A program made the translations under genes and the position numbers. Under the pieces are notes generated by a model. It saw nothing but the letters and a program-made list of their open reading frames with translations, did no database searches and was not told the origin of the DNA. Below, one piece after another: positions 1-64,000 of a stretch of DNA of 64,000 bases. The stretch covers positions 1-64,000 of the forward strand of contig JAKSKZ010000005.1 of assembly GCA_024401475.1 (NCBI GenBank), given 5' to 3'. The first letter of the stretch is position 1. Each line of letters begins with the position of its first letter. This DNA comes from Paludibacteraceae bacterium (GTDB lineage: Bacteria > Bacteroidota > Bacteroidia > Bacteroidales > Paludibacteraceae).

Positions 1-71
1 AATAACGCTAATTACCAATCTCTCAATTAGTTATATTTCGTCGAACTGACGTTAAAGTATAATTTTGAATC

Positions 72-2621
72 ATGAAAACATTGAAAAAAATAGCCACTGC
101 GTTGGCTATGTTCACATCTTGTGTGGCAAGTTCTTACGCTATGGTTTATCGTGGCACAGAGCATAAGATGGTGCAGCCAGACGGGGATTCTGTTTCGGTC
201 TATTTATATGGAACGGAATTCTACATTGATGCTGAGAGTCAGGACCATTATACACTCATCAAAGACGAGGTTACAGGTTACATTTGTTATGCTCTTCTGT
301 CATCAGATGGTAATGAGTATGCTTCCACTGGTATCATATTTAAGGGAGGCGAGACGCCTGATGCGGTGAAGAGGATTGTTCGTCCTGGTATTCGTATTTC
401 GAAGGAGAGTCGTGAAGCGATTATTGCAAGAACCAAGAAGACGCTCCATAGGGATGAGAGGGATAAGGCGGTAGAAAATCAGGTTTCGTTGAGAGCTGCG
501 ACTGTCTTACCGGATACGGTTTATGGTGTATGTTGCCTTATCGACTTTACCGACACAAAGTCGAGTGTAACAATTGATCAAATTAAGACTTTCTTGAATG
601 CCGACGATGAGACTGTCTTCGGTAACAAAATGTCCATCAAGAAATATTATCAATGGATTTCAGGCGGCAAGCTTACTTACATCAATTACGTTCCGTCAAA
701 ATTCTATACGGCTCCGAATACGAAAGATTACTATTCTCCGTTGGATGCAACGGACTATACGACAGATGATTTTTTCCCAGTTGTGGAGAAGGCGTTGTTA
801 TCTTATTCGAAAGAGGTGGACGGTTTTGATGTGACCGACCTCACCACTCGCGACGGTGGTGTGATGGCTATCAATATTCTTTATGCTGGAACGTGTGATA
901 ATAAGTGGGCTACTGGCTTGTGGCCGCACATGAACTACCACATGTTTAATTTGTCGTCCAAGGGGTACAGCATTTGGGCATGGCATGGCTATCAAATGAG
1001 TGATATTGGTACGAAGTTGCAAATGGCTACGTTCGTTCATGAAAATGGTCACCTTGTCTGCGATTGGCCTGATTTCTACTCGTATGATGATCACGACGAT
1101 AACAATGCTGCTAAGTACAATGTGGCCGATATCACCTATTTGTCTCAAGACCCTCCAATTCCTAATCCTTGGGCGCTCGACCAAGTGGGATGGTTGTCTG
1201 ACAAGATTGATATCACCGACATCAAGGATGGAAGAAAAATCACTTTGAAGCAAGAAGTCGGTTCGGTGGCAGTATACCGTGGTTCGGGTAATAGTTCGAA
1301 TGAGAAATACTACATTGAGATTCGTGATAAACATATTGCGACCAATTGGAACCATGACAAGGGTATTTTTATTTGGCATAGCAACGACAAGGGTAATAAC
1401 AACTACAAGAACAAACCTGAGTTGTTGGATTGCCGACCAGCAACCGATAATAATCCATTTTGGACAGCCACGACGGGTCCTTCTGTCTTTTCGGACGATT
1501 CCAACCCAAGTGGAAAATGGTATAGTGGCGAGGAGTCTGGCATCTATCTTTGGAATTTCAGTCCGTATGGAGAGACGATGACGTTCCGTTGTGGACCTAA
1601 GAAGGAGATCGAGCCGTTGGATTTTGTGACGGAAACTTTGAAGACGTCCGACCGTGCAGTGGCCTATACAGAATCTATCCAAATGAATGGAGGAGAGGAG
1701 CCTTACCAATTTGAAATTGCTTCGGGCGAATTGCCGTTGGGCTTGGAGATGAGTGCTGATGGAATTATTTCGGGAACTCCGTTGCGTTCGGGCTTCTATG
1801 AGTTTGTGGTCCGTGTGAAAGATGGTAGCGAGCAAGAGATGGAGCATAAATACAGCATCAATATTGAAGAGGAGGAAGGTCCTTATTTCTCAGAACCGAT
1901 AGATATTCCGGGAGTTTTGGATATGAACTATTTTGATAGAGGCGGAAAAGGCATTTCCTACTGGAGCGAAGGATACAATGAAGATTCTAACGTCAGAGAT
2001 GATTATGCAACCGTCTTTTATTCGGAGGAGTTGTCTGCCATTAAATTGAAAGAAGGCGATTGGACAAAATATACTGTCAAAGCTGGAGAATGTAGTGAAT
2101 GTAATTACCTCACAGAATTTGGCATCCACTATTCATCTAAACAAGATGTTAGAGTTGTGTTCTATTTGGATGGAGATTCTATTTCTACTTTCGCATTGAC
2201 GGGATATGATGACAACGATATTCATGAGCATATTGCCTCAATCTTTGGTCCAGAATGTACGGGTGATTACGAAACTTTCTTCATAGAAGAAGGAAACCAT
2301 GAATTTAAATTTGTTATTGAATCGGCCGAGTCAGATGTCTATTTAAAAGAGACTAACATAATTTGTAATCGTATAGTGTCGTCTTCCGACAATCTCTATG
2401 CGAATAGCTATGTGACATTTAATAAAGAATCTAATTCGTACACCTACTATAATGCTGATAATTTGGATGTTATAATGGTTTATTCGGTCAATGGCATATT
2501 GGTAGAGAAGATTGAGCCAACATCCTCACAAATCACCTTTGGAGCAGATTATCCAGCAGGTGTTTATATTGTAAATGCCTACGGAAAGGAGACTTGTCGT
2601 AGTTTGAAGATTGTGAAATAG
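72..2621 (+). CDS. secreted M6-family metalloprotease with T9SS sorting domain
   Basis: A secreted zinc peptidase, 849 residues. The N-terminus is a signal peptide (basic start, hydrophobic stretch, ASSYA-like cleavage region). The catalytic motif is HENGH at about residues 323-327, a variant of the HExxH motif of M6 (immune inhibitor A-like) peptidases, followed by DWPDFY. A putative-Ig (He_PIG-like) module lies at about 545-600 (GELPLGLEMSADGIISGTP). The last 65 residues look like a type A T9SS sorting domain (DYPAGVYIVNAYG, then LKIVK), so export by Sec and then T9SS to the surface or medium is expected. It stands alone on the plus strand and its downstream neighbours are convergent. The substrate is unknown. 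The family call is from motifs only. Confidence 0.85.
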   Translation: MKTLKKIATALAMFTSCVASSYAMVYRGTEHKMVQPDGDSVSVYLYGTEFYIDAESQDHYTLIKDEVTGYICYALLSSDGNEYASTGIIFKGGETPDAVKRIVRPGIRISKESREAIIARTKKTLHRDERDKAVENQVSLRAATVLPDTVYGVCCLIDFTDTKSSVTIDQIKTFLNADDETVFGNKMSIKKYYQWISGGKLTYINYVPSKFYTAPNTKDYYSPLDATDYTTDDFFPVVEKALLSYSKEVDGFDVTDLTTRDGGVMAINILYAGTCDNKWATGLWPHMNYHMFNLSSKGYSIWAWHGYQMSDIGTKLQMATFVHENGHLVCDWPDFYSYDDHDDNNAAKYNVADITYLSQDPPIPNPWALDQVGWLSDKIDITDIKDGRKITLKQEVGSVAVYRGSGNSSNEKYYIEIRDKHIATNWNHDKGIFIWHSNDKGNNNYKNKPELLDCRPATDNNPFWTATTGPSVFSDDSNPSGKWYSGEESGIYLWNFSPYGETMTFRCGPKKEIEPLDFVTETLKTSDRAVAYTESIQMNGGEEPYQFEIASGELPLGLEMSADGIISGTPLRSGFYEFVVRVKDGSEQEMEHKYSINIEEEEGPYFSEPIDIPGVLDMNYFDRGGKGISYWSEGYNEDSNVRDDYATVFYSEELSAIKLKEGDWTKYTVKAGECSECNYLTEFGIHYSSKQDVRVVFYLDGDSISTFALTGYDDNDIHEHIASIFGPECTGDYETFFIEEGNHEFKFVIESAESDVYLKETNIICNRIVSSSDNLYANSYVTFNKESNSYTYYNADNLDVIMVYSVNGILVEKIEPTSSQITFGADYPAGVYIVNAYGKETCRSLKIVK

Positions 2622-2674
2622 GGGGAAGATGGTAGGACATAATTCTTCTATCAGAAAAGGGTAGGTTAAGAGTC

Positions 2675-2908
2675 TCATTTTATGGAGATAGTGGAAGGGC
2701 GGATATGAAATATTCGTCCTTTCGCTGTTTTTCGGTGGTATATGTCTAACCTTGGTACGTGTTCCTGCAGCCAGTTGTCCGCGCTGCGTCTCCTTCCGAA
2801 TGGGTCGTAGGAGTAACGCTCCACCTTGCCGCTCGCCGTGTGCATCGAGGCCATCAGGCTGCCCTGGCGGTCGGTCGCCACGGCGAAGAGCGAGTCCTTG
2901 CCTGCGTG
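2675..2908 (-). pseudogene. Rhs core fragment (copy a) with short unrelated tail
   Basis: A piece of an Rhs repeat-associated core sequence: ATDRQGSLMASMHTASGKVE, then YSYDPFGRRR and NWLQ. Compared with the longest copy in this locus (3986-5035), a 45-bp in-frame stretch encoding DAKTDPRFARGYCLH is missing, so NWLQ runs directly into EHVP. About 25 residues without a recognisable domain follow before the stop. The upstream side is cut at the point (…cctgcgt) where copies b and d are also cut, and joins the 3' flank of an immunity-lipoprotein gene. It is a recombination remnant, not a working toxin. Confidence 0.75.
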
Positions 2909-3072
2909 AAAAATTCCATCATCATCTTCTGTTTAACGAAATTACTATCATTTTCTTATCTCTCTATCTCATCATAACTCGGCACCATATCCATGTTACG
3001 CATCTTCTCGGTCGGTGGGTAAGGGATATCCGATTTCAATAGTCGGATGTCATCCCCCGAAAGATGGTATAT
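2909..3072 (-). pseudogene. 3' end of an immunity lipoprotein gene plus its downstream flank
   Basis: The reverse strand encodes only the last ~45 residues of the lipoprotein family found intact at 5656-6141 (DDIRLLKSDIPYPPTEKMRN, then MVPSYDE), followed by the same 75-bp 3' flank. Nucleotide identity with 5607-5773 is almost complete, and the match stops abruptly at about 3072, next to the immunity gene at 3103. It is a truncated duplicate left by rearrangement. Confidence 0.75.
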
Positions 3073-3102
3073 TTAACTGAAATTCATTAATATATAGCAT
3101 TT

Positions 3103-3606
3103 TCATAAGGGAATCTCAAAAGATTCATTTTCTGTTTTTAGAAATAGAACATTATCCTTCAATATATAATTCTCTATAAACATAGTAGGTATGCTTCTTA
3201 CTATATTTCCATCATTGCCAATAAAATCAACACCTAACTCTTTTAAAAGGAGTAATTCTCCTTTGGTTGTCACAGTCAATCCTATTAAAGGTGCTAATGT
3301 TTCAAATTCTTTTACCGATTTACTCACCACATCCACTAAATACAAGCATTTATCATTGTTAAAAACAATGTGATTATGGTATTTCATTAGACAACAATCT
3401 TCCACTTCACAATCCCCATCAAACATAATCTCATATTTCATATTATGAGTCAACGAATCTCTAACTTTAATAACAAAATGATTTTCCCCAATAGAATCCA
3501 ATATTTGGAGTTTCGGTGACTGTAATCTATAAAAATAATCTACCGCCGCATCATGCGAATGTATTTTTACTATGCTATACATTTCATTGTTTAGAATATA
3601 ATTCAT
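3103..3606 (-). CDS. putative immunity protein for the adjacent Rhs toxin tip
   Basis: A protein of 167 residues with no recognised domain, signal peptide or membrane segment, so probably cytoplasmic. The start at 3606 is preferred over the in-frame codon at 3657 because a strong AGGAGGG Shine-Dalgarno precedes it, rare in this window, and because it begins 2 bases after the stop of the toxin-tip frame (3609). That tight toxin-then-small-gene order is the usual evidence for an immunity gene. The sequence alternates beta-like and polar stretches (YDxxVKIHSHDAAVDYF, LVDVVSKSVKEFETLAPLIG). The role is inferred from position only. Confidence 0.6.
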   Translation of the reverse strand: MNYILNNEMYSIVKIHSHDAAVDYFYRLQSPKLQILDSIGENHFVIKVRDSLTHNMKYEIMFDGDCEVEDCCLMKYHNHIVFNNDKCLYLVDVVSKSVKEFETLAPLIGLTVTTKGELLLLKELGVDFIGNDGNIVRSIPTMFIENYILKDNVLFLKTENESFEIPL

Positions 3607-3608
3607 AA

Positions 3609-4002
3609 TTATTTCCCTCCTAATATAATTATTGTATTTAAATGAGACCCTCTCCAAAATGTTTGGAGAAGAATTCCTCCGTTGCTTCCCATTATTAAAA
3701 CATCTCTCCTCACTGTTCCATTTTGCAAAGGAACAATCGAAGATGTATTATTGTAAGACTCAATGATTTTTTCTTGTATATAAGAACGATTTTGATTATT
3801 ATCTGGCAGTCCGATGCTTTCTAATTGCCTTTTCATAGTCAAAGACCTAGTAATATTATGGTCTTCCCCATTAGCTTTGCCATATATATAGTCTAACTTT
3901 TTACCTAAATCTGGTTCAATTGATGGAAAATCTTTCTTTGTCTGCCCCTGCACGCCTACCTGCAGCCGATTAGCCTCTTCCTTCTTTAATTCAAGGTTTT
4001 TT
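3609..4002 (-). pseudogene. Rhs C-terminal toxin tip, frameshifted from its Rhs core
   Basis: The reverse frame encodes ELKKEEANRLQVGVQGQ and then a polymorphic-toxin-like tip: KLDYIYGKANGEDHN, RSLTMKRQLESIGLPD, SSIVPLQNGTVRRD, LMGSNGG. This pattern (GKxxGxxHNxxRSxxMxxQLxxIG, ending in MGxNGG) recalls C-terminal domains of large bacterial exotoxins. I do not assign a Pfam name or activity. The frame joins the upstream Rhs frame if the A7 run at 3997-4003 is read as A8 or with a -1 slip. Whether it is a broken gene, a slippage-expressed gene or an assembly error cannot be told here. The cognate immunity gene is probably 3103-3606. Confidence 0.6.
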
Positions 4003-5035
4003 TATATTGAGCAATAGTAGCGGATGCCATGCCCATGCCTATACTAATCTCGATACCCTCGAAAGAGTTGTAGAAAGCATCGCCAAAACTCTGACCTTGA
4101 AACATTCCAATAAGAGTGCCACAAGCCACATGGGTAACTGCTCCCGAGAATGCCCCCACAGCTAACGAACTGAGCAATGGGCTACTTATGTACGTGCCAC
4201 AGAGAGAGACTCCTATTGAACTACAAGCAGGTCCCAATTTGCCTCCTAAGGCAGACGTAACTACCCCCATGACAGCACCTCCTGCTATCTCCATTGTCTC
4301 GTCTGCTCCGCTAAGCCAAGCATTTGTTCCACCAACGATGGATCCTCCCCAAACCCATCCTCCTAATTCGGGATATAGAGCACCGACACCTCCCACAGCT
4401 CCAGCGCCAAAGGCTGCTGCTCCTCTTCCGATGGATTCCCAGACGTCTCCTCCTTTCAAGTTGCCATTTATGGCATTCACTGCAAGATTTACGACTCCGC
4501 CAATCACTGCAGCCACTATGTCGTCAGCAAGGAGATATTCCCCGCTCGGGTCCGTATAAAGCATCGGGTTTTGCAGGCAGTAGGCGTAGCGGTTGTAGTT
4601 CTGCCAGTTGGTCGGGTCTTGGATGTACGGGTCGGGCGAGAGGAATTGGCAGAGCGTAGGGTCGTAGAGCCTGCCATTCATATCTACCATGTCCATCTCC
4701 GGCACGTGCTCGTGAAGGCAGTAGCCGCGGGCGAAGCGGGGATCCGTCTTCGCATCCTGCAACCAGTTGTCGGCGTTGCGTCTCCTTCCGAATGGGTCGT
4801 AGGAGTAACGCTCCACCTTGCCGCTCGCCGTGTGCATCGAGGCCATCAGGCTGCCCTGGCGGTCGGTCGCCACGGCGAAGAGCGAGTCCTTACCTGCGTT
4901 CTTCACAAAGATGGCGGCCAAGCCGTTCGCTCCGCAAATATAGTGAACCTCACGCTTTCTGTCAAGCGAATCGAGTTCCAATTCGTAGTTCGGCGTGTAA
5001 TAGCGTTTATCACTTTTTCCAAAAGAAAAAACCAT
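3986..5035 (-). CDS. Rhs repeat-associated core, 5'-truncated, with hydrophobic pre-toxin region
   Basis: The longest Rhs piece in the window. Rhs homology begins at about 5012, immediately after the stop codon of the gene at 5010-5480. The upstream ATG therefore lies inside that gene and is probably accidental. Features in order: RYYTPNYELELDSLDRKREV, the ATDRQGSL...YDPFGRRR core, then the Rhs-associated core signature (NGRLYDPTLCQFLSPDPYIQ, NRYAYCLQNPMLYTDPSGEY). A Gly/Ala-rich hydrophobic stretch of about 170 residues follows (AVIGGVVNLAVNAI, GAAAFGAGAVGGVG), as is usual before Rhs toxin tips. The frame ends at TAA 3986-3988 just after an A7 run, and the toxin tip continues in the next frame. 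The large N-terminal YD-repeat shell is missing, so this is an orphan Rhs-CT unit. Confidence 0.75.
   Translation of the reverse strand: MVFSFGKSDKRYYTPNYELELDSLDRKREVHYICGANGLAAIFVKNAGKDSLFAVATDRQGSLMASMHTASGKVERYSYDPFGRRRNADNWLQDAKTDPRFARGYCLHEHVPEMDMVDMNGRLYDPTLCQFLSPDPYIQDPTNWQNYNRYAYCLQNPMLYTDPSGEYLLADDIVAAVIGGVVNLAVNAINGNLKGGDVWESIGRGAAAFGAGAVGGVGALYPELGGWVWGGSIVGGTNAWLSGADETMEIAGGAVMGVVTSALGGKLGPACSSIGVSLCGTYISSPLLSSLAVGAFSGAVTHVACGTLIGMFQGQSFGDAFYNSFEGIEISIGMGMASATIAQYKKTLN
3997..4003 (-). other. A7 homopolymer at the Rhs/toxin frame break
   Basis: Seven T on the plus strand (seven A in the mRNA). With seven A the Rhs frame reads QYKKTLN-stop. With eight A, or after a -1 slip, it reads QYKKNLELKKEEANRL and continues into the toxin tip. 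It explains why core and tip are in different frames. Confidence 0.7.
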
Positions 5036-5480
5036 GTTTACTCGTGTTCTTACCTTGAAGTTTTTTTATAATCTCTTGTTTAGGCATGGCAATCTTACAC
5101 CAAAAGGTAATACATGCATCATACCCTCCAGATTCTTGTTTCTGTTTTTCGTCAAAAATATACAAAACACAATGATTGCGGGATAGACCTTCTTGACGCC
5201 TTTCCTTCTCCATTTCAAAGAATTCTTTCTTATTGGATTTTGCTCCTCTATGAATAAAGGCAACATTTTTCCCTGTAAAATCAAAATTCTTCAAGCTATC
5301 TTTAAAAATCACATTAAAATATGCACTCTCATACTGATTTAACAGACTTGATTCATCCCCTCCCATATTATTCATTTGATCAATAACATCTACTTCAATT
5401 TCACAAGATTCACCAACATTGGCTAATAGATTTACTGATGAACACAATAAAACTACAATCGCTAAAATTTTCATCTTCAC
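5010..5480 (-). CDS. small secreted protein, putative immunity protein
   Basis: A protein of 156 residues with a clear signal peptide (MKMKILAIVVLLCSSVNLLA, cleavage probably near ANVGES), so it is periplasmic. No domain was recognised. The mature part is acidic to mixed, with FTGKNVAFIHRGAKSNKKE and a C-terminal KHGFFFWKK. Its stop codon overlaps the point where Rhs core homology starts for 3986-5035. The first 24 codons and upstream region are duplicated at 9156-9229, fused to another Rhs fragment. Position between Rhs pieces suggests it is the immunity gene of a tip that has since been lost. Confidence 0.55.
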   Translation of the reverse strand: MKMKILAIVVLLCSSVNLLANVGESCEIEVDVIDQMNNMGGDESSLLNQYESAYFNVIFKDSLKNFDFTGKNVAFIHRGAKSNKKEFFEMEKERRQEGLSRNHCVLYIFDEKQKQESGGYDACITFWCKIAMPKQEIIKKLQGKNTSKHGFFFWKK

Positions 5481-5559
5481 AATTTATGGCATTTGATATA
5501 AATATGGACTAGAAAACATTCCTATCTGTCTGATTAACAATTGGACATTCAATACATGT

Positions 5560-5607
5560 TTCCCTGGCGGTCGGTCGCCACGGCGAAGAGCGAGTCCTTA
5601 CCTGCGT
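5560..5607 (-). pseudogene. Rhs core fragment (copy b), 48 bp
   Basis: Matches the part of the Rhs core encoding AGKDSLFAVATDRQG in 3986-5035 and is cut on one side at the same …cctgcgt point as copies a and d. On that side it joins the 3' flank of the lipoprotein gene at 5656-6141. It is the shortest recognisable cassette boundary. The remaining stretch to 5480 shows nothing recognisable. Confidence 0.7.
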
Positions 5608-5655
5608 GAAAAATTCCATCATCATCTTCTGTTTAACGAAATTACTATCATTTTC

Positions 5656-6141
5656 TTATCTCTCTATCTCATCATAACTCGGAACCATATCCATGTTACG
5701 CATCTTCTCGGTTGGTGGGTAAGGGATATCCGATTTCAATAGTCGGATGTCATCTCCCGAAAGATGGTATATCTGTCGGAAATGGACGGAATCGACTAAC
5801 TGACTCCACGTTTTGCCTTCATACTCTTCCTTGTCCAAAATGAATACGGTAAGGGTGTCGGTTGGTTTGAGGAAATCTTCAGGATTATCATCAAAACCTA
5901 AAATGGGAAGACTCCAATTTGTTTCAAATCTTTTTTGATTATATAGGGTTGAATCTTCTTGCATTTCATTTTCTCGAACATATTGCTCTTTGTATTTAAT
6001 GTCCTTTCTATATAATATATAAAGTTCGTTTTCTGAATTATTACAGAAAAACAAAGAGTAATAAGGAGCTTCCATTGTGAGACAAGAAACTAAAAGTAAG
6101 GAAACTGATGCTATTAAAATGACTAATAATTTTTCTTTCAT
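5656..6141 (-). CDS. immunity-type lipoprotein, paralogue 1
   Basis: A lipoprotein of 161 residues: signal peptide with lipobox LLLVSC at residues 15-20, then the family signature FILDKEEYEGKTWSQLVDS, IYHLSGDDIRLL and YPPTEKMRNMDMVPSYDE at the C-terminus. Four intact paralogues (7165, 7797, 8381, 11594) and one fragment (2909) lie in the same island. Each intact copy follows a remnant of one conserved toxin C-terminus (ASYYGKRHFT-type). A membrane-anchored periplasmic immunity role is inferred from that order. No named Pfam family was recognised. The middle third is the variable part. Confidence 0.65.
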   Translation of the reverse strand: MKEKLLVILIASVSLLLVSCLTMEAPYYSLFFCNNSENELYILYRKDIKYKEQYVRENEMQEDSTLYNQKRFETNWSLPILGFDDNPEDFLKPTDTLTVFILDKEEYEGKTWSQLVDSVHFRQIYHLSGDDIRLLKSDIPYPPTEKMRNMDMVPSYDEIER

Positions 6142-6146
6142 ACCTA

Positions 6147-6308
6147 TTATTTTTTAGTTGGATATCTTTCTTCTATATTCTCACTCCATACCAAATCTCC
6201 ATATTTTTGCGTGAAATGTCTCTTACCATAATAACTTGCTTCCATTTCATACTGTAAGTCATCTATTGCTACTCTCGAAATTCTTTGTAAGTCATAAAAG
6301 CTTACCAT
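6147..6308 (-). pseudogene. toxin-tip C-terminal remnant
   Basis: An open frame of 53 codons whose second half reads YEMEASYYGKRHFTQKYGD and then ERYPTKK, matching the C-terminus at 8881-9033 (YEIEASYYGKRHFTEKYGND, EEKHPTK). The rest of the toxin is absent, replaced by the immunity gene at 6302, whose stop codon overlaps this ATG. It ends 5 bases before the lipoprotein gene at 6141. Confidence 0.65.
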
Positions 6309-6649
6309 ATAACGTCAACCTCCTTTGCGATGATTTGAATTTTGCCACATTCTAATATGACCTCATAGTAATTAATATGAGGAAGTTCAATTGGCCATGA
6401 TTTACAAAAATCCCTAATGAAATCATTCGCTTCCCTATCTCCTATAAAAATACCTAAAACTTTCTGATCTGAACTTCCTAATGCTGAATAGTCTGAACGC
6501 ATTCGATACAATCCCTTAAAAGTAACTATCATTTTGATAGAGTTTCTTTTAAGAAAGAGAACAATATCATCTGCCCTCCCTGGATTAGTTCTATCTATTT
6601 CAATATTTTCAATTATTGCATCACTCAAATCTATGTCGCTGATATTCAT
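6302..6649 (-). CDS. small cytoplasmic immunity-like protein A
   Basis: A protein of 115 residues from the Met at 6649, chosen over 6667 because MNISDIDLSDAIIENIEIDR then aligns end to end with the neighbour's MNFNDIYWHDAILKYVKINR. Shared features are a D-A-I/L start motif, a central FKGLYRM / FHDVYRV segment and a C-terminal NYYEVI / NYYEII followed by an IIAKEVDV / IVAKGFDF ending. No signal peptide is present. It pairs tandemly with 6681-7049. The function is unknown. Immunity is inferred from position among Rhs remnants and small size. Confidence 0.55.
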   Translation of the reverse strand: MNISDIDLSDAIIENIEIDRTNPGRADDIVLFLKRNSIKMIVTFKGLYRMRSDYSALGSSDQKVLGIFIGDREANDFIRDFCKSWPIELPHINYYEVILECGKIQIIAKEVDVIW

Positions 6650-6680
6650 AACTATTGTATTAAGCAAAAAATACTAAATT

Positions 6681-7049
6681 CTATAAACTTAATTTTTCGA
6701 AATCGAATCCTTTTGCCACAATTCCATATCTGCTCCCCGTGGAATTTGTAATTATTTCATAATAATTCAATGGGAAAATCCCTCTTTCCTCTATGCAGAG
6801 TTCTTTGTAAACATCTTGTACCATAACATTGCCATACTCCTCACAAATAGCATCGTATATCGTCTCGCATTCAACTATTACGGCAAAGTTCAAATTCATT
6901 TTAACACGATACACATCATGAAATACTAATCTTATTCTTTCCGTTTCAAACTCAATCTCCATTGTAACGGTATCTGAATTTTTCTCATTTCGATTGATCT
7001 TCACGTACTTTAGAATTGCATCGTGCCAATAAATATCATTAAAATTCAT
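6681..7049 (-). CDS. small cytoplasmic immunity-like protein B, paralogue of A
   Basis: A protein of 122 residues beginning MNFNDIYWHDAILKYVKINR, a divergent paralogue of 6302-6649 separated from it by 31 bp. The WHDA start and the NYYEII motif are the family marks. No signal peptide or membrane segment is seen, so any toxin it neutralises would act in the cytoplasm, unlike the lipoprotein paralogues around it. Divergent copies side by side are typical of poly-immunity arrays. The specific target is not known. Confidence 0.55.
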   Translation of the reverse strand: MNFNDIYWHDAILKYVKINRNEKNSDTVTMEIEFETERIRLVFHDVYRVKMNLNFAVIVECETIYDAICEEYGNVMVQDVYKELCIEERGIFPLNYYEIITNSTGSRYGIVAKGFDFEKLSL

Positions 7050-7057
7050 ATCTTTTT

Positions 7058-7135
7058 CTATTTTTTTCTAATATACGGCGTCAAAAATATGTTCTTTGCC
7101 TCCGTTAATGTGGAAATGGCTTCAAATTCATACCA
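7058..7135 (-). pseudogene. short toxin-tip remnant (WYEFEA type)
   Basis: The reverse strand reads WYEFEA, as in other remnants (WYEIEASYYGKRHF), and then diverges to a TAG at 7058-7060. The 60 bp downstream of the tip motif on the plus strand (7125-7186) repeats almost exactly at 7763-7819, covering the 3' end and flank of a lipoprotein gene. This indicates duplication of the lipoprotein/tip unit. Confidence 0.5.
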
Positions 7136-7164
7136 GATTATTGTCTTGGAATGTCATTAAAACT

Positions 7165-7659
7165 TTAATTCTTTACTGTCTCATCATAACTTGGCACCAT
7201 ATCCATGTTACGCATCTTCTCGCTGGGCGGGTAAGGAATCTCCCAACCTATTAGTCGAATATCATCACCTGATAGGTAATATATTTGCCGGAAATGGGCA
7301 GAATCTACTAATTGAGACCATGTCTTGCCTTCGTATTCCTCTTTGTCTAAAATAAAAATGGTAAGGGTGTCGGTTGGTTTGAGAAAATCTTCTGGCTGAT
7401 AGTCAAAACACCAAAGATTGGGCGCCCAATCTGGACACATTCTCTGACTATTATATAATGAAGAATCTTCCGATAATTTAATTTCCTTTGTATATTGACC
7501 ATCATATTCACAACTCCATTTATAAATAGCATACATTTCATTCTCTGTTTGATTATGCAAATGAATGCAATAAATAGGAGCCTCTGCGGTAATACATGAT
7601 TTTAATACAACAGAAAGTAATACTAACAAAGTGATATACAATAAATTCAAAACCTTCAT
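7165..7659 (-). CDS. immunity-type lipoprotein, paralogue 2
   Basis: A protein of 164 residues with signal peptide and lipobox (VVLKSC). The C-terminal half is nearly identical to paralogue 1 (FILDKEEYEGKTWSQLVDS, IYYLSGDDIRLIGWEIPYPP, MDMVPSYDET). The central region has a different sequence (DYQPEDFLKPTD retained, preceding ~50 residues divergent), which suggests diversifying specificity on a conserved scaffold. It lies between two tip remnants and is presumably co-transcribed with the rest of the minus-strand island. Confidence 0.65.
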   Translation of the reverse strand: MKVLNLLYITLLVLLSVVLKSCITAEAPIYCIHLHNQTENEMYAIYKWSCEYDGQYTKEIKLSEDSSLYNSQRMCPDWAPNLWCFDYQPEDFLKPTDTLTIFILDKEEYEGKTWSQLVDSAHFRQIYYLSGDDIRLIGWEIPYPPSEKMRNMDMVPSYDETVKN

Positions 7660-7665
7660 AACTAT

Positions 7666-7767
7666 AAATTATTTATTTGTGAGTAGGATGTTCTTCCTTC
7701 ATATTTATTTCCCTTACTGTCAAGAGAAATGTCTTTTCCCATAACAACTTGCTTTAAATTCATACCA
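7666..7767 (-). pseudogene. frameshifted toxin-tip remnant
   Basis: The reverse strand reads WYEFKASCYGKRHFS and then an in-frame TGA. Downstream, another frame restores EEHPTHK before the next lipoprotein gene, matching EEKHPTK of the intact tip end. It is a decayed copy of the conserved C-terminus preceding each lipoprotein paralogue. Confidence 0.6.
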
Positions 7768-7796
7768 GATTATTGTCTTGGAATGTCATTAAAACT

Positions 7797-8285
7797 TTAA
7801 TTCTTCATTGTCTCATCATAACTCGGCACCATATCCATGTTACGCATAGCTTCTGTAGGGGGGTAAGGCACATCAGAATCCAACTTTCGGATGTCATCCC
7901 CCGATAGATGATAGATCTGTTTGAAATGAGCGGAATCAGTTAATTGTGCCCATGACTTACTTTCATATTCTTTTTTGTCGAGGATGAAAACGGTTATCGT
8001 GTCAGTTCTCCTTGGAAATTTTTTAGGGTCAATATCACTGATGCCAACAAAGAAATCTTTACGATTAGCAGGTATATAAGCTATCTCATATATACTGGAG
8101 TCTTTATCCAATGTGTCAACAGATTGGAAGCGATACATATTACCCTCTATGCAGAGAGAGTAAATTGTGTCATTCGAATTATTTATTAATGTAATTTCAT
8201 AAGTATAATCCATACGGAAATCTTCACATGAACACATTAATGTCATTAGGATTCCTATCCAACATATTGTATATTTTTTTTTCAT
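7797..8285 (-). CDS. immunity-type lipoprotein, paralogue 3
   Basis: A protein of 162 residues with signal peptide and lipobox (LMCSC near residue 19). It carries the family C-terminus (FILDKKEYESKSWAQLTDS, IYHLSGDDIRKLDSDVPYPP, MDMVPSYDE) but a divergent N-terminal half (YTYEITLINNSNDTIYSLCI) and lacks the EAPxY motif after the lipobox. It is the most divergent of the five intact copies. A remnant tip precedes it (8293-8377). Confidence 0.65.
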   Translation of the reverse strand: MKKKYTICWIGILMTLMCSCEDFRMDYTYEITLINNSNDTIYSLCIEGNMYRFQSVDTLDKDSSIYEIAYIPANRKDFFVGISDIDPKKFPRRTDTITVFILDKKEYESKSWAQLTDSAHFKQIYHLSGDDIRKLDSDVPYPPTEAMRNMDMVPSYDETMKN

Positions 8286-8292
8286 GATTTTG

Positions 8293-8377
8293 TTATTTAG
8301 TTGGGTGGTAATATTCTATATTTTGAGTCCAAACTTTCATACTTTGGGTAAAAATAACTTGCTTCAATTGCATACCA
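8293..8377 (-). pseudogene. frameshifted toxin-tip remnant
   Basis: The reverse strand reads WYAIEASYF. After a frame change it reads VWTQNIEYYHPTK-stop, corresponding to the VWTNTIETKHPTK end of the tip at 12091. The remnant sits directly between two lipoprotein paralogues, so the toxin bodies have been deleted and the immunity genes kept. Confidence 0.6.
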
Positions 8378-8380
8378 TCC

Positions 8381-8875
8381 CTAATTCTTCACTGCCTCAT
8401 CATAACTTGGAACCATATCCATGTTACGCATCTTCTCGGTTGGTGGGTAAGGAATCTTCCAACCAATTAGTCGGATGTCATCACCTGACAGGTGATATAT
8501 CTGTCTAAAACAAAAGGTATCTACCAATTGCCCCCAAGTCTTACTTTCGTAATCTTCTTTACTAAGTATGAATACAGTGATTGTATCGGTGGACTTCAGG
8601 TAATCTTCAGGTTCCTCCTCCACTTCAAAAAAGGCATGGAAATATCCTACTTCAATTTTTACTTTTTTGTATAGAGACGAATCCTCTTCTAATCTGTCCT
8701 CCTTTATATACTTGTTACTATAGTAGGTGTCCCATCTACATAAAGCATATAGGTCTTCTTCTGTTTTGTTATCCAAATAAAGCCCATATAATGGGGGTTC
8801 CATCGAAATACATGAATTCGCAAAAATGGTCAACAATGCGAATATTACAACGGATAAACATTCTAATCTTTTCAT
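8381..8875 (-). CDS. immunity-type lipoprotein, paralogue 4
   Basis: A protein of 164 residues: signal peptide, lipobox IFANSC, EPPLYGLYLDNKTEEDLYAL, then FILSKEDYESKTWGQLVDT and the conserved IYHLSGDDIRLIGWKIPYPP and MDMVPSYDE end. It resembles paralogue 5 (11594) most in its N-terminal half (CRWDTY, YFHAFFEVEEEPEDYLKSTD). It follows the Rhs fragment/tip unit at 8881-9155 with 5 bp between stop and start. This is the clearest case of a truncated Rhs-tip followed by its lipoprotein. Confidence 0.65.
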   Translation of the reverse strand: MKRLECLSVVIFALLTIFANSCISMEPPLYGLYLDNKTEEDLYALCRWDTYYSNKYIKEDRLEEDSSLYKKVKIEVGYFHAFFEVEEEPEDYLKSTDTITVFILSKEDYESKTWGQLVDTFCFRQIYHLSGDDIRLIGWKIPYPPTEKMRNMDMVPSYDEAVKN

Positions 8876-8880
8876 ACTTG

Positions 8881-9155
8881 TTATTTTGTCGGATGTTTTT
8901 CTTCTATTGAATTAGTCCAAATATCATTTCCATATTTTTCTGTAAAATGTCTTTTGCCATAATAGCTTGCTTCAATTTCATACCATTTATTTTTATGGTT
9001 ATTGCTTTGAGATGCACTAATTAAACTTGGAATGCAGTAGCCGCGGGCGAAGCGGGGTTCCGTCTTCGCATCCTGCAGCCAGTTGTCCGCGCTGCGCCTC
9101 CTTCCGAATGGGTCGTAGGAGTAACGCTCCACCTTGCCGCTCGCCGTGTGCATCG
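8881..9155 (-). pseudogene. Rhs core fragment (copy c) fused to a toxin-tip C-terminus
   Basis: Rhs core part: MHTASGKVERYSYDPFGRRR, NWLQDAKTEPRFARGYC, ending at about 9033. After that comes SLISASQSNNHKNKWYEIEA, SYYGKRHFTEKYGND and EEKHPTK. The Rhs signature, pre-toxin region and most of the toxin are missing, so the two ends were joined by deletion. Its upstream edge joins a copied 5' end of a secreted-protein gene at 9156. The frame is open but a functional toxin is unlikely. Confidence 0.65.
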
Positions 9156-9229
9156 GATTCACCAACATTGGCTAATAGATTTACTGATGAACACAATAAA
9201 ACTACAATCGCTAAAATTTTCATCTTCAC
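9156..9229 (-). pseudogene. duplicated 5' end of the secreted immunity gene
   Basis: The first 24 codons (signal peptide through NVGES) and about 14 bp of upstream sequence match the start of 5010-5480. The match breaks at gaatc, where Rhs copy c begins in a different frame. The chimeric open frame of 70 codons carries a complete signal peptide followed by out-of-frame Rhs DNA, so any product would be nonsense after residue 25. Confidence 0.7.
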
Positions 9230-9245
9230 AATTTATGGCATTTTA

Positions 9246-9737
9246 TTACTCGTATTTTGCAAAAATCACCTCTTCATGACCAGTCCGTAGTCGATAAAGT
9301 ATGGATAGATATGAGTTCACCATGCCTAAATGAGCTCCCAAATCCTTGATTTTGTTTATATCCATACTAATATGAGAATCGCCGATTTTCCACACATACC
9401 AATCATTGTTATTTTCAGGATTTGTATAATCTCGTTTGCATTTAAACCAGACATTACTATAATCTCCAATTTCGTTGATATTACCGTATAATGTCCAAGC
9501 CTCCATTTTTATGCCAAATTTAGAGTCTCCATGCGTATAATAGTCAACGTTCCCGCTAACAATTTCTGCTAATGTTGGTTTCTCATTTAACTTGTAAATA
9601 TGTTTGAACACCCTCAACACATCACTATTTAATTGTGTCAGATCACTAGCGATATATTGCATATATCTTTTCTCCGTGTCGGAAATGACCACTTCAAACA
9701 CATCGCCTACCTTTGTTGATTTTACTCTTTTTATCAT
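9246..9737 (-). CDS. Imm26-like immunity protein
   Basis: A protein of 163 residues beginning MIKRVKSTKVGDVFEVVISD, with YMQYIASDLTQLNSDVLRVF. The KVGDVFEV beta-strand opening and overall length resemble the Imm26 family of polymorphic-toxin immunity proteins; this is from memory of the motif and not a search. It has no signal peptide, so it would be cytoplasmic. It is part of a run of three unrelated small genes (9246, 9785, 10582) with no toxin body between them, i.e. an immunity gene cluster downstream of Rhs copy d. Confidence 0.55.
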   Translation of the reverse strand: MIKRVKSTKVGDVFEVVISDTEKRYMQYIASDLTQLNSDVLRVFKHIYKLNEKPTLAEIVSGNVDYYTHGDSKFGIKMEAWTLYGNINEIGDYSNVWFKCKRDYTNPENNNDWYVWKIGDSHISMDINKIKDLGAHLGMVNSYLSILYRLRTGHEEVIFAKYE

Positions 9738-9784
9738 GGAGTTATATTTATACCATTTTTGGGGAGAAATAGCACTTTGCCGCT

Positions 9785-10435
9785 TTACTCCAATTGCATA
9801 TATCTCTCTACGTACGAAAGGTATCTTTCCAATTCGGTTACTACACCTAATTCCGAGCGTACAACACCATCTTCTGATCTTTCTTTTTTCATTCGAGATA
9901 GGGCTTCTTTTGTAATTTGCACACCTTTATCCTTTTCGCCTCGCATATAATACAATATGGGTAGCACTATTTCTCTAACCGAAATGGACATAAAGACCTC
10001 TCTATTTAAAAACAGATTAAGTAATCTATCAAAATCAGAACATTTATCCCAAAATGGGAACGCATACGTTTCTATAGCATTAAACATTTCAGAAAAAGTT
10101 TCCTCATTAGAATTTTCATAAGAAAACTCCCATTCCATAAACCTTCTCACTGGCATCAGATAGCCTAATTGAATACTCAGTGTTGGTAAATTTCTCTTTG
10201 GATCCTCATTCATCAGTTTGTGTTCATATTTCTGAACTTCTTCATTGATAATTTCTATTGTTATGCCATATCGCCTACAATGAACGTGATAACCAGTGGA
10301 AGAACTGATACTTATTACCGCATAAATGTCAGCACCCCATTTTTTGTAATAATCTTTTTTCTTTTTTACAAACCCCATTGATAGGATTCGCTCTTCCATT
10401 TGTTTTTCTATGTTTTTTTTAGCCTCGTTTGCCAT
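9785..10435 (-). CDS. hypothetical protein, DUF4304-like start, putative immunity
   Basis: A protein of 216 residues. The opening EERILSMGFVKKKKDYYKKW followed by a beta-strand-rich segment (DIYAVISISSSTGYHVHCR) is reminiscent of DUF4304-type proteins, which occur in toxin-immunity loci. The C-terminal half is helical (ITKEALSRMKKER). It has no signal peptide. Gaps of 47 bp to the Imm26-like gene and about 146 bp to the upstream gene suggest one transcript. The assignment is tentative. Confidence 0.5.
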   Translation of the reverse strand: MANEAKKNIEKQMEERILSMGFVKKKKDYYKKWGADIYAVISISSSTGYHVHCRRYGITIEIINEEVQKYEHKLMNEDPKRNLPTLSIQLGYLMPVRRFMEWEFSYENSNEETFSEMFNAIETYAFPFWDKCSDFDRLLNLFLNREVFMSISVREIVLPILYYMRGEKDKGVQITKEALSRMKKERSEDGVVRSELGVVTELERYLSYVERYMQLE

Positions 10436-10581
10436 ATTTTATTTTGTTTTTGTATTAAATCGGATTACTCTGAATTCAACAAGCATTGGTTTCTATCTAC
10501 TAAAATGACAATCGCCAAGTTCCGAGTTACTACTAAGATCGGCAGTCGCTTAATCGTAGAAATTATAACCTTACTCATTAA

Positions 10582-11334
10582 TCAAATCAATTTGCCGTCC
10601 ACAATAATAGAACAACAATCCTTGTACTGGTCAACAAATTTCCAGAAGTATTTTTCTTTGGCACATTCAGTTAAATCTATAGGAGGAAGTTCTTGCTTAG
10701 CCACCTCCCAATATTTTCTTCTTTCTAAAGTAGATACCCACGAAATATTTACCAATCCCATATTCTGATAAAGGTATGGTTTATAGAACAGACATTTATT
10801 AATATTATCTCTACGACACAAGTTCAAGAAAAATTTCTCGCTGTCTAAGAAGATTTCTTTATATCGTTTCTCCTCCCCTCTACGTATTAATGATAGAATT
10901 GCCACATTATAGGGATACATAGACAGAGATTTATCAATATATGTCCTATCTTGTGGATTAGCCAAAGATCTATAATAATACAAAAGAGATTTTTCCTGTC
11001 TCGTTTTCGCATTCGCTAATAACTGTGCCAGATCGTATTTTTCTATTTCCCTCTCATTCCCTAAATACCATCTTAATGATTCACATCTGACAATAGCACA
11101 ACGCGGGTCATCTACAAAAGGTTCCAGTATTTTTGAAGCCTTTATATAGTCTCCAATATCATCAATTCCGATCATAAATAATGCATACCCAAGAGCATAA
11201 TCAGCATTTGACTTGTTCGATTCGTACAATTGAATCCATAATTCTTCCATTCGCACATCATCAATAGCTTCGTAATCCCCCTCTGTATATAAGGCGTACC
11301 AATACTCTAACTCCTTTATTACTTCTTGCATCAT
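10582..11334 (-). CDS. hypothetical helical protein, putative immunity
   Basis: A protein of 250 residues, mainly helical with TPR-like character (ADYALGYALFMIG, RQEKSLLYYYRSLANPQD). No named domain was recognised. Its ATG overlaps the TAA of the remnant Rhs tip at 11334-11544 (sequence ATAATG), the strongest translational coupling in the island, so it is probably the immunity gene of that deleted toxin. No signal peptide. An ATG ATG doublet gives two equivalent starts. Confidence 0.55.
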   Translation of the reverse strand: MMQEVIKELEYWYALYTEGDYEAIDDVRMEELWIQLYESNKSNADYALGYALFMIGIDDIGDYIKASKILEPFVDDPRCAIVRCESLRWYLGNEREIEKYDLAQLLANAKTRQEKSLLYYYRSLANPQDRTYIDKSLSMYPYNVAILSLIRRGEEKRYKEIFLDSEKFFLNLCRRDNINKCLFYKPYLYQNMGLVNISWVSTLERRKYWEVAKQELPPIDLTECAKEKYFWKFVDQYKDCCSIIVDGKLI

Positions 11335-11544
11335 TATCTTTCTAAAATAATTAGATTTCCACCCATATTTCTTGGGTTGGAACTTGTTTGTACAAAGGCA
11401 TCCTGCATCCAGTTGTCCGCGCTGCGTCTCCTTCCGAATGGGTCGTAGGAGTAACGCTCCACCTTGCCGCTCGCCGTGTGCATCGAGGCCATCAGGCTGC
11501 CCTGGCGGTCGGTCGCCACGGCGAAGAGCGAGTCCTTGCCTGCG
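11334..11544 (-). pseudogene. Rhs core fragment (copy d) with a 22-residue tip end
   Basis: ATDRQGSLMASMHTASGKVE, YSYDPFGRRRSADNWMQDA, then FVQTSSNPRNMGGNLIILER-stop. The core is cut just after NWMQDA and joined to the last residues of a toxin, whose stop overlaps the next gene's start. The upstream edge is at the shared …cctgcgt point, joined to the 3' flank of the lipoprotein gene at 11594. An internal deletion removed the toxin. Confidence 0.7.
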
Positions 11545-11593
11545 TGAAAAATTCCATCATCATCTTCTGTTTAACGAAATTACTATCATTTTC

Positions 11594-12085
11594 TTATCTC
11601 TCTATCTCATCATAACTCGGCACCATATCCATGTTACACATCTTCTCGTTTGGTGGGTAAGGAATCCTTTTCCCAATTAAGCGGATATCGTCACCAGACA
11701 GGTGATAAATTTGCCGGAAATGGGCAGAATCTACTAATTGAGACCATGTCTTGCCTTCGTATTCCTCTTTGTCGAGGATAAAGACATTGATGGTATCTGT
11801 AGGTTTGAACAAATATTGTGGCTCTTCATATTCTTCCCAAAAGGCATGATAGTAACCTGGCTCAACCTTTACACTTATGTACAAAGAGGAATCCTTGTCC
11901 AACATCTTCTCTTTTACATACTCCTTTCTATCGTAGGTGTCCCACCTACACAAAGCATACAAGTCTCCTCCTGATTTGTTTTCCAGCGATAGGGTGTACA
12001 TATTAGGTTCCATAGTCAAACATGAAATCAGGGAAGCGGATGACAAAATAATTATCGCCGTTAATAAAAATTTAAAAATTCTCAT
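11594..12085 (-). CDS. immunity-type lipoprotein, paralogue 5
   Basis: A protein of 163 residues from the Met at 12085. This start is preferred over 12130 because it places a normal signal peptide (MRIFKFLLTAIIIL, lipobox SLISC) at the N-terminus and lies 5 bp after the TGA of the preceding tip. Family signature: FILDKEEYEGKTWSQLVDS, IYHLSGDDIRLIGKRIPYPP, MDMVPSYDE. The shared 75-bp 3' flank (also after paralogue 1 and the fragment at 2909) leads into Rhs copy d. It is the most upstream copy in the transcribed direction. Confidence 0.65.
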   Translation of the reverse strand: MRIFKFLLTAIIILSSASLISCLTMEPNMYTLSLENKSGGDLYALCRWDTYDRKEYVKEKMLDKDSSLYISVKVEPGYYHAFWEEYEEPQYLFKPTDTINVFILDKEEYEGKTWSQLVDSAHFRQIYHLSGDDIRLIGKRIPYPPNEKMCNMDMVPSYDEIER

Positions 12086-12090
12086 ATCTA

Positions 12091-12408
12091 TCATTTTGTA
12101 GGGTGTTTCGTTTCTATTGTATTGGTCCAAACTTGATTTCCATATTTACATGTGAAATGTCTTTTCCCATAATAGCTTGCTTCAATTTCATACCACTACC
12201 TTTTGTGAATATCCGACCTAAGAGATGCAGTATATAGACTCATTGGAGCTATAAAGCAATGGTATATTAAACCGTATTTACGACTTTGGGAAAGATGTCC
12301 ATATTCGTGCATATAGAGTCCATCGTATTTAGTAAGAACAAACGTTTCAAAGTCGCCTTCTACATTTTTATCAATATTTACATTTGAAAAATGCCCAAGT
12401 GTTGCCAA
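12091..12408 (-). pseudogene. toxin tip with HEYGH motif, interrupted by an amber codon
   Basis: The reverse frame reads FETFVLTKYDGLYMHEYGHL, SQSRKYGLIYHCF, SDIHKR, then TAG at 12196-12198, and continues in frame as WYEIEASYYGKRHFTCKYGN and ETKHPTK-TGA. The homologous remnant at 8881 has Lys where the TAG stands, so a single AAG-to-TAG change fits. HEYGH is an HExxH-type motif and suggests a metallopeptidase-like toxin; activity is not shown. This is the fullest copy of the tip that precedes all five lipoproteins. Confidence 0.6.
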
Positions 12409-12643
12409 TCATTAGTGTCCCCTTCGGCATGATAGTGTTGCCGTCTTCAAAGGCGTATTCGACTTCGCCCGTACGAAGTCTCCATCCCTTCATCATCACA
12501 AGCGTGTCCGACGAGTTGTAGAGTTCCACATATCCACCTCTGCCTTCTAGGCCAGGTGAAATCTCTGAAACATAGATAGCAGCGTTAGATAGCCCGCCGA
12601 CTGCCAGCCCTCCGACCAGCAACCCCATTTTCATTGTGTTCAT
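12371..12643 (-). pseudogene. N-terminus of the mother gene: signal peptide plus lamin-tail-like domain
   Basis: The frame starts with a signal peptide (MKMGLLVGGLAVGGLSNA) and continues with a lamin-tail-domain-like segment (YVSEISPGLEGRGGYVELYN, VMMKGWRLRTGEVEYAFEDG, IMPKGTLMIGNTW). It then runs out of frame into the HEYGH tip at about 12408, ending 4 codons later. The junction suggests a large deletion that removed the Rhs body between leader and tip. It has its own TAnnTTTG promoter (12711-12718), so it may still drive transcription of the island. Confidence 0.6.
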
Positions 12644-12710
12644 CGTTTAAATTGTATTAGGTTCGTTTTCATCGTTCCTGTTCGGAACTGGTTTGTTTAT
12701 TTTTATAATG

Positions 12711-12718
12711 CAAAGGTA
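12711..12718 (-). promoter_or_regulatory. -7 promoter element TACCTTTG
   Basis: The reverse strand has TACCTTTG, matching the Bacteroidota -7 consensus TAnnTTTG, about 70 bp before the ATG at 12643. It is the only promoter-like site recognised upstream of the Rhs/immunity island, so it may transcribe the whole minus-strand run. 12719-12921 is otherwise AT-rich sequence with no gene seen. Confidence 0.5.
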
Positions 12719-12921
12719 AGCTATTAACTATATAAAGCAACAAAACGTGTGAATTTAATCAATTCTTTTATAAATTTAATCATACATATATGATATATAT
12801 CAAATCGTAAAACAATACAAATGTTGTCTGATACATTGCATTGCATGCAAGGTTTTTAACCTAATATTTCGCCCATTGCCGTTGTCCGTTATGGACAGGC
12901 CAATCCTCCGACCTTGTCAGC

Positions 12922-13662
12922 TTAGAACTTAAACTTCAAAGCGACCTCTGTTTCCACATCGTGGTGTTTATATTTTTCAGCAGGCACTAAACTTCTATAC
13001 TCGTATTCGAAGCAGAAGTCGATGAAGAAATAGGATTTCACCTTGCACTCCACTTTCGTATTGGTGGAGATTAGATAGTCGCTGAAATCTGCAATGGCCG
13101 GCTGATAGAATGAGTGGTGGAGCAGCGTGACGGCACTTCCCAACTTTTGTTTGATTTTGGGTCTGACGGACATGCGGCAACTCCATTTGTCGAGTTTCTC
13201 TTCCTTGGGCGTGTAGTCCACCCGGTCTATGACGGTGGCCAAGCTTAACGAATAGTCGCAAGTGTCTTTCTTCGTGTAAATTCGATATTTGACGCCTGTC
13301 AAACCGCTGATCTTGTAGTCATAACCTTTATGTTTGTTCGTCATAAATTCAGAAGCCAAGAAGGGCGACCATCTGTCATATTGGTAGAGGTCGAACTTTA
13401 TATTGGCGTTGAGGCCTTTGTTTTTCTCAATGCCGCTCTCTTTGCTATAGACGAATTTGTAATCGGTGTTGAAGGAGACGAGGCTATCGTTTCGGACGGC
13501 CGATCCACCATTTTTCAGATTGAAGTTATCTACGTTTCCAGAGTTCATGGATGAACCCAATGTGAGTTCGTATTTCCATTTCTTTTGGGCTGTCATTGGG
13601 TTAGGAATAAATCCGACCGCGCAGCTAATTAGGATTGGGGTTAAAAATCTCTTTAATCTCAA
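12922..13662 (-). CDS. DUF481-type outer membrane protein
   Basis: A protein of 246 residues with a signal peptide (ending NPMTAQ), then WKYELTLGSSMNSGNVDNFN and YDRWSPFLASEF. It ends in a repeated amphipathic beta pattern and a terminal Phe (ALKFKF), as in outer-membrane beta-barrels. This matches the DUF481 (YdiY-like) family, whose function is poorly defined. It is a single gene with a -7 element (13688-13695) 26 bp upstream of the ATG and is divergent from 13778. Confidence 0.7.
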   Translation of the reverse strand: MRLKRFLTPILISCAVGFIPNPMTAQKKWKYELTLGSSMNSGNVDNFNLKNGGSAVRNDSLVSFNTDYKFVYSKESGIEKNKGLNANIKFDLYQYDRWSPFLASEFMTNKHKGYDYKISGLTGVKYRIYTKKDTCDYSLSLATVIDRVDYTPKEEKLDKWSCRMSVRPKIKQKLGSAVTLLHHSFYQPAIADFSDYLISTNTKVECKVKSYFFIDFCFEYEYRSLVPAEKYKHHDVETEVALKFKF

Positions 13663-13687
13663 AGCGTTCTTTATTTTGAATGTGGTG

Positions 13688-13695
13688 CAAATTTA
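13688..13695 (-). promoter_or_regulatory. -7 promoter element TAAATTTG
   Basis: The reverse strand reads TAAATTTG (TAnnTTTG type) 26 bp before the ATG of the DUF481 gene, giving a short leader. Confidence 0.5.
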
Positions 13696-13777
13696 CGCTT
13701 TTTTTGGTGGATGGCGAAAACTTATTTAAGTTTGCATTAGAATCGGAGGGTAGTTTAATTCCCGAAAAATAGAGAAA

Positions 13778-14533
13778 ATGAAATTTGAGATAAATCCAAA
13801 ATATAAACATTTAGAAGAGTTTGTATTATCGATGCCGACGCGCTTCGACAACGAAGGTATCTGCATTTACGATGGTCGAAATAAGATTAGGGTATTTGAA
13901 GCAGCCGGATTGAAACTGAATGTGAAATCGTATAAAGTGCCCATCTTCATCAATAGGATAGCCTATACTTTTTTTCGCAAGTCAAAGGCCTTCAGAGCCT
14001 ATTCTTATGCTTTTGAGTTGGAGAAACGTGGTGTAGAAACGCCTGCCCCCATAGCCTATCTCGAGACACGCCAATCGGGATTGATTCATCGATCTTTCTT
14101 TGTCAGCCTTCAGTTTGAGGCAGACGGCAATCTTCGTGAATTTTTGGATGAGGACACTTCTAACGAAGGCAAGGAGGCCTTGATGGATGCTTTTGCCGAA
14201 TTTACAGCCGAATTGCATGAGAAGGGTGTTTTGCATATTGACTATTCGCCAGGAAACATCTTGTATAAGCGAACAGGGGGGCAGTTTCTTTTCTCGTTGA
14301 TAGATATTAACCGAATGGAGTTCGGACCAGTCTCCATGGAGGTTGGTTGCCACAATTTCCGTCGTATCTGCGGCAATGATGAATTTTTCACTCGTGTGGC
14401 CACCATTTATGCCCGCAAACGAGGGTTTGACGAGGCAGAATGTGTGAAGCTTTTCCTTCACTATAAATATGAGGAACGTAAAAGGCGCGACCGCAAAAAG
14501 GCGTTTAAGAGAAAATATTTAGGTAAAAAATAG
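13778..14533 (+). CDS. lipopolysaccharide kinase (InaA/Kdo-kinase-like) family protein
   Basis: A protein of 251 residues with a protein-kinase-like fold signature: catalytic loop HIDYSPGNILY at about residues 151-161 and the DFG-equivalent LIDINRMEFG at about 170-179. This pattern is that of InaA/WaaP/KdkA small-molecule kinases that phosphorylate the LPS core on the cytoplasmic face. The C-terminus is very basic (ERKRRDRKKAFKRKYLGKK), consistent with membrane association. A glycosyltransferase gene follows 70 bp downstream, supporting a role in envelope glycan synthesis. The acceptor is unknown. Confidence 0.75.
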   Translation: MKFEINPKYKHLEEFVLSMPTRFDNEGICIYDGRNKIRVFEAAGLKLNVKSYKVPIFINRIAYTFFRKSKAFRAYSYAFELEKRGVETPAPIAYLETRQSGLIHRSFFVSLQFEADGNLREFLDEDTSNEGKEALMDAFAEFTAELHEKGVLHIDYSPGNILYKRTGGQFLFSLIDINRMEFGPVSMEVGCHNFRRICGNDEFFTRVATIYARKRGFDEAECVKLFLHYKYEERKRRDRKKAFKRKYLGKK

Positions 14534-14603
14534 CGTTCCGTCATTCGTATAGAAAACCCTTGTGGTTGTCCATTTCAAAATCGTCAAACAGAAACAATTA
14601 GTT

Positions 14604-15713
14604 ATGAAGATAGGATTTGATGCCAAGCGTGCGTTTTTCAACAATCGTGGATTGGGTAATTATAGTCGTGACACCATTCGAATATTAACGACGGAAGTGC
14701 CTCAAAACGATTATTTTCTGTTCACCCCTAAAACGAAGGGTGGGAGGTCATTTGAGCAGGGAGGAGCAAAGGTGGTGGCTCCCACCACTTTCTTTTCAAG
14801 AATGTTGCCCTCTTTATGGAGAACGTACAATTGCTCTTCCGATGTAAAGCGGTTGGGTTTGGACGTTTATCATGGTTTGAGCAATGAGTTGCCCTACGGA
14901 TTGCCTAAAAGTGTGGCAACGGTTGTCACCATTCATGATTTGATTTTTTTGAAAAACCCCGAATTATATCCTTTCTTCGACCGATATACGTTTCGTAAGA
15001 AATATGTGCGTAGTTGTCAAGTGGCCGACCGTGTAGTGGCCATTAGCGAGGAGACTAAAAAAGACTTGGTGGAGCTTGTGGAGGTGGACGAAAAGAAGGT
15101 TGATGTGGTCTATCAAGGTTGTAATCCAATTTTTTCGCAATCGGTTGATGATGAGACGAAAGCGGCTGTTCGTGACCGATATTCATTGCCATCTTCTTTT
15201 ATGTTGATTGTTTGTGCGATAGAGAAGCGGAAGAATCATGAATTGATTTTGGAAGCTATGTACATTGGGCAGATTGACGTTCCATTGGTGGTGGTTGGTC
15301 GTCCTTCGGCATACAAGGATGAGTTGATGGAGTTGATTTATAAATATGGTTTGGAACAGAGGGTGATTTTCTTACATCAAGTTCCGATGGAAGAGTTGCC
15401 CGTGTTGTATAGATTAGCTTCATTATTTGTATATCCTTCTCATTTTGAGGGATTTGGAATTCCGATTTTAGAGGCTATGACTTGTCAAACGCCAGTGATT
15501 ACCTCTACAGGTTCATGTTTTGAAGAGACAGGCGGCGCAGCTGCTTGCTATGTGGATAGTCACGATGCCGAGGCAATGTCTGAAGCCATAAAGAAGATAT
15601 TGGGCGACTCCTCGCTTGCTCAAGAGATGGTGGAGGCCGGCAATCTGCAAGCGGCCAAATTCTCCGATGCGAGCATAGCTAAGGCAATGACCGATGTGTA
15701 TGCGAAACTGTGA
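14604..15713 (+). CDS. glycosyltransferase family 1/4 (GT-B)
   Basis: A protein of 369 residues from the ATG at 14604; MKIGFDAKRAFFNNRGLGNY is the expected first strand and glycine loop, so the in-frame start at 14562 would add 14 unrelated residues. GT-B features: VVTIHDLIFLKNPELYP, C-terminal VVGRPS, and the E-x7-E sugar-nucleotide motif in HFEGFGIPILEAM. It resembles mannosyl- and rhamnosyl-transferases of LPS or capsule synthesis. Neighbouring LPS-kinase-like gene 13778 supports this. Donor and acceptor cannot be read from sequence. Confidence 0.8.
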   Translation: MKIGFDAKRAFFNNRGLGNYSRDTIRILTTEVPQNDYFLFTPKTKGGRSFEQGGAKVVAPTTFFSRMLPSLWRTYNCSSDVKRLGLDVYHGLSNELPYGLPKSVATVVTIHDLIFLKNPELYPFFDRYTFRKKYVRSCQVADRVVAISEETKKDLVELVEVDEKKVDVVYQGCNPIFSQSVDDETKAAVRDRYSLPSSFMLIVCAIEKRKNHELILEAMYIGQIDVPLVVVGRPSAYKDELMELIYKYGLEQRVIFLHQVPMEELPVLYRLASLFVYPSHFEGFGIPILEAMTCQTPVITSTGSCFEETGGAAACYVDSHDAEAMSEAIKKILGDSSLAQEMVEAGNLQAAKFSDASIAKAMTDVYAKL

Positions 15714-15764
15714 GTTAGTTAAGAATAAAGAGTTAAGAGTTAAGAGTTATCGCTTTAAAAGTTG

Positions 15765-15772
15765 TAATTTTG
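15765..15772 (+). promoter_or_regulatory. -7 promoter element TAATTTTG for sufS-sufE
   Basis: TAATTTTG fits TAnnTTTG and lies 45 bp before sufS. Immediately upstream is a short direct repeat (gagttaa three times, 15730-15750), of unknown meaning. Confidence 0.5.
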
Positions 15773-15817
15773 TAACCATTAGAGAGTCGATAAGATTGGC
15801 TTGCAGATATTTTTAAT

Positions 15818-17041
15818 ATGGGATTAGATACGAATAAGATTAGGCAAGATTTTCCTATCTTGGCCAAGGAGATATACAAGAAACCATTGGTTTATTTGGA
15901 CAATGCAGCAACGACGCAAAAGCCTTTGTGCGTTATTGAGAAGATAACGGAGGGTTATTGCGATTGTAATGCCAATATCCATCGTGGAGTCCATTTTTTA
16001 AGCCAGATGGCCACTGAAGCTCATGAGGCTGCACGAGAGAACGTTCGTTCGTTTATCAATGCCGCTTCGGCGAGAGAAGTTATCTTCACGCGTGGCACGA
16101 CGGAGGCTATCAATCTTGTGGCATCTTCGTTTGGCGACAGCCAATGTTCAGAGGGCGATGAGATAATCGTATCTCAAATGGAGCATCACTCCAACATTGT
16201 CCCATGGCAGTTGTTGCAAGCACGCAAGGGCATCGTTTTGAAGGTTATTCCTTTTGATGAAAATGGAGTTCTGAAGGTGGAGGAGTTGAATAAACTCATC
16301 ACTCCGAAGACCAAGCTTGTATCTATAGCGCACGTCTCCAACACATTGGCGACGGTCAATCCCGTGAAGGAGGTTATTCGTATAGCGCACGAGCATAATG
16401 TTCCAGTCTTGGTGGATGGAGCGCAGTCCATACCGCATCTTGCAGTAGATGTCCAAGCCTTGGATGCTGATTTCTATGTATTCTCAGGCCATAAGATTTA
16501 TGGACCTACAGGCATAGGCGTTCTTTATGGTAAGGAGCGTTGGTTGGAGGCCATTCCACCTTATCAAGGCGGAGGAGAGATGATCCAGAAGGTGACCTTT
16601 GAAAAGACTACCTTCAATGAATTGCCTTTCAAGTTTGAGGCTGGAACGCCAGATTATATCGGCTCTACAGCCTTGTCGGCAGCCTTGAATTATGTGAAAG
16701 GAATTGGTATAGAGAATATTGCCCAACACGAGCACGAACTCTTGGAGTATGCTCGTACCCGCATGGCAGAGATCGATGGCATGCGTTTCATTGGCAATTC
16801 GCCACAACGCAGCGGTTTGGTGTCGTTCTTGGTAGGTGATATCCATCCGTATGATATGGGTTCTATTCTTGATAAATTGGGCATAGCAGTTCGCACGGGC
16901 CACCATTGTGCAGAGCCTGTCATGCAGGCCTTTGGTATCGAGGGAACGGTCAGAGCATCGTTTGCTATGTATAACACGAAGGAAGAGATAGACATTCTTG
17001 TGGCAGGCATTGAGCGTGCTCGTAAGATGTTTCAACATTAA
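15818..17041 (+). CDS. sufS: cysteine desulfurase SufS
   Basis: A class V PLP-dependent cysteine desulfurase, 407 residues, the normal length. It removes sulfur from cysteine for Fe-S cluster assembly. Visible motifs: N-terminal YLDNAATTQKP, EHHSNIVPWQ, the PLP-lysine in SGHKIYGPTGIG at about residue 227, and the persulfide cysteine in RTGHHCAEPVM near residue 365. sufE follows 38 bp downstream, giving the usual desulfurase/acceptor pair; other suf genes are not in the window. Start ATG and length agree with the family. Confidence 0.95.
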   Translation: MGLDTNKIRQDFPILAKEIYKKPLVYLDNAATTQKPLCVIEKITEGYCDCNANIHRGVHFLSQMATEAHEAARENVRSFINAASAREVIFTRGTTEAINLVASSFGDSQCSEGDEIIVSQMEHHSNIVPWQLLQARKGIVLKVIPFDENGVLKVEELNKLITPKTKLVSIAHVSNTLATVNPVKEVIRIAHEHNVPVLVDGAQSIPHLAVDVQALDADFYVFSGHKIYGPTGIGVLYGKERWLEAIPPYQGGGEMIQKVTFEKTTFNELPFKFEAGTPDYIGSTALSAALNYVKGIGIENIAQHEHELLEYARTRMAEIDGMRFIGNSPQRSGLVSFLVGDIHPYDMGSILDKLGIAVRTGHHCAEPVMQAFGIEGTVRASFAMYNTKEEIDILVAGIERARKMFQH

Positions 17042-17079
17042 GATTAAGGCAACGTTTTTATAAATAAGAAGTTGATATT

Positions 17080-17511
17080 ATGACTATTAACGAAAAACAA
17101 GACGAGATTATATCCGAATTTGAGTTTTTGGAAGATTGGTTGGATAAGTACCAACAGATAATTGATAAAAGTCAGTCTGGCCAAAAGATGGCCGAGGAGG
17201 ACAAAGTGCCTGAGAATCTAATCGAGGGTTGCCAAAGCAAGGTTTGGGTGAAGGCTGAATATAATGCGGAAGATGGTAAGATCTACTATCAAGGCGAGAG
17301 TAATACGGATATTGCCGGCGGTATTGTGGTGATGCTCGTAGAGGTGCTTTCCGGCCATACGCCAGACGAAATCATCGAGAGCGACCTTTATTTCATCGAT
17401 CGTATTGGTTTGAAGGAGCATCTTTCTCCAACTCGTTCTAACGGAATGTTGGCTATGGTGAAGCAGATGCGTCTTTATGCTGTAGCTTTCAAATCTAAAA
17501 TGGGATTGTAA
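17080..17511 (+). CDS. sufE: SufE sulfur-acceptor protein
   Basis: A protein of 143 residues that accepts the persulfide sulfur from SufS and raises its turnover. The active-site Cys is in LIEGCQSKVWV at about residue 51, and the C-terminal half has the GGIVVMLVEVLSGHTPDEI helix typical of SufE. The gene directly follows sufS, and its stop codon overlaps the ATG of the next gene (TAATG), so three genes are translationally linked. Confidence 0.93.
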   Translation: MTINEKQDEIISEFEFLEDWLDKYQQIIDKSQSGQKMAEEDKVPENLIEGCQSKVWVKAEYNAEDGKIYYQGESNTDIAGGIVVMLVEVLSGHTPDEIIESDLYFIDRIGLKEHLSPTRSNGMLAMVKQMRLYAVAFKSKMGL

Positions 17512-18575
17512 TGGTTCGTTTTTCTATCCCTGCTTTAGTGGCATTGGTGCTGGCGGGATGCGCAGATCGCCATTCGTTCGAGTCTCAACTCTCGATTGCT
17601 CATTGGAAGGATAATTACAAAGGGGCTGTTGCGCTCACTTTTGATGACTGGACGCCTGGACACCCTTCTATTGTCGTTCCTGAGTTGCAGGAGCGTGGCA
17701 TGGTGGCTACCTTCAATGTCATCACGGGCAATGTCTCCGATTGGGAACCTTTGCGTGCGGCGGTTGCATTGGGCAATGAGGTGGCTAATCACTCAGTGAC
17801 GCATCCACACCCCAACGGCATCTCGTTCGAGAAAGAGATATTGCATGCTAAGCAGAAGATAGAGGCAGAGATTCCTCAGCAGAGAGTCTATACTTTTGCC
17901 TATCCTTATGGCGAGTTTACAGATTCGTTGAGGCTCTATTTGGAGGAGAGTGGCTATGTGGCTGCTCGAGGCGTCAAGACACCGATGCCAGGCGAAGATT
18001 TTGCCTTTTCAGATAGTGTGGACTATTTCGACACGAAAGCCTATAGTGTGATGACCGAGACTTCTTTGGCTGATTTTGCTACTCAATTGGGCAATGTGGA
18101 GCAGAGCGGAGGAATGTTAACCTATCTGTACCATAGTATTTATAGTGATTCTATCAAAGACTTCAGTTATGCGTGGGTGATAGATTCTACCTTTCGCCAA
18201 CAGTTAGAAACGCTAATGCTTTATGATTTGTGGGTAGCTACTTATTCGGATATGATTCGTTATCATCGTCAATATTGTGCCACGAAGATTGAAAAGGTGA
18301 AAAGTTCTCCAACAGCGTATGTTTTTCGTCTAAAGACGGAAAAGCCTTTGGATGAGCAAACCCCATTGACGCTACTTCTTAAATCTTCTATTGATGGAAT
18401 CCATGTAGAAGATGCAAGCAAAATTAAAGTGATGCAAGATGGCAAGCAGTTGCCAGTAAAGCCCGTCTCTTTTAACATATTGGAAAATGGTAAGGTTAGA
18501 AAGGCATTCTCTTATGACGAATACGTCTTTGACGCCATGCCCAATGCTGGCGATATTTCGATTGAACTAAAATAG
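17511..18575 (+). CDS. polysaccharide deacetylase lipoprotein (CE4-like)
   Basis: A protein of 354 residues: signal peptide with lipobox VLAGC near residue 17, then a NodB-homology domain: TFDD with the metal-binding Asp pair (ALTFDDWTPGHPS), the second metal motif in NHSVTHPHP, and FAYPYGEFTD. It probably removes acetyl groups from an envelope or dietary glycan in the periplasm or at the surface. A C-terminal module of about 90 residues (VFRLKTEKPLDEQ onward) looks beta-rich and non-catalytic. The ATG overlaps the sufE stop, an unexpected operon partner, perhaps just compaction. Confidence 0.8.
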   Translation: MVRFSIPALVALVLAGCADRHSFESQLSIAHWKDNYKGAVALTFDDWTPGHPSIVVPELQERGMVATFNVITGNVSDWEPLRAAVALGNEVANHSVTHPHPNGISFEKEILHAKQKIEAEIPQQRVYTFAYPYGEFTDSLRLYLEESGYVAARGVKTPMPGEDFAFSDSVDYFDTKAYSVMTETSLADFATQLGNVEQSGGMLTYLYHSIYSDSIKDFSYAWVIDSTFRQQLETLMLYDLWVATYSDMIRYHRQYCATKIEKVKSSPTAYVFRLKTEKPLDEQTPLTLLLKSSIDGIHVEDASKIKVMQDGKQLPVKPVSFNILENGKVRKAFSYDEYVFDAMPNAGDISIELK

Positions 18576-18582
18576 ATTTTCT

Positions 18583-18729
18583 ATGGCAGACAATTATTTG
18601 GAACGCAGATACGAAGATTATCAAACGAAGAAGGCTGCTTGGGAGCGTTCGCAGAAATTACGCAACCTCAAGAAGAGGATTAGCGAAATAAACTCTTCGA
18701 ATAAATCAGATACGGAGAAAAAGCGGTAG
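18583..18729 (+). CDS. 48-residue basic conserved-type small protein
   Basis: An open frame beginning MADNYLERRYEDYQTKKAAW, charged and helical (RSQKLRNLKKRISEINSS), with no signal peptide. It starts 7 bp after the deacetylase stop, so it is probably the last cistron of the suf-deacetylase transcript. The strongly biased amphipathic composition argues that it is a real gene rather than a chance frame. I do not recognise a function. Confidence 0.6.
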   Translation: MADNYLERRYEDYQTKKAAWERSQKLRNLKKRISEINSSNKSDTEKKR

Positions 18730-18929
18730 AGATTCGTATTGATGTCTCTACCTGAAATTTGAAAAACAGACCCATAATTTCTATCTCAAACAGCTACCTA
18801 ATCACTCATAAAAACAATGTATTCGCTTAGTCATGTCTGTAAATGTATGTTTATTATATAATTATACATCAAAATGCATTTTATATGAAAAATATCGTAT
18901 AAATATTTTGCTATATAAAAATATGTGCA

Positions 18930-18937
18930 TATATTTG
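18930..18937 (+). promoter_or_regulatory. -7 promoter element TATATTTG of the two-peptide unit (copy 1)
   Basis: TATATTTG with a TTTG at 18907-18910 (19 bp spacing), fitting the Bacteroidota -33/-7 layout. It ends 48 bp before the 28-codon gene. Copy 2 has the same element 49 bp before its gene. The 5' leader (18952-18985) is strongly conserved between copies (aatattaacYgaataaatatta). Confidence 0.6.
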
Positions 18938-18985
18938 CAATGTGAAAAGGAAATAATGAATATTAACTGAATAAATATTACGATT

Positions 18986-19072
18986 ATGACAATAGCTTAT
19001 ATCTTTTGTGCAGTGGTAGCCGTAGCAATGGCAGTAAAGGTTTGGAACGTTAAGAACGCTCTTGGTAAATAA
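18986..19072 (+). CDS. 28-residue membrane peptide, copy 1 of a duplicated unit
   Basis: The frame encodes a single hydrophobic helix with a cationic end: MTIAYIFCAVVAV, then AMAVKVWNVKNALGK. Copy 2 (55773-55859, minus strand) has exactly the same length and shares IFC and VAMAVKVWNVK-ALxK. The substitutions change the hydrophobic half most and keep the WNVK end, so protein-level selection is likely. An 11-codon frame and a terminator hairpin follow, also conserved. It may be a small membrane protein. I do not recognise a family. Confidence 0.7.
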   Translation: MTIAYIFCAVVAVAMAVKVWNVKNALGK

Positions 19073-19090
19073 CTTTTAAAGACAGCGATT

Positions 19091-19126
19091 ATGAAACGAC
19101 GACAGCAATTCAAACGCCGACTGTAG
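19091..19126 (+). CDS. 11-residue basic peptide (MKRRQQFKRRL), copy 1
   Basis: A frame of 11 codons starting 18 bp after the 28-codon gene. Copy 2 encodes MNRKQNFKCRL, also 11 codons, with matching residues at M1, R3, Q5, F7, K8, R10 and L11. The TAG stop overlaps the first bases of the terminator stem in both copies. Translation is not proved. The equal length and the conserved basic pattern support a real peptide. Confidence 0.5.
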   Translation: MKRRQQFKRRL

Positions 19127-19164
19127 CCTCGAAATCAATGAATTTGATTATCGAGGCTTTTTTT
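19125..19164 (+). terminator. intrinsic terminator of the two-peptide unit (copy 1)
   Basis: Stem AGCCTCGA / TCGAGGCT with an inner extension AATCAA / TTGATT and a TGAA-type loop, followed by seven T. The outer stem is identical in copy 2. Confidence 0.75.
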
Positions 19165-19241
19165 ATGAGTTAGAAATACAAAGTGTTCGAATTTAGGACA
19201 TGTTTCAGAGGGAAGAGTCGTGTTAGATTATTAGAAAAATG

Positions 19242-19249
19242 TAATTTTG
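19242..19249 (+). promoter_or_regulatory. -7 promoter element TAATTTTG
   Basis: Lies 113 bp before the GTG of the large lipoprotein gene and just before a degenerate copy of the MITE-like repeat (19259-19346), which would form part of the leader. Confidence 0.45.
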
Positions 19250-19258
19250 TCAAAATTT

Positions 19259-19346
19259 GGTGTATTTTAAATTCACCCCTTTTTTAGTTTCAAATAATTG
19301 GTGGAATCTATGAAACCCTTCGGAATCAATTTTATAGAGCCTGCCC
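19259..19346. repeat. MITE-like palindromic repeat, degenerate copy 1
   Basis: Left end GGTGTATTTTAAATTCACC, then a CCTTTTTTAG tract. The right end is CTTCGGAATCAATTTTATAG followed by AGCCTGCCC. The same order (GGTG...TTCACC, T-rich TTTTTAG, CCCTCGAAAT...ATTTATA..., GGTCACC) occurs at 21658-21734 and, expanded, at 60763-60966. This is the most diverged of the three. Confidence 0.45.
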
Positions 19347-19362
19347 TAACAAATTAAGTATT

Positions 19363-21516
19363 GTGAGAAAGAAGTTAAGATTTTTCATTGGTTGCCTATT
19401 GGCTTGTTTGGCAATCCAATCGTGTGGTTTCTTTGGTAATGGCGATAAAATAGATCATTTGACAGGTATAGTGAAGGATGAAGCTGGAAATCCGCTAAAA
19501 GACGTTGTTGTTACATCGGCCAATGTGTCGGTAACCACCGACGAGAATGGTATTTTCAATTTGGAGAGAATAGAGAATGTTGATTCTCGATACGTTGTTT
19601 CATTTGATCACAAAGGTTATTTCCGGGTAGTAAAGTCGGGCGACGAAAATTCGGCAGAGGTGCTTGAGGTTGTGATGCTTCCTACTAAAAAAGAGGGAGT
19701 CAGCAATAGTGTTAAATTTATTGCCACTAAGGGCTCTAAAGTAAAAGTAGGAGAGACTCAGGTAAACATTCCAGCCAATAGCTTGGTTCGTACGGACGGT
19801 ACGCTCTACAAGGGAAATGTTGACTTTAAGATGCTCTATCTTAATCCTAACAGAGAAGACTTTGCTGCCACAATGCCGGGTGGAGATCTTGCGGCAAAGG
19901 ATACAGCTGGAACTGAAAAGATGTTGGTCTCTTATGGTATGATTGATGTGGTGATGACTGACGAAAAGGGTAATAAACTTCAGTTGAAGTCGGGAACGGA
20001 ATCAGAAATCACATTCCCTATACCAGAGGGTATGGCCGACAAAGCTCCCAACGAAATGCCGCTATGGTCGTTCAACGAAGAGAATGGTGTTTGGGAGCAG
20101 AGCGGTGTGGCTGTTCGCGAAGGCGACATCTATAAAGGTACGGTGGGACACTTCTCTTGGGTCAACCTCGACGATCCTAAGGACTATTGTGTTTTGTATG
20201 GCAAGGTTGAAGATGAAGACGGCAACGCACTTTCTGGCATCAGACTTACCGTAGATCAGGTTTCTGTTTATACGAAGGCTGATGGTAGTTATAGTTTGCG
20301 TATTCCTTGCGAAACAGAGGTGGACGTTACCGTTAAAAGCGCTGATTACAATGACTATTTGCCAGAAGTCAGCGTGAAGGTTCCTGGCCAGCCTGGTAAT
20401 TCTAAGCACAAGGAGAATATCAAACTGCCTAACTTGCCAACCATTAAAGGTCAGTTGAGCAACACTTGTAGCGATAAGTATCCATTTACGCTATACTGCA
20501 AGTATCAGTTGGATGACAAGCAGAAGACTTCAGGATTGAGTATGTGCAAGACGGACGGTTCATTCGCTGTTCGTCTGCCAATGGGGGCTAACAATGTAGT
20601 TCTTTATGTTTCAGCACCAGATGGTCAAACCACCACTCAGGAGGTATCATTTGATGGCCAAAATGCCGCTAATGTTGGCACTTTGAGTGTCTGCTATGAG
20701 GAATTGATTAAGCGCGAGCAACCACGACTTTCCATTGATGGTCAAGAGTCAACTGCTATCGACTATGACGATTGCGATTATGTAGATTTTAAAAATAAGG
20801 GTAAGAGCATTGAAATTGGATTCAATAAGGACTTGAAGATTGAGATTGACGACTATTCAGAGAACGTAAATCAGTTTGATGCCCGTATATCGTTGAGCAA
20901 GCAAGGATATGTATCCAACTCTGCACAAGTTGAGCGTAAGAAGGTTGATAGCAAAGTCCAATTGAAGATCACTTCCGTTGGTTATGTTGAAAAGGAGGGA
21001 CAACGCACCGATGCAAAATTTGATGCCGTAGTCTATACAACTAGTTTTTATAGCGGACCTTGTAACAGTTTGTCAAAGATCTGCATTCCTAGATGTTTGA
21101 GCGCTGTCCGTATGCCAGTTCCTCAAGCATTGGAGCAAGACTTATGGGGCATGCCAGACATTATGCTTTGTTATGATAACTATTCGCAAGAAGTTGATGT
21201 AAATGTCTTGTTGAAGGCAACAGAGAGTCAGGAACCGCTCAACTTTATAATGACCTATAAAACTGCACAAAAGAGCGACTTGGAATTGTTGGAAAAGCAG
21301 TTGGAGGAGAAAGGTTTTGTGTATAAGAGTGATAATAGTACAGGAGGTAAGAAATATGAGCTTAATGGAGTTACAGTCAGCACTCACTATGGCAATCTAA
21401 TCCTTACTAAATGTGGTATCGACAAAAAGGTTAAGATGGGAGTGGAGGTCACCACAGGTTTGGATCTATGGTTCAAGAATTTGGTCAAAAAGTATTTTGG
21501 ATTCGATTGGTTTTAA
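19363..21516 (+). CDS. large lipoprotein with carboxypeptidase-regulatory-like domains
   Basis: A protein of 717 residues with a GTG start; the signal peptide and lipobox (LAIQSC, Cys near residue 21) support this start. A first regulatory-like beta-sandwich lies at about 35-110 (GIVKDEAGNPLKDVVVTSAN). A middle region carries VNIPANSLVRTDGTLYKGNV and GHFSWVNLDDP, and a second copy of the fold lies at about 285-350 (GKVEDEDGNALSGIRLTV). No catalytic motif is seen. It is probably an outer-membrane surface lipoprotein of Bacteroidales type, function unknown. A single gene with its own promoter. Confidence 0.7.
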   Translation: MRKKLRFFIGCLLACLAIQSCGFFGNGDKIDHLTGIVKDEAGNPLKDVVVTSANVSVTTDENGIFNLERIENVDSRYVVSFDHKGYFRVVKSGDENSAEVLEVVMLPTKKEGVSNSVKFIATKGSKVKVGETQVNIPANSLVRTDGTLYKGNVDFKMLYLNPNREDFAATMPGGDLAAKDTAGTEKMLVSYGMIDVVMTDEKGNKLQLKSGTESEITFPIPEGMADKAPNEMPLWSFNEENGVWEQSGVAVREGDIYKGTVGHFSWVNLDDPKDYCVLYGKVEDEDGNALSGIRLTVDQVSVYTKADGSYSLRIPCETEVDVTVKSADYNDYLPEVSVKVPGQPGNSKHKENIKLPNLPTIKGQLSNTCSDKYPFTLYCKYQLDDKQKTSGLSMCKTDGSFAVRLPMGANNVVLYVSAPDGQTTTQEVSFDGQNAANVGTLSVCYEELIKREQPRLSIDGQESTAIDYDDCDYVDFKNKGKSIEIGFNKDLKIEIDDYSENVNQFDARISLSKQGYVSNSAQVERKKVDSKVQLKITSVGYVEKEGQRTDAKFDAVVYTTSFYSGPCNSLSKICIPRCLSAVRMPVPQALEQDLWGMPDIMLCYDNYSQEVDVNVLLKATESQEPLNFIMTYKTAQKSDLELLEKQLEEKGFVYKSDNSTGGKKYELNGVTVSTHYGNLILTKCGIDKKVKMGVEVTTGLDLWFKNLVKKYFGFDWF

Positions 21517-21657
21517 AGTAGGGTGCTAGTAAAAACAATCATAAATAGGGGCTATCAATTTGCGACAGAATTGGTAGCCTTTATTTTGAGCATTATTTTA
21601 CAAGTTCCATGGCTAAATTCGAATGATACCCAAACGAACAAAAACGAAGGCACTTAA

Positions 21658-21734
21658 GGTGGCTTCTATAAAGTTCACCGTTTTTTTAGTATTTAGTAGT
21701 AAAATCCCTCGAAATAAATTTATATTAGGTCACC
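21658..21734. repeat. MITE-like palindromic repeat, copy 2, with TTAA target duplication
   Basis: A 77-bp element starting GGTGGCTTCTATAAAGTTCA and ending AAATTTATATTAGGTCACC, i.e. imperfect terminal inverted repeats, with T-rich centre. It is flanked on both sides by TTAA (21654-21657, 21735-21738). The rest of 21517-21786 contains no gene. Confidence 0.55.
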
Positions 21735-21753
21735 TTAATAACTTAAAAATAAG

Positions 21754-21761
21754 TAATTTTG
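21754..21761 (+). promoter_or_regulatory. -7 promoter element TAATTTTG
   Basis: TAnnTTTG element 25 bp before the transporter ATG, just downstream of the MITE-like repeat. Confidence 0.5.
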
Positions 21762-21786
21762 TAAGAATTTTTGCAAAAAATAGAAA

Positions 21787-23640
21787 ATGACTCACGAGAA
21801 ACAAGTTTGGGGGTCGAGACTTGGTTTAATCCTTGCTATGGCAGGCAATGCTGTAGGACTCGGTAACTTTCTTCGATTTCCAGTTCAGGCAGTTCAAAAC
21901 GGTGGTGGTGCTTTCATCATCCCTTACATTGTCTCATTTATTCTACTGGGAATCCCCATGTTGTTGGTAGAGTGGTCCACAGGTAAGTTTGGTGGTCAGT
22001 TCGGGCACCATTCGCCTCCGCTCATTGTTCAAAAAGTTGATAGCCGTCCTTTCTGGAAATACATTGGTTCGATGGGCTTGTTCTCCAGTATCGTCATTTC
22101 AGCCTATTATTGTTACATAGAGAGTTGGACGCTCTCGTATGTAATCCATTCTCTTATCGGTTCATTTAACGGATTGACGGAGAAAGAGGTTTCTGCCTTT
22201 TTCAACGATTATCTCAATGTTCACACCTCTTTTTCAGGCATACCTTACGAGACTGTCTTATGTTATGCCTTCTGTATGGGGCTCAATGTATGGTTCTTGA
22301 GCAAAGGTTTGGCAAAGGGTATTGAGCGCGTTGCCAAAGTCTGTATGCCATTGCTTTTACTATTTGGATTGTTCCTTGTCTATAAGGCGTTTATGTTGAA
22401 GACGGGCGAAGACGGTGCCTTCTTTGATGGCACATTGGGACTCAATTTCATGTGGAAACCGCAGTATGATTCGCTTTTTAATCCGAAGGTATGGTTGGCA
22501 GCAGCTGGTCAGATGTTCTTTACGCTTTCGTTGGGAATGGGATGCATCCAGAGTTATGCTTCTTATATGAAAAAAGACGAGGATGTGGTGCTTAATTCCA
22601 TGACTGCAGGCTTCTTCAATGAGTTTACGGAGATTGTGATAGGTAGTTCAATCATCATTCCGATTTCGATTGGATATTTTGGTATAGAGCATGTTATGGA
22701 GTTGTCACAGAATGGAGGCATGGGTTTGGCTTTCCGCACGATGCCTTATCTCTTCCAGCAATGGGGACCGATTCTTTCAGCCTTGGCGGGCATTGCCTTC
22801 TTTGGATTGCTCTTCTTTGCCAGCATCACATCGACGTTGGGCTTAGCCACGCCGACGGTCGGTTTCTTCAGTCGTAGTTATGGTTGGTCGCAGAAGAAGG
22901 GAGCTGTCATCTTTGGTATCGTCACATTCCTCTTGGGTCTTCCTTCCGTATTCTTCTTCTTTGAAGGCGTTTTCGATCAGTATGATTATTGGGGAGGAAC
23001 CATCACATTGTTCGTCTTTGCCATGTTTGAATCCATCTTGTTCTCATGGGTGATGGGCGTAGAGAAGGGATGGAAACTCATTCATCACGGTGCGGAGATG
23101 ATGATGCCGAAGATTTTCAAATACATTCTAAAATATGTCACTCCTACAATGTTTATCGTGATTTTTGTCTCGGCATTGGCCAAGCCGAAGAATGACGATT
23201 GGAGCTTGTTAAGTTTCAAAGGTTGGGAGTTGGATAGCAGTAGCATCATTGCCGAGCTTTCACACAAGAATGTGGGTCCTAACAAGGCGTGGTTTAGCAA
23301 GCGTTTCTATTCGGACAAGATTGGTTCTGTAGAGCAAGTTCGAGATATGGGCGATGGTACGACAAGGGTAGTCATTGGCAACTACGATGGTTTTAAGGCG
23401 TATGTATTTAGCAGCGACTATGAAGTCTGCGTAAAGGAGGCTCAGTTGGTAGTATTGGGCGATACGATCTACAAGACGGACTTTTGGCGTGCCAACGACG
23501 TCTTCTATTTGGACATGTCACGTATTTTGCTGCTATTGCTGTTTCTTCTCATCTGTGTCATGGTTTACTTTGCAGGAAAGAAAGATACGCGCGAAAGTGC
23601 AGGTGCCTATAATCATAGCGATATGTTTGAATCAAAATAA
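21787..23640 (+). CDS. sodium-dependent NSS-family transporter
   Basis: A polytopic inner-membrane protein of 617 residues. The first helix carries the NSS (SNF) signature AMAGNAVGLGNFLRFPVQAV with the unwound Na+/substrate site, followed by NGGGAFIIPYI. It would import an amino acid or related compound with Na+. It is longer than the usual ~450-500 residues because of a soluble insertion between the penultimate and last hydrophobic segments (about residues 460-590: KGWELDSSSIIAELSHKNVG). A MetS-like small subunit gene follows 11 bp downstream. The substrate cannot be told. Confidence 0.88.
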   Translation: MTHEKQVWGSRLGLILAMAGNAVGLGNFLRFPVQAVQNGGGAFIIPYIVSFILLGIPMLLVEWSTGKFGGQFGHHSPPLIVQKVDSRPFWKYIGSMGLFSSIVISAYYCYIESWTLSYVIHSLIGSFNGLTEKEVSAFFNDYLNVHTSFSGIPYETVLCYAFCMGLNVWFLSKGLAKGIERVAKVCMPLLLLFGLFLVYKAFMLKTGEDGAFFDGTLGLNFMWKPQYDSLFNPKVWLAAAGQMFFTLSLGMGCIQSYASYMKKDEDVVLNSMTAGFFNEFTEIVIGSSIIIPISIGYFGIEHVMELSQNGGMGLAFRTMPYLFQQWGPILSALAGIAFFGLLFFASITSTLGLATPTVGFFSRSYGWSQKKGAVIFGIVTFLLGLPSVFFFFEGVFDQYDYWGGTITLFVFAMFESILFSWVMGVEKGWKLIHHGAEMMMPKIFKYILKYVTPTMFIVIFVSALAKPKNDDWSLLSFKGWELDSSSIIAELSHKNVGPNKAWFSKRFYSDKIGSVEQVRDMGDGTTRVVIGNYDGFKAYVFSSDYEVCVKEAQLVVLGDTIYKTDFWRANDVFYLDMSRILLLLLFLLICVMVYFAGKKDTRESAGAYNHSDMFESK

Positions 23641-23651
23641 AAATTGAAATT

Positions 23652-23750
23652 ATGGAAACGTCGTCATTGATTTTTATGATTTTGGTAGAAGGCGCTGTAA
23701 CAGTCATGGCTGTTTACTTCTTCCTGAAAATGTTAAGAGGAAGGAAATAA
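23652..23750 (+). CDS. MetS-like small subunit of the NSS transporter
   Basis: A 32-residue peptide: METSSLIFMILVEGAVTVMA, then VYFFLKMLRGRK. One transmembrane helix and a basic cytoplasmic tail. The position 11 bp after an NSS transporter and the size match the MetS-type small subunits described for MetP in Corynebacterium and annotated widely in other bacteria. It probably associates with the transporter in the inner membrane. Confidence 0.75.
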   Translation: METSSLIFMILVEGAVTVMAVYFFLKMLRGRK

Positions 23751-23793
23751 GGATCTTCATAGTGACCGAATATTTTATTTTTAATTATATATT

Positions 23794-24966
23794 ATGTTAA
23801 AGAATTTTTTTAGTGTAGCCGTAGCTGCTATTTTGTTGGCAGGCTGTACGGGAAATGTAAAAAAGGCTGAATGTGAGGCTAAAAAGGAGTACAAGGCTCC
23901 TACGAAGCAAGAGTTTGAGCAGAAGTACAAGATTGTGACTGACTCTGCAAACAACAAGATTATCATGGATGCAGACTTCACCTATATCAACGATGATATG
24001 TATGCTCTATTTGAGTTGCTTCAAGCAGACAAGATGGGCTATATCGATTTGTTGGGATTAACTACTGCAGGAGGTAACGCCTTGGTTTCTTCTGTAACTT
24101 ACGACCTGTTGTCAGCTTTGGAGTATTATGATCGTAAGGATATTCCCGTTGCTGTTGGTACAGACGTTCCTTTGAAGGGTTTCAAGAATATTGATTCTTT
24201 GATGGCCGTGATTGGTAAAATGCCTTATGTAGGTGCCTACTCTCAATTGCCTAAATATTCAGACGATTATATGAAGGCCAAGGGTGTTACAACAACATCC
24301 AACTTGCCTGAGCCAACCATCAAACCGGTTGAAGAGACAGCTTGGGATTTCATGATTCGTCAAGTTAACGAGAATCCAGGCAAGGTGACTATCTTCGCTA
24401 TCGGTGGTCACACCAATGTTGCTAAGGCTATCCAAAAGGATCCTGAGTTTGCCAAGAAGGCTGCCGGCATTGTTTACATGGGTGGTGTATTTGATGTTCC
24501 AGGCGAGGCATTGCCACGTATCGAGATCAACTGGTGGTACGATCCAGAGGCTGTAGATATCTGTTTGAACGCAGGATGGAAAAAGCAACTTATTATCCCT
24601 CACGACGCTGCTGTCACATGTTTGAAGGGTAAGGATATGTATGATATGTACAAGGCAAAGAATACAACTAAGATTACACAAGCTATCGTGGATACGCTAG
24701 GTCCTATCTATGAGAACGGCCAGGAGGAGTTTTTGAAATTCTGTTGGGATCCTATCACAGTGGCTGTTTACCTTTGTCCTGACTTGATTGAGAAGGTTGA
24801 GGCTCGCGAGGTTGCTATTGAGCGTAACATGGGCTTGTCTTATGGTAGCTGTATGGCTTGGTTTGCCGGTTCGGGTCCTAAGGGAACGGCTCCTGCCGAC
24901 GTTGTTTTCAAGGTTAAGCGTGACCAACTTTGGGACTTCGTTTCAGATTTGTATAGTTTGCAATAA
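23794..24966 (+). CDS. nucleoside-hydrolase-like lipoprotein
   Basis: A protein of 390 residues with a lipoprotein signal (AILLAGC, Cys near 18) and an inosine-uridine-preferring nucleoside hydrolase-like domain. The N-terminal metal site reads IIMDADFTYINDDMYAL, i.e. DxD...DD with two more residues between the pairs than in the usual DxDPGxDD. Other family-like segments: LLGLTTAGGN, VAVGTDVPLKG, and a C-terminal HDAAVTCL/WDPITVAVYL. It is probably periplasmic and may release bases from exogenous nucleosides. The altered motif leaves activity uncertain. Just downstream of the transporter pair. Confidence 0.7.
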   Translation: MLKNFFSVAVAAILLAGCTGNVKKAECEAKKEYKAPTKQEFEQKYKIVTDSANNKIIMDADFTYINDDMYALFELLQADKMGYIDLLGLTTAGGNALVSSVTYDLLSALEYYDRKDIPVAVGTDVPLKGFKNIDSLMAVIGKMPYVGAYSQLPKYSDDYMKAKGVTTTSNLPEPTIKPVEETAWDFMIRQVNENPGKVTIFAIGGHTNVAKAIQKDPEFAKKAAGIVYMGGVFDVPGEALPRIEINWWYDPEAVDICLNAGWKKQLIIPHDAAVTCLKGKDMYDMYKAKNTTKITQAIVDTLGPIYENGQEEFLKFCWDPITVAVYLCPDLIEKVEAREVAIERNMGLSYGSCMAWFAGSGPKGTAPADVVFKVKRDQLWDFVSDLYSLQ

Positions 24967-24993
24967 CCTATTGCGAACAAAGGCAAAAGGAAG

Positions 24994-25025
24994 GGTGGGT
25001 GCGATCGTTCGCACCTGCCCTTTCT
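24994..25025 (+). terminator. intrinsic terminator after the nucleoside-hydrolase-like gene
   Basis: Stem built on GGGTGGGTGCGA / TCGCACCTGCCC followed by TTTCTT. Confidence 0.6.
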
Positions 25026-25100
25026 TGTTGATAGTCGAATCTTATCTGAGATATGCCTTTTAGTTGCTTGGATAGGGGCGATAGATGGCCAAAAGAAAAT

Positions 25101-25131
25101 AAGGTCGGTGCGAATCAATCACACCGACCTT
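25101..25131 (-). terminator. intrinsic terminator of ychF
   Basis: AAGGTCGGTG / CACCGACCTT hairpin. On the minus strand it is followed by ATTTTCTTTT, as expected for the end of ychF; it could work in both directions. Confidence 0.65.
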
Positions 25132-25153
25132 ATGTTTTCTGTTAGATGACTGC

Positions 25154-26260
25154 TTATTTCGATACATTAAATCTGAAGTGCATGATGTCACCATCTTGAC
25201 AAACATAGTCTTTACCTTCTATGCCTATCTTTCCAGCTTCGCGGCATGCTGCCTCAGAACCCAATGTAACATAGTCGTCGTATTTGATAACCTCTGCGCG
25301 GATGAAACCTTTCTCGAAATCTGTATGGATGATTCCTGCGCATTGAGGAGCCTTCATGCCTCTGATGAATGTCCATGCACGAACCTCGTCCGGACCTGCA
25401 GTGAAGTAGGTTTGAAGGTCGAGAAGCCTGTAAGCAGCCTTGATTAGGCGGACGACGCCAGACTCTTTCAATCCGGCCTCTTCCAAGAACATTTGGCGCT
25501 CTTCGTAAGTCTCCAATTCAGTGATGTCGGCCTCCATGGCAGCGGCTACAATCATCATTTCGGCATTCTCCTCCTTGATGGCTTCGGCCACAGCTTGAGT
25601 ATATTTGTTACCATTGACAGCGCTTGCCTCATCTACGTTACAGATGTACATCACAGGCTTGGTGGTCAACAAGAAAAGGTCTTTAACAAGCTCTTTCTCC
25701 TCCTTTGAAAGTTCTACTACACGAGCAGATTTTCCTTCCAACAGGGCAGCACGATATCTTTCCAAGATTTCGCATACAGCCTTTGCCGACTTGTCTCCGC
25801 CAGTTTGAGCTTGCTTTTGCAATTTTTGCAAACGGCTCTCTACGGTCTCAAGGTCTTTCAATTGGAGCTCAGTGTCGATGATTTCCTTGTCGCGAACAGG
25901 GTTCACGCTGCCGTCCACATGGGTTACATTCTCGTCATCGAAGCAACGCAAAACATGGAGGATAGCGTCCGTCTCACGGATGTTGGCCAAGAATTTGTTT
26001 CCGAGGCCTTCTCCCTTGCTGGCACCTTTCACGAGTCCAGCTATATCTACAATCTCCACTGTGGTTGGGATCACACGTTGAGGGTGATCTATCTCTTCGA
26101 GTTTTGTGAGTCTGTCGTCAGGCACTGTGATGACGCCGACGTTTGGTTCTATCGTACAGAACGGGAAATTTGCCGCCTGAGCTTTTGCGTTTGATAGACA
26201 GTTGAAAAGTGTGGATTTGCCTACGTTTGGCAATCCTACTATGCCACATTGTAATGCCAT
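25154..26260 (-). CDS. ychF: redox-regulated ATPase/GTPase YchF
   Basis: An Obg-family P-loop NTPase of 368 residues, the normal YchF length. Motifs: Walker [12 protein letters not shown] at residues 7-17, switch/G3 [20 protein letters not shown], the G4-equivalent NVDE, and a C-terminal TGS domain ([31 protein letters not shown]). The family binds ribosomes and is linked to the oxidative stress response. A monocistronic gene with promoter at 26318-26325 and its own terminator. Confidence 0.95.
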
Positions 26261-26317
26261 TTCTGCTTAATATAGTTTACTATTTCTTGAAGTTGTGAGA
26301 ATTCACAACTTTCTATG

Positions 26318-26325
26318 CAAAAGTA
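26318..26325 (-). promoter_or_regulatory. -7 promoter element TACTTTTG of ychF
   Basis: The reverse strand carries TACTTTTG 58 bp before the ychF ATG. Confidence 0.5.
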
Positions 26326-26451
26326 CATAAAAAAAACGTAATGCGGCAATTATATGATGATTTTGAATTGCCAAACAATGTTTATGCTAAACGTTGAAAT
26401 CGCATTATGGTGAAAAGACAAATTAAAAATCGTTGAATCGTAAATTTAGTT

Positions 26452-26459
26452 TATTTTTG
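26452..26459 (+). promoter_or_regulatory. -7 promoter element TATTTTTG
   Basis: TAnnTTTG-type element 18 bp before the ATG of the Omp85-like gene, leaving a very short leader. Confidence 0.45.
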
Positions 26460-26476
26460 CAGTAAAATAGGAAGTT

Positions 26477-27787
26477 ATGAAAATTTTGAAACAAATATTA
26501 GGCATGGTGGCTTTATTGCCATTGTTTTTTAGTGCTGTGTCTGTTAGTGCCGAAGAAACGGTCGGGAAAGACATAGTGAAGGAGGGGCTCTCATACGGTC
26601 CATTGCCGGTTGTTGCCTTCGACCAGAACAAAGGCTTTCAATATGGAGCATTGCTTAATATCTATGATTTTGGAGATGGTTCCTATTACCCTAATGTCCG
26701 TCAGAGTTGGTATATCGAGGCTTCAGCCTATACCAAGGGAAGTCAGCAGTATGTCATTTCATACGATACTAAGTATTTGATTCCTAATGTTCGATTCTCG
26801 GCGGCAACCTGTCTTTTGGTTGAGAATATGCTCGATTTCTATGGTTTCAATGGTTATGAGTCTGTATATGATAAAGATTTAGATCCGACCTTCTATCGAA
26901 TGGAGCGAATAGTCCCTTATGCCAAGGCAGATTTTATTGGGAACATAGTTGACAATCGCCTATATTGGGAGGCGGGCTATCACTTTAAATGGTTTGGATT
27001 GGACAATGTCTCTTTGGAGGGAGAGGAAACTAAAGTTTTGACAGATGGAAAGACACTTTATGAAAAATATCAAGATTGGGGAGTCATTCCAGAGGATGAG
27101 GCAAAAGGGGGCAGAAGCAGTGCTTTGCGTGTAGGATTGATTTATGATAGTCGTGATTTTGAGCCAGCTCCGTCTAAAGGTATATGGGCGGAGGCGCATG
27201 CTATTCTTGCACCGAAGGCATTGGGCTCGTCAGAGTCATACTATCGTTATTCGGCCACATTCAGACAGTATCTTTCATTAGTGAGGGAGAAACTTGTTTT
27301 TGCCTATCGTTTGAATTATCAAGGCACGATTGGAGAGGATGCTCCGTTCTACGTTTTGCCTTACTACACCTATGTGGGCCCAGGCTACGACCGTGATGGT
27401 TTTGGCGGCTATCGAACCACGAGGGGTGTTTTGCGCAACAGGGTGCAGGCCTTGGATGTAGCGATGTTCAATGCAGAAATGCGATGGAAATTCTATCGCA
27501 CGCACGTTTTCAATCAAAACCTCTATTTGGCGTTGAATGGCTTTGTAGATGGCACGTCGGCCATTCGCGATTATGACATATCCTATCGAGGAGAGGATAA
27601 TGCTGCGGAGCGAGCCTTATATGATAGTTTTGTAAACGTAGATGATGAGAAGTTCCATCTCTCGGCCGGTGGTGGTTTGCGAATTGGCATCAACCAAAAT
27701 TTCATCATAGCCATCGACTACGGTGTTCCGTTCGACAAACGCGACGGCGGCGGAAGTTTGTATATCAATACGGGATTCTTGTTCTAG
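26477..27787 (+). CDS. Omp85-like outer membrane barrel (DUF5982-type)
   Basis: A protein of 436 residues: signal peptide, then LSYGPLPVVAFDQNKGFQYG, the start seen in Bacteroidota Omp85/surface-antigen-type proteins without POTRA repeats. It is followed by alternating aromatic/polar beta-strands, the segment RVGLIYDSRDFEPAPSKGIW, the GFGGYRTTRGVLRNR turn and a final strand ending in Phe (GSLYINTGFLF). It is likely an outer-membrane barrel involved in assembly or transport. No partner gene adjoins. Confidence 0.75.
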   Translation: MKILKQILGMVALLPLFFSAVSVSAEETVGKDIVKEGLSYGPLPVVAFDQNKGFQYGALLNIYDFGDGSYYPNVRQSWYIEASAYTKGSQQYVISYDTKYLIPNVRFSAATCLLVENMLDFYGFNGYESVYDKDLDPTFYRMERIVPYAKADFIGNIVDNRLYWEAGYHFKWFGLDNVSLEGEETKVLTDGKTLYEKYQDWGVIPEDEAKGGRSSALRVGLIYDSRDFEPAPSKGIWAEAHAILAPKALGSSESYYRYSATFRQYLSLVREKLVFAYRLNYQGTIGEDAPFYVLPYYTYVGPGYDRDGFGGYRTTRGVLRNRVQALDVAMFNAEMRWKFYRTHVFNQNLYLALNGFVDGTSAIRDYDISYRGEDNAAERALYDSFVNVDDEKFHLSAGGGLRIGINQNFIIAIDYGVPFDKRDGGGSLYINTGFLF

Positions 27788-27822
27788 GTGTGGCCCACGC
27801 TGGTAGGACGTTAATCAAGGTC

Positions 27823-27960
27823 GTCAACAAACCCCGTCAGGGGTTAAACATGGGCAGACGACAAACCCCGTCAGGGGTTAAACGTGGGTAGGGTTAAACG
27901 TGGGTAGATGATAATCAACGACCCAGCAAACCCCGTCAGGGGTTAAACACGGGTAGGGAT
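27823..27960. repeat. REP-like palindromes upstream of the DUF3791/DUF3990 module
   Basis: Three copies of a palindrome CCCCGTCAGGGG, each followed by TTAAACNYGGGNAG. Read on the other strand each is CTACCCACGTTTAACCCC plus the stem. The same head (CTACCCACGT) starts each unit of the array downstream of the transposase at 29809, so both belong to one REP family. No coding sequence lies in 27788-28124. Confidence 0.65.
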
Positions 27961-27994
27961 TAAACCAATGGATGTGCACGAACGAAAATTTTTA

Positions 27995-28118
27995 TATCTT
28001 TGCAATATCGCCCACCGCTCCCAAGGCGTGAACCGACAACAAACCGAGCGCAATCAAGCATGCTTGAATTGCCGAGGTGCGAAGGAGGAAGACCGATGGT
28101 CAAAAAGGTTGGAGCAAG
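27995..28118 (+). promoter_or_regulatory. promoter TATCTTTG plus repeated leader, copy 1
   Basis: TATCTTTG (27995-28002) is followed at the expected start point by CGCCCACCGCTCCCAAGGCG (28009-28028), which folds as CGCC/GGCG. Further on come GAAGACCGATGGTC and GGTTGGAGCAA. Equivalent leaders are at 29069 and 30383. Here it precedes the DUF3791 gene. Confidence 0.55.
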
Positions 28119-28124
28119 TGAGGT

Positions 28125-28349
28125 ATGAGTATGTATAATTTACGAGACATAGTAGAATATATGGTTATGTTGATTGGCTCGTTTGCTAAGAGATATAACA
28201 TTAGTTGTCAGGAGGCTCAGTCTTATCTGAGTCGCTATGGCGCTTTAGATTTGATTCAGTCTCATTATGGCATTATGCATACGCAACGATTTGAAGATAT
28301 GGTGGATGGATTGTCTGCTTTCTGTAAAAGGAAGGGAGGTGATTTGTGA
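28125..28349 (+). CDS. DUF3791-like small protein
   Basis: A protein of 74 residues, helical: YNLRDIVEYMVMLIGSFAKR, then QEAQSYLSRYGALDLIQSHY. This resembles DUF3791, a small family that lies beside DUF3990 genes in apparent two-gene modules. Its TGA overlaps the GTG of the DUF3990 frame by 4 bp. An antitoxin or accessory role is inferred from this pairing. A second in-frame ATG lies 2 codons downstream. Confidence 0.65.
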   Translation: MSMYNLRDIVEYMVMLIGSFAKRYNISCQEAQSYLSRYGALDLIQSHYGIMHTQRFEDMVDGLSAFCKRKGGDL

Positions 28350-28822
28350 AACTGTATCATGGTTCCAATATGGTCGTTGACAAGATAGACTAGTCTTATT
28401 CCAAACCTAATAAAGATTTTGGGAAGGCGTTCTATTTATCTGATGCTTATGCTTAGGCCGAGGAGATGGCTAAATTGAAAACTGTTTTCCTTGGAGGGGA
28501 TCCTGTTGTTATGACTTTTGACTTTGATGAGTCACTGGTAACTGACGGAACATTACGATTCAAAAGTTTCGAAAGCTATTCCGAGGATTGGGCTCGTTTT
28601 ATTTATGACCATAGAAATGATGAGCAAGGACGAACATTGCACGACTTTGATGTTGTGTATGGTCCAATAGCCAATGATAGAGTTGGTGCCCAAATCAACA
28701 ATTTCAGGAATGGTTACATATCTTTTGAAACATTCTTGGAACGAATAAAATACATGAGAGGCATAACTTTTCAATATGCCTTTTGTACGGAGTTGGCAAT
28801 ATCGAAATTGGTAAGGATATGA
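28346..28822 (+). pseudogene. DUF3990-like (ADP-ribosyltransferase-like) gene with two amber codons
   Basis: From the GTG at 28346 the frame encodes KLYHGSNMVVDKID, TAG (28391-28393), SYSKPNKDFGKAFYLSDAYA, TAG (28454-28456), AEEMAKLKT and on to a normal stop at 28822. KLYHGS and DFGKAFYLS are DUF3990 hallmarks, a family related to ADP-ribosyltransferases as I recall. Apart from the two ambers at codons 16 and 37 the 159-codon frame is intact. The ambers separate the substrate-binding N-terminus from the rest, so an inactivated toxin is likely. An internal ATG at 28466 could give a truncated protein. Confidence 0.65.
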
Positions 28823-29061
28823 ATGTAACGAAGCAAGAGTTTGATTTTATGGTTCAATCGCTCACAACCGATTTGATTACCATTCTGACAGAGAAGGATC
28901 ATCTTTCTGTTAGCAAGGCTTTTGATGTTTTGTATCAGTCAAATACCTTTGCCAAACTTTGCGATGCAAATACAGGTTTGTATTATCAGTCTGCAAGGTA
29001 TGTTTATAGTTATCTTGTAGAAGAGAAGAAAGAAATGATTGACCAAGCATTGGCTTGTTGA
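28819..29061 (+). CDS. second DUF3791-like small protein
   Basis: A protein of 80 residues starting MNVTKQEFDFMVQSLTTDLI; the ATG at 28819 overlaps the stop of the DUF3990 frame, so it is chosen over 28783. Helical; SKAFDVLYQSNTFAKLCDAN and YVYSYLVEEKKEM follow the DUF3791 pattern. The module is therefore small-toxin-small, all translationally linked. Retention of two intact partner genes around a broken toxin-like gene would fit a decayed toxin-antitoxin unit. Confidence 0.6.
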   Translation: MNVTKQEFDFMVQSLTTDLITILTEKDHLSVSKAFDVLYQSNTFAKLCDANTGLYYQSARYVYSYLVEEKKEMIDQALAC

Positions 29062-29068
29062 TTATAAG

Positions 29069-29148
29069 CGCCCACTGCTCCCAAGGCGGAAGACCGAAGG
29101 TCAAAACTGTAGGAACAACGACATAAATAAAAGGCGTCATTGGCGCAT
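29069..29148 (+). repeat. repeated leader, copy 2 (without promoter)
   Basis: CGCCCACTGCTCCCAAGGCG, GAAGACCGAAGGTC (a GACC-GAA-GGTC hairpin), then AACTGTAGGAACAACGACAT and AAATAAAAGGCGTCATTGGC. The tail is nearly identical to copy 3 at 30396-30460. No TATCTTTG precedes it; it follows the DUF3791 gene directly. Confidence 0.55.
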
Positions 29149-29190
29149 TGAGTTAGAAGTTTGTTTTGTTTTATTATTTAATCCTGTTTG

Positions 29191-29263
29191 TATGAAATCA
29201 AAAGAGATTAAGAATTTATTCGAGAAGTTTGAATCCATTGCTTGTGTATATGAAGACGTGTAG
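29191..29263 (+). pseudogene. 5' remnant of a DinD-like gene
   Basis: The frame MKSKEIKNLFEKFESIACVY-EDV-TAG matches the beginning of DNA-damage-inducible protein D-like (BRO-related) proteins, which usually continue with a WSAREL motif. Here homology stops after 23 codons, 78 bp before the transposase gene. It may have been cut by insertion or deletion linked to the repeat/transposase unit. Confidence 0.45.
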
Positions 29264-29340
29264 CGTTTCGTGAAGTTGTTGACTATAGGTTGGCACGTTA
29301 TACATGTTGTATTTGTTTTATTTGTAAAATATTTGAAGTT

Positions 29341-29799
29341 ATGCCTAATACATACACCCAAATACATATTCATTGTGTTTTTGCAGTGAAACATAGGGAA
29401 GCGTTGATAGAAAAAAGCTTTCAAGAGAAGTTATATGGTTATATTAGTGGAATTGTTCAGTCAAGGGGAAACAAAATGTTAGCCATTGGCGGAACGTCGA
29501 ATCATGTTCATGTGTTTTTCGGATTTAGAGCGAGTGAGAGTTTGTCGGATTTGATGAAAGAAGTAAAACGATGTTCTTCTCAGTGGATCAATCAGAATAG
29601 AATGTCTCGTTTCCATTTTGAGTGGCAGGAAGGCTATGGAGCCTTTTCGTATAGCAAATCGCATGTTGATTCGGTGATTGATTATATAAAGGGGCAAGAG
29701 GAGCATCATAAGAAACGTACGTTTCGAGAAGAATATTTGCGGACGTTGAAAGATTTTGGTGTGGAATATGACGAGCGGTATTTGTTGGAAGATGTATGA
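29341..29799 (+). CDS. Y1 (HUH) transposase, IS200/RAYT type
   Basis: A protein of 152 residues from the ATG at 29341; MPNTYTQIHIHCVFAVKHRE is the normal start and the upstream extension to 29290 is not family-like. The HUH motif is HVHVFF at about 60-65, and the catalytic-Tyr helix is GAFSYSKSHVDSVIDYI. No tnpB follows. Instead a tandem array of palindromes starts 10 bp after the stop and related ones lie 1.4 kb upstream, the arrangement of REP-associated tyrosine transposases. It would nick single-stranded DNA at REP heads. Confidence 0.82.
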   Translation: MPNTYTQIHIHCVFAVKHREALIEKSFQEKLYGYISGIVQSRGNKMLAIGGTSNHVHVFFGFRASESLSDLMKEVKRCSSQWINQNRMSRFHFEWQEGYGAFSYSKSHVDSVIDYIKGQEEHHKKRTFREEYLRTLKDFGVEYDERYLLEDV

Positions 29800-29808
29800 A
29801 TGATACGT

Positions 29809-30360
29809 TACCCACGTGAGACGCCTAACGGTGTGGTTGGGTCGATGAGGTTTGGTTGGTGATTTATCCCCTACGGGGAAACGTGTCATGTCCTTCATTT
29901 TGTTGCTACCCACGTGAGACGCCTAACGGCGTGGTCCGGTCGAGGATGTTTGTCGGTTGATGTTTATCCCCTACGGGGAAACGTGTCACGTCCTTCATTT
30001 TGTTGTTACCCACGTGAGACACCTAACGGTGTGGTTCGGTCGATGATGTTTGTCGGGTGATTTAACCCCTACGGGGAAACGTGTCACGTCCTTCATTTTG
30101 TTGCTACCCACGTGAGACACCTAACGGCGTGGTTCGGACGATGATGTTTGGTTGGTGATTTAACCCCTACGGGGAAACGTGTCATGTCCTTCATTTTGTT
30201 GCTACCCACGTTTGACGCCTAACGGCGTGGTTTGGTCGACGACGGTTGGCTGGTGAATTAACATTGCGCTTATTGGTGTTGCTGACAATCCCGTTAGGGA
30301 TTAAACGTGGGTAGAACAAGCGGTGAATTGACCCCATTATCCCGTTAGGGATTAAACGAG
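29809..30360. repeat. tandem REP/BIME-like array next to the transposase
   Basis: Five units begin TACCCACGTgagACGCC at 29809, 29907, 30007, 30105 and 30203; spacings 98, 100, 98 and 98 bp. Each full unit has two palindromes: ACGCC-TAAC-GGCGT and, inverted, CCCC-TAC-GGGG followed by AAACGTGTCAYGTCCTTCAT. The array ends in two simpler palindromes (ATCCCGTTAGGGAT plus TAAACG) at 30288 and 30339. The inverted pair in each unit matches the BIME layout. Confidence 0.75.
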
Positions 30361-30382
30361 GTGTGTTTTTGTCAAATTTTAT

Positions 30383-30460
30383 TATCTTTGCAATCCGCCC
30401 ACCGCTCCCAAGGCGTAAAACTGTTGGAGCAACGACATAAATAAAAGGCGTCATCAACGC
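30383..30460 (+). promoter_or_regulatory. promoter TATCTTTG plus repeated leader, copy 3
   Basis: TATCTTTG at 30383-30390, then CGCCCACCGCTCCCAAGGCG at 30396-30415, AAAACTGTTGGAGCAACGAC and ATAAATAAAAGGCGTCATC. The start point expected from the -7 element coincides with the leader. It would transcribe the structured stretch at 30552-30710. Confidence 0.55.
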
Positions 30461-30551
30461 TTTGTTCTTGGTAATTCCAAACTACCACAAAGGAAATTGC
30501 TATCGAGGACACTGCAGAGAGGATGCCACGGATGAGTTGTATAAGCTTAGT

Positions 30552-30710
30552 CCGTAGTGTGTCCGAGGGTATCTTGTACCCTCATGGCACACTCTACGGG
30601 TGTTTATATACTACTCGGCGTGGGTATCTTGTATCTGCTCGTCTATTGTATAGGGTTTTCTCAGGACCTCGAATTCGGACGAGTTTGGTGCAAATGCCCA
30701 CGCTTTTTGT
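30552..30710 (+). ncRNA. candidate structured RNA
   Basis: Two strong foldable blocks. (1) 30552-30599: CCGTAG...CTACGG enclosing TGTG/CACA and GAGGGTA-TCTTG-TACCCTC. (2) GCGTGGG (30618) with CCCACGC (30697), enclosing CTCGTC (30638) with GACGAG (30678), and ending in TTTTTGTTTT, as in an intrinsic terminator. The apical GGGTATCTTGTA is shared by both blocks. A weaker hairpin TGTCCGT/ACGGACA lies at 30739-30762. No known RNA family was recognised. Confidence 0.45.
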
Positions 30711-30780
30711 TTTGTGTTGCAAGAGAATCATAGAAATCTGTCCGTATAAGGGTATTGACGGACAATAGTTATTTCAACGA

Positions 30781-31044
30781 ATGCCCAAGATTACTGGTTA
30801 CATTCTTGATACTCCACTACAGACGTGGAGCATAGCCGGTGGAAATGGGACGCGTTCCTTGCTGGCCGATGAGATTGAGCACGCGAAGATGAAGCAATCC
30901 CGCTTCGTTATCGTGGAGAATTCTCGTGGCCTTCAGAAATCAACCGCCTTGCAACCGGCATTGGACACCCTCAACCGAGCAGGTTACGCACCCATCGTGC
31001 TGGAAACAGGCAACAAAACCCTTGTCATAGGACAAAAGAAATAA
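30781..31044 (+). CDS. 87-residue hypothetical protein
   Basis: A frame beginning MPKITGYILDTPLQTWSIAG, then GNGTRSLLADEIEHAKMKQS and RFVIVENSRG, ending LETGNKTLVIGQKK. It looks like a compact alpha/beta protein, soluble, without signal peptide. The ATG follows a run of foldable DNA (30552-30762). The composition is protein-like and the frame is uninterrupted, but I recognise no family. Its position between a candidate RNA and a long hairpin suggests they may form one element. Confidence 0.5.
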   Translation: MPKITGYILDTPLQTWSIAGGNGTRSLLADEIEHAKMKQSRFVIVENSRGLQKSTALQPALDTLNRAGYAPIVLETGNKTLVIGQKK

Positions 31045-31109
31045 CTCATACATAGGCTGCTATCCCTATAGGTAGCAAACTCGACAGAGAGTAAGACATC
31101 ATTCTCTAA

Positions 31110-31251
31110 CTGCGCAGATCTGGACAATCTAACAAGAATTCTTGGAGAAGTTTTGATGCATCGCTGTCCCGTTGTGAAAAGAATTACTAATCACAGCGTG
31201 GATGGCTATTGCATGAACTCCAAGAAGCTTGTCCAGAGCTGCGCAGTTTTT
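31110..31251 (+). other. long inverted repeat ending in a T-tract
   Basis: Left arm CTGCGCAG, CTGGACAA, TTCTTGGAG (31110-31147). Right arm CTCCAAGAA, TTGTCCAG, CTGCGCAG (31218-31246), followed by TTTTTG. The 70-nt loop contains CGCTGT/ACAGCG. It could be a terminator-type hairpin or the end of a structured RNA. It ends 39 bp before the methyltransferase start. Confidence 0.6.
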
Positions 31252-31264
31252 GTGTTTTAGCCTC

Positions 31265-31287
31265 CACGCTTTTAACTATAAAGCGTG
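31265..31287. promoter_or_regulatory. perfect palindrome before the methyltransferase start
   Basis: CACGCTTT-taactat-AAAGCGTG, 8-bp arms around a 7-nt centre, ending 2 bp before the GTG at 31290. It could be an operator or an mRNA hairpin limiting translation of the methyltransferase. Confidence 0.5.
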
Positions 31288-31289
31288 AA

Positions 31290-32309
31290 GTGAAGGGAAA
31301 AATAAGAGTCTTTGAAGGCTTTGCCGGTTATGGAGGGGCTTCATTTGGATTAAAACGACTGAAAGAGAATATTCCAGAAATTGAGTGTGAAGTTATTGGC
31401 TATTCTGAATTCGACAAGTTTGCCTCAAAACTTTTTGATGCTAATCACAAAGATGCAAACGGCAACCCATTCAAAAATTGGGGTGATATAACTAAAATCG
31501 ATCCAAATGAATTGCCTGACTTTGATATGTTCATGGGGGGATTCCCTTGCCAACCATTTTCGTCAGCTGGAATGCAAATGGGAATAGAGGATCCATATGG
31601 ACGAGGTGCGATGTTAGGGCATATTATAAGAATATGCAAGGTTAAGAAGCCTAAGTACTTATTCCTTGAAAACGTGAAAGGATTTACGCATGGCAAGTTC
31701 CAGCCAATACACGATCAATTAGTAAAGGATTTAAGAGAAATGGGCTATGGAGAGAATCCTCTTCATAAGGCTGTCCTTAACACAAAGGATTATGGTATTC
31801 CACAAAATCGAGAACGACTCTGGATGTTTGCTCGTTTAGGTGGGCTCCCAGAAGGTTTTTCAATGACACCAGAGAAACAAGAAAACGACATGCGTCTCGG
31901 TGATTTCCTCGATTATAATCCGGAACCGTACCTATATCTTTCTAATGCTCAAATTGCACATTTAAAAGAGAAACATCATATTGATTCATTCATTGTTGAT
32001 GCTCCACTTTGTTTTGACGTTTACAATAAAAAAATAAAAAAAGACGGATTTAGCATAACTATTACTCAGCCCGAACATAATAGTTTGCGTGTAATAGAAG
32101 TTCCAAAAAATGATGGAAAAGAAATCGTTCGTAAAATGTCCATTCATGAACAATTCCGTCTTATGGGCTTCCGCATTTCTAGAGATTTGAAAGACGTAGA
32201 GATTGATTTCGATGGACAATCTTATTCTCAACTTTCAAAGAGAGCAGGCAATGGATGGGATGTCAATCTAGTCGGAATATTATTAACGCATATATTTAGA
32301 CAGTTATGA
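31290..32309 (+). CDS. DNA (cytosine-5) methyltransferase
   Basis: A C5-cytosine methyltransferase of 339 residues from GTG 31290; the SAM-binding motif I begins at once (RVFEGFAGYGGASFGLKRL), so the in-frame TTG at 31209, inside the hairpin, is unlikely. Catalytic motif IV GGFPCQPFSSAG at about 83-94, motif VI ENVKGF at about 127, motif VIII PQNRERLW at about 171. The target-recognition region is short. Overlap with the McrB-like gene (ATGA) makes a modification/restriction operon with the two genes downstream. It would protect host sites. Confidence 0.9.
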   Translation: MKGKIRVFEGFAGYGGASFGLKRLKENIPEIECEVIGYSEFDKFASKLFDANHKDANGNPFKNWGDITKIDPNELPDFDMFMGGFPCQPFSSAGMQMGIEDPYGRGAMLGHIIRICKVKKPKYLFLENVKGFTHGKFQPIHDQLVKDLREMGYGENPLHKAVLNTKDYGIPQNRERLWMFARLGGLPEGFSMTPEKQENDMRLGDFLDYNPEPYLYLSNAQIAHLKEKHHIDSFIVDAPLCFDVYNKKIKKDGFSITITQPEHNSLRVIEVPKNDGKEIVRKMSIHEQFRLMGFRISRDLKDVEIDFDGQSYSQLSKRAGNGWDVNLVGILLTHIFRQL

Positions 32310-34036
32310 ATATAGATCTAGGCTCTTTGGCTTTTGGGTCATACCTAGAAGAAGGCACAGGAACGCCTTCTTGGGGAACGGCTTTGGGACAATCTCGTCC
32401 AGAGTACTATATCACTCGTGAAGGGGCTGATGAATTACTTGTTGGTATGTTATATTCATCAGTACCTCTCGATGAAGTTAGCCTGCCTCTTGGAAAAGGA
32501 GGCAAAGTGTTTTCTTGCGATGAAGCCGGTACAATTCAACTTGCTTCAGTATTTCATAAAGTCTATGTAAATGGCTTAAAAGTTCCTTATCCTTTCATTA
32601 TCGTACTTCAAAAGGAAGATTCTGAAAGCCATAATGGTAGAAGAGGTATCAAATATACAGATAAAGCAACTTATAAGGATGGCGAAACGACTTATACCAA
32701 TGCAAGGTTTTTTGAAATAGTACGCAGTCTGTTTGGCTTAGCAGATAATGCTTGTTGGTTTGTTTATGATATTTCTGTACAGAATTATGAAGAATTGTAT
32801 CTTAAAGCTGTATTTGTAAATAAAGAGGAAAGTGAAGAGTATGTAAATTCACGAGGAAGAAGTGAGGAATGGACAAAGCTTATTGAGGAGTCTGGTGATT
32901 CATATGCCAAGATCTATAGTCATTCTATTAGTGTGACAACAGATTTAGAATCATCCCCCTATCGCCCTTACCTCACCGCCCTCCGTACCAAGCCATTCCT
33001 TCTTCTCGCAGGAATTTCAGGAACGGGTAAGAGCCGAATTGTGAGGGAGTTGGCTCGTGCGTGCTGGCAACCTACAGATGATGAATACAAGGCTCATAAG
33101 CCTCGCAATTTTGAAATGGTACAGGTGAAGCCTAACTGGCATGATAGTTCGGAGTTGATAGGCTATGTGAGCCGTATTGGCGAGAAGCCTGAGTTTGTAG
33201 CGGGAGATTTCTTGAAGTTCGTGGCTAAGGCGTGGAGCGAACCTACAGTGCCTTATTTCCTCTGCTTGGACGAAATGAATCTGGCTCCTGTGGAACAGTA
33301 TTTTGCTGAATATCTTTCGGTTATTGAGAGTCGTAAACTGGAGGATGGGAAGATAGTGACGGACCCATTGTTGAAGAAAGAGGTGCAAGAGTGGTATCTT
33401 ACTTTGGTGAGTACGCTAACGAATGATGAAAATCTTCATGAGCAATTTTTGAATGAAGGCATCTCCATCCCGCAAAACCTCTTTGTGGTCGGTACTGTCA
33501 ATATGGATGAGACAACGTTTAGTTTTAGTCGCAAGGTACTTGACCGTGCTATGACTATCGAGATGAACGAAGTGGATTTGAATGGTGGTTTGGAAGAAAA
33601 TGCAGCCAGCGAGTTTGGGTATATAGGTCCTAAAGACGAAGAACCAAGTGTCCTCATTCCGTTCGCAGTAGAGGGTAAGGATGTCTATTCAGCCAATAAA
33701 GACTTGTGTGACAAGGTGATAGAATATCTACAAGCGGTAAATGCTGTACTCGACAAGACACCTTTCAAGATAGCCTACCGAACTCGTAACGAGTTCTTGG
33801 TCTATGCCGTGTGCCGTGGTGAAGAATACTTGAACAATGCTCTCGATGAGATGACCTCTATGAAGATATTGAGTCGTATTGAGGGTGATGCGGATAAAAC
33901 AGAACGGGTATTGAATGATTTGGATGATCTTTTGAAAAAGGCGTTTGAAGGTATGGAAAAGAGCGATTCTCTTGCAAAGATTGATGAGATGAAGGAGAAG
34001 TTGAAACGTACGCAATATACATCGTTTTGGAGTTAG
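32306..34036 (+). CDS. McrB-like AAA+ NTPase (restriction subunit)
   Basis: A protein of 576 residues. The N-terminal ~210 residues are a DNA-recognition-type region without a named motif (YGxxFEIVRSLFGLADNACW-like segment, with a DUF3578 feel). The AAA+ domain has Walker A GISGTGKSRIV at about residue 235, Walker B CLDEMNLAPVEQYFAEYLS at about 320 and the sensor VGTVNMDETTFSFSRKVLDR at about 395, all typical of McrB. It would translocate on DNA by NTP hydrolysis and activate the nuclease encoded at 34155. Confidence 0.88.
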   Translation: MNIDLGSLAFGSYLEEGTGTPSWGTALGQSRPEYYITREGADELLVGMLYSSVPLDEVSLPLGKGGKVFSCDEAGTIQLASVFHKVYVNGLKVPYPFIIVLQKEDSESHNGRRGIKYTDKATYKDGETTYTNARFFEIVRSLFGLADNACWFVYDISVQNYEELYLKAVFVNKEESEEYVNSRGRSEEWTKLIEESGDSYAKIYSHSISVTTDLESSPYRPYLTALRTKPFLLLAGISGTGKSRIVRELARACWQPTDDEYKAHKPRNFEMVQVKPNWHDSSELIGYVSRIGEKPEFVAGDFLKFVAKAWSEPTVPYFLCLDEMNLAPVEQYFAEYLSVIESRKLEDGKIVTDPLLKKEVQEWYLTLVSTLTNDENLHEQFLNEGISIPQNLFVVGTVNMDETTFSFSRKVLDRAMTIEMNEVDLNGGLEENAASEFGYIGPKDEEPSVLIPFAVEGKDVYSANKDLCDKVIEYLQAVNAVLDKTPFKIAYRTRNEFLVYAVCRGEEYLNNALDEMTSMKILSRIEGDADKTERVLNDLDDLLKKAFEGMEKSDSLAKIDEMKEKLKRTQYTSFWS

Positions 34037-34064
34037 TAATTAATTGAGAATAAATTGTTTACAT

Positions 34065-34113
34065 GATTCTATTACGAGAATTTGAATTTTTTTCAGTTTT
34101 GCGTAATAGAATC
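34065..34113. repeat. 12-bp inverted repeat between the two restriction genes
   Basis: GATTCTATTACG (34065-34076) and CGTAATAGAATC (34102-34113), a perfect inverted repeat with a 25-nt T-rich loop in the 118-bp gap. It could be a processing or attenuation hairpin, or an operator. Confidence 0.6.
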
Positions 34114-34154
34114 GTGTTGTTATGAAGTTATAATGGCTTTTGAATAGTTAACTT

Positions 34155-36284
34155 ATGGATTTACTTACCATCAAACATACTGATTTCAAACTCTACATTG
34201 AGTGTGGAAAGTTCGATGCCATCTATGGCAAGGCAAAGGGAAACATTCAAGAGGAGAATCTTACCTCACGCTACACCTGGAGCGATGGGGTGGAGTCAGT
34301 GTCGTTGGATGGAGTGGGTGAAATTACGCAAGGACAATCCGCAAAGGCGATGTTTTTCGACAATGCGGACTATTCGGTGTGGGTGGATTTTGAAGAGGGA
34401 ATAAAAAATGTTCGGTATCTCTCTGCACGAGTTGACGACAATGAACATTTTAAGTTTAGACATAGTGTGCTGTCGGGATTCCTCAATTATGGCAATGACG
34501 TAGGACTGAGCGAGATTCGCTTCTCGTATGAGTTAAAAGGTGAGCAAAAAGAATTTTTCTTTGGCTATGAAGTGCTCTCCACCAAGTTAGACTATCACTC
34601 TCATTGGAAGAAAATCATTGCCGATATTGAGGAGGAATATCGTATGTTGTCGCTTGATTATTTGCGACGCACTTGCCATAGTTTCAGCGAAGGTTCGGGA
34701 GATAGTTTTGATTTGATATGGTGGAATGTTTTTCAAAGTGTGCAAGCTCAATTTATTGGTGTGTGCAAAAACATAATAGAACGTCCTCGCCATCGGTTGC
34801 GGGCGCATCAGGAGTATAAACGAGCAGACAAAATCCGAAGATTCACGCCTCAGTTAGAGCAAGAGTTTGCCGAACATAGGCGGGAGTCTGGACATTTGTA
34901 TGTAGTGCAAGAACAGGAGAATTCTAACAATACGTTCGAAAATCGGTTCTTGAAACATACGTTGCATTTTATTGCAAAGAAGTTCGATGATCTACTGCAG
35001 AGGGTGAATCGATTCAATCAGTTGTCAGATAACCAGCGAGATGAATTTGAAAAACAGGGAAAGCAACTGAGCCATTTGATGAAAAATCCCTTCTTTCGCA
35101 CCGTAGGTAAGTTCGAAGGTCTGAGACAAGAATCCCTAATATTGCAAAACGACACCAATTATTCTAAAATCTATAGAACAAGCATATTGTTGCGTAAGTC
35201 GTTCTCTCTCAATGAGGGAATGTATCGAATGGAAACCAAGGATATTGCGACGCTTTATGAAATATGGTGTTTCATCCAAGTTTCACGTATTGTGAAAAAG
35301 TTGATGGGTGACGAAGTGAAAATGTCGCACCCTAATCGTATGGAGATGAGTAGTTCATTTGTTTATGAATTGGGTAAGGGAGAACATTCTCGCATTTTGT
35401 TCGAAAAAGGTAATGTGCAGTTAGCGGAGCTTATCTATAATCCGAAAAACGATCAGGATACTCATTATGGAGAAGATTCATTGTCTATTCAAAATTTAGT
35501 TTCTCCTACTGTGCCGCAGAAACCGGACATTGTTTTGCAGTTGACGAAAAACGACATAGACAGTGGCATGAAGATGACATATTTGTTTGATGCGAAGTAT
35601 AGGATTGCAGGTAAAGAACAGGGGGCAGATATTCCTCCGGATGATGCTATCAATCAGATGCATCGCTATAGAGATGCTATCTACTATAAACAAAGTGATG
35701 ATCGATTGCGAAAAGAGGTTATCGGAGGCTATATCCTTTTCCCTGGAGCAGGAGAGAAGACAAAAATAGAACAATCTAAATATTATAAGTCGATTGGAGA
35801 AGTCAATATTGGTGCGTTTCCTTTACGTCCTGATGATGGCGAAAGCAAAGATCTTTTGGTCGAGTTTATTGACGGATTGTTGAGTAAACAGGCTTCTACC
35901 ATAGTTCGAGAAGTCATACCGCAAAAAGGAACGGAGATTGCAGTACATGATAGGGTCTTGGTAGGTTTCGTGAAACGAGATGTTGAAAAGTTTGAAAAAG
36001 GCGAGGCAAACATCTATTACACAGGCCCTAAGTTCCCAACTACAATTCCGTTGGACAATCTGCATCTATTTGCTCCGTACATAAAAGAGAAAGGCATTCG
36101 TGATGTCTATGAAATTAAGAAAATTCGCACTATCACGAGTAGTGAAGCGAAGGGAGAGGAAGCGGGAGACGATTTGCGTTTGGCTTTTGAATTGGGCAAA
36201 CGTATAAGAACCTTTGACTCGTATAAACCGCATGATTTGACGATTTCCTATACTTTTAGCGATACGCTTCTGTCTGAACTGTAA
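34155..36284 (+). CDS. DUF2357 / PD-(D/E)XK nuclease (McrC-like partner)
   Basis: A protein of 709 residues. The N-terminal and middle parts fit DUF2357 proteins (EQENSNNTFENRFLKHTLHF, ATLYEIWCFIQVSRIVKKL). The C-terminal part has a nuclease core: PDIVLQL at about 457 and the DAKYRI motif at about 479, i.e. PD...DxK. The C-terminal 200 residues (AYIKEKGIRDVYEI, ITSSEAKGEEAGDDLRLAFE) end in a beta-rich tail. Pairing of an McrB-like NTPase with a DUF2357 nuclease and a C5 methyltransferase recalls BsuMI-like and LlaJI-like systems. Confidence 0.82.
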   Translation: MDLLTIKHTDFKLYIECGKFDAIYGKAKGNIQEENLTSRYTWSDGVESVSLDGVGEITQGQSAKAMFFDNADYSVWVDFEEGIKNVRYLSARVDDNEHFKFRHSVLSGFLNYGNDVGLSEIRFSYELKGEQKEFFFGYEVLSTKLDYHSHWKKIIADIEEEYRMLSLDYLRRTCHSFSEGSGDSFDLIWWNVFQSVQAQFIGVCKNIIERPRHRLRAHQEYKRADKIRRFTPQLEQEFAEHRRESGHLYVVQEQENSNNTFENRFLKHTLHFIAKKFDDLLQRVNRFNQLSDNQRDEFEKQGKQLSHLMKNPFFRTVGKFEGLRQESLILQNDTNYSKIYRTSILLRKSFSLNEGMYRMETKDIATLYEIWCFIQVSRIVKKLMGDEVKMSHPNRMEMSSSFVYELGKGEHSRILFEKGNVQLAELIYNPKNDQDTHYGEDSLSIQNLVSPTVPQKPDIVLQLTKNDIDSGMKMTYLFDAKYRIAGKEQGADIPPDDAINQMHRYRDAIYYKQSDDRLRKEVIGGYILFPGAGEKTKIEQSKYYKSIGEVNIGAFPLRPDDGESKDLLVEFIDGLLSKQASTIVREVIPQKGTEIAVHDRVLVGFVKRDVEKFEKGEANIYYTGPKFPTTIPLDNLHLFAPYIKEKGIRDVYEIKKIRTITSSEAKGEEAGDDLRLAFELGKRIRTFDSYKPHDLTISYTFSDTLLSEL

Positions 36285-36470
36285 TTCCTCGAATCTGATG
36301 TTGCTGAAAAGGTGGACGAAGTGTATTGTTTGAGCTGAAATATACGCATAAAACAGTGGATGCTCCATAAAAAGGTGGTCTTAGTCCACCTTTTTGAATG
36401 TAAAATAGTGTTTGTTTGAATTACCTTTTCAAATAAACGGAAGTAAGATTAAGATATGAAGTATTCAACT

Positions 36471-37418
36471 TTAATCCTCATCCCTTTCAATGAATGGCAA
36501 TTCAAGGTATTTCCCATCTCGATGAGGGATCTTCTTGGCGTAGTTATATTTATGTAAATCTCTCAAATAATGTATTTCTTTTCGGTCTGTTTTCTCTTTA
36601 GAGGCTTTTGTTAGTGATGGAAAGTCTGTTGAGAAGCAGCGCAAACTGATATAATAATCGTCCCCATCAAAAAAGAGTTCAATAGTATCTTTAGGAATGT
36701 CATCATTAAAGCCTTGGGTAAGTTGCAACAGATTACTACTTTCACTAAAGACGTAAAGAGGATAATAATCATAATAATGAGTTTGTCGATTTTCTAATAT
36801 GAATAGTGCTGAATCCACAAAAAGCTTATAATATCGATAAAAGGAGTCCCTTGGTTCTGTGTCGCCAATATAAAATGTCTTGAAAATTTCATACAAACCA
36901 TTCCATTTAGCATCCACCTTCTCGATTCCAATGTTTTGGTAAATAGTGTCGATCCCGAAATTGTAGGTTTTGTAGCGGGATCTGTCGTTGGTGTAGATAC
37001 CATTTCCCTCTTCGTACCAATAACTTGGGACTTTCCACCGGCAACAATTTTCGTCGATGAGGGTTGCCTCATAGCAATATTTTTCATCGTTTGCTATAAC
37101 CTCTATAATACGTTTATCGTTACTCTTTTGGTCTTTACAAATCAGTCGTACATCGTAATCCATATCATCATAACAAAATATAGTATCGTTCGAAACGACA
37201 ATATACTTGTAGGGGTGAACGGTGGTGTCATTACCTTCGATGTGTAGTTGCCACCATTCGTCTGGGAACTCATTTGCAGAATGTACGATGGTCGGACTTG
37301 CCTCATTCTTTGCATATTCTTCTCCTGATTGTGACTGCGAACATTCTTTGTTTGAGTCGTTACAACTTATTGACAATAAGACGATTCCGATAAGTGCTAT
37401 AAGTTCCTTTAATCGCAT
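36471..37418 (-). CDS. putative immunity lipoprotein 3 (duplicate)
   Basis: A lipoprotein of 315 residues (lipobox LLSISC, Cys near residue 19). Its first ~170 residues are almost identical to the upstream neighbour 37473-38429 and its C-terminal third differs. Mature part: EFPDEWWQLHIEGNDTTVHP, VSNDTIFCYDDMDYDVRLIC. No family recognised. It is the last gene of the minus-strand run starting with the DUF4280 effector, so a periplasmic immunity role is likely. The divergent C-terminus is the probable specificity part. Confidence 0.55.
   Translation of the reverse strand: MRLKELIALIGIVLLSISCNDSNKECSQSQSGEEYAKNEASPTIVHSANEFPDEWWQLHIEGNDTTVHPYKYIVVSNDTIFCYDDMDYDVRLICKDQKSNDKRIIEVIANDEKYCYEATLIDENCCRWKVPSYWYEEGNGIYTNDRSRYKTYNFGIDTIYQNIGIEKVDAKWNGLYEIFKTFYIGDTEPRDSFYRYYKLFVDSALFILENRQTHYYDYYPLYVFSESSNLLQLTQGFNDDIPKDTIELFFDGDDYYISLRCFSTDFPSLTKASKEKTDRKEIHYLRDLHKYNYAKKIPHRDGKYLELPFIERDED
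36907..37389 (-). repeat. near-identical 480-bp block shared with 37915-38397
   Basis: Comparison by eye at an offset of 1008 bp shows essentially one mismatch (aaatAgtgtc against aaatGgtgtc) across the block, while flanking parts of the same genes differ at many positions. This points to a recent duplication or gene conversion limited to the N-terminal coding half. Confidence 0.75.
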
Positions 37419-37472
37419 AGTATTTTTAATTTATTCATCGGCAATAACCTCTTTCCAAAGCGTTTCGTCCCA

Positions 37473-38429
37473 TCAATCCTCCTCATCCCTTTCAATGAAT
37501 GGCAATTCAAGGTATTCCCCATCTCGATGAGGGATTTTCTTGGCGTATTGGTATTTAAATTTATCCCTTAAAAAGTATATATATTCCCGATAAACTTGCT
37601 TTTTGGAAAATTTTGTCAAGGAAGGGATGTCACTTGTAAAGAATTGACAATCAACATAATAGTCTTCTCCGTCAAAAAGAACTTCGAGACAAGTGTCTTT
37701 TGGAACACCGTCATTAAAACCTTGGGTGAATTGTAACCTATTTTCACTTTCATTAAACACATAAAGAGAGAAAAGGTCATCATAATAAGGATGGCGATTT
37801 TCGAATACAAAAAGTGCCGAATCAATAAAAACCCTATAATACCGATCGTAGGTGTCTTTAGGCTCTGTATCATTAATATAGATGGTTTTCATAAATTCGT
37901 ATGCGCCCCACCATTTAGCCTCCACCTTCTCGATTCCAATGTTTTGGTAAATGGTGTCGATCCCGAAATTGTAGGTTTTGTAGCGGGATCTGTCGTTGGT
38001 GTAGATACCATTTCCCTCTTCGTACCAATAACTTGGGACTTTCCACCGGCAACAATTTTCGTCGATGAGGGTTGCCTCATAGCAATATTTTTCATCGTTT
38101 GCTATAACCTCTATAATACGTTTATCGTTACTCTTTTGGTCTTTACAAATCAGTCGTACATCGTAATCCATATCATCATAACAAAATATAGTATCGTTCG
38201 AAACGACAATATACTTGTAGGGGTGAACGGTGGTGTCATTACCTTCGATGTGTAGTTGCCACCATTCGTCTGGGAACTCATTTGCAGAATGTACGATGGT
38301 CGGACTTGCCTCATTCTTTGCATATTCTTCTCCTGATTGTGACTGCGAACATTCTTTGTTTGAGTCGTTACAACTTATTGACAATAAGACGACTCCGACA
38401 AGTGTTGTAAATTTCTTTAGTAGCTGCAT
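37473..38429 (-). CDS. putative immunity lipoprotein 2 (duplicate)
   Basis: A lipoprotein of 318 residues, paralogue of 36471-37418 with the same signal peptide region (VVLLSISCNDSNKECSQ) and an almost identical N-terminal half. The C-terminal part (SLYVFNESENRLQFTQGFND, VDCQFFTSDIPSLTKFSKKQ) is related but clearly diverged. The two share the exact C-terminal motif KKIPHRDGxYLELPFIERDE. It is 12 bp from the gene upstream, so part of the same transcript. Confidence 0.55.
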   Translation of the reverse strand: MQLLKKFTTLVGVVLLSISCNDSNKECSQSQSGEEYAKNEASPTIVHSANEFPDEWWQLHIEGNDTTVHPYKYIVVSNDTIFCYDDMDYDVRLICKDQKSNDKRIIEVIANDEKYCYEATLIDENCCRWKVPSYWYEEGNGIYTNDRSRYKTYNFGIDTIYQNIGIEKVEAKWWGAYEFMKTIYINDTEPKDTYDRYYRVFIDSALFVFENRHPYYDDLFSLYVFNESENRLQFTQGFNDGVPKDTCLEVLFDGEDYYVDCQFFTSDIPSLTKFSKKQVYREYIYFLRDKFKYQYAKKIPHRDGEYLELPFIERDEED

Positions 38430-38441
38430 AGCATTTCTAAA

Positions 38442-39779
38442 TTATTCATCTGCATGAGGGTATTCAAAATCCCATGGGGCAAGAACACCTTTGTCATTAT
38501 AGAAACGAGGGTCGTTCTTTATGGAAGCGAGGAGTTGTTGCATGTTGGGCAGGCCATATCCGTTGTTTCTTTCGATTTCATAAAACACTTCGTGGCTACG
38601 GAAGATGACATTCCAAAAGCTATTGGGGATATCCACACCGATGGCATGCATGCGCACATCGCCATAATCAATATTTCCGTCTATGAATTTTAAATAGACA
38701 GGATAGATGTAGTTGGTGATGTGGGCGATGACCTCGCAACTCTCCTTAAATGTTAACTCTCGGGAGAACGTGAGTTCTTCTCCATGAGAGGGAACATGTT
38801 CCTCGTTGTCCTCATCGTTGTTATCTTTAAATGTCGGATAATAATCGTATATAGCAGGCGGAGCATATTTATATAGTTCATTTTCAGCCCAATAAAAATA
38901 TTCAGAATTTTCAGCCGTAGAAAGTTCTTCCATTGTTTTCAGCAGGCCATCCATGATTTTTATTCTTCCTTCGGGATAGAAGTGAACCACAGAGAAAGGT
39001 TGGTCATGTAGCGAATAGTTGAATCCATCTATGATATCGCCCAAAAGCGCTTTGTTGAGTTCCATGTCGCCATCGTATCCAAAATTCGTAATCAAATGAG
39101 TCATGAAGTAGATGTCGTTCTTGAGCAACCAAACTCTTGAGGCCTTGCTCTCGTTGAAGATGTAGTTGTTCCAATGATAGTAGAGGTCGATATTGGATAT
39201 GCTTATATCTTCATTGCAACAAGTGAAGTTTGCCCAGGTGGAGTCGCTGAGGGAGGCTTTGGGGATATAATTATCGTTATCGTCAAACCAAATGCGTACC
39301 AAGCTATTATGCATGATAGTTTTTGCGGATCTTGAGATCCAGAAATTTTCAAAATCCTCTGGTTGAGCTACAATGACAGTGTTTATACTAAAATCGCGCC
39401 ATAGCATATCTTTGGGGAAGTCTCTAACTTCATCATAACCAAAGACTTCCTTTAGTCGTCTATCGAATTTTTCGTCAGATATCAGCAGATTTCTAAGGTT
39501 GTAGTATTGTGAACTCAATTCTATTTTTGCATCAAATTCTTTAGCCGTAAAAACATCTTTTGAATAATATGGGACTTCATTGTTAACCGTTGTGTCGTAT
39601 CTAAGTTGGATGTACTTTTGTATGAGGCTTTGTTGAGCAGCGGTCAAACTATTTCTTTCCGATTCTACCTTTGTGGTTGTCATTGTTATTTCATTTTGGT
39701 TCTCTTTTACTTTTTTTTTCTCTTCTGCGCAGTTGCAGCAGCCAATAACTATTAGCAGTGTGTAAATTAGTTTATCCAT
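38442..39779 (-). CDS. putative immunity lipoprotein 1
   Basis: A protein of 445 residues with a short lipoprotein signal (LIVIGCCNC). The mature part begins with a Lys/Glu-rich linker (AEEKKKVKENQNE) and is largely helical, with LTAAQQSLIQKYIQLRYDTT and YYHWNNYIFNESKASRVWLL. No domain recognised. It starts 1 bp before the stop region of the DUF4280 effector (39781), the tightest position, so it is the first candidate for the cognate immunity protein against a periplasm-acting wall hydrolase. Confidence 0.55.
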   Translation of the reverse strand: MDKLIYTLLIVIGCCNCAEEKKKVKENQNEITMTTTKVESERNSLTAAQQSLIQKYIQLRYDTTVNNEVPYYSKDVFTAKEFDAKIELSSQYYNLRNLLISDEKFDRRLKEVFGYDEVRDFPKDMLWRDFSINTVIVAQPEDFENFWISRSAKTIMHNSLVRIWFDDNDNYIPKASLSDSTWANFTCCNEDISISNIDLYYHWNNYIFNESKASRVWLLKNDIYFMTHLITNFGYDGDMELNKALLGDIIDGFNYSLHDQPFSVVHFYPEGRIKIMDGLLKTMEELSTAENSEYFYWAENELYKYAPPAIYDYYPTFKDNNDEDNEEHVPSHGEELTFSRELTFKESCEVIAHITNYIYPVYLKFIDGNIDYGDVRMHAIGVDIPNSFWNVIFRSHEVFYEIERNNGYGLPNMQQLLASIKNDPRFYNDKGVLAPWDFEYPHADE

Positions 39780-39780
39780 T

Positions 39781-42700
39781 TTAAATATATCTTTCGTAGT
39801 ATTTATTTCCTAAATGAATGTGGTGTTCGTGGCTTTCTTCATTTTTGGTTCCTGCAACCTTTTCGTGCGTAAAATTATTGACAAAACACCATTTTCTGGC
39901 AATTCTCACAAAACTCTCCAAATGAGCAATGAATTTTGCTTTGTCGCCATTAAAACATTGTTGAATGGTATCGTTCCAAAAACGAACGGGATGCTGAGTT
40001 CCATTCGGATATCTAACATCAATTTCATTTCCCGACCGGTGGCCTTTATGCGAATTGTCTATCGAATAAACCGTAATGTCATCATAAAAGTATTTTTCAT
40101 CATGGCCATTGAGTGGCAGGGAGTAGAACAGTCCTAACAAGCAGCCGCATGTGGTTTCGCTGACAAAATTGTCTCCGCCGCTGTCTCTATGCCCATACCT
40201 TCCCCAATTGGGTCCGCTTTCTGGGAATGGCATCAGCTTTATGCCTCGTTTGGGCAACATTACTTGAGTAAAATGATAATCTTCACAAACCTTCTTACCA
40301 TAGTTGTAAATCTTGTAAATAAATTCATCACTTTGCTCATTCTCTTGGTATTTGTACAATGAGAATTTGTCTAAATCTATGCGATAGATGTTGACTTTAT
40401 CCTCGCTTTCTGTGAATTCTTCATCCCAATTACATTGGCTAGTTTGGAACACTTTGTAAAATTCATTGAAATAGTCCTGCTTCTTGTCGTAATTGCTTTT
40501 CCCAGTGTCTTTGTCTTTTTTATGTTCCGTACCGACTATTTTGTTTACAAAATATTCATTTTTTTGCCCATTAGCGATGAAATACATATTTTCTACGCCA
40601 TTCTTATCTTTCCTAAATTTTCTGAGATGAATTTTTCTTCTGGCGAGATAGGCCATTGAGGCAATGGTAGAGAGCTCTACGTTGTTGCTCAAATTGTCAG
40701 CCCCTCCAAGATATATCTTCTTGCCTATGAATGCTGCTATGGCTTTTTCCGTACCTTCATATACTCCTTTCCCTGTGAGTTGGATCATTCCTCCGCCCCT
40801 ATATTTCCAGCCATCATTGCTGCCAATTTCCTTGCTATTGTTGTTTATTCCGAAATAGACGAAATTGGCAATTGCCTTCATTCTGGCGTTTTCGTCTTTT
40901 ATATTATAAATTTTGTCCAATTTATCTTTTACGCCATCCAAATACAAAGGTTTCCCATCGACGCCTTTAATAGTAACAACTTTATTATTCTCATCTATAG
41001 TGGTATGGAATACCCTGTCTCGGAAAATTTCTTCCAATCGTGCTCTACTGTAATTCACATTTTCAGCTTTACATTTTAGGTTTTCCCCCGATTCTACTGA
41101 TATTTGAGCGAAATAGTGAGCTTTCATCCAACAGGTGTTCATATAGAATTGGTCCATATATTGGGTGTATGTTTCGCAAATAGTCCTGAGACGTTGCTTT
41201 GTCTCTGCGTCTTGGTTGAATCTTGCTACCGTCATCACCTTTTTCAACATCTCTTCTGCTTCTTCGTTGCATCGCGGGCATTCTCCGCTTCTTAGTGTTC
41301 TTCCTTCGCCATGTTTCAATTCTTCTCCAATGACCGTAAGGGCTTGACCTGCGAGTGCATCGTTCAAATCTCCCTCATTATCAGGTATATACTTCAATTG
41401 CCAAAAATAATTGCAATTCAATTTCTTGACGCTATCTTCATTAATTTCGATCTTGAAATCGTCGCCGATTTTTTGTGCCGGATAGGCGAGGAGCAGCGAC
41501 AATTCCTCCGTAATGGGGTTGTGATAGACTACTTTAAAATAGAAGAGGCGAGGGATTCTTGGCGTTTCTGCGTTGTGGTCGTCTTCCTTGATGATGTTTT
41601 CTGGAATGACAATTTCCACTCGTCCGTCGTCATTAGGTTGTGGAATTTCGCTTTTCCAAATGAGCGTGTCTTTTAGGTCGTCAGAACTGTTATTTTCCAC
41701 AAGCAATATTGTGCTGTTTTCTCTCTTATTCTTGCTGAAATTGTGCAGGTACAAAACAATTTTTGCCTCTGTTCCATAGCGAAGAATGGACTTTTGAGGG
41801 TTGCCTGAATTTCCTGCAAAGAAGCCGTTGATATATACTTTCTCGCTGATAATTAGTTTCTTTGCTTTAGTGTAGAAGAAATGTCCATTATGTTTTTCAT
41901 CGTTGAGGCCGCTTACATGGTAAGGTAGGTTGACGAAGGCACACGAAAGGGTGATGTCGTCTGTCCGATCGGTGATTTCATAACCCATCAGTTCGACATT
42001 GATGTAACCTTTTTCGTCGAATTTCACTTCGTTAAGCACTTCGGTTTCCAATTTTGTGCCCGTGCGTTCATCCCATAATTCTAATCGAATTTCCGACCGT
42101 TCTTTCTCTGTTAAATGCTTGAAAGCTGGGATATTAATCAGTAGGTTGAACTTTGTGCTGAAACCCACTTGTTTGATGTGATGCCGTTCAGAATCGAAAA
42201 ATCCCCATTCGCCGACATTGATGTCGTACACCTCAAACTCTTCTGTAATGATTTCTGTGTTTCCCATTTTTAGAGAGAGGTTTTGTCGTCCTGCAGTATC
42301 AAAAACGAAAGATCTCTTTCCGTTTTCCATTAGAAACTCTTCTCCATTCAGTGAGCCTAAGATTTCACCGTCTGCTGATGGGATATAGTCTGGATAGAGG
42401 CACTCCAAGTTCATGTTGTAGGTCATACCTATATAAGCCTCATCTGCGTCCAACCATATTTTCTTTATTCTGTTCTTTTTAACCTCACATTCAAAGCTCC
42501 ATTTTTTTGCAGTTTCAATGTCTCTGTTTCTCTTTCCTTCGAAGATGAAGTTGGAGTCGTTCACATAGGCCTCAACACGAAGTTTATACTCTTTTTTCTC
42601 GGAATTGATAATCAGTTTATCGCCAGTTTTGGTCATCTTTGCTGGTTCGGATGGCTCTTGTGTGGCGTTACTCTTATTTTTTTCAGCCGTCGTTTTGCTC

Positions 42701-44241
42701 TTTGGGGGAATCACTTCTCCCCAATTCCACACTATCTTGGAACCGTCAATTTTGTTTTTCCCATTATTCGTTACTGCTCTGAATTGGAGAGATGCGCCTG
42801 GACGAATATAAAGTGGTTTCTCCGTTCCCCCACTTGAGGCGTTAACATCTAAATAGTCGGAGATGCAGTGAATTAGCAAACTTCCGATGCCGAGCGTCTT
42901 GGGCCTCATGAAGGTGCATACGTTCATTTGGTTCAACTCGAAACGGATTCTATAGTCGCCTGTGTTGAAAGGGGGTTTTAGTTTGAAAATCTTTGTCTTC
43001 GGGTCGAAAGAGTAAAGGGAGGTTTCCACCTCCGAATTAAGCATATAGTCGATACAGAAGTGGTTAAGATGGACTGTCAAATATTCATCGTCTTTTACCT
43101 CAAAGATGGTATCTACTTTGATTTCAAGTGGTTCGTTGGGGCGGACAATGACGGCTGAGCTAGTGTATTTTGTTATTTTCTGAAAATTTTCAGTAAGCAA
43201 GAAGATGGGTGTTTTGGCGTTGCTCAAATCATATCTTTCAATAGTGGGAAGTTTGATTTCTTCCTTGTTTCCGAGTGGCGTCAAGCCGATAATGTCGTTG
43301 GAGCAAACTATGATCTCCTTACAGCACTTAGCATCTAAAGGCAGTTTTTCGGTCTTTACTACCCAATCGTTGGCTGCGAGATTTTTTTGCATCTGATAAT
43401 ACAAATTCAATGATTTGAAGTTGTTTCCGTTGCCGACTGCCTCAATGTAGTACTTGCCAGATTTTTTCAGCTTGATGCTGAAAGGCGAGCCTACTTTAGG
43501 GTATATTTTCAGATTTTTGACAACAGTGATTTTCGTTTGTTTCTTCTTGGTCTTCTCTTGCTCTGAAATCATCTCCTCTTTTTGAAAGACGATCCAGCTG
43601 ATGGGTTGTCCTTTGAGGTTTGTCTTGGAGTTTGTCTTTGCTTCGAGGATAAGAATTTCGCTAGGGCGAATATGTTTGGGGTTCTTTTCGCGAGGTGTAG
43701 GGATGAAAGTCCGTCCAATTTGATTAGTTCGGTACAATTCTATGGCAGAGATGCCGAATGTTGTATCCTTGCCTTTAGGTTTTTCGCTCTTTTTCTCCTC
43801 AAAATCGGATAATGACAATAGGCTGTTGAGGGCTATGGCTGCGTCAGGCTCAAAATTAGCGAAGTCAGTAGCGGTGACGCCCATCACTTGACCGTGGAAG
43901 AGGCAGGAAATCTCGCCGCCTTGGGGCGCAAAGGCAGAGCAATACATTTTGCTGCTATCCAAAACGATTTTGTCAATGTAACAGGTTTCGCTGTCCCATT
44001 TCCCATTGGCATATTCGCAAGGCTGCCCTGCTTGTTTCTTAGGACTCAGTAGGCAAGTACCGAACGTAAGAGCAGGGGTTTGAAATGTGGTGTCGTCAAC
44101 TGTGGCGACTTTTTTATTTTGTACAAAAAGTTTGTTGTTGTTTGTCACAACAATTGAGCTGGGCACGGCTCCTTGATTACACATGTAAAGGGCTCCATCC
44201 AAAACTATATGGCTGCCACTCAGATCATTTTTCTTAGACAT
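39781..44241 (-). CDS. DUF4280 (PAAR-like) effector with GH19-like and peptidase domains
   Basis: A protein of 1,486 residues from the ATG at 44241 (MSKKNDLSGSHIVLDGALYM); the ATG at 44265 would add 8 unrelated residues. No signal peptide. Residues ~8-130 are DUF4280 (YMCNQGAVPSS, TFGTCLLSPKKQAGQPCEY), a PAAR-like spike-tip domain. A long beta-rich middle (130-1020) contains repeated Ig-like segments. At about 1030-1200 is a GH19/endolysin-like domain (HYFAQISVESGENLK, YRGGGMIQLTGKGVYE). At about 1340-1480 is an LAS-type zinc peptidase region (GHRSGNEIDVRY, HEHHIHLG). Predicted: delivered by a type VI or related contractile system and cuts both glycan and peptide bonds of peptidoglycan. Delivery genes are not in the window. 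Confidence 0.75.
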   Translation of the reverse strand: MSKKNDLSGSHIVLDGALYMCNQGAVPSSIVVTNNNKLFVQNKKVATVDDTTFQTPALTFGTCLLSPKKQAGQPCEYANGKWDSETCYIDKIVLDSSKMYCSAFAPQGGEISCLFHGQVMGVTATDFANFEPDAAIALNSLLSLSDFEEKKSEKPKGKDTTFGISAIELYRTNQIGRTFIPTPREKNPKHIRPSEILILEAKTNSKTNLKGQPISWIVFQKEEMISEQEKTKKKQTKITVVKNLKIYPKVGSPFSIKLKKSGKYYIEAVGNGNNFKSLNLYYQMQKNLAANDWVVKTEKLPLDAKCCKEIIVCSNDIIGLTPLGNKEEIKLPTIERYDLSNAKTPIFLLTENFQKITKYTSSAVIVRPNEPLEIKVDTIFEVKDDEYLTVHLNHFCIDYMLNSEVETSLYSFDPKTKIFKLKPPFNTGDYRIRFELNQMNVCTFMRPKTLGIGSLLIHCISDYLDVNASSGGTEKPLYIRPGASLQFRAVTNNGKNKIDGSKIVWNWGEVIPPKSKTTAEKNKSNATQEPSEPAKMTKTGDKLIINSEKKEYKLRVEAYVNDSNFIFEGKRNRDIETAKKWSFECEVKKNRIKKIWLDADEAYIGMTYNMNLECLYPDYIPSADGEILGSLNGEEFLMENGKRSFVFDTAGRQNLSLKMGNTEIITEEFEVYDINVGEWGFFDSERHHIKQVGFSTKFNLLINIPAFKHLTEKERSEIRLELWDERTGTKLETEVLNEVKFDEKGYINVELMGYEITDRTDDITLSCAFVNLPYHVSGLNDEKHNGHFFYTKAKKLIISEKVYINGFFAGNSGNPQKSILRYGTEAKIVLYLHNFSKNKRENSTILLVENNSSDDLKDTLIWKSEIPQPNDDGRVEIVIPENIIKEDDHNAETPRIPRLFYFKVVYHNPITEELSLLLAYPAQKIGDDFKIEINEDSVKKLNCNYFWQLKYIPDNEGDLNDALAGQALTVIGEELKHGEGRTLRSGECPRCNEEAEEMLKKVMTVARFNQDAETKQRLRTICETYTQYMDQFYMNTCWMKAHYFAQISVESGENLKCKAENVNYSRARLEEIFRDRVFHTTIDENNKVVTIKGVDGKPLYLDGVKDKLDKIYNIKDENARMKAIANFVYFGINNNSKEIGSNDGWKYRGGGMIQLTGKGVYEGTEKAIAAFIGKKIYLGGADNLSNNVELSTIASMAYLARRKIHLRKFRKDKNGVENMYFIANGQKNEYFVNKIVGTEHKKDKDTGKSNYDKKQDYFNEFYKVFQTSQCNWDEEFTESEDKVNIYRIDLDKFSLYKYQENEQSDEFIYKIYNYGKKVCEDYHFTQVMLPKRGIKLMPFPESGPNWGRYGHRDSGGDNFVSETTCGCLLGLFYSLPLNGHDEKYFYDDITVYSIDNSHKGHRSGNEIDVRYPNGTQHPVRFWNDTIQQCFNGDKAKFIAHLESFVRIARKWCFVNNFTHEKVAGTKNEESHEHHIHLGNKYYERYI

Positions 44242-44458
44242 GAAGACTATTTTAGTCGAGAGCATAAACTAATCATTTGCAAAACAGACCAAATGATTAC
44301 TGCAAACTTGTTATCAAAAAACGCAATACTTATATTACTAAAAGAAACTTTTAATATATCTGCAAATATATATTGAAAATGTGAATTTTGAAAATGTTTG
44401 TGTGGATACTTGTTGGATTTTTTGAAAATATCAGAAATGATAGATTTTCACAAAAGGC

Positions 44459-44498
44459 AAAAGAGGCATTGAACGCCTATGGGTTCAATGCCTCTTTT
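44459..44498 (-). terminator. terminator overlapping the end of ybeY
   Basis: AGAGGCATTGAAC / GTTCAATGCCTCT hairpin with a T-tract on the minus strand. The last codons and stop of ybeY lie inside the stem. 44266-44458 contains no gene. Confidence 0.75.
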
Positions 44499-44920
44499 GC
44501 TCTCATATCTCGAAGCATGTCTAATGCTTCGTTTTCACATTTTTCCATGATTTCTCGTTCGCCCGGGCCTTTGTCATTAATTCCGCAAAGGTGGAGGATG
44601 CCATGGATGATGACACGGTGGAGTTCGGTTTCATACGTTGCTCCGAATTTTTCAGCATTGGTCGCCACGGTGTCGAGGCTGATGAAAAGGTCTCCCGAAA
44701 TCTTTTTCGCTTCCGTATAGTCGAAAGTGATAATGTCTGTGTAGTAGTCGTGCTCAAGATATTGTTTGTTTACCTCCAGGATGTGTTCGTCGGAACAAAA
44801 GATGTAGGAGATTTCGCCTACTTTGTATCCGTGGTGAGCGGCAACTATTTTCACCCAAGCTGTGATTTCTCTCTTTTTAATCTTGGGCATTTTAACGTCT
44901 TCTGCGAAATATGTTATCAT
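44477..44920 (-). CDS. ybeY: endoribonuclease YbeY
   Basis: A zinc endoribonuclease of 147 residues for 16S rRNA 3'-end maturation and ribosome quality control. The metal motif is HGILHLCGINDKGPGE at about 113-128. The usual third metal ligand after GYxD is not in the same form here (ND-K-GPGE), as in many Bacteroidota copies. Middle motif: YYTDIITFDY. Last gene of the minus-strand housekeeping run, with its terminator overlapping the 3' end. Confidence 0.9.
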   Translation of the reverse strand: MITYFAEDVKMPKIKKREITAWVKIVAAHHGYKVGEISYIFCSDEHILEVNKQYLEHDYYTDIITFDYTEAKKISGDLFISLDTVATNAEKFGATYETELHRVIIHGILHLCGINDKGPGEREIMEKCENEALDMLRDMRAKEALNP

Positions 44921-44929
44921 AATTCTGTT

Positions 44930-46162
44930 TTAGTGAAAGAAAAAGTATCCTATGAAAATGGCGGCTATCACGCCTCCTAAATCGGCCACCAGTCCAGCGG
45001 TGGCGGCGTATCTTGTCTTACGGATGCCTACCGATCCGAAGTAGAGGGCTATCACGTAGAAAGTTGTGTCGGCAGCGCCTTGGAAAAGACAGGAGAGCCT
45101 TCCCACGAATGAATCCGCACCATGCGTCATCATGGTTTCCAACATCATGCCTTTGGCCCCGCTACCGCTTAATGGCTTCATGACGGCTGTGGGCAGTGCT
45201 TCCACAAAGTCGGTATTGATTGACAAAAGTGAGAATGTCCAGCGAATGGCACCTGTCAGGTAGTCCATCGCCCCTGAGGCACGGAAAACGCCGATGGCAA
45301 CCAGCATGGCAACCAAGTAGGGCATCACCTTTACTGAGGTTTCAAAGCCCATTTTAGCCCCCTCTATGAATGATTCGTAAACATTGATGCGTTTGTATGC
45401 TCCTGCACATACAAAGGCCGCTATGACGCTGAAAAGAATAGCGTTGCTGCCTATTTTGGAAATATGCTCCAATTCTGTATTGCTGAGTCCGGAGAGGAAA
45501 TACATGGCGATGCCTAAGAAGGCAGCAATACCACCAATCCAACCAATGATAACGGGGTTGAGTAGGTTGATCTTCTGTTTGATGCCGACGAAAATGATAG
45601 CGGTCAGCGTTGAGAAGAAAGTGGATAACAAGAGCGGTATGAATATATCGGTAGGGTTAGCTGCTCCTAACTGGGCACGTTGAGCCATGATGGTAATAGG
45701 GATGAGTGTTAGCCCTGATGTGTTGAGGGCTAAGAACATAATTTGTGCGTTGGAGGCCGTCTCCTTGTTTGGATTCAGCTGTTGTAAGCCGTCCATGGCT
45801 TTTAATCCCAAAGGAGTGGCTGCGTTGTCGAGTCCCAACATGTTGGCCGAAAAGTTCATCAGCAGTTGCCCATGAACAGGATGGTTCTTGGGAATCTCAG
45901 GGAAGAGTTTGTTGAAGAATGGGCCTACAATCTTTGAAAGAAAATTGACGGCACCTGCCTTTTCGCCGATGTTCATCAGCCCCATCCACAAAATCATCAC
46001 ACCGCTAAGGGGTAGGATAATCTTCATGACGGCATTTTCCGCCATGTCGAAGGTGCTGCTCACCATTTGCTCAAACACCATGTAGTCGCCGCAAAAGCAT
46101 TGGGCAATTGCTACGAGCATGGAAACTAAGAAAAATCCAACCCAAATGTAATTTAGAACCAT
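44930..46162 (-). CDS. nucleoside-recognition (Gate) domain membrane protein, SpmA/SpmB-like
   Basis: A polytopic inner-membrane protein of 410 residues with two Gate-type halves: SANMLGLDNAATPLGLKAMD and SGSGAKGMMLETMMTHGADS, as in fused SpmA/SpmB homologues. Ten or so hydrophobic segments. The transported or sensed substrate is unknown. In sporulating species the homologues act in spore maturation; here no sporulation is expected. It is 9 bp upstream of ybeY. Confidence 0.8.
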   Translation of the reverse strand: MVLNYIWVGFFLVSMLVAIAQCFCGDYMVFEQMVSSTFDMAENAVMKIILPLSGVMILWMGLMNIGEKAGAVNFLSKIVGPFFNKLFPEIPKNHPVHGQLLMNFSANMLGLDNAATPLGLKAMDGLQQLNPNKETASNAQIMFLALNTSGLTLIPITIMAQRAQLGAANPTDIFIPLLLSTFFSTLTAIIFVGIKQKINLLNPVIIGWIGGIAAFLGIAMYFLSGLSNTELEHISKIGSNAILFSVIAAFVCAGAYKRINVYESFIEGAKMGFETSVKVMPYLVAMLVAIGVFRASGAMDYLTGAIRWTFSLLSINTDFVEALPTAVMKPLSGSGAKGMMLETMMTHGADSFVGRLSCLFQGAADTTFYVIALYFGSVGIRKTRYAATAGLVADLGGVIAAIFIGYFFFH

Positions 46163-46237
46163 TGTTAATCTGTTTGTCTCTTTTTTTGTCCAGAAAGGGC
46201 GACATTCAAGGATAGGGCGTGAACGCTATCGATCAAA

Positions 46238-47212
46238 TTATTGTTTTGCCTTTTCGATTACTAAGTCTATCAATTCCATTAACTCGTTTGATAAGTCGAG
46301 CGACCAAAGTTTGCTCTCTGTTTGCTGATTATCCAAGCAAGCCATCACTTCCAATGCTTCGTAGTTATAGCCGTTGGAAATGGTTTCTACAGGAATCTCT
46401 ATAGGTTCGTCGTCTCCGCTGGCACTTGTCAATTTAGTTGGCATGTGGAACATACGGTGGAGACGCAAGCAACCGTCCGTCATATAGAGTTTGGCATCGC
46501 ATTCCATACGCATGGCAAACGAAGCTGTGAGCACACTTATTTCGCCTCCTGCGTGTTTGAGCAGGATGGCTGTTGTCATGTCCGTTCCTGTTGGGGCGGC
46601 TATAGATGTAACCTCTACAGAGGTTGGTTTGCCGAACAAATAAAGGGCCAAAAACAAAGGGTAGATGCCAATGTCGTAAACCGCACCACCACCCAGCGAA
46701 GGAGCAAACAGTCTGCTATTTGCATCATACTTCGCCTTAAATCCGAATTCAGCTTGCAGTAGTTGAGGCTTGCCCAACTTTCCGCTCTCCATCTCGGCTT
46801 TGAAGCGGTTGATGGTAGGTAGGAATCGGCTCCATAAAGCCTCCATCAAGAATAGTTTTTTCTGACGGGCAAAGGCGGCCATCTTCTTGACATCATCGGC
46901 ATTGAGAGCGAATGGCTTTTCACATAAGACAGCTTTGTCTGCGGAGAGGCAAAGCATAGTATGTTCGTAATGTAGATTGTTAGGCGTGGCGATATAGACG
47001 ATGTCCACATCATTGTCGGCTAACATCTCCTCATACGATCCGTAGGCTCTCTCAAAGCCGAATTGTTTACAGAATGCTTCGGCCTTTTCCTTTTGACGAG
47101 AGGCTACAGCATAGCGAATGGCTTGAGGACAGGCGGCAAGACCTTCTGCGAATTTTTCAGCAATGTGTCCTGCTCCTAAAATTGCCCATCTATATTTTTT
47201 ATTTGTCTCCAT
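46238..47212 (-). CDS. Gfo/Idh/MocA-family oxidoreductase
   Basis: An NAD(P)-dependent sugar or myo-inositol-type dehydrogenase of 324 residues. The Rossmann motif is AILGAGHIAEKFAEGL at residues 10-25, the family motif is VLCEKPFALN (EKP) at about 96, and the substrate-side GGGAVYDIGIYPLF at about 178-191. The first bases overlap the end of the Wzz-like gene (47199) by 14 bp. Substrate not known. Confidence 0.85.
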   Translation of the reverse strand: METNKKYRWAILGAGHIAEKFAEGLAACPQAIRYAVASRQKEKAEAFCKQFGFERAYGSYEEMLADNDVDIVYIATPNNLHYEHTMLCLSADKAVLCEKPFALNADDVKKMAAFARQKKLFLMEALWSRFLPTINRFKAEMESGKLGKPQLLQAEFGFKAKYDANSRLFAPSLGGGAVYDIGIYPLFLALYLFGKPTSVEVTSIAAPTGTDMTTAILLKHAGGEISVLTASFAMRMECDAKLYMTDGCLRLHRMFHMPTKLTSASGDDEPIEIPVETISNGYNYEALEVMACLDNQQTESKLWSLDLSNELMELIDLVIEKAKQ

Positions 47213-48179
47213 TCTTGTTTTCCAAAAACTCTTTTACATCCTTTCTTGAGAATAGGATAAGTGATATGATAAGGCCTAAGAAAAAGGCCATGCCTACATA
47301 TTTGATAACGGATTGTGTTACACGGTTGACCGCCTTTGGATAGAGACTGAAGCCACTAACAAAGTTGACACACTTATTATTGATTTCTTTCATCCATTGG
47401 AGGTCGTAAATGCGTGACTCCAACTTGAGCATATCCTCGTGATACAACTTTTTCTCCTTTTCGTTTAGAATCACCGTTTTATCGGCTCCGTAATTCGTGT
47501 TTTTAGGCAATTTGAAATATTCCAATTTACGAAGGCTGTCCAACATAATGATCTCGTTACTGATGGAGTAGATGTTTTCTTCGATTTGCTTCATGCGCAT
47601 CTCGTTTTCTGCCTTCAAGGTCGGATTGTTGGAGAAGTAGTAATGAAGTGCTTCAGGCAATTTATCGAAGAGTGGCAAATTCTCTTTTACGATAGCCTCG
47701 ATGATAAGACGGTCCTTCATGCGGGCACAAGTTGTATCCATTGCATTGTAGCGATTGTCATAATCTACTTTATCAGGCGTACCGTCCACCATCTCATCGA
47801 TGATATAGTATGACTTTATAGAGAGCAAATCTTTTGCCTCGTCGCTTGTCAGGTTAAGGCTTTGGCCAATGAGAGACTTGTCCTCATTTTGACAATACAT
47901 GTCCAATGTATTGACGAGCGAATTGAAAAAGTATGCGTCATGCATATTAATTGTCATCTCGATACTTGCCTTATGTTTCAAATTACCTTTTCGAGATTCA
48001 TACAGAGCGTAGCTTAAGCCTAATAGCATGAAAGCTCCGATGATGATTTTCTGTTGGTATATAAAACGTAGAATCCATGTGCCGAAGCGCATGAGCAGTT
48101 TGAAAAAAGAGACAATGTACATTAGGCTGATTTTGAGTATATCCATCAAATCCACCTCGTTTTTATCCAAATTCTCCAT
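47199..48179 (-). CDS. Wzz-like membrane protein
   Basis: A protein of 326 residues with one hydrophobic helix near residues 45-65 (IIIGAFMLLGLSYALYE) and another near 290-310 (YVGMAFFLGLIISLILF), and a ~220-residue periplasmic helical part with coiled-coil character (KQIEENIYSISNEIIMLDSL). Topology resembles polysaccharide chain-length determinants. Motif support is weak, so the role is uncertain. It overlaps the oxidoreductase gene and follows envC by 22 bp. Confidence 0.6.
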   Translation of the reverse strand: MENLDKNEVDLMDILKISLMYIVSFFKLLMRFGTWILRFIYQQKIIIGAFMLLGLSYALYESRKGNLKHKASIEMTINMHDAYFFNSLVNTLDMYCQNEDKSLIGQSLNLTSDEAKDLLSIKSYYIIDEMVDGTPDKVDYDNRYNAMDTTCARMKDRLIIEAIVKENLPLFDKLPEALHYYFSNNPTLKAENEMRMKQIEENIYSISNEIIMLDSLRKLEYFKLPKNTNYGADKTVILNEKEKKLYHEDMLKLESRIYDLQWMKEINNKCVNFVSGFSLYPKAVNRVTQSVIKYVGMAFFLGLIISLILFSRKDVKEFLENKNGDK

Positions 48180-48201
48180 GTTTGATATTTTAAGTTATAT
48201 T

Positions 48202-49503
48202 TTATTTCCTTTTCAACCATTTCTCTGGGTTTTGCAAATCCTTTTCTTTCCATATTTGGAAAAATAGGGTTGCTTTGTATTTGTCATCTGGGTCTTCGAA
48301 TATCTTACCCAATTTCTGACCGCTTTTCACATTGTCACCTGTCTTTACATAAACCTTAGTTAGGTTGGCATAAACGGTGAGGAAGTTGCCGTGACGGACA
48401 ATAATGGCATTGTTGTTACCTGGCACGGCAAAACATTGTGTGACCACTCCGTCATAGACCAATGAGGCCTCCGAACCTTTGGGAGAAGAGATGTAGATGC
48501 CTTTATTGTCGGTTGTCACATGTTTTAGGATAGGATGTTGTTGTTTGCCAAAATGCCCAACAATATTCCCGTTGACTGGCCATGGCAGTATACCTTGTTT
48601 CTTCTCGAATCCTCCCGAGACGATTTTTTCGGTCTTGGTCATCGCATAGCCGCCTTTGGTGGTTGGTTTGGTCGCTTGCTTCTTTTTTTCGCGTTCAGCG
48701 GCCTCTTGGGCCTGTTTAGCGATAATATCTTGTATTTTTTTATTCAGTTGGTCGGATTGGCGTTGTTGCTCTTGGAGCTCCTTCATGAGCTCTTTCTCTT
48801 GTTTTTTGAGAGAGGCAACCACGTCGTTTTGCTTTTGTTTTTCGGCAAGCAATAATTTTTGCTCCGACTCTTGGTTTTTCAGAAGCTTTTCGGATTGCAA
48901 TTTAGCCAATTCGATCTCTTGCTTGTGAACATCCAATTCCACACGTGAGCGTTCGATATATTCAGCTTGTTCCTTTCTGAGAGTTGCGAATTTGTTGATG
49001 TAATTGAAGCGCATGTAGGCTTCATGGAAAGAAGAGGCAGATAAGACAAAAAGCAGTTTGTCTTGAGTCTTCTGTTTTACATATGCATGATAGATGAGTT
49101 CTATGTATTTCTCTTTTGTGAACTCATATTCGCTTTGCATGATGCCCAAACTCTGCTTCATTTCGGAAATTCGGGAGTCTAAGGCTAAAATCTCTTTGCC
49201 TTGGTTCTCAATCAATTCGTTGCGTCGTTGGATGTCGGAATTTATCTGTTCCAGCTGTTTCATTGATTGACGAGTGGATTGTCTTGTTTCAGCCAATGAC
49301 TGGTCGATTTTTTTTACATTCTTATCAATAGAAGATTGTTTGTTCTTTAGGTCTTTCAGTGTTTCTGAAGTCTTGTTTGTTGTCTTCTTGGCAGTGCTCT
49401 TTTGTTGTTTGGTAGTCTTTTTTTGTCCCAAACAAACTTCTCCGGGTTGTCCCACGAGGAGGCAACCTAAAGTGAATGACAATATGACTAACAATCTTCT
49501 CAT
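48202..49503 (-). CDS. envC: EnvC-like murein hydrolase activator with degenerate LytM domain
   Basis: A protein of 433 residues: signal peptide, a long coiled coil (about 30-270, LEQINSDIQRRNELIENQGK, AEKQKQNDVVASLKKQEK), then a C-terminal LytM/M23 domain (about 300-430, GHFGKQQHPILKHV). The active-site residues differ from M23 enzymes: HGNFLTVYANL instead of HGxYxTxYAHL, and the N-terminal Hxxx D metal pair is not evident. This fits an amidase activator in cell division rather than a peptidase. Directly downstream of the DUF4292 gene. Confidence 0.8.
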   Translation of the reverse strand: MRRLLVILSFTLGCLLVGQPGEVCLGQKKTTKQQKSTAKKTTNKTSETLKDLKNKQSSIDKNVKKIDQSLAETRQSTRQSMKQLEQINSDIQRRNELIENQGKEILALDSRISEMKQSLGIMQSEYEFTKEKYIELIYHAYVKQKTQDKLLFVLSASSFHEAYMRFNYINKFATLRKEQAEYIERSRVELDVHKQEIELAKLQSEKLLKNQESEQKLLLAEKQKQNDVVASLKKQEKELMKELQEQQRQSDQLNKKIQDIIAKQAQEAAEREKKKQATKPTTKGGYAMTKTEKIVSGGFEKKQGILPWPVNGNIVGHFGKQQHPILKHVTTDNKGIYISSPKGSEASLVYDGVVTQCFAVPGNNNAIIVRHGNFLTVYANLTKVYVKTGDNVKSGQKLGKIFEDPDDKYKATLFFQIWKEKDLQNPEKWLKRK

Positions 49504-50289
49504 TTATTGAAACATAGACATGAGTTCATCCATTGAAACTTTCTCGTAACTGGCAGGGACGCTGGAGTCAAAGGTCAAATCCTTGTCAATTTCTACCTTC
49601 TTATAGTCGATGTCCAAGTTTTTGGAACGTTTACCATCGGAGGCTTGGAATTTTATCTGATGTGGGAATATGAAGCCGTTCTCCAACGCATTGAATTTCG
49701 TATAGCTCCAATGTAGGGTATAAGAAGTCTTGTCCGACATGACGGAAACTTGTTGGACACGATAATCATCGTTGACAACAAACTCTTGCACAATGCCCGA
49801 TTTTGAGTATTGAAGCATAGTCAAGTCGCCAACTTTCGCCTCCTTGAAATCTGAGAGTTTTACCTTAGGATTGTCGTATGCGAACAAAGCCTCGGTGAAC
49901 ATGGCTTGAAAGACGTTGTAATTCAAACCGATATCCGATTTTTTTCCAGCCTCTTCGAAACTTGTCTTAAAGTATCGTTTGTGCATTCGGTCAATTATCA
50001 TGAGCGAGTCTTGCGTGATGAAGGCTCTGCCGACCTCCATGCCTAAGAAAGGTTGTATTGAAATCATGATAGCGCTATCTTTCCTGATTCGCAGCGATCC
50101 GTTTATGCTCATTGAATTTCCCTTGCTACCCAATGTGATGGAAACTTTAGGCACATTAAATGTCTTATAATCAATAGTTGATAGCTGTGACGTGTTTGTT
50201 GTCTTCTTCTCTTTGCTGCTTTTGCAAGCGCTGAAGGAGAGGACAAATGTCAGAAGAGTAAGGATGTAAAAGAGTCGTCTAGTCAACAT
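49504..50289 (-). CDS. DUF4292 lipoprotein
   Basis: A protein of 261 residues from the ATG at 50289. It has a lipoprotein signal (FVLSFSACKSS) and the DUF4292 pattern: FNVPKVSITLGSKGNSMSIN, SIQPFLGMEVGRAFITQDSL, FVVNDDYRVQQVSVM. Fold is thought to resemble LolA/LolB-like lipid-binding barrels. The ATG overlaps the stop of the TPR gene (50279), and envC follows directly (49503). Confidence 0.8.
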   Translation of the reverse strand: MLTRRLFYILTLLTFVLSFSACKSSKEKKTTNTSQLSTIDYKTFNVPKVSITLGSKGNSMSINGSLRIRKDSAIMISIQPFLGMEVGRAFITQDSLMIIDRMHKRYFKTSFEEAGKKSDIGLNYNVFQAMFTEALFAYDNPKVKLSDFKEAKVGDLTMLQYSKSGIVQEFVVNDDYRVQQVSVMSDKTSYTLHWSYTKFNALENGFIFPHQIKFQASDGKRSKNLDIDYKKVEIDKDLTFDSSVPASYEKVSMDELMSMFQ

Positions 50290-52039
50290 AAGCTTCACTA
50301 TCAATTTTTTGTTTCAATTTCTCCATTCCCTCGTATTTTGCACTTTCCTTTTCACGAATATCATAAGCCTGTTTCCAGACATTAACAGCCTTTGCCTTAT
50401 CTCCGCTCATGAATAGGATATCGCCATAATGTTCTAACATTTCGGCGTTGTCGCCACCACCATTAGCAAATGCTTGTTCAATATACATTAGGGCAAGAAG
50501 ATAGTTGCCTTGTTTGAAATATACCCAAGCGTAGGTGTCGAGGAAAATAGCACTTTTAGGACTTGCCTGGACGGTGATTCCGCTCATTCGTTCTGCTTTT
50601 TGCAAATCGCGGCCTTCAACAGCTAAAGCGTATGCATAGTTGTTTAACGCCAAGGTGTTCTTATCATCTAGGACGATAGCACTGTCGTAGGCTGCATAAG
50701 CCGCTTCTTTGTTGCCAAGAGATGAGTATATATCTCCCAAACTTCCTTGAATGGCTGAGGCCAAGGGAAGGTTTTGTGATTTGAGAATCTCTACTGCCTT
50801 ATTCCATACAATGATGGTGGAGTCTTTTTTGTTCAGATTTTGATAAACCATTCCAAGTGTATAGTATAGATTGGCATTCTCTGGGAAATGTTCCAAAGCT
50901 TCTGTGCAAGTGTTGTAAACCCCCATGGTGTCATTCTGCATCATGTGGTAGTTGACCAACATATTCCATGAGTCTTCATATTTGGGGTTGATTTCCAATG
51001 CTTTGCGAATATATTTAAAACCTTCCAAATCTTTCTTGTCAAGAAGAAAAGATGAGTAGGCTAAGTAAGGGAACTCCTCGTTAGGGTGCATCTTGATGAG
51101 GTTGAGGAATATAGGGTCATCGATGCGGTTCATCACGATGGAATCTTGTGTGACGTAGGCCAATATGTTTTTCTTTACCTCAAGGTCGGCCGATGAGTCG
51201 TTTAAGACATCCTTGATGAGATTCATGCCTTCGTCGGCTCGATTGGAAGATACGTAGAGCATTGCCAGTTGTGTCTTCGCCACAGCATCGTTAGGGTATG
51301 CTTTTAGAACACCTTTATAAGTCTTCTCTGCTTTTTTGTTATTTCCAACCGCTTGGTAGAGGTCGCCTTTCAATACTTTGAACTTTGTATCTTTAGGGTA
51401 TGCCTTGATAAGTTTGTCCACTTCAGAAAAAGCCTTTTTCTCCTTATGTTCAAGGACGTAGATTTTGAACTTTTCCATCGTGATTCGGTCGTTTATTCCG
51501 GTGGATTCTTCCAAACCATCCCAAGCATTTAAGGCTTTATCATATTGTTTAGTTTGTGTATAGATTTGAGCGAGCATGTAGTAGTAGTAATCCGCATTTT
51601 CGGGATCATTTTTCAAGACATTTTCGAATGTTGTTGCTGCTAAATCATATTCGTTGTTGTCAGTATAGAGTTGAGCGAGGACTTGGCTAGTCCATACGTT
51701 AGTCGGATCTAGAGAAACGGCCTTCAACATATAGTTTTTAGCCAATTTGTTTTTCCCGACTGAGATGTTGATATTGGCCAGTTCGGAATAGACAGCTGCT
51801 CTGTTTGGGTCCAAACAGAGGCAACGCAACAAGTTGTCGGCTGCTGCGTCATAATTTTTGAGTGAACGTTGTCTTAGAGCTTCAAGGAAATAGTATTGGA
51901 ATTTCCTTTCTATGCGTGGGTCGGGGTGGGTGGATGTTGTGTTGTCCGCCTTAACCGAGATGACGTTGATTGCCACAAAGGAAAAGGTGAGGACAAGGCT
52001 GCAAATCACCTTCCTCCAAATTTTGATTCCGAATGTCAT
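50279..52039 (-). CDS. TPR-repeat protein
   Basis: A protein of 586 residues from the ATG at 52039; the longer frame to 52084 runs back into dut and is not preferred. A hydrophobic signal-like segment (VICSLVLTFSFVAINVISV) is followed by about twelve TPR repeats (AADNLLRCLCLDPNRAAVYS, YYYYMLAQIYTQTKQYDKAL, LAKNYMLKAVSLDPTNVWTS). It is probably a periplasmic or membrane-linked scaffold. The conserved order dut-TPR-DUF4292-envC points to a role in envelope or lipoprotein assembly. Confidence 0.85.
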   Translation of the reverse strand: MTFGIKIWRKVICSLVLTFSFVAINVISVKADNTTSTHPDPRIERKFQYYFLEALRQRSLKNYDAAADNLLRCLCLDPNRAAVYSELANINISVGKNKLAKNYMLKAVSLDPTNVWTSQVLAQLYTDNNEYDLAATTFENVLKNDPENADYYYYMLAQIYTQTKQYDKALNAWDGLEESTGINDRITMEKFKIYVLEHKEKKAFSEVDKLIKAYPKDTKFKVLKGDLYQAVGNNKKAEKTYKGVLKAYPNDAVAKTQLAMLYVSSNRADEGMNLIKDVLNDSSADLEVKKNILAYVTQDSIVMNRIDDPIFLNLIKMHPNEEFPYLAYSSFLLDKKDLEGFKYIRKALEINPKYEDSWNMLVNYHMMQNDTMGVYNTCTEALEHFPENANLYYTLGMVYQNLNKKDSTIIVWNKAVEILKSQNLPLASAIQGSLGDIYSSLGNKEAAYAAYDSAIVLDDKNTLALNNYAYALAVEGRDLQKAERMSGITVQASPKSAIFLDTYAWVYFKQGNYLLALMYIEQAFANGGGDNAEMLEHYGDILFMSGDKAKAVNVWKQAYDIREKESAKYEGMEKLKQKIDSEAYVD

Positions 52040-52046
52040 AATATTT

Positions 52047-52481
52047 TTATTTAGCACCCGTGTGGCCGAAACCGCCTTCGCCACGATCGGTTGAATCGAG
52101 TTCGGTGCAAGGTTGCCATTCCACTACGGCGTGTTGTGCTACTACCATTTGGCAAATTCTCTCTCCGTCTTCAATTTTGAAGGTTTCGTTGGAGAGGTTG
52201 ACCAAGATGACTTTGATTTCGCCTCTATAGTCAGCATCGATGGTGCCTGGCGAATTTAGGACGGTGATGCCATGCTTGGCAGCCAATCCGCTGCGAGGCC
52301 TGATTTGTGCTTCGTAGCCCTTAGGCAAGGCGATGAATAGTCCAGTAGGAATCATTTTGCGTTCCAAAGGCTTGATTTCTACTGCTTCGTCCAAATTGGC
52401 ACGAAGGTCCAATCCTGCCGACGACTCGGTGGCATATTCTGGCAGCGGATGCTTTGATCTATTGATAACTGCTATCTTCAT
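52047..52481 (-). CDS. dut: dUTP diphosphatase
   Basis: A trimeric dUTPase of 144 residues, normal length. Visible motifs in order: [33 protein letters not shown], the metal-region [10 protein letters not shown] and the C-terminal [11 protein letters not shown]-like loop ([15 protein letters not shown]). It hydrolyses dUTP to dUMP. First gene of the minus-strand run. 7 bp separate it from the TPR gene. Confidence 0.95.
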
Positions 52482-52900
52482 TTTGTGCGAAATACAATTT
52501 TTAATCCTTTTTATCCGCAGAGCGGAATGAGGGCAATACCTATAATTTTGCGAATTTAGTAATTTATATTTAGAATACGGGCATTTTAGGAAAGTTTAGT
52601 AAGAACCATGCATTATGGACATGCCCTCAATCCACTATATTTTTCAAAAACCTCAGATTCGTAGTACATATTAGGAGATTTCACCTTAGGAGATTTCACC
52701 GGCGCAGCGATTTTGGTCGTCGTAAGAATAAACCTCTTGGTGGTTCTGCTTTGGGAATTTCCTAATCAACAAGTTGGCTGGGGCCGGAGTTTCTATTGCA
52801 AATAGAGAGAAAGTTTATGATTATGACGGAATCTTGCAATTATTCCTTCGCTCATTTTAGTTTTCCTCCTAAATAATAACACAAAGACACATAAATCTTG
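52482..52900. other. intergenic region between dut and the aminotransferase operon
   Basis: About 420 bp without a recognisable gene. It has a direct repeat TTAGGAGATTTCACC twice in tandem (52673-52702) and a TAATTTTG element at 52543-52550 on the plus strand. The stretch at about 52705-52800 is richer in GC than its surroundings but gives no convincing reading frame. Confidence 0.4.
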
Positions 52901-52908
52901 TATATTTG
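52901..52908 (+). promoter_or_regulatory. -7 promoter element TATATTTG
   Basis: TATATTTG, 87 bp before the chosen ATG at 52996; it would transcribe the three-gene aminotransferase-licC-licD run. Confidence 0.5.
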
Positions 52909-52995
52909 TAAATTGAAATAGAACGGACTCCTTAATGAGAGTCTAAGGATAGTATTCAACTTGGAGATTTGCATAATCTCCTAAAAGTCAGACAA

Positions 52996-54036
52996 ATGAA
53001 TTTTCTTGACAGAAATGAATTCAATTTTTCGCCTTCGGCTAAAGTGCTCGAAGCGATAAAAAATTTCAATCCCGATAAGCTTTGCTTTTACACTCGTATC
53101 TACGATGAAGGCAAGAAGAGTATAGTATCTGTTTTTCTTTCAGAACTATATGGTGTAGATGAAAAGCAAGTTCTCCTTGGATATGGAGGCGAGGATATCC
53201 TCAAAAATACGGTTCACTATTTCCTTTCTGAAGCGGACGGCAACAAGAAAATGCTTGTTCCCGAGTATTCTTGGTGGTATTACAACTCAATTGCCGACGA
53301 GGTGGATGGAACTACCTATAAATATCCCCTTTATGAGACGGAGACCTCTTTCAAGTATAACTTGCAAGAGGTGGTGGATAGGGTGAATGAAATTAAGCCT
53401 AAGATTCTTTTGTTGGCTTCTCCTAACAATCCTACCGGAAACGGCCTTACACCAGACGAGGTGGATTGGTTGATGGAACATATACCTTCCAATGTGATTG
53501 TCTTGATTGACGAGGCGTATGCTTCTTTCGTAGTTGTCGATAACAGTTACATTGCAAAATTGGTCAACAAGCATAGTAATTTGATTATATCTCGCACGCT
53601 TTCTAAGTTCTATGGCTTGCCTGGTCTTCGCATGGGCTTTGGTTTCATAGGCAAGGGGCAGGAGAAGTTCTTGAGATGTGCGAATAAATATCTTGGTTAT
53701 AATCGCTTCTCGGAAGAGGTGGCTATTGCGGCTCTTCAGAGCGACGAGCACTACCGTAATGTGGCTCAGCAAATGAAAGAGGGTAGCGAACTCTATGCAA
53801 AGGAGTTGGGCTCTTTGCCAGGCTTCAAAGTTTATGACTCTGTTGCCAACTTTATTCTTATCAAATATCCGATCGACTTGAAGCCTGCTTTGCAGAAGGC
53901 TATGGCTGATCAAGACTATAAGATTAAATTCATGAACGAGCCGGGCATTGATACGCACTTGCGCATCACACTTGGTCGCCCTGAGCAGAACAGGATCGTT
54001 TGTGAAACCATTAAAAAAATCGCTTTGAGCAAATGA
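52996..54036 (+). CDS. HisC/CobD-like PLP-dependent aminotransferase-fold enzyme
   Basis: A fold-type I PLP enzyme of 346 residues from the ATG at 52996 (MNFLDRNEFNFSPSAKVLEA). Motifs: LLLASPNNPTGNGL, LIDEAYASF and the Schiff-base lysine in ISRTLSKFYGLPGLRMGFG at about residue 200. The family covers histidinol-phosphate aminotransferase and threonine- or serine-phosphate decarboxylases. The two downstream genes (licC-like, licD-like) favour a role in making a phospho-amino-alcohol. No his or cob genes are near. The ATG of the next gene overlaps its stop (54033-54036). Confidence 0.75.
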   Translation: MNFLDRNEFNFSPSAKVLEAIKNFNPDKLCFYTRIYDEGKKSIVSVFLSELYGVDEKQVLLGYGGEDILKNTVHYFLSEADGNKKMLVPEYSWWYYNSIADEVDGTTYKYPLYETETSFKYNLQEVVDRVNEIKPKILLLASPNNPTGNGLTPDEVDWLMEHIPSNVIVLIDEAYASFVVVDNSYIAKLVNKHSNLIISRTLSKFYGLPGLRMGFGFIGKGQEKFLRCANKYLGYNRFSEEVAIAALQSDEHYRNVAQQMKEGSELYAKELGSLPGFKVYDSVANFILIKYPIDLKPALQKAMADQDYKIKFMNEPGIDTHLRITLGRPEQNRIVCETIKKIALSK

Positions 54037-54764
54037 AGGCTGTAATTCTTGCCGCAGGTGTTGCTTCTCGACTTCGTCCGTTGACGAACGATTGTCCGAA
54101 GTGTTTGTTGAATGTGGGAGAACGTTCTCTCCTTCAGCGTTCTATGGATGCCTTGAAAAGTAATGGCATCACAGAGTTCGTCATTGTAACGGGTTATTTG
54201 CATGAGCAGATCGAGAACTTTGTTAAGAAGAACTATTCGGATGTAAAAGTTACGTTCATCCATAATGATATTTATGATTCCACCAACAATATCTACTCTT
54301 TATGGTTGGCTCGTCCGGAGGCAGACGGAGAGGAGATTCTATTGTTGGATAGTGACTTGTTGTATGATCCCCAAATCATTCGTCGTGTGCTCGACGATGG
54401 AAACGAAAACCTCTTGACGCTGATCCGTCACGACCTTGGCGAGGAGGAGATGAAGGTTGTTGTTGATGCAAAGGGAGCCATTACGGAACTTAGTAAGACA
54501 TGTAATCCGGCTGATGCCATAGGTGAAAGTCTTGGTATTGAGCGCATGGGCAGGGCTTATACGAAGGCTCTTTATGAAGAGTTGGAAGTGATGATGGAGA
54601 AAGAGGGCTTGTCTAACATTTTTTACGAGCGTGCTTTTGAGCGACTCTTCCCTAAAGGCCACACTTACCAAGTGCTGGATGTGACTGACCTCTTCTCTTG
54701 TGAGTTGGATACGGTGGATGATTTCAATGCGGCGAAGGAACGTATACCAGCAGAACTTTTTTGA
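54033..54764 (+). CDS. nucleotidyltransferase, LicC-like
   Basis: A sugar-1-phosphate/phosphocholine-type nucleotidyltransferase of 243 residues. The nucleotide-binding start is MKAVILAAGVASRLRPLTND followed by CPKCLLNVG, and the metal-binding LLLDSDLLYD lies at about 103. This size and pattern fit CTP-dependent LicC-like enzymes that activate phosphocholine or phosphoethanolamine. It overlaps the upstream gene by 4 bp and is 22 bp from the licD-like gene, so all three are one operon. Confidence 0.78.
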   Translation: MKAVILAAGVASRLRPLTNDCPKCLLNVGERSLLQRSMDALKSNGITEFVIVTGYLHEQIENFVKKNYSDVKVTFIHNDIYDSTNNIYSLWLARPEADGEEILLLDSDLLYDPQIIRRVLDDGNENLLTLIRHDLGEEEMKVVVDAKGAITELSKTCNPADAIGESLGIERMGRAYTKALYEELEVMMEKEGLSNIFYERAFERLFPKGHTYQVLDVTDLFSCELDTVDDFNAAKERIPAELF

Positions 54765-54786
54765 TAACTGAATAATATATACTAGG

Positions 54787-55602
54787 ATGGCTACTTATGA
54801 TATTCGTCCGTTGCAACTTCGTATTCTCGACATTTTGATGGCGGTAGATAAGGTTTGCAAAGAGCACGGTCTTCGTTATTATATCATCGCAGGTACGCTT
54901 TTGGGAGCTGTCCGTCACAAGGGTTTTATTCCGTGGGACGACGACCTTGATATTGGTATGCCTCGTAAAGATTATGACCTTCTGATGGCTCATGCCTCGG
55001 AATGGTTGCCTCAACCTATGGAGGTGGTGGCTTTCGAGACTGATAAGGAGTATCCGCTTCCTTTCGCCAAGGTTCAGGACGCGAGCACGACATTGATTGA
55101 GCGTATGCATTTGAAGTATCTGGGTGGCATCTATATGGACGTATTTCCATTGGATGGCATGACTTCCAACAAGATAATGCAACGATTACATTTTGCTCGC
55201 TATTTTTGCTTGAAGCGTTTGATTTATTTCGTTTGTAGAGATCCGTTCAAGCATGGTCATGGCCCATCTTCATGGCTTCCACGTTTGTGCAGGAAGTTAT
55301 ATACTTTGGAGGAGGTTCAGGCTAAGATGCGCAAAATGCAGAAGAAGTATGATTTCGATAGTTCTGATCTGGTGGTCGATCATGATGATGGTCGCAAAGG
55401 TATTATGCCGCGTGCCAATATCGGTAATCCTACCCCTATCTTATTCGAAGATAAGATGGTTATGGGTGTGGAGAATCCGGATGCTTACCTTTCGCAAAAG
55501 TATGGCGACTATATGACAATTCCGCCAGGTCCCAAACAGCGACAACACAATTTTCATTTGCTTGATTTGGAAAAGTCTTATAAAGATCAAGAAAATTTAT
55601 GA
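54787..55602 (+). CDS. LicD-family phosphotransferase
   Basis: A protein of 271 residues with the LicD signature GTLLGAVRHKGFIPWDDDLD at about residues 37-56, followed by IGMPRKDYD. LicD enzymes transfer phosphocholine or similar groups from CDP-linked donors to cell-surface sugars. Here the donor would be made by the LicC-like neighbour. The C-terminus (PPGPKQRQHNFHLLDL) is soluble. A terminator follows at 55607-55632. Confidence 0.85.
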   Translation: MATYDIRPLQLRILDILMAVDKVCKEHGLRYYIIAGTLLGAVRHKGFIPWDDDLDIGMPRKDYDLLMAHASEWLPQPMEVVAFETDKEYPLPFAKVQDASTTLIERMHLKYLGGIYMDVFPLDGMTSNKIMQRLHFARYFCLKRLIYFVCRDPFKHGHGPSSWLPRLCRKLYTLEEVQAKMRKMQKKYDFDSSDLVVDHDDGRKGIMPRANIGNPTPILFEDKMVMGVENPDAYLSQKYGDYMTIPPGPKQRQHNFHLLDLEKSYKDQENL

Positions 55603-55606
55603 TATA

Positions 55607-55632
55607 AGGAGACGTCACTTGTTGGCGTCTTT
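55607..55632 (+). terminator. intrinsic terminator of the licD-like operon
   Basis: AGACGTCA / TTGGCGTCT stem followed by seven T. Confidence 0.65.
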
Positions 55633-55676
55633 TTTTGTTTTATGAAGTGAATTAGTCTGTTTGGCTCATAACAAAC

Positions 55677-55716
55677 AAAAAGCCTCGATGATCAACTGTG
55701 TCGATATCGAGGCTAT
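55677..55716 (-). terminator. intrinsic terminator of the two-peptide unit (copy 2)
   Basis: On the minus strand AGCCTCGA...TCGAGGCT followed by TTTTTGTTTGTT. The outer stem equals that of copy 1, including its overlap with the TAG of the 11-codon frame. Confidence 0.75.
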
Positions 55717-55748
55717 AGTCGGCATTTAAAATTCTGCTTTCGATTCAT
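55713..55748 (-). CDS. 11-residue basic peptide (MNRKQNFKCRL), copy 2
   Basis: Eleven codons, starting 24 bp after the stop of the 28-codon gene on the same strand. Pairs with MKRRQQFKRRL of copy 1. Substitutions are mostly conservative (K/N, R/K, Q/N), and the length and stop/terminator overlap are the same. Confidence 0.5.
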   Translation of the reverse strand: MNRKQNFKCRL

Positions 55749-55772
55749 AGATTCATAAGATGTGATTGAGGG

Positions 55773-55859
55773 TTACTTACTGAGAGCGTCCTTGACGTTC
55801 CAAACCTTTACTGCCATTGCTACTGCAATCTCTGTGCAAAAAATAACTGCTGCTGCCAT
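55773..55859 (-). CDS. 28-residue membrane peptide, copy 2
   Basis: The frame encodes MAAAVIFCTEIAVAMAVKVW and then NVKDALSK: same length as copy 1 and identical in IFC, VAMAVKVWNVK and AL-K. The leader immediately upstream (ttaaccgaataaatattaag, then ATT before the ATG) matches that of copy 1. No gene follows on this strand until dut, 3.2 kb away, so the unit is not a leader of a downstream gene. Function unknown. Confidence 0.7.
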   Translation of the reverse strand: MAAAVIFCTEIAVAMAVKVWNVKDALSK

Positions 55860-55908
55860 AATCTTAATATTTATTCGGTTAATATTCGTTATTGTCTTTT
55901 AGATAGTA

Positions 55909-55916
55909 CAAATATA
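55909..55916 (-). promoter_or_regulatory. -7 promoter element TATATTTG of the two-peptide unit (copy 2)
   Basis: The reverse strand reads TATATTTG with a TTG 19 bp upstream (55936-55938). It is 49 bp before the gene, the same layout as copy 1. 55917-56099 is AT-rich with no gene seen. Confidence 0.6.
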
Positions 55917-56099
55917 CGTTGTTTTTCTTATAATCCAATAAAAATGCGTACTTTTTTGCAAAAAGATTATAAAATATATTATACAATAGAATGGATATAC
56001 AATTTATATACAAATAGTAAATGTTTCGTCAAAACTAAATGACATCGGTGCAATATGAACAATTAAAACAAATTCTATTACATATTAAAACAAATTCAC

Positions 56100-56107
56100 T
56101 ACTTTTG
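56100..56107 (+). promoter_or_regulatory. -7 promoter element TACTTTTG
   Basis: TAnnTTTG element 67 bp before the Rpn-family gene. Confidence 0.45.
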
Positions 56108-56174
56108 CATCAGAAATCATTCATGTTTTGTATGATGTTTTCTACCATGTTTTTTTTATTTTCAATAATAATTT

Positions 56175-57056
56175 ATGGACAATCTCAAGAAGAGACCCGT
56201 TTTCATCGACTTACGAACCGATTTCGGGTTCAAGCGTTGCTTCGGGGACGAGAAAGTAATGAAGCGTTTCCTCAACATCATCATCGGCAAAGAGTATGGG
56301 GAAATTGAAAGCCTCGTGTTTGAAAACGTAGAGAACACAAGAGTTCGCGAAATCCAACGGGGCGTGACTTTCGACCTACGTTGCCGATTAGCCAACGGAG
56401 ACGAGGTAATCGTCGAAATGCAGAATTACGGACACCGATTTTTCCAAACGAGAGCAAATTACTATCTTTACAACTTGATGGACAAATACATCGGCAAGGG
56501 TATGGCTTGGAGCGAGCGGGAGACCGATATTCCCCACCTGATCGGAGTTTTCATTCTCGGTGTCCCCATGGAGGAACTGAAGGAGGTCATAACCCAAACG
56601 GCGGAGTGTAACCTCAGCACCAAAGAGATTATATGGGACAGGATCCGAAAATACTACATCTCCCTTCCCAACTTCTCTTTTGACATCAGCAACGCCATGC
56701 TTTCCGACGAGGACATCTGGATACAAACGATTAAAAACATAGGCAACATGGAACGGATTGACCCCCAAATATACGACCGTGCGGACGATGAGTTGAAGGT
56801 CCTCATCGACAAGGCACGTATTTCCGCCCTCTCCGACGAAGAGTATTCCCGCTACGAGGCCGAACTGAAAGTCTTATCCGACCAAGGAACTGCCGAACGA
56901 TACGGATATGACCGAGGTCTGGAAAAGGGCTTGGAAAAAGGACGCAAAGAAATCATAATCAACCTTCTTGCGTCGGGATTCGCTCCTCAGCAAATTGCAG
57001 ATCTTGCAAAGATTCCTTTGGAAGAGGTGTTAAGGGTAAAGAGTGCTGATGATTAA
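56175..57056 (+). CDS. Rpn-family PD-(D/E)XK nuclease (transposase-like)
   Basis: A protein of 293 residues of the Rpn/PF12784-type family. The N-terminal signature is DLRTDFGFKRCFGDEKVM and the nuclease core is FDLRCRLANGDEVIVEMQNY (D...ExQ) at about 67-86, then FQTRANYYLYNL. Rpn proteins promote RecA-independent recombination. The C-terminal 100 residues form a regulatory helical tail (GYDRGLEKGLEKGRKE, LASGFAPQQIADLA). This tail is duplicated directly downstream. Confidence 0.82.
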   Translation: MDNLKKRPVFIDLRTDFGFKRCFGDEKVMKRFLNIIIGKEYGEIESLVFENVENTRVREIQRGVTFDLRCRLANGDEVIVEMQNYGHRFFQTRANYYLYNLMDKYIGKGMAWSERETDIPHLIGVFILGVPMEELKEVITQTAECNLSTKEIIWDRIRKYYISLPNFSFDISNAMLSDEDIWIQTIKNIGNMERIDPQIYDRADDELKVLIDKARISALSDEEYSRYEAELKVLSDQGTAERYGYDRGLEKGLEKGRKEIIINLLASGFAPQQIADLAKIPLEEVLRVKSADD

Positions 57057-57410
57057 CCCATAGGCAAGTATGGAACGGATTGACCCCAAAATATACGACC
57101 GTGCGGACGATGAGTTGAAGGTCCTCATCGACAAGGCACGTATTTCCGCCCTCTCCGACGAAGAGTATTCCCGCTACGAGGCCGAACTGAAAGTCTTATC
57201 CGACCAAGGAACTGCCGAACGATACGGATATGACCGAGGTCTGGAAAAGGGCTTGGAAAAAGGACGCAAAGAAATCATAATCAACCTTCTTGCGTCGGGA
57301 TTCGCTCCTCAGCAAATTGCAGATCTTGCAAAGATTCCTTTGGAAGAGGTGTTAAGGGTAAAGAGTGCTGATGATTAACCCATAGGCAAGTATGGAACGG
57401 ATTGACACCA
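56748..57410 (+). repeat. 322-bp tandem duplication covering the Rpn C-terminus
   Basis: ATGGAACGGATTGAC occurs at 56748, 57070 and 57392, exactly 322 bp apart. Copies 1 and 2 are nearly identical throughout (one clear difference: Q to K at the seventh codon); copy 3 is cut after about 30 bp. cataggcaa lies just before each copy and may be the recombination site. Confidence 0.85.
57070..57378 (+). pseudogene. duplicated C-terminal tail of the Rpn gene
   Basis: An open frame of 102 codons, MERIDPKIYDRADDELKVLI to RVKSADD, matching residues 192-293 of 56175-57056 except for one residue. It has an ATG but no nuclease domain and no promoter of its own. It could yield a C-terminal fragment. Short C-terminal products of Rpn genes are reported in E. 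coli, so expression is worth considering, but a simple duplication is the safer reading. Confidence 0.65.
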
Positions 57411-57431
57411 AAATATGCGGATGATGAGTAC

Positions 57432-57465
57432 AAAAAAGGGAAGCCCCGCATGAGCTTCCCTTTCT
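57432..57465 (-). terminator. intrinsic terminator of the GH74-like gene
   Basis: GGGAAGC / GCTTCCC hairpin. The minus strand continues with TTTTTTG, 20 bp after the stop of the gene at 57486. Confidence 0.7.
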
Positions 57466-57485
57466 CAGTAGTATCGAAAAGTTGT

Positions 57486-60400
57486 TTATCTCTTAACAAC
57501 CTTCAAAGTCTTTCCGTTGATAGAAACGATGTAGAAACCTGTTGGCCAGTTGGCTCCAAGTTTTGCACCTTCAGTTGCTAAACCACTCTCTACTGTTTCT
57601 CCTGCAATGTTAGTTACGATGTAGTGACCAGTCACGCTTATAGAGAATTCTGTAGTGAATGGGTTAGGGTAGGCAGCAGACATGGACGAAGAAGCCTCGT
57701 TGATTTCTGTAATGATCTTGCATTCTGTGTTGTCGTCGAAGCAGTTCCATTGAGTCTCTTTGAAGTTTTCCTCCAAATCTCCGTAGATGATACCTAAACC
57801 GATGGAGCTCATGTAGAAGCGTCCGAACTTGTTCCAGTCTCCAATGACGAATTGCCCGTTTCCTGGGCCTCCAAACTGATTGTTCTCATCGTTGATGCGT
57901 TGCCAGCTCTTTCCATTGTCCAATGAACGATAGAGGCCTGTTTCGCAGCCGTTGGCCTTACCCCAGATATAGATGGCGTAAGTGTCGCTTGTTTCTCCCT
58001 TTCCACAGCCAACAGCTTCGCAGAAGGTAACGTAGGTGATGGAGTTCCAAGAAGTACCATGGTCAGTGGATACCTTCAAACCGCTGCCACCGCAAGGAGC
58101 ATAGATGAGACCTTCGTGACCAGGAACAATGGTGATTCTGCCATAATCTCCGTTAGGGAAGTTTTGTGAGGTGAAGGTTTCACCATAATTGCTACTTACA
58201 TAGAAGGTACCCTTGCCGCCTACGTAAACATAAGCGTCATTTTCCGGATCTACTTGGATGTGGGTGGCATTATTTGTGCCAGCTACTTTTGTCCAAGACT
58301 TGCCGAAATTGTCTGAATAGTAGAGGCCTGATTCACCAGGACCTGGGATGACGAAGAATCGGAATGTTCCATCCTTCTTTGTGATGGCACATTTTCCTTC
58401 GTTGGCATAAAGCGGTGTTCCTGCTGTGTAATAAGGATTAATGTATTGGAAATCCGTTTTCACCATCTTTGTCCATCCTTTGTTGCCTTCTGTCGTGTAC
58501 ATGAACGCAGGGGTTGTTGTGCAAGTATCACATTTTTGGGCGTTGCAGACGCGCATTCTCACATTAGGATCTTTGCTGTAGTAGTTGATACCACCTGAAG
58601 TTCCAGGAGCTGGGTCGTGGATAGGGGCAAATTCGTGGATGTCGTTGTGGATGAATCCCGTGTAGTCGCCGATAACAGAGAGAAGGTCTCCGTTAGGGAT
58701 GCTGACCATATCCAATGGAACGGTCTCTTCCAATCCGTTAACATCGAAATAGAAGGTTGGCTTCTTGTCGCAGAAGATGTTGTTGCAAGTGAAGATACCA
58801 TTACCAGAGGCAAAAGAGACCTTGTTGTCATCGTTCGGATCCATGCAGATGGAGCCTACCCAGTGGATGGCGAAGCCTGGCACCCAAGTCACATTGTTGT
58901 TGGTGATGGTGTAGAACGATTCTGTAATATTGCTGTTTGCGTCAGTCTTGCTTGCATAGCTTCTCCAAGTTTTACCACCGTCGGTCGAGCTCCAGAAGAT
59001 ATCTCCGAAAGGAGTGCTTCCGTTGTCCCATTGTTGAGGTTGCCAAGTAGTAATAGATGCGACAACCAACTTGTTGGCATCCTTGGTAGAAACGGCTATG
59101 TCGCCATAGCAGTAACCCTTGGCAGGAGTAATATCCACCGCTGTCTTGGTGTTCGGATTGTAACGATAGATGGCACCGTCATAGCTGCCGTTGTTTCCGA
59201 AGCAAGTGATGGAGTAGGCAATCAAAAGATTGCCGTCTGGGTCCATCTTCATGCGACAAGGAATGAGGTTGGAAGGCAATGAGGAGATGGCGCTCCAAGT
59301 TGAACCACCGTCTTCTGAAACATACACATTAGCTCCTTTTGTAGAAGAGATGCCGGCAAATATACGTGAAGTCTTGCCTGCTGTCTTTTGGCTTCCGTCG
59401 AATACGACAGCGGTCACACCGTTTTGGTCGTCGGTTGTCGCAACGGAGTTGCTTGTCCATGAAGGCCACATAACGGTTTGGTTATAGAGTGTGGTAGGGA
59501 ATGTTGAGATTGGGTTCCAAGATTCACCTCCATCGGTACTCATAATCAATGGATTTCCAGCACGTCCACCGCATATGATGATGTTGCTGTTGTTCGGATC
59601 GACAGCAATACGTTCGCCACAATTTCGGCCTGTACCGTTTCCATGTACGCGTAGGTATTTAGAAACATTGACTACATTGAATGTTTTGCCTCCATCTTTG
59701 GAATAGAGGATGGCAGTCTTGGCATCGCTGAAATATTGGCAGCCAGTGATGGCATAGATGTTATTTTCGTTTTGAGGGTCGATGGCTACGCCTTCCACGC
59801 TGTAGTAGCCCTTATCATCTTCGGAGATGAATGGTGTGAGTTGCTTCCAAGAGCAGTTGTTTGCATTCCATTTGTAGAAGCCTCCCACGTCGGTACGGGC
59901 GATTTTTGTGTTGCCTTGGGCAATGATTCCAGAGATGAAGCCTCCGCCACCGATAGCCACGTTGCCATATTTATAAGGCACTTCCATCTTTCCACAAACG
60001 GGGCCAGTTTGTTCCATATCGCCTAGGCATACCAATTCTACATCGTCGATGTAGATGGTGTTTTTAGAGCCTGTTGATATTTGAATACTATTGGATGTAG
60101 CGCACTCTTGTGAGAAATCGAATGAAGCGCGAACCCACTTTTTTGATTCGAATATGGTGAATGACTTGGTGTAATTCTCATCTTTGGCTTGGTCGTAAGC
60201 ACGGACGGTTACATCGCCTGCTTCTTCGAGATAGACAAGGAATGATAGTCCGTAGGTTGCATAGTCGGTGTTGTCAAAACGTGCTATGGTACCCCAAGTC
60301 TCTGAGAAAGTTGCTTTCAAGCAGTTGGCACTACCATTGGTAGCGTCGGGTGCAGGGTTGGCAACGATTTCGGCTGTCAAATCCCAGCCGTCTCCCATTT

Positions 60401-60509
60401 TGTTTGTTCCACTTTCGAAATCTTCCACCATCTTAGCGTTGCATGCGGCCCACGAGCATTGTAAGCCGGCAGCGATGGCAAATGATGACAGTAATAGTTT
60501 TTTGTTCAT
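57486..60509 (-). CDS. GH74-like secreted glycanase with T9SS sorting domain
   Basis: A protein of 1,007 residues: signal peptide, a carbohydrate-binding-like beta-sandwich (about 25-165, MVEDFESGTNKMGDGWDLTA), then two seven-bladed sialidase/BNR-type propellers with repeated Asp-box motifs (YSKDGGKTF, MSTDGGESWNPI, SEDGGSTWSAI, SSTDGGKTWRSY, STDHGTSWNSI). The opening ARTDVGGFYKWNANNCSWKQ is typical of GH74 xyloglucanases. The C-terminus (AAYPNPFTTEFSISV, WPTGFYIVSINGK) is a T9SS sorting domain. It is probably a secreted enzyme for xyloglucan or a related polysaccharide. A single gene. Confidence 0.82.
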   Translation of the reverse strand: MNKKLLLSSFAIAAGLQCSWAACNAKMVEDFESGTNKMGDGWDLTAEIVANPAPDATNGSANCLKATFSETWGTIARFDNTDYATYGLSFLVYLEEAGDVTVRAYDQAKDENYTKSFTIFESKKWVRASFDFSQECATSNSIQISTGSKNTIYIDDVELVCLGDMEQTGPVCGKMEVPYKYGNVAIGGGGFISGIIAQGNTKIARTDVGGFYKWNANNCSWKQLTPFISEDDKGYYSVEGVAIDPQNENNIYAITGCQYFSDAKTAILYSKDGGKTFNVVNVSKYLRVHGNGTGRNCGERIAVDPNNSNIIICGGRAGNPLIMSTDGGESWNPISTFPTTLYNQTVMWPSWTSNSVATTDDQNGVTAVVFDGSQKTAGKTSRIFAGISSTKGANVYVSEDGGSTWSAISSLPSNLIPCRMKMDPDGNLLIAYSITCFGNNGSYDGAIYRYNPNTKTAVDITPAKGYCYGDIAVSTKDANKLVVASITTWQPQQWDNGSTPFGDIFWSSTDGGKTWRSYASKTDANSNITESFYTITNNNVTWVPGFAIHWVGSICMDPNDDNKVSFASGNGIFTCNNIFCDKKPTFYFDVNGLEETVPLDMVSIPNGDLLSVIGDYTGFIHNDIHEFAPIHDPAPGTSGGINYYSKDPNVRMRVCNAQKCDTCTTTPAFMYTTEGNKGWTKMVKTDFQYINPYYTAGTPLYANEGKCAITKKDGTFRFFVIPGPGESGLYYSDNFGKSWTKVAGTNNATHIQVDPENDAYVYVGGKGTFYVSSNYGETFTSQNFPNGDYGRITIVPGHEGLIYAPCGGSGLKVSTDHGTSWNSITYVTFCEAVGCGKGETSDTYAIYIWGKANGCETGLYRSLDNGKSWQRINDENNQFGGPGNGQFVIGDWNKFGRFYMSSIGLGIIYGDLEENFKETQWNCFDDNTECKIITEINEASSSMSAAYPNPFTTEFSISVTGHYIVTNIAGETVESGLATEGAKLGANWPTGFYIVSINGKTLKVVKR

Positions 60510-60718
60510 GGTGTGTAATATAAAATTTTGAGTATTTACAAATCAACAAGCACCCAACAAGGAAGGGTTTTCTCCGCAGTAATTCAACATTCTGCTATTT
60601 TTTAGAAGAAAGTGACGTTCGGGCACTTTTAAAAATGTGGCGTGCCTCAATTCAGTTCGTTACAATGCGTTTTATGCTTGTCTGTTTTCACTATACAAAA
60701 CTATGCAAAAAAACAAGA

Positions 60719-60760
60719 AAGTCAATAAAAAGCAGATGTGAATTTGCTCTTTATTGACTT
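60719..60760 (-). terminator. terminator-like inverted repeat downstream of tsaE
   Basis: AAGTCAATAAA / TTTATTGACTT, perfect 11-bp arms. On the minus strand a TCTTGTTTTTTT tract follows, fitting the end of the porZ-tsaE transcript. Confidence 0.5.
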
Positions 60761-60762
60761 AT

Positions 60763-60966
60763 GGCGACCTCTATAAATTCCCCGTTTTTATTTTTTAGTA
60801 ATAAGTGATTCTTTATAAACTTTTCGGTGTTTTTTGATTTTTTTTTGAACATCTTACTGTATGTTAGTCTGTTACATTGCTCGTGCAGTTCCTTCCTTCC
60901 GTTCAGCAACTTGGGCAAAGCCAAAATTTTTCAAAAATCCCTCGAAATCAATTTATAGAGGTCACC
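60763..60966. repeat. MITE-like palindromic repeat, copy 3, with TTAT target duplication
   Basis: A 204-bp element with ends GGCGACCTCTATAAATTCCC and, inverted, GGTGACCTCTATAAATTGAT, flanked by TTAT on both sides (60759-60762 and 60967-60970). Left and right ~35 bp match the 77-bp element at 21658, with extra unrelated DNA between. The rest of 60510-60998 holds no gene. Confidence 0.6.
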
Positions 60967-60998
60967 TTATGGTATTTTAGTTTGTCTATTATCTTCGG

Positions 60999-61415
60999 TT
61001 ATCCGACGCAGACTTTACGGCTTCCGTCTTCTTGTTCAGAGATGTGGACTTCTACGGCATCTTCGGGGATGAGTTGTTCCACTTTTTCTGGCCATTCGAC
61101 GAAACAGAGTTGGCCGCTGTAAAAGTAGTCTTCGTAACCGAAATCGTAGGCCTCTTCTATTTTATTGATACGATAGAAGTCGAAGTGGAAGATCTGCTTC
61201 CCGCTATTGGTATTATACTCGTTGACAATGGCGAATGTCGGGCTGTTGATGACATCGGTCACGCCCATCGCTTCGCAAATGGCACGGATGAAGGTGGTCT
61301 TTCCTGCCCCCATGTGGCCATAGAAGACAAAAACCTTGCGTTCGCCAATCATGTTGATGAATTGTTGGGCGGCTTCTGAAATTTCGTCCAATGATTTGAT
61401 AATAATCTCTTTCAT
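60999..61415 (-). CDS. tsaE: tRNA threonylcarbamoyladenosine ATPase TsaE
   Basis: A P-loop ATPase of 138 residues needed for the t6A modification of ANN-reading tRNAs, working with TsaB/TsaD. Motifs: Walker A GHMGAGKTTFIRAIC at about 33-47, INSPTFAIVNEY, then FHFDFYRI and the Walker-B-type FVEWPEKVEQLIPED. It starts 17 bp after the stop of porZ, so probably co-transcribed. Confidence 0.93.
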   Translation of the reverse strand: MKEIIIKSLDEISEAAQQFINMIGERKVFVFYGHMGAGKTTFIRAICEAMGVTDVINSPTFAIVNEYNTNSGKQIFHFDFYRINKIEEAYDFGYEDYFYSGQLCFVEWPEKVEQLIPEDAVEVHISEQEDGSRKVCVG

Positions 61416-61432
61416 CCTTAATCGTGATTTTA

Positions 61433-63733
61433 TTAGTTGATGACAGCAATTTTTGTTACAGCCTTCTCGCTGCCGTCAGAGAGTGCCATAAAAACGAGGT
61501 AAACGCCTGTTTTTACCTTCTCCCCATTAAGACGTCTGCAATCCCAAGAGAAAATACCGCCATTTGAGATGCCTTGATGAACGACATTACCTTCGATGTC
61601 GGCAATTTTGATGATGGAGTTCTCCATCAAGCCTTTGATGATAACTGGGCCGTCATAATTCTCTCTTACTGGGTTAGGGTAGGCGTAAACATCGCTATAA
61701 GATTCGCTACCTTCGATAGCATCGCTCATGTAGGAAACCAAGCCGTTGGCTGTTGCGATTAGCACTTCACCACTCTTTTCGTTGATGGAAATGTCAACGA
61801 TGCAGTCGCTAGTGAGGGGGCTGTTTTCTGTTGTAAAATGGTGAATGGTTTCCTGGCCATCCTCAGAGAGTAGGTAAACTCCAGAAGCGGCTGTGCCCAA
61901 CCATTTACGGTTTGCTCCGTCCACGCAGATAGCCTCAACTTGCTCATTGGCAAGTAGGTAGTCGGCAAAGAGCGGGTTGTCTTCTCTGGTGATCTTGATT
62001 CGTTCAATATAGAAATTGTCAGAAAAGATTTTCTCTGCGTTGTTGATGATGAGCGGGCCCATTTCTGTTCCGATCCATATAACACCGTTCTTGTCTTCAG
62101 CAATGCTTCGATAAATAGCGGTATTGACAGGCTTTACACCTTCCGATGAACTATATTCGTTGAATGAGTTGAACCATCTTGATTTATCGTCGTTGCTATC
62201 AAACGGGGTCTTGTTATCGTAGGTGACGAAAACACCTGCACCGCTTCGTGGGCAGAGCAACCATTTCATGCCACGACTGTCGATAAATAGGTTTTTAGCC
62301 GTTCCCTTGTTAGTGGCGTCGTCATAGTAGAGAGAGGCCCACGTTCCGTCTGCCTTTTTCACCTTGATCAAATCCTTGGCCAACATGTTGGTCATCCAGA
62401 GATTGTTCTTGCTGTCAAAGTAGAGTCCATCCACCAATAGCAATCTTTCGTTTACTTGCTCCAATGGACTATTATCTGAATAATAAACCTTTACCACCTT
62501 GTTGTCGTAAAACTCGAACAAACCTCTCCAAGTAGCCACATAGATGCGGCGAGGGTCGGCTGGATCGAATTCAGCATCGAGTACGTCATACAATTCAGCG
62601 CCGCCAGGCATTACCTCTTGCACATCTTTGTTTCGGATGGTTGTCCATTGCCCGTTATCATAGATTTGAACCACACCAGGTGTATTCATCTCTCTATCGA
62701 ATGGTCCTCCACTACCGGTGATGATTTTCCCGTCGCGCATCTTGGCGAAAGCTACCGAACTTGCGAAAGGGCCGTCTGGTTTATAGCTGTTTACCATTTC
62801 ACCATTCTCCCATTTTGTCAATGAGCAATTCTCTTCAGCACAAAGGGCAATCCAGCGAGTCTTGCCGCTGCAAACGATGTCATTGATGCCCGACAGTGAT
62901 TGTTTTTCGGCAATCTTCCAATCTGTTCCTAATAAGATGTAACCATCTTTTCCAAAGCAAGTAAGAGTGGAATTTTCTGCATTCATTCCAGAGAATCCGC
63001 CTTCTTCCGAAAGGTCGGTCCATAGGCCGTTGTCATATCGACATGGGATGCCGTTTTTTAGGATGATGAGGCTACCGTTGAAACTTAATAGTTGGTCGCC
63101 TGTCCCCGATGGGGTAGGCAAGAGTGTCCAATTGGCATAGTCTGCCAAGTTGCTACCTTTCATGGCACCCGCATAGATGCCATCTTTAGAGAGGGCATAG
63201 ATGCTGTCATTCAAGATAGTAGTGGCATAAACATTGGTGTAGGATCCCTCTTTGCCGATGATGTAGGTGTCTGCAATCTCACGTTTTTCCATATTGACAA
63301 CAACGATACCGAAACCGCAAGAGAGGTAGGCAAAATGGTTGTCGAACGAAATGCTATTTACACTTTTGTTGCTGATGGACTTTCTTTTCAAATCGGCGAT
63401 ATTGTGGAAAGTTCCATTTTTGAGTAAATCGATGTTGCAGTTGTTGTAGATAATAAGAAGGGTGTTGAGGCTCTTGTTGAACTTAATCTCTTTTATGTCA
63501 TTGTCGTTCATGCCTTGCACTTTGGTGTAGGTTTCCAAGCTCTCATACTCTTTATTTAGCGCGAATAGGTTTCCATTGCTCACGCTGTATATGTATTCGC
63601 CTCCTTCGGTGATTTGCTCCACCTGATTATAGGAGAAATAAGTTTTCCAAGAACCCACAGCCTGAGGGAAAACCGATGTGCATGTGAGTAGCAGGGCGGA
63701 TACAAATGTGAAAATTCGTCTGTTCATTGTCAT
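61433..63733 (-). CDS. porZ: PorZ-type beta-propeller protein of the type IX secretion system
   Basis: A protein of 766 residues with signal peptide (LLTCTSVFPQA) and the PorZ-like start VGSWKTYFSYNQVEQITEGG, followed by two propeller domains with two-component-regulator-type blades (FIDSRGMKWLLCPRSGAGVF, AEDKNGVIWIGTEMGPLIIN, VDGANRKWLGTAASGVYLLS). A C-terminal T9SS-type sorting region ends the protein (AYPNPVRENYDGPVIIKGLM, KTGVYLVFMALSDG). PorZ acts at the cell surface with PorU when cargo is attached to LPS. Its presence supports an active T9SS for the cargo proteins at 72 and 57486. Confidence 0.82.
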   Translation of the reverse strand: MTMNRRIFTFVSALLLTCTSVFPQAVGSWKTYFSYNQVEQITEGGEYIYSVSNGNLFALNKEYESLETYTKVQGMNDNDIKEIKFNKSLNTLLIIYNNCNIDLLKNGTFHNIADLKRKSISNKSVNSISFDNHFAYLSCGFGIVVVNMEKREIADTYIIGKEGSYTNVYATTILNDSIYALSKDGIYAGAMKGSNLADYANWTLLPTPSGTGDQLLSFNGSLIILKNGIPCRYDNGLWTDLSEEGGFSGMNAENSTLTCFGKDGYILLGTDWKIAEKQSLSGINDIVCSGKTRWIALCAEENCSLTKWENGEMVNSYKPDGPFASSVAFAKMRDGKIITGSGGPFDREMNTPGVVQIYDNGQWTTIRNKDVQEVMPGGAELYDVLDAEFDPADPRRIYVATWRGLFEFYDNKVVKVYYSDNSPLEQVNERLLLVDGLYFDSKNNLWMTNMLAKDLIKVKKADGTWASLYYDDATNKGTAKNLFIDSRGMKWLLCPRSGAGVFVTYDNKTPFDSNDDKSRWFNSFNEYSSSEGVKPVNTAIYRSIAEDKNGVIWIGTEMGPLIINNAEKIFSDNFYIERIKITREDNPLFADYLLANEQVEAICVDGANRKWLGTAASGVYLLSEDGQETIHHFTTENSPLTSDCIVDISINEKSGEVLIATANGLVSYMSDAIEGSESYSDVYAYPNPVRENYDGPVIIKGLMENSIIKIADIEGNVVHQGISNGGIFSWDCRRLNGEKVKTGVYLVFMALSDGSEKAVTKIAVIN

Positions 63734-63755
63734 ATGGCGTAATGTTGACGGATTA

Positions 63756-64000
63756 TTATTTCTTTGGGGTATAGTCTTTTAAGAAAGCAAAAAGTTTCTC
63801 GACAGCTCGTCCGCGATGGCTGATGGCGTTTTTCTCGTCCATGCTAAGTTCTGCGAAAGAACGGTCGTAACCATCTGGTTGGAAGATAGGATCGTAGCCG
63901 AAGCCTTTTTCACCATGTCTTTTCGTTAGAATCTTACCGTTGACGATTCCTTCAAAAAAGTGTTCCTCACCATCGATGATAAGGGAGATGACCGTTCTGA
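63756..64000 (-). CDS. rdgB: RdgB/HAM1-family XTP/dITP diphosphatase, 5' part outside the window
   Basis: The C-terminal ~81 residues are visible: a beta-region ([20 protein letters not shown]), the family motif [20 protein letters not shown] and the closing [20 protein letters not shown]. The stop is TAA at 63756-63758. The enzyme removes non-canonical purine triphosphates (XTP, dITP). It lies just upstream of porZ on the same strand. Confidence 0.93.

Follow-up and report, generated by a model that had tools for sequence, protein, structure and literature searches.

Two short units in the window, the 64,000-nt stretch of DNA analyzed here, appear on comparative evidence to belong to a real and previously unnamed family of miniature units in gut-type Bacteroidales, in which very short membrane peptides, one to three per unit, are encoded together with a tiny, usually charged peptide. 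The search for further homologues proposed in the preliminary description yielded about 40 units in total from three genera of the Paludibacteraceae, the window copies being two of them, and we regard the existence of a family of translated micro-operons as highly probable. The explanation that we favor as a whole, at a probability of about 0.5, is that of a stand-alone micro-operon for membrane microproteins with a translated end-cap frame. A sigma-ABfr-type promoter would drive a short mRNA (~230 nt for the window copies) ended by an intrinsic terminator. Comparative sequence analysis shows that the unit encodes single-pass membrane microproteins of 23–38 aa, either one alone or two or three paralogues, each under purifying selection, and next a terminal frame of 8–19 codons whose stop falls at the 5′ foot of the stem of that terminator.

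Layout and distribution of the units

Copy 1 (18930–19164, +) and copy 2 (55916–55677, −) have the same succession of promoter, leader, hydrophobic frame (28 aa), basic frame (11 aa) and terminator, and in both the terminator stem holds the last stop. The preliminary description had reported two units with the same parts in the same order, and each part was found at the position given here, together with a third unit in the host genome:

18907–18937, +: Bacteroidetes-type promoter of copy 1 (TTTG at 18907–18910, a 19-nt spacer, TATATTTG at 18930–18937)
18938–18985, +: conserved 5′ leader of copy 1, 3′ end GAATATTAACTGAATAAATATTACGATT, with A at −3 and −6
18986–19072, +: membrane-peptide frame of copy 1, 28 aa, MTIAYIFCAVVAVAMAVKVWNVKNALGK; pN/pS 0.22 in the genus
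19091–19126, +: terminal charged frame of copy 1, 11 aa, MKRRQQFKRRL, stop TAG; three of its four Arg codons are CGA
19125–19164, +: intrinsic terminator of copy 1, stem AGCCTCGA/TCGAGGCT beginning at 19125 within the TAG, T-run to 19164
55909–55939, −: promoter of copy 2, TTG, then TATATTTG at 55916–55909
55860–55908, −: leader of copy 2, 3′ end GAATATTAACCGAATAAATATTAAGATT
55773–55859, −: membrane-peptide frame of copy 2, 28 aa, MAAAVIFCTEIAVAMAVKVWNVKDALSK; the identical protein occurs in genome G003
55713–55748, −: terminal charged frame of copy 2, 11 aa, MNRKQNFKCRL, stop TAG
55677–55714, −: intrinsic terminator of copy 2, stem AGCCTCGAT from 55714, overlapping the TAG
C17:27766–27423, −: third unit of the host genome, with a tandem series of three 28-codon frames (MATVIIFCSVVAVSMGVRVWSVKDALGK plus two close copies of it) and a leader before each, then MDQQIEVNN and the same GCCTCGA terminator

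In a whole-genome search, copy 2 aligned with 233 of the 235 bases of copy 1 (76% identity), and the E value of 1e-42 therefore excludes chance as the source of the likeness. From TATATTTG to the start of the membrane frame there are 48 nt in copy 1 (ATG at 18986) and 49 nt in copy 2. Nearly all units carry TTTG or TTG, a gap of about 19–21 nt, and TAnnTTTG 54–71 nt before the first start, the element lying at −119 in genome G361. TTTG/TAnnTTTG is the sigma-ABfr consensus (PMC7366714). The leader pattern occurred at nine sites in the four genomes of the window's genus, eight of the nine ahead of family frames; a reading of it as a generic strong translation-start motif was rejected, as in this genus it marks mostly family frames, though outside this genus unrelated genes can be preceded by a looser form of it.

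Among orthologues of copy 1, identity was 0.84 in the promoter, 0.88 in the leader, 0.90 in the membrane frame, 0.56 in the spacer, 0.81 in the tail and 0.86 in the terminator. It was 0.28 just downstream and 0.35 far upstream (flank range 0.28–0.41), and intermediate (0.69) from −160 to −80. Separately, the hexamers TGTATA, TATACA, TGCATA and TATGCA were enriched in the ~200 nt upstream of the units (60 in 19 units, against 14.4 expected), their density upstream of the promoters being ~4–6 times that of other intergenic regions at the same loci (e.g., window 56100–55920 on the minus strand, and loci L094, L095, L098, and L101); they are possibly an array of regulator sites.

Units were present in all four genomes analyzed from the window's genus, with twelve membrane frames of 28 aa each; the four are Paludibacteraceae MAGs, and their sources are yak rumen, water-buffalo reticulum and horse feces. 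When 358 genomes from the taxonomic family were searched by profile, two more genera, g27 and g19, were added; their units have the same architecture, the membrane frames (23–38 aa) numbering one, two or three per unit, at roughly 27–48% peptide identity. Three successive profiles, run against 393 sampled genomes from 207 genera of the order, produced no match below E = 0.01 outside the Paludibacteraceae; as the profile has 28 positions, this absence is weak evidence, and the narrow distribution may partly be an effect of profile sensitivity. Weak profile matches in other families of the order (E 0.01–0.1) were discarded, the architecture being absent from every locus fetched. A script that used architecture only (a TAnnTTTG promoter, a hydrophobic mini-frame, and a terminal mini-frame stopping at a terminator stem) returned family members only from 831 kb of fetched DNA, a set largely chosen by profile matches, such that the scan gauges the specificity of the layout and not its reach.

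The neighbors of the units are largely kept within each genus and differ between genera, from which we concluded that the units are vertically inherited, act independently and have no regulated downstream gene. As observations on individual genera, the g19 units (L099–L105) lie directly upstream of a same-orientation gene for a DksA/TraR-like zinc-finger protein, and the g27 units L094 and L096–L098 adjoin a TrkA-like gene, both genes having been identified by eye.

The membrane peptides

The small membrane peptide anticipated in the preliminary description showed the mark of purifying selection, with pN/pS values of 0.22 for the genus and 0.31 across all groups (Fisher p = 1.6e-15, non-overlapping pairs). 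Nor were substitutions spread evenly over codon positions: differences numbered 49/26/91 at the first, second and third positions (third-position excess, p = 1.1e-8). On these comparisons the membrane frame reads clearly as coding and under purifying selection, and its codon usage resembles that of ordinary genes (0.72–0.82 vs. 0.81).

Ten representatives, assessed by hydropathy only, each have a single hydrophobic segment capable of spanning a membrane (best 15-mer Kyte-Doolittle value 2.2–2.9), with the first Lys or Arg at residue 13–18, after the hydrophobic core; in the copy 1 peptide these values are 2.7 and residue 18 (Lys). The peptides share a plan of a hydrophobic stretch, then K/R-V-W/Y/L, then a short polar tail. 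Hydropathy and the position of the Lys/Arg residues together suggest an N-out/C-in topology, and the constraint on the putative cytosolic part, K/R-V-W/Y-x-V-K-D-x-L, points to a protein partner.

KdpF, CydX and AcrZ are small single-pass membrane microproteins tied to a known complex, often within its operon. Like them, the family peptides combine a length in the range of ~25–50 aa with a single hydrophobic helix, a short polar end and strong sequence constraint; unlike them, the family units stand alone, carry one to three paralogues and have a charged terminal frame that stops at the terminator, and no sequence relation was detected. In the explanation that we favor, the peptides would sit N-out/C-in in the inner membrane, where the conserved tail would dock on a membrane protein or complex and modulate it or help its assembly, a role like that of KdpF, CydX or AcrZ, though exercised from transcripts of their own. 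The peptides probably modulate a membrane complex or belong to one as accessory subunits; for the role of membrane modulator we would put the odds somewhat short of even. Because the neighbors differ between genera and no partner gene is present, any target complex that we might name is a guess.

The main rival, which we consider unlikely, is a type I toxin-antitoxin system, in which the membrane peptide would be a growth-arresting toxin that an antisense RNA keeps in check, with the tandem copies corresponding to Ldr, Ibs or ZorO arrays. The units fit the search criteria for such toxins, namely size, a single hydrophobic stretch, a positive (here putatively cytosolic) C-terminus, tandem duplication and stand-alone genes, and share with ZorO, Ldr and Ibs their small size, hydrophobicity, duplication, stand-alone setting and C-terminal positive charge (PMC8309996). 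Putative type I pairs have also been reported from Bacteroides thetaiotaomicron, together with sORF candidates, the pairs being cis-antisense pairs of sORF transcripts (PMC7366714); these come from the same phylum and have the same promoter consensus and very short frames, but in the family units no antisense partner was seen. A search confined to the units found no conserved antisense −7 element (CAAAnnTA) within them, which leaves room for a trans-encoded RNA. By these searches and predictions the family would differ from ZorO, Ldr and Ibs, as no conserved antisense promoter was seen and no strong occluding 5′ structure is predicted, the predicted mean pairing probabilities around the membrane-frame starts being 0.41–0.58. 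The leader has A at −3 and −6, which favors initiation in Bacteroidetes (PMC6847099). Further points against a toxin are the several intact paralogues per mRNA, all under purifying selection, and the vertical inheritance of the units at fixed places; moreover, a toxin would leave the second frame at the terminator unexplained.

The terminal frame and the terminator foot

The second frame reported in the preliminary description is open in nearly all relatives, and two of its attributes held in part. The exact frame lengths stood for the membrane frame genus-wide (28 aa) and for the second frame in both window copies (11 codons), but in relatives the latter spans 8–19 codons; and the second peptide, basic in the window copies, is acidic in a class of units found in two genera (e.g., MDQQIEVNN and MDQIENDN), so that basic charge is not a family trait. 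Basic tails have a net charge of +3 to +8 and acidic tails −1 to −3. Both classes were found in g27 as well as in the window's genus, and they coexist within single genomes, namely several g27 genomes and the window's own. Near-neutral tails were seen in g19 (MGRQEKSDRP, MRPQDNSDRIQS) and in genome G342 (MEKQKDDRM). Three tandem membrane frames occur both in the acidic-tail unit L107, the third unit of the window's own genome (G000:C17:27766–27423), and in the g27 unit L193 (G352:C130, ~7337–7700), whose sequences are quite different, which suggests that tandem expansion of the acidic-tail class arose independently in the two.

The comparison of synonymous and non-synonymous change gave a strong result for the membrane frame alone: pN/pS for the terminal frame was 0.91 in the genus and 0.52 overall, and because this signal is weak the terminal-frame peptide may be incidental. 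The terminal frame changes in length only by steps of three nucleotides (lengths 10, 11, and 13; 15, 17, and 18; 10 and 12), and the spacer ahead of it varies freely (17, 18, 20, and 24 nt). The acidic tail keeps D/E/N across genera with synonymous changes (MDQQSDNDN vs. MDQIENDN). Arg codons in the tail are CGA or CGG in 19/20 cases in the genus (background 21%) and in 27/36 in g27 (background 14%), counts that take in related sequences, such that binomial p-values overstate their significance. Basic tail frames have a low codon-usage value (0.52–0.62), and a CGACGA core recurs among basic-tail units. That the membrane frame and the terminal frame are translationally coupled is plausible.

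Apart from that of G361, all units measured end their terminal frame at the 5′ foot of the stem, at distances of −2 to +1 (two at −8), and this position holds though the terminator sequences differ (AGCCTCGA, AGCCTCAATG, AATCCTGATTC). Of 27 ordinary long frames that have a terminator no more than 120 nt away, none stopped on the foot or came closer than 4. Shuffling of interval and frame gave a product of 7e-6 over five lineages, a value that is indicative only, as the control was small and the lineages share ancestry. The exceptional unit of G361, which is diverged and single-copy with a 30-aa frame, has merely a five-codon frame that ends ~40 nt before the hairpin.

A second rival, which strikes us as improbable, holds that the transcript is mainly a dual-function or regulatory RNA, its 3′ part (CGACGACAG through to the terminator) being active and the peptides secondary. 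Among the seven genomes of one g27 subclade, tail DNA is near-invariant, with 2/60 variable sites, both at third positions, vs. 20/168 in the membrane frames; the repeated CGACGA core and the lack of residue-level constraint on the tail within the genus likewise speak for an RNA. Set against these are the clear coding character of the membrane frames, the absence of an Rfam match, and three features of the tail itself: indels in threes, a stop that stays on the stem foot, and D/E/N residues kept across genera through synonymous changes.

Under the favored explanation, the terminal frame would bring ribosomes right up to where the mRNA ends and so protect or time its 3′ end, and the class-specific basic and acidic tails would also yield a charged soluble micro-peptide; the tail may serve as an end cap, supply a charged micro-peptide, or do both. 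A bolder version, which we put forward as a long shot, is that the family represents an expression unit of a new kind, in which the terminal mini-frame, with an enrichment of rare CGA/CGG codons in its basic form, would bring ribosomes onto the hairpin foot and set 3′-end formation or stability, and in which the coexisting basic and acidic tails would be complementary charged peptides acting with the membrane peptides. Bacteroidetes lack Shine-Dalgarno initiation, and the rule that the stop falls on the terminator foot, combined with the rare-Arg-codon bias, makes a sharp prediction on translation at the 3′ ends of their mRNAs. The division into basic and acidic tails gives a handle on function.

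Known families and remaining alternatives

The earlier statement that no described family has this layout agrees with our searches. Nothing in Pfam, NCBIfam, PHROGs, PADLOC or Rfam scored above the curated cut-off for the family, PDB, IMG/VR, plasmids and phages held no relative of it, and we found no published description of the layout in the open-access literature. An Rfam match to mir-297 (E 0.26) and a PDB match to FieF (E ~1) were dismissed as chance, and carriage by a mobile element or phage was rejected on the lack of an IMG/VR, plasmid or phage match and on the stable synteny. Short genes escape annotation, and this family came to light through two copies in one window; its layout is fixed and unusual, conserved across three genera, and absent from standard databases.

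We consider it very improbable that the units form an exported leaderless multi-peptide system, bacteriocin-like or phenol-soluble-modulin-like, acting outside the cell. Tandem paralogues of 23–38 aa without leader sequences would suit such a system, but the surroundings of the units show no recurrent transporter or immunity gene, the peptides are TM-like and not amphipathic throughout, and the units are low in copy and vertically inherited. An attenuator or leader peptide steering a downstream gene via the terminator, for which an Arg-rich tail with CGA codons immediately before that terminator might speak, is scarcely credible and was rejected on synteny, with no regulated gene directly downstream. 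In agreement with the preliminary description, the unit is not a leader of another gene: orthologous units precede unrelated or opposite-strand genes, copy 2 has no same-strand gene downstream for 3.4 kb (more than 3 kb had been claimed), and the acidic class lacks Arg codons.

Elsewhere in the window, a minus-strand run at 5656–9737 of ~8 frames of similar length (95–164 aa) has the look of a tandem gene array.
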